Origin: Deltaproteobacteria bacterium RBG_13_61_14
GTDB lineage: Bacteria > RBG-13-61-14
Assembly (NCBI GenBank): GCA_001797815.1
Contig: MGQK01000072.1
Span: 1-8,208, forward strand
Length of the DNA: 8,208 nt
Direction of reading: 5' to 3'
Shown here: positions 1-8,208 of the stretch, piece by piece
Numbering within the stretch: position 1 is the stretch's first letter
Layout of the letters: each line of letters starts with the position of its first letter
The notes under the pieces: generated by a model
The model's input: the letters and a program-made list of their open reading frames with translations, nothing else
Told to the model about the DNA's origin: nothing
The model's database searches: none
Translations under genes and position numbers: made by a program

Positions 1-1
1 C

Positions 2-1402
2 GGCGAATATCGTAATGCGGAGATTTCTCTGTTCGTAACGGTGGAAGATGATAATCGCGACCTCAGCAACGAATCATTGACCATCAACACCAATTCTTAC
101 TTCATGGACTCCCTCATCGTGCTTGAGGATGAGAACACCTACTTCCTCCATGCCCAGGCGGCTGACCTGGCCGGTAACCCTGCCGTGCCAATCGAGATGA
201 CCTTTGTCCTCGATAAAACCAAGCCGGCAATCGTTATCACCGGTGCCGAGGATGGAAAATATTACAACTACGACATCGTCTTGCATGGAACAGTGGTGGA
301 TCTGCATCGGAACCTTCTCGCCGAAATCCTCACCGTTAATGGCATGCCTAAACTCATGGATGTGGATATCCTACTCTCGAATGAAATGCCCCATGTCGTC
401 CATGCCGAGGCCGCTGACCTCGCAGGGAATGCCGCAGATCCGGTAGATCTGAGTTTCGTTATCGATAAAACCGCGCCGGAAATCATCATCACCGGTGTGG
501 TGGACGGTGTGACATACAATGAAGACGTGACCCCTCACATCGAGGTGAGCGATCCATATCTCGATTCATACACCATCACCCTCAATGGCGTGCCTTTTGT
601 GAGCGATACGCCGATCACCGAGGATGGAGTATATCTTCTGGTGGTGGATGCAACGGACCTGGCGAGTAACCATTCACACCGGGAAGTTTTGTTCGAAGTG
701 CGGAAGATCCTTCTCGAAGTTATCAAGGAAATTCTTGACCCAAGACCCTCGGTGCTGGTCTGGCTGCGGCTGGGAAAGGATCGTAGCATGAACCCCGTGG
801 CCGTGGGTTCCTGGATTGAACAGGTGCTGGATAGCGCAAACATTGATTACCTGATCACGAACGATGAAGCCACATTCGTGGATGAAATGCGCACCGGCTT
901 TTACAATGTTTTTGTGGTTGTAAATATCGGCAAGACCAACGCGACTAATGCCGAAATCGAAGGCCGAGTCCTGGCCGGAGATGGCCTGATCGCTCTCAAA
1001 AACCATCCCGAGGAATTGCCCAAGGTCAGGGATCTCTTGGGCGTGCATTGGCTGGGCCGGCGCTGTTCGGAGGATGATCACCAGATCGTGATGGTAGATT
1101 CTGCGATTTCCCCTGCGGGTAGTTTCACGGTGCATGGAAAGTTTAGCGTCACCAACATGGAGTCCTGGGGGGCCCAGCCGCTAGGAGAATTTACCGACGG
1201 CGCCACCGATCCCAAGCCGGCGGTAACTCTCAATCCCTATGGTCTGGGCCTCGGACGGCGGCACGGTGGAGGCCAACCAGATCACCTGGCTACGCTACCT
1301 CAACACCGGCGATCACTTGAGCCTGGATTTTGGTCTCCGCCTCCCGGACCTGGTCGGCTCCTCATCGCCTGGCAGGCTAAAAGTGCGCTAGTAAATCCAT
1401 GA
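2..1402 (+). CDS. Tandem Ig-like repeat surface/secreted protein, 5' partial, frameshifted near its 3' end
   Basis: The frame is open from base 2, so the GTG at 41 is probably internal and the gene begins left of the window. Numbering from that GTG, three Ig-like repeats are visible: to about 62, 63-146 and 147-222. The first two end in an ADLAGN motif followed by F-V-x-D-K-T-x-P, typical of bacterial Ig-like domains in exported proteins. Residues 236-340 look like an alpha/beta domain (VLVWLRLG; later AGDGLIALKNHPEELPKVRDL). After NPYGLG (residue ~403) the composition becomes R/H/G/P-rich and stops making sense as protein. The +3 frame picks up at about 1248 with ASDGGTVEANQITWLRYL and runs to a TAG at 1389-1391, resembling a DUF11-like repeat. 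The gene is therefore broken by an indel or deletion near 1245, or carries a sequencing error. The function is probably adhesion or cell-surface structure, by inference from the repeats only. Confidence 0.75.
   Translation, partial: GEYRNAEISLFVTVEDDNRDLSNESLTINTNSYFMDSLIVLEDENTYFLHAQAADLAGNPAVPIEMTFVLDKTKPAIVITGAEDGKYYNYDIVLHGTVVDLHRNLLAEILTVNGMPKLMDVDILLSNEMPHVVHAEAADLAGNAADPVDLSFVIDKTAPEIIITGVVDGVTYNEDVTPHIEVSDPYLDSYTITLNGVPFVSDTPITEDGVYLLVVDATDLASNHSHREVLFEVRKILLEVIKEILDPRPSVLVWLRLGKDRSMNPVAVGSWIEQVLDSANIDYLITNDEATFVDEMRTGFYNVFVVVNIGKTNATNAEIEGRVLAGDGLIALKNHPEELPKVRDLLGVHWLGRRCSEDDHQIVMVDSAISPAGSFTVHGKFSVTNMESWGAQPLGEFTDGATDPKPAVTLNPYGLGLGRRHGGGQPDHLATLPQHRRSLEPGFWSPPPGPGRLLIAWQAKSALVNP
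1240..1391 (+). pseudogene. Out-of-frame continuation of the Ig-like protein (DUF11-like tail)
   Basis: From about 1248 the +3 frame reads A-S-D-G-G-T-V-E-A-N-Q-I-T-W and later TGDHLSLDFGLRLPDLVGS. This has the alternating hydrophobic pattern and the TW/TGD landmarks of DUF11-type repeats in secreted proteins. It ends at TAG 1389-1391 without completing a domain. The upstream frame is +2, so a net one-base shift is needed to join the two. DUF11-type repeats usually have an 'LPxGL' strand directly before this segment. Here the alpha/beta domain abuts it, so an internal deletion with microhomology is as plausible as a single inserted G in the GGG at 1246-1248. Confidence 0.6.
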
Positions 1403-1664
1403 GCAGGTTCGATTGAATTAGGCTCGGGAATATTTGCAAAGACCAGGTTTGCTTTCGGCCTGACGGTGAAGCCTCGCTTCCTGGTGGAGCCGCGGCCATA
1501 ATGCGTTCAGGCATATCGAAACGGCAATCATAAGCGAGCGGCGGTAAGGTCATTGTTAGGATAGGAACGGGCCATGATAACGGCGGTCCAGTAGGTATCT
1601 TATTGTTAGATAGATTACAAAAAGATAATGGCTCCCCGGATCGTCATCCCATGGCGTCATTATT
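1403..1664. other. Intergenic stretch with no recognisable gene
   Basis: All frames contain frequent stops. A short open stretch around 1435-1500 resembles no family I recognise. The DNA is more A/T-rich than its flanks, especially around 1595-1630. I see no tRNA, strong hairpin with a T-run, or clear promoter pair. It is probably decayed sequence between the broken surface gene and the helix-turn-helix gene. Confidence 0.4.
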
Positions 1665-2048
1665 TTGTATGAGATAAGGCTTGAAAATCAACATATTGGG
1701 CCTACGAGAAGAAAATCGCGCCTTAAAGCCTCCATAAGCAGTCCCCCCGATATTGGCCATACTCCAAGCGCGAGAGACCTCATGCAAAAAGCCCTCCGGT
1801 GGAAAGCCCTCCTGGATTCCCGCGAACTATCCAACCAGGCCCAAATCGCCCGCCTTGAAAGGCTATCCAGAGCCAGGGTCACCCAGATCATAAGCCTCCT
1901 CCGGCTGGCCCCGGAAATCCAAGAATATATCCTGGCAATACCCGAAACCACTGGACGCTCAGCGTTAAGCGAACGCCTCCTTCGGCCCATCACCCGGATT
2001 GACGACCATCGAGAACAGTTAAGAGCATTTCACGGATTAATACCGTGA
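1665..2048 (+). CDS. Small ParB-like helix-turn-helix protein of the recombinase-associated type
   Basis: The core is residues 40-91: a helix QKALRWKALLDS, then an HTH with QAQIARLERLSRARVTQI, then LLRLAPEIQEYILAIP. This resembles the small proteins, often next to site-specific recombinases, that share the pattern 'AELA-x-SRARVTQI-x-LLxLAPxIQExIL-x-LP' and then an arginine-rich '(L)RPI' tail, here LLRPITRIDDHREQ. The HTH fold suggests DNA binding; its target and role are unknown. The start is uncertain. TTG at 1665 gives 127 residues with a basic, low-complexity N-terminus, and an ATG at 1782 would give only the conserved core. Neither has a strong ribosome binding site. No recombinase gene is visible upstream, so it may be an orphan left by a lost element. 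Its stop lies 3 bases from the stop of the converging minus-strand gene. Confidence 0.6.
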   Translation: MYEIRLENQHIGPTRRKSRLKASISSPPDIGHTPSARDLMQKALRWKALLDSRELSNQAQIARLERLSRARVTQIISLLRLAPEIQEYILAIPETTGRSALSERLLRPITRIDDHREQLRAFHGLIP

Positions 2049-2051
2049 GAG

Positions 2052-2378
2052 TTAGCTGTCTTCATCGAACTCGTAGTACGCAATCCCGGCCTTACGGCAG
2101 GTATCCAGAAAGGACTTCAGAGCCTTCCGGTAGTTATTCTTTGCTTCCTTGACCATGGCCTGCATCTTGTCCAAGTTGGCCTTGGCCTCCTCTACCGACT
2201 TGCGAAGAGCCTCGATATCCGCCTTCTCGGCGCGGGCAGGCTTTCCTTTACGCCTCTTGTCCGGAGGGAGATTATGCTTCAGCCACTCCAATAAGCCGTC
2301 CGTAAGAATATCGATAATCTGCGCTCGTCGCTCCTTGCCGCTCATGCGCGCAATCTCTTCATCTGTCAGAATTACCAT
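2052..2378 (-). CDS. Hypothetical charged coiled-coil protein, 108 residues
   Basis: I do not recognise this protein. It starts MVILTDEEIARMSGKERRAQ, followed by an amphipathic helix (IIDILTDGLLEWLKHNLPP), a basic linker (KRRKGKPARAEK, about residues 41-53), a heptad-like charged helix (about 54-90, ALRKSVEEAKANLDKMQAM) and an acidic end (YYEFDEDS). There is no signal peptide or membrane segment, so it is probably cytoplasmic. The basic linker and coiled coil could suit a small nucleic-acid-associated or partner-binding protein, but no function can be assigned. The ATG start is well supported by a strong Shine-Dalgarno sequence 7 bases upstream. It converges on the helix-turn-helix gene with only 3 bases between stops. 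Confidence 0.65.
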   Translation of the reverse strand: MVILTDEEIARMSGKERRAQIIDILTDGLLEWLKHNLPPDKRRKGKPARAEKADIEALRKSVEEAKANLDKMQAMVKEAKNNYRKALKSFLDTCRKAGIAYYEFDEDS

Positions 2379-2657
2379 TTTTATCCCTCCCTTCCAATCA
2401 ATCTCAATGTAGGGGGAAAGACACGTTCAAGGAAAGCAACAGGCATCATAAATTGGATCAGCTCCTGCGGGTTAAACCGCGACCAGCCGGCAAAGGTTGC
2501 TGGGCCGATCAGATCACTAACTTAACCCTTTTGGAGGACGAATTCAATTATAGAGTTGTTTCAGTAGCAAGGAAAAAAAGAGTGCCACAGCCGGAGAAGA
2601 AAGCCCTCCTCTTGGAAGAAGGAATAAAGCACGCACGAGGAGTCCCCCACGCCGCCC
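2379..2657. other. Intergenic stretch without a supported gene
   Basis: One plus-strand frame stays open from 2453 to 2920. It runs out of frame across the recognisable helix-turn-helix sequence and has no family features, so it is not taken as a gene. In the +3 frame, residues just before the second helix-turn-helix copy (RRRKPSSWKKE, then a TAA at 2616-2618) vaguely resemble the basic N-terminus of the 1665-2048 gene (TRRKSRLKAS). This suggests the homologous DNA once extended upstream. Confidence 0.4.
2386..2390 (-). promoter_or_regulatory. Shine-Dalgarno sequence of the 108-residue protein
   Basis: On the minus strand the sequence reads GGAAGGGAGGGATAAAAATG. GGAGG lies 7 bases before the ATG at 2378-2376, which is ideal spacing and fixes this start. 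This is one of the best translation signals in the left half of the window. Confidence 0.7.
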
Positions 2658-2867
2658 GTGAAGAAAGCCCTTCAGAAAGCCCTCAAATGGCATGCCCTCC
2701 TGGACTCCGGCCAGATGCAAGACCAGGCCGAAATCGCTCGCAAGAACGGCCTCTCCCGCGCCCGGATCACCCAAATCAGGTCCAGACCGACCGCTCCTTG
2801 CAAAATGCAAGCAAAGGTTTTGAGGAAAAGGAGAACGCAGGGTTCTGCTCAGACCGCTCGATGGTAG
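2658..2867 (+). pseudogene. Truncated second copy of the ParB-like helix-turn-helix gene
   Basis: From GTG 2658 the first 40 residues contain LQKALKWHALLDSGQM and QAEIARKNGLSRARITQI. I count 23 identities in 36 aligned positions with residues 40-75 of the 1665-2048 protein. The similarity ends at base 2777, directly after the TQI of the recognition helix. The remaining residues (RSRPTAPCKMQAKVL...) are unrelated, and the LLxLAPxIQExIL and RPI parts are absent. The copy is diverged at DNA level, so it is not a recent duplication. The frame upstream is closed by stops. It is most likely a non-functional fragment cut at a rearrangement junction. Confidence 0.6.
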
Positions 2868-3036
2868 CATCATTATCCTTCTTGTGCCAGATGCTGGTCA
2901 AGCGGTTCTGGACATCGTAGGCGTAATCGGTGTAGCTCACCCGCGTCACGCCATCGGCCTGATAATATTCAGTCCGCGACCGCATCCGCTGCAGGTTATA
3001 CGAATACCGCGCCAGCCGCACCCCGTCCTGGAACAC
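2776..3036 (-). pseudogene. RHS/YD-repeat protein fragment
   Basis: The minus-strand frame reads VFQDGVRLARYSYN, RMRSRTEYYQADG, TDYAYDVQNRLTSIWHKK. The Y-D-x-x-N-R-L-T-S motif and the spaced aromatic/glycine pattern are those of RHS/YD repeats, found in large secreted or contact-dependent toxin proteins. Only about two repeat units are present (about bases 2870-3060). Family members normally run to a thousand residues or more. The frame stays open upstream to a TGA at 3120-3118, with no credible start. At the other end it runs through non-RHS residues to a stop at 2778-2776, exactly where the truncated helix-turn-helix copy ends on the other strand. This is a remnant and is unlikely to be functional. 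Confidence 0.65.
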
Positions 3037-3067
3037 TTCCTTAATGTTCCCTTTGACTTGGGCGGCT

Positions 3068-3198
3068 GGAGGGATTAACTGATTTTTTACATTTTCCTCC
3101 CACCCATCTGGCTTCGTTCAAGCCCTGGCAGGCCCGCAGTCCCCCTTTCGGAAAATGATTTTCCATCGGTTAACTGACCCCTGTCAGTTAATCACTCC
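3068..3198. repeat. Short element bounded by 15-bp inverted repeats built on GATTAACTGA
   Basis: GGAGGGATTAACTGA at 3068-3082 is matched on the opposite strand by GGAGTGATTAACTGA at 3198-3184, 14 of 15 identical and bounding 131 bp. A third TTAACTGAC lies at 3170-3178. Inside is a near-perfect palindrome GGAAAATGATTTTCC (3150-3164). The layout resembles a REP/MITE-like non-autonomous element or a pair of REP units. No transposase is in the window. The right arm overlaps the stop codon of the amidotransferase gene. Confidence 0.5.
3170..3191. repeat. Perfect 9-bp stem hairpin just after the amidotransferase stop
   Basis: TTAACTGAC (3170-3178), a CCCT loop and GTCAGTTAA (3183-3191) form a perfect stem. 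On the minus strand it begins at the base after the TGA stop (3194-3192). No T-run follows, so it does not fit an ordinary Rho-independent terminator. It could still stabilise the 3' end of the mRNA. It is part of the TTAACTGA inverted-repeat cluster. Confidence 0.6.
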
Positions 3199-5801
3199 GG
3201 CACTTCCATCTTTGCCAGCACCTTCAGTTTCACCGCTCGCACCTTGCAATAGACTTCTGGCGGGGTTTTTTGCTGGCCATTCACCATGAGGAGATCCTGT
3301 TCGATGGAGATGCCGAAATATCGCTCGTTCGCCTCCAGGTAAGGCCGGATCAAGTTCCAGTCCTCATCGCTCAACTCCGCGAACTCCCCGCCGTTCAACT
3401 GCTCGGGCACCAGCTTACGGAACGGATCGCGCACGAAGATGGCGCCGCCCGACGCCAGGGAGAAGAGGTTGGAGCCGGGGTAAGGAGATTCCTGGTCCTT
3501 CACCCGGCCTTGCTCATCGAACTCGATCCCGTTCAGGATCACGAAGCCGCCGCCGCGGTGCGGGTCGCCGGCCATGAACGATTCGGCCAGGTAGTCGAGA
3601 CAGGTGCCGTTGATCACCACCCGGGGCCAGCCCACGGCGTTGATCAGCGGCCGGCCGGCGGCGTTACCCATCACGTAAACCTCGCCGCCCTTGGCGCCGT
3701 AGAGGAAGGCCTGGCCGACGTCGCCGTAAACCATCAGCCGGCCCCGCTTCAGGATCTGACCGAGCTGATCCTGGCCGTTGCCGTGCACGTGGATTTCCGC
3801 GCCGTCAATGCCCGAGGCCAGGTAATCGCCGGAGGAATCGAACACGTCCAGGCGGACGCCTTCCGAATTTGGACCCAGGCCGCAGCCGATAAAGCGCTGG
3901 CCCCGGAGGCCATAGACCAGGAACCGTTTCCAACCCAACTGCAAAGCCCGGACGATCAGGCGGGAGAGGCATTCCTCGCCTTCCGGCGGAAATTTCTCCG
4001 CGAAAAGGACCAGCGCCTTTTCCTTGCCGGCGGGCGGACGCAAGTACCATCGGGTTTCCCAATCCATCCGTTTCCATGGTCCCGCTTGCGCGCCGGCCAG
4101 AGGCGGGACCGAATCGAGCAAGCGGTGAATGGCCCCGCTGATGATTTCCCGGATGGCGCTGGGTTTTTTCTTTCCGCAAGCATAGCGGCGGTCGAGGAAC
4201 AGGGTCAGCAATTGCAGGGCCCCCTCGCGGCGGCGGTCATCCGCCTCGGCCAGACGGGAAATCAAGTTGACCAGCCATTGCAGCTGGCCGAAATTCCAGC
4301 CCGGAATTTCCTGGACCAGACGGGCAAAAACCTCCTGGGTGCGACCGTTCTTTGCGGCCGGCTCGATCCACTTCTGGATTGCATCCGCCTTCTTCGGAGC
4401 CGTTGGCTCGGCCCCGGCCTGGAGATTCCACTCGCCGGCGGGAGCGGTGATGGCCCGGCCGAATTTATCGGCGCAGAAAACCCGGGAATCGCCGTTCTTG
4501 CCCTCGACGGTAAAGACAAAAGCCCCGCCGTCGGTGTGCGAGCCGCCGCGCGCGTTCCAGTAGCGGTCGGCCTGGAGGCGGAAGCGCGGGTCTTCGGAAG
4601 CGAGGGAGTGGAGGGTGGCGTCAATCGCCTGTTTTTCCGAGGCGATGAGCCCGATGGAGATTTCGCCTTCTTGGAGCGCGAAGACCTGGGGCCGGAGCAT
4701 GGAGGTGTCGGTGATGCCGAGGAGCCGGAAGCGGTTCTGGTCCGGCTCGGACTGGGCGATGATGAAGAACCACGGCCCGTCGGGCGAGCTGTGCACGTGC
4801 AGCGATTGGATGGCGCGGTAGATGCGCCTTTTCTCTTCCGGCAGTCGCTCGAAGTCGAGTTCGGTGGTGGGCGCCAGAGCCTCGATCACGTATTCCAGGG
4901 GATAGCCGTAAACCCGGTGCCAGAGGTCGAAGAGCAGGACCGAGACCTCGGTGTCGGTGAGGAACTGGGGCGCGATGTGGTGCTGGCGGAGGTATTCGGA
5001 GATGCTGTAAAAATTGGCGAAGTCGCCGTTGTGGACCAGGGCCTGGTTCAACCCGATGAACGGATGCGCTCCCCCGGGATGCCAAACCCGGCCCTTGGTC
5101 GGGTAACGCTGGTGCGCGATCCAAACCTGGGCGCGCACGTCCTCCAACCCGTAATACTGAACCACCTGCTCCGCGTAGCCCACCACTTTGAAGATGGCCA
5201 GGTTGCGGGCATGCGAAAGCACGAATGCCCGCTTCTCGCCCAGGGAGGAGTAGAACTGGGTATTCAGCTGATAGCTGTTCTGGTAAATGAACTCGTCTTC
5301 CACCACCCTGGGCGGCGCCTCGGCCAGCCCGTTCTCCGCGGCGAACTTTTCCCGCGCATCCTCCTGGACCCGGACAAAGTATTGCACGATGTCCGGCGGT
5401 TTTACCTCCAGGCCCACCTCTCGAAAGTCGGTCGCCGGCCGCAGGCGGCGCTGGTGATCAATCCGGAGCCAGGGGCGGAGCCAGGCGGCTTCCACCTCCG
5501 CCTCGGCCGCCGGGTCCAAGAGCGCCACCTGGAGCAGGTAGTCCTCCCGCAGCGTCTTCTCGTCCACCCCCCACTGCTCGGGGAGCAGCCCGGCCGCGGC
5601 GATCCCGCCGCCCTTGCCGTTGCCCCGGTTGTGCATCTGGATGGATGGCTCGAAGATGTGCCGGCCCCGCACCGGCACGCTCGCCGCAAAGCCCACCACT
5701 CCGCAGCCGCCTTCTTCCGCGGCCTTGGCCGCCGGCGGCTGAGGCTGACCGGCGAGTAACCGCTTTCTTGAATCCAGGATGTTGCTGACTTGCGCTCGCA
5801 T
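3192..5801 (-). CDS. Glutamate synthase subunit: class II glutamine amidotransferase fused to a GXGXG domain
   Basis: Numbered from the ATG at 5801 (869 residues). Residues 31-460 form a class II (Ntn-type) amidotransferase that hydrolyses glutamine to glutamate and ammonia. The putative nucleophile is Cys33 in GGCGVVGFAAS; other conserved sites are HQRYPT (Arg232), HNGDFAN (Asn258-Gly259) and LTDTEV (about 281-286). About 460-605 is a helical linker with no motif I know. Residues ~613-765 are the GXGXG beta-helix of glutamate synthase (VYGDVGQAFLYGAKGGEVYV). The end carries the conserved tail (NLFSLASGGAIFVRDPFRK, QLNGGEFAELSDEDW). Standard GltB holds the FMN domain between these two modules; here it is in the adjacent upstream gene. 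I chose the ATG because AAGGAG precedes it. A TTG at 5822 would add 7 residues and overlap the upstream stop (TTGA), but has no ribosome binding site. The ~32-residue leader before Cys33 may be a cleaved propeptide. The protein is expected to be cytoplasmic. The same GATase/GXGXG modules occur in N-methylglutamate synthase, which is the main alternative. Confidence 0.9.
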   Translation of the reverse strand: MRAQVSNILDSRKRLLAGQPQPPAAKAAEEGGCGVVGFAASVPVRGRHIFEPSIQMHNRGNGKGGGIAAAGLLPEQWGVDEKTLREDYLLQVALLDPAAEAEVEAAWLRPWLRIDHQRRLRPATDFREVGLEVKPPDIVQYFVRVQEDAREKFAAENGLAEAPPRVVEDEFIYQNSYQLNTQFYSSLGEKRAFVLSHARNLAIFKVVGYAEQVVQYYGLEDVRAQVWIAHQRYPTKGRVWHPGGAHPFIGLNQALVHNGDFANFYSISEYLRQHHIAPQFLTDTEVSVLLFDLWHRVYGYPLEYVIEALAPTTELDFERLPEEKRRIYRAIQSLHVHSSPDGPWFFIIAQSEPDQNRFRLLGITDTSMLRPQVFALQEGEISIGLIASEKQAIDATLHSLASEDPRFRLQADRYWNARGGSHTDGGAFVFTVEGKNGDSRVFCADKFGRAITAPAGEWNLQAGAEPTAPKKADAIQKWIEPAAKNGRTQEVFARLVQEIPGWNFGQLQWLVNLISRLAEADDRRREGALQLLTLFLDRRYACGKKKPSAIREIISGAIHRLLDSVPPLAGAQAGPWKRMDWETRWYLRPPAGKEKALVLFAEKFPPEGEECLSRLIVRALQLGWKRFLVYGLRGQRFIGCGLGPNSEGVRLDVFDSSGDYLASGIDGAEIHVHGNGQDQLGQILKRGRLMVYGDVGQAFLYGAKGGEVYVMGNAAGRPLINAVGWPRVVINGTCLDYLAESFMAGDPHRGGGFVILNGIEFDEQGRVKDQESPYPGSNLFSLASGGAIFVRDPFRKLVPEQLNGGEFAELSDEDWNLIRPYLEANERYFGISIEQDLLMVNGQQKTPPEVYCKVRAVKLKVLAKMEVPE

Positions 5802-5803
5802 GA

Positions 5804-5809
5804 CTCCTT
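5804..5809 (-). promoter_or_regulatory. Shine-Dalgarno sequence deciding the amidotransferase start
   Basis: The minus strand reads GGGGGAAGGAGTCATG. AAGGAG sits only 2 bases before the ATG at 5801, tighter than usual; pairing through the AAGG part gives about 4 bases. It favours ATG over the TTG at 5822, which has no such signal. The 17-base gap after the upstream stop (5819) suggests translational coupling. Confidence 0.55.
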
Positions 5810-5818
5810 CCCCCTTGC

Positions 5819-8208
5819 TCAAGCAGACTTGCGGGCCGGTTCCAACTCCGGCTCCCGGCCCTGAAAATCGAAATGGGTGAGCAGGTCCGACCGGCCCGTC
5901 AGCTCACGGACGCTTTGCATCCCCAAGCGCCAGAGGATCTCGCGCAGTTGGAGACAATAGGAATGGAACAGGTTGATGATCCGTTGCGCCGCCCAGTCCG
6001 GGTCCAAGAGCCCGGCCAGCTCCGGGTCGGTGGTGGCAATGCCCCGGGGACAGCCCCGGCCGCTTTCGCAGTTGCCGCACCGGATGCACTCCAGCGCCAC
6101 CAGCTCCGCGGTGCCGAGCACCACCCCGTCCGCGCCCAGGGCAATGGCTTTGGCCATGTCCCAGGCGGTGCGGATCCCGCCGGAGGCGATCAGGGTGATC
6201 TGATCGCGGACGCCCTCCTGGATCAGGAAGCGGTGCACCTTGGGGATCGCGTATTCGATGGGCATGGCGATGTTCTTCTTGGCGATGTCCGGCGCCGCGC
6301 CGGTGCCGCCGTAAGAGCCGTCGAGGTGGAGGATGTGCGCGCCCGCGTAGTAACTCCCGACGGCCACCATGTCCACGTCGGTGGGGGTCGAGACCTTGAC
6401 CGCGACCAGGGCTTTGGGGTTCAGGTGCTTGACCCAGTCCACGTGCTTCTTGTGGTCTTCCACCGAATAGACGGAGTGAAAGGGAAAGGGCGAGAACAAC
6501 GAAGAGCCTTCAACCGCCTCCCGCATCTTCGCCACCGCCGGGGTCACCTTGTCGCCGAGCAGGTGCCCGCCCAGCCCGGGCTTGGCGCCTTGGGCATACT
6601 TTAACTCCACGATCCGTACCCGCTGGATGGTCTCTTCCCGCACCCCGAACAGGCCGGTCGCCACCTGGGTGATCACGTGGTCATCATACTCGGTCAACTC
6701 CTCCGGAAAACCGCCCTCCCCGGTGCAGGTGAAGGAATCAAACGCCTGGTAAGCGCGGGCCCGGGCGATCATGGTGGCGAGGCTGATCGAGCCGAAGCTC
6801 ATGCCCCCGCCGTAAACCGGGAACCCGATGGTCACCTGGGGCCGGCCGTCGTCCCGGCGGTTGAGCGGGAGGCGGAGGTCAATCGCCTCGGGCGGGAGCG
6901 CCGGCCGCCTGGGAAAGAGGAAATCCATCCGGTCAAAGCCTCCGCCGGAAGCGCCGACCTTGTCCTCCAGACCCAGGTCCTCGGCCGGCGGCCGGCCGGT
7001 CTCGGCCTGGATCCAGGTGCTGACCAAAAGGGCCGCGGTCCAGCGCGGGTCGCCGAAGGCCAAGAACATCGGGTCCGGCCCCACCCGCAGCGCCAGCTCC
7101 GGGCAATGGTCCACGCAATATTCGCCCTTGGCGCGACAGAATTCGGGTCCGCGGCAAAACTGGGAGCGGGGCGCGAGCACCCGCTTGCCGGCCCGGATGT
7201 GCACGCCATAGGCGCAGACCTCGGCGCACTTGCCGCAGGAGTGGCAGGCCGCGCTCCGCGCCGCCTTGTATTTGCCGAAGGGGTTGCGGAAGCGGGAAGG
7301 GCAGGGCGCCACCAGGGCGGCTAGGCGCGGGTGGAGGCCCGGTTCCGGATCCGCCTCCAGGGCCGCCGGCAGAGGTTCGGGCTCCAACTCGATTTTCGGA
7401 ACCGGCTCGGGTTCTCTCTTCACCGGTTCCCCTGCTTTGCGCTCGCCAAAGAGCGGGCCAAAGCATTCCCGCTCCAACTCCTCGAAGAACATGGCCCGGC
7501 CCGCCTCGCCCCGCAGGCGGCGGACCTCGCGCAGCCCCATGGCGCCCAGCACCTCGAGGAGCTGGGCGTGCCAGGACCCGATCAGGTTCACGATCCGGCT
7601 CGCCGCCCAGTCCTCCGGCACCCGGTCAATTTGGACCGGACAGGCCATGCCTTCGCCGCACCCCGGGCACAGCCGGCATTCCAGGGCCACCAGCAACGCC
7701 TCGTCCACCCCCACGCCGTCCGCGCCGCAGATGATGAGCTTGGCCAGGTGCTCGGCCAGGGCCACCCCGCCGGAAACCAGGAGGGTCAGCTCTTCGCGCA
7801 CGCCCGCTTCCACCAGGCGCAGGTGCACCTCGCGCACCAGGCCGGTGACAAAGCGGTCCTGGCGCCGGCCAAAACCCCGGCCGCGGTCATCGGCAAAGAG
7901 GTGGAGGATCTCGGCGCCCGCGGCCGCGAGCCGGGAAGCGCGCTCGCCGGCTAGCTCGTCCAGGGGCAGGCGGATGGAGAGGATCGTGTCCGGGCTTTGC
8001 GCCTTTAATTGTTTTGCAACCTGAATTACATTTTCCGAATAGGCCAGCTCCTGAAGCGCGCCCCCGCTGCCGGCGGCATCCTCCAGCCGCTCGGGATCCA
8101 GCTTGACGATGAGGTGGTCTTGAAGCTCGCCCAGGCCGTTCCGGACCTCCTCCGCGGTGGCCACGGCATAAGTGCCGAGCCGGCGGGCGGCTTCAGCCAT
8201 GGCCCGGC
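5819..8208 (-). CDS. gltB: Glutamate synthase FMN/Fe-S subunit with ferredoxin domain and degenerate N-terminal domain copy (5' partial)
   Basis: Numbered from the ATG at 8200, which is probably internal: the frame runs on to the window edge and aligns inside the duplicated barrel. Residues 454-770 are the FMN-binding glutamate synthase domain, which reduces 2-iminoglutarate to glutamate. Visible are PVYGGGMSFGSISL (461-474), TGEGGFPEELTEYDDH, AKPGLGGHLLGDKV (539-552), HLDGSYGGTGAAP (625-637), the phosphate-site region SGGIRTAWDMAKAIALGADG (673-692) and a cysteine cluster at 705, 708, 711 and 717. Residues 319-366 form a ferredoxin-like domain: Cx2Cx2Cx3C at 319-329, then C349, C355, C362, C366-Pro. 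Residues 1-230 are a diverged copy of the barrel's second part (LVSGGVALAEHLAKLIICGA at 141-160) with cysteines 175, 178, 181 and 187 in identical spacing. A Pro/Glu-rich linker (about 256-288) follows. It lies directly upstream of the amidotransferase/GXGXG gene in an apparent operon. The ferredoxin domain and lack of a GltD-like gene suggest ferredoxin as electron donor. Confidence 0.9.
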   Translation of the reverse strand, partial: RAMAEAARRLGTYAVATAEEVRNGLGELQDHLIVKLDPERLEDAAGSGGALQELAYSENVIQVAKQLKAQSPDTILSIRLPLDELAGERASRLAAAGAEILHLFADDRGRGFGRRQDRFVTGLVREVHLRLVEAGVREELTLLVSGGVALAEHLAKLIICGADGVGVDEALLVALECRLCPGCGEGMACPVQIDRVPEDWAASRIVNLIGSWHAQLLEVLGAMGLREVRRLRGEAGRAMFFEELERECFGPLFGERKAGEPVKREPEPVPKIELEPEPLPAALEADPEPGLHPRLAALVAPCPSRFRNPFGKYKAARSAACHSCGKCAEVCAYGVHIRAGKRVLAPRSQFCRGPEFCRAKGEYCVDHCPELALRVGPDPMFLAFGDPRWTAALLVSTWIQAETGRPPAEDLGLEDKVGASGGGFDRMDFLFPRRPALPPEAIDLRLPLNRRDDGRPQVTIGFPVYGGGMSFGSISLATMIARARAYQAFDSFTCTGEGGFPEELTEYDDHVITQVATGLFGVREETIQRVRIVELKYAQGAKPGLGGHLLGDKVTPAVAKMREAVEGSSLFSPFPFHSVYSVEDHKKHVDWVKHLNPKALVAVKVSTPTDVDMVAVGSYYAGAHILHLDGSYGGTGAAPDIAKKNIAMPIEYAIPKVHRFLIQEGVRDQITLIASGGIRTAWDMAKAIALGADGVVLGTAELVALECIRCGNCESGRGCPRGIATTDPELAGLLDPDWAAQRIINLFHSYCLQLREILWRLGMQSVRELTGRSDLLTHFDFQGREPELEPARKSA

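Follow-up and report, generated by a model that had tools for sequence, protein, structure and literature searches.

An ancient broken copy of GltB paired or fused with the active subunit in many anaerobic bacteria, and its possible role as the wiring of glutamate synthase

The window, i.e. the whole stretch of 8,208 nucleotides analysed here, corresponds to C72:1-8208 in the genome of Deltaproteobacteria bacterium RBG_13_61_14 and is adjoined by a 7-base N run. On the minus strand it carries two glutamate synthase genes, one of which holds two copies of the FMN/synthase subunit GltB, a degenerate N-terminal copy (N copy, GltB') and a catalytic C-terminal copy (C copy):

5819..8206, minus strand: the 3' 795 codons of the fused gltB'-gltB gene, an open frame holding both copies.
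7430..8206, minus strand: the portion of the degenerate N copy inside the window, with most of the barrel and the C-terminal helices.
7640..7678, minus strand: C-x2-C-x2-C-x5-C cluster motif of the N copy (C177/C180/C183/C189), present in 74/75 homologues.
7316..7429, minus strand: Pro/Glu-rich linker joining the two copies, with approximate borders; in split relatives a gene boundary is found instead.
5822..7315, minus strand: catalytic C copy, an archaeal-type GltB with 2x[4Fe-4S] ferredoxin domain, FMN barrel and cluster motif.
6050..6088, minus strand: C-x2-C-x2-C-x5-C cluster motif of the C copy (C707/710/713/719).
3192..5822, minus strand: 876-codon frame for the glutaminase (class II amidotransferase) and GXGXG subunit, with the likely real start at ATG 5801.

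The glutaminase subunit contains the cysteine of GGCGVVGF together with HQRYPTKG and HNGDF, all invariant or nearly so among 68 homologues (GGCG cysteine, RYPTxG and HNGDF at 99-100%), and its GXGXG domain is recognised with an E-value of 3.7e-10. Elsewhere in the window, a short frame at 2776-3036 (minus strand) resembles the remains of an RHS/YD-repeat protein, no other part of which lies nearby, and repeated Ig-like units (DKTKPAIVITG...DKTAPEIIITG) at 2-1402 (plus strand) apparently belong to a cell-surface protein truncated by the contig end.

The window truncates the fused gene, whose frame crosses the N run (C72:8209-8215) and reaches an ATG at 8815, giving 998 codons. Hence, an earlier, sequence-only reading of the window had no more than the end of the N copy at hand, and the ferredoxin domain and the WTDMSEIVRPTRDGIHGREYI segment of this copy lie outside it. 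The N-terminal half of the 998-codon gene is a second, degenerate copy of the GltB in its C-terminal half. Within the same frame, the two parts share 68/194 identities (35%, E 3e-26), and the Pfam Glu_synthase domain, found in the C copy with an E-value of 1.3e-105, also matches the N part taken alone (E 1.1e-11). The degenerate second FMN barrel proposed by the sequence-only reading is thus a real duplicate, and the match it had noted between residues 94-225 and 618-765 was borne out, although the true match is longer (67-247 against about 592-785). The copy is, however, not a terminal fragment. Upstream of the window, a ferredoxin-like domain with two four-cysteine groups adds eight more cysteines, which identifies the N copy as a whole degenerate GltB. 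The same upstream sequence rules out a single extra N-terminal Fe-S cluster, as had been supposed, since the N copy has ligands for three.

A contig scan for homologues returned 308 related stretches; the best 80 of these all contain both GltB copies and, together with the genome of the window and two more genomes, form a set of 83 loci. Most of these loci are split: the copies are fused in only 31/83 and encoded by adjacent genes of about 470 and 515 codons in 52/83. With the N copy being a distinct paralogue and a separate gene in these 52 loci, the suggested 'internal pseudo-dimerisation' can at most describe the fused state of a heteromer. According to the record titles, double-GltB loci occur in Desulfobacterales, Desulfarculaceae, Syntrophobacteraceae, Planctomycetota, Verrucomicrobiota, Chloroflexota, Nitrospirota, Fibrobacterota and Poribacteria. 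Three species of the phylum of the window were covered, and the N copy has no match in the other two. A maximum-likelihood tree unites all N copies in a single clade (100/100) and all C copies in a second one (100/99). These two clades are each other's closest relatives (100/98), with archaeal-type and classical large GltB outside them, which dates the GltB duplication as old. As the fused loci are nested among the split ones, the duplication came first and the fusion afterwards.

The FMN/substrate motifs GAKPGxGG, GGTGAA and TGEGG are present in 75/75 C copies and in 0/75 N copies. In the N copy of the window, the AKPGLGG segment is missing, GGTGAAP is altered and the GT after the phosphate-site strand has become VD, as described before; taking RGRGFGR as the counterpart of GGTGAAP is alignment-dependent. 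Twelve cysteines are kept, the eight of the ferredoxin domain in 75/75 N copies and the four after the barrel, which have the same spacing as their counterparts in the C copy, in 74/75. Loss of the catalytic motifs with retention of the cluster ligands, first recognised in this one gene, is therefore a fixed trait of the 75 aligned homologues. The N copy has presumably lost FMN, and its clusters are predicted to be occupied. The one exception in the four cysteines is locus L048 (L048:4971-6395), whose N copy has other residues at all four positions (ALESRLEDPPVDGFQDPA) but is otherwise intact, including the eight ferredoxin cysteines. In this natural variant the third cluster has been lost as a whole, so that it is dispensable in at least one lineage.

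The N copy is less conserved than the C copy in 2774/2775 pairs, and its reading frame is interrupted by the seven N, as would be expected of a decaying duplicate or an assembly artefact. However, dN/dS in close pairs is 0.04-0.23 for the N copy (0.04-0.13 for the C copy), so that the N copy is under purifying selection, and it forms one clade (100/100) across phyla and is intact in 83 loci. Decay or artefact is refuted by this conservation, and we give it practically no credence.

AlphaFold2 models the N copy as a complete eight-stranded barrel, with a pLDDT above 85 for most barrel residues, so the barrel expected from the window is predicted in full. With the four cysteines conserved as well, neither of the two outcomes that would have refuted the sequence-only reading occurred, L048 apart. 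The ferredoxin domain, the other iron-sulphur part and the invariant segment have low pLDDT values. For neither the N copy nor any close relative was a solved structure found; the nearest by sequence profile are classical glutamate synthase (GltS) alpha subunits. The best solved match of the model is the synthase domain of classical glutamate synthase (6s6s_A, residues 788-1196), with a Z-score of 22.1 and an rmsd of 3.6 over 286 residues, as determined with a second aligner that ranked it top among the best 1000 Foldseek chains. The full-length two-copy model (pTM 0.67) gives no reliable interface between the halves, its confidence being too low for their intramolecular contact to be read from it.

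The most conserved part of the N copy is a segment upstream of the window, and the invariant PVSGAGY...WTDMSEIVRPTRDGIHGREYI segment is specific to this copy, as is a C-terminal RGExGRxMFFEDLE segment. Both N-copy-specific segments could be taken to mean that the remodelled barrel binds another ligand or catalyses another reaction. Yet the middle of the barrel is the least conserved part, and of the known ligand-site motifs none is kept beyond the SGG strand, which makes such a role very improbable.

The C copy resembles GltB of the archaeal-type (split) GltS in its PF01645 domain, 2x[4Fe-4S] ferredoxin domain, FMN/2-oxoglutarate motifs and cluster motif, and in both systems the glutaminase and GXGXG parts are separate from GltB. 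In contrast to the archaeal type, GltB is doubled here, one residue is inserted in the cluster motif, glutaminase and GXGXG are fused in the 876-codon frame, and an flpD gene always lies upstream. A further difference concerns the segment QVTNPxxDPLRE, located between the ferredoxin domain and the barrel in 13/13 ordinary archaeal-type GltB controls, whereas QVTNPxxDxLRE is found in 0/75 C copies. An altered version, VRPTRDGIHGRE, occurs in 73/75 N copies. The alignments thus show a reciprocal loss, in which the C copy keeps catalysis and the N copy an altered form of the segment that the C copy lost, and from this pattern we infer that one copy completes the other.

A similar layout is known from the central domain of classical GltS (alpha subunit, GltB, 150 kDa), which is also a degenerate barrel placed before the FMN barrel (PMC8097209). 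The sequence-only reading knew of no described case; for the degenerate barrel a precedent thus exists, although the classical domain is without clusters and stems from a different duplication. Like the N/C pair, the central domain carries the segment (MGxD...QVTNPPIDxLRE) that its FMN barrel lacks: QVTNPxxDxLRE is present in the central domain in 8/8 and in the FMN barrel in 0/8 classical large GltS. Unlike the N copy, it has neither cluster cysteines nor a ferredoxin domain. In profile-profile comparisons the N copy scored 445 with the C copy, 381 with archaeal-type GltB, 102.5 with the classical synthase domain and 31.7 (probability 9%) with the classical central domain, which rules out the N copy as an orthologue of the latter. 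The degenerate-barrel layout therefore arose at least twice, and the doubled-GltB family alone retained the clusters. Compared by profile, the classical central domain and archaeal-type GltB match across 258 columns that stretch from the QVTNP segment as far as the C-terminal helices (probability 97%), and this alignment favours an origin of the central domain from a barrel duplication. In the classical large GltB loci L148-L160, the central domain aligns with archaeal-type GltB with the flavin and cysteine segments deleted.

The segment in the classical central domain includes Met479. The cysteines of the N copy could be structural, and GltB' might accordingly be a structural or regulatory pseudoenzyme only, which completes the tunnel and active site of the C copy and whose clusters hold the interface without carrying current. 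The location of the lost segment in the classical enzyme, the need for the [4Fe-4S] clusters of NADPH-GltS in subunit association (PMC8097209) and the persistence of L048 without the third cluster are in agreement with this. On the other hand, 8/8 invariant ferredoxin cysteines and an invariantly linked gene for a [2Fe-2S] carrier exceed the needs of a scaffold, and the C copy already has a ferredoxin domain of its own; we regard a purely structural role as quite unlikely.

The carrier gene is flpD. FlpD (PF02662) is the delta subunit of methyl-viologen-reducing hydrogenase and a [2Fe-2S] carrier. In the genome of the window the gene order is amt-like gene, glnA, flpD, metV, metF, gltB'-gltB, glutaminase/GXGXG. 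Wherever the contig extends far enough, an FlpD/MvhD gene is found upstream of the N copy (66/66 loci); in the other 17/83 the contig ends first. The FlpD cysteines C59, C84 and C89 are conserved at 100% and C30 at 97%, and the Pfam FlpD assignment was confirmed on four of the proteins. Beside ordinary archaeal-type GltB, FlpD was found in 0/12 controls, two of them on short contigs. The common core of the cluster is hence flpD, gltB', gltB and glutaminase. Some clusters encode a further FMN-type glutamate-synthase-like protein upstream of flpD (L066:492-2066, L081:2595-4214), of which the L066 protein matches PF01645 and the L081 protein was assigned from sequence likeness alone.

The gene cluster of the window's genome contains no gltD, and the GltD-like matches elsewhere in this genome are all below the curated cut-off. 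The genome is 95% complete and yielded no match to the glutamate dehydrogenase family and no other complete GltB. The fused GltB'-GltB system, being the sole complete GltB found, therefore probably carries ammonia assimilation in this organism; glnA and the Amt-like gene lie directly upstream of the cluster.

In NADPH-dependent GltS, electrons pass from the FAD on GltD over two [4Fe-4S] and one [3Fe-4S] clusters to FMN (PMC8097209). A likewise Fe-S relay would be expected to feed the FMN of the doubled system. Because its cluster has no GltD, and a three-cluster protein derived from GltB lies adjacent to the gene of a dedicated one-cluster carrier, the simplest reading, which we hold with moderate confidence, is that GltB' and FlpD form an electron-input arm replacing GltD. 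Duplication, fold, reciprocal loss, conservation, selection and gene order were computed, and it is from these that cluster occupancy, absence of FMN, docking and the path and direction of the electrons are proposed. On this reading, the window holds the fused form of a distinct glutamate synthase. GltB was duplicated long ago; the C copy stayed catalytic, and the N copy, which kept the ferredoxin domain, the third cluster and the invariant segment, would have lost FMN and 2-oxoglutarate binding and become a non-catalytic partner of the C copy. The [2Fe-2S] protein FlpD/MvhD would dock onto the ferredoxin domain of GltB'; the link between FlpD, GltB' and GltB is known from gene order and stands for association, not contact. 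Electrons would then run along a putative path through the clusters of GltB' to those of the C copy and on to its FMN, which would reduce 2-iminoglutarate made with ammonia from the glutaminase subunit. In this arrangement GltB' would stand in for GltD of the ordinary enzyme, and may in addition provide in trans the segment lost by the C copy, much as the central domain does in classical GltS. In the loci that have MetVF, it could be a second partner of this FlpD, either as client or as donor.

In 62 loci the contig covers 2 kb or more upstream; 52 of these contain metV and metF, and 10 lack metF. MetVF reductases are known to use either ferredoxin or MvhD together with Hdr subunits, as in types II and IV, type IV consisting of MetVF, MvhD and HdrCBA (PMC8760232). 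The cluster shares with the type IV reductase of Moorella (MetVF-MvhD-HdrABC) the adjacent metV, metF and mvhD/flpD, but has GltB'/GltB where the latter has HdrABC: in the genome of the window, hdrABC is absent from the cluster and the glutamate synthase genes occupy its place. The whole cluster might thus encode one redox supercomplex, in which electrons are exchanged between methylene/methyl-tetrahydrofolate and the synthesis of glutamate by way of MetVF, FlpD, GltB', GltB and glutaminase, and which might also represent a further type of MetVF methylenetetrahydrofolate reductase. Such partnerships of MetVF with FlpD (MvhD) are known, metV and metF lie next to FlpD in the 52 loci with their frames close to or overlapping neighbouring ones, and the genome of the window has a CODH/ACS match and a second metV-metF set with its own GltD-FlpD fusion. 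In this second set (L143:1552-5143, contig C49), where an N run masks part of metV, the two genes are preceded by a 695-codon GltD-like/ferredoxin/FlpD fusion, so that FlpD beside a two-cluster ferredoxin domain recurs. However, the 10 loci without metF beside the cluster rule out MetVF as an obligatory electron donor, i.e. it does not donate to FlpD everywhere, and in L061, L063 and L064 metVF is located downstream of the glutaminase gene with FlpD constant. Furthermore, on the short contig of L134 (L134:1-3588) metV and metF directly follow an ordinary archaeal-type GltB and a GXGXG gene with no FlpD, which is a second way in which metVF and glutamate synthase genes are linked, and the link to metVF may therefore be one of pathway only. 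We consider both the supercomplex and the further reductase type unlikely. The more general proposal that the GltB pseudoenzyme twin and FlpD form an electron-input arm which physically couples ammonia assimilation to the tetrahydrofolate C1 redox of MetVF in many anaerobic phyla, and thereby constitute a further class of glutamate synthase and at once an undescribed type of methylenetetrahydrofolate reductase, is put forward only tentatively, as a possibility we rather doubt.

Searches of the open-licence PMC literature brought up neither a doubled GltB nor FlpD with glutamate synthase nor MetVF within a glutamate synthase gene set. The parts belong to known families; what is new is how they are combined, together with the fixed pseudoenzyme twin and its carrier. 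Since the electron donors of archaeal-type GltS and of many MetVF are unsettled, it matters that a fixed gene set names a candidate wiring, FlpD and GltB', that can be tested. Independently of the classical enzyme, the N/C pair appears to be a case in which a duplicated FMN barrel splits its duties, with the flavin in one copy and the neighbouring segment in the other, and so parallels the origin that has been proposed for the glutamate synthase central domain (PMC8097209). In many anaerobic bacteria the active GltB has beside it, or joined to it, an ancient duplicate with a lost catalytic site, retained Fe-S ligands and a linked electron-carrier gene, which suggests that this broken copy became the wiring of the enzyme.
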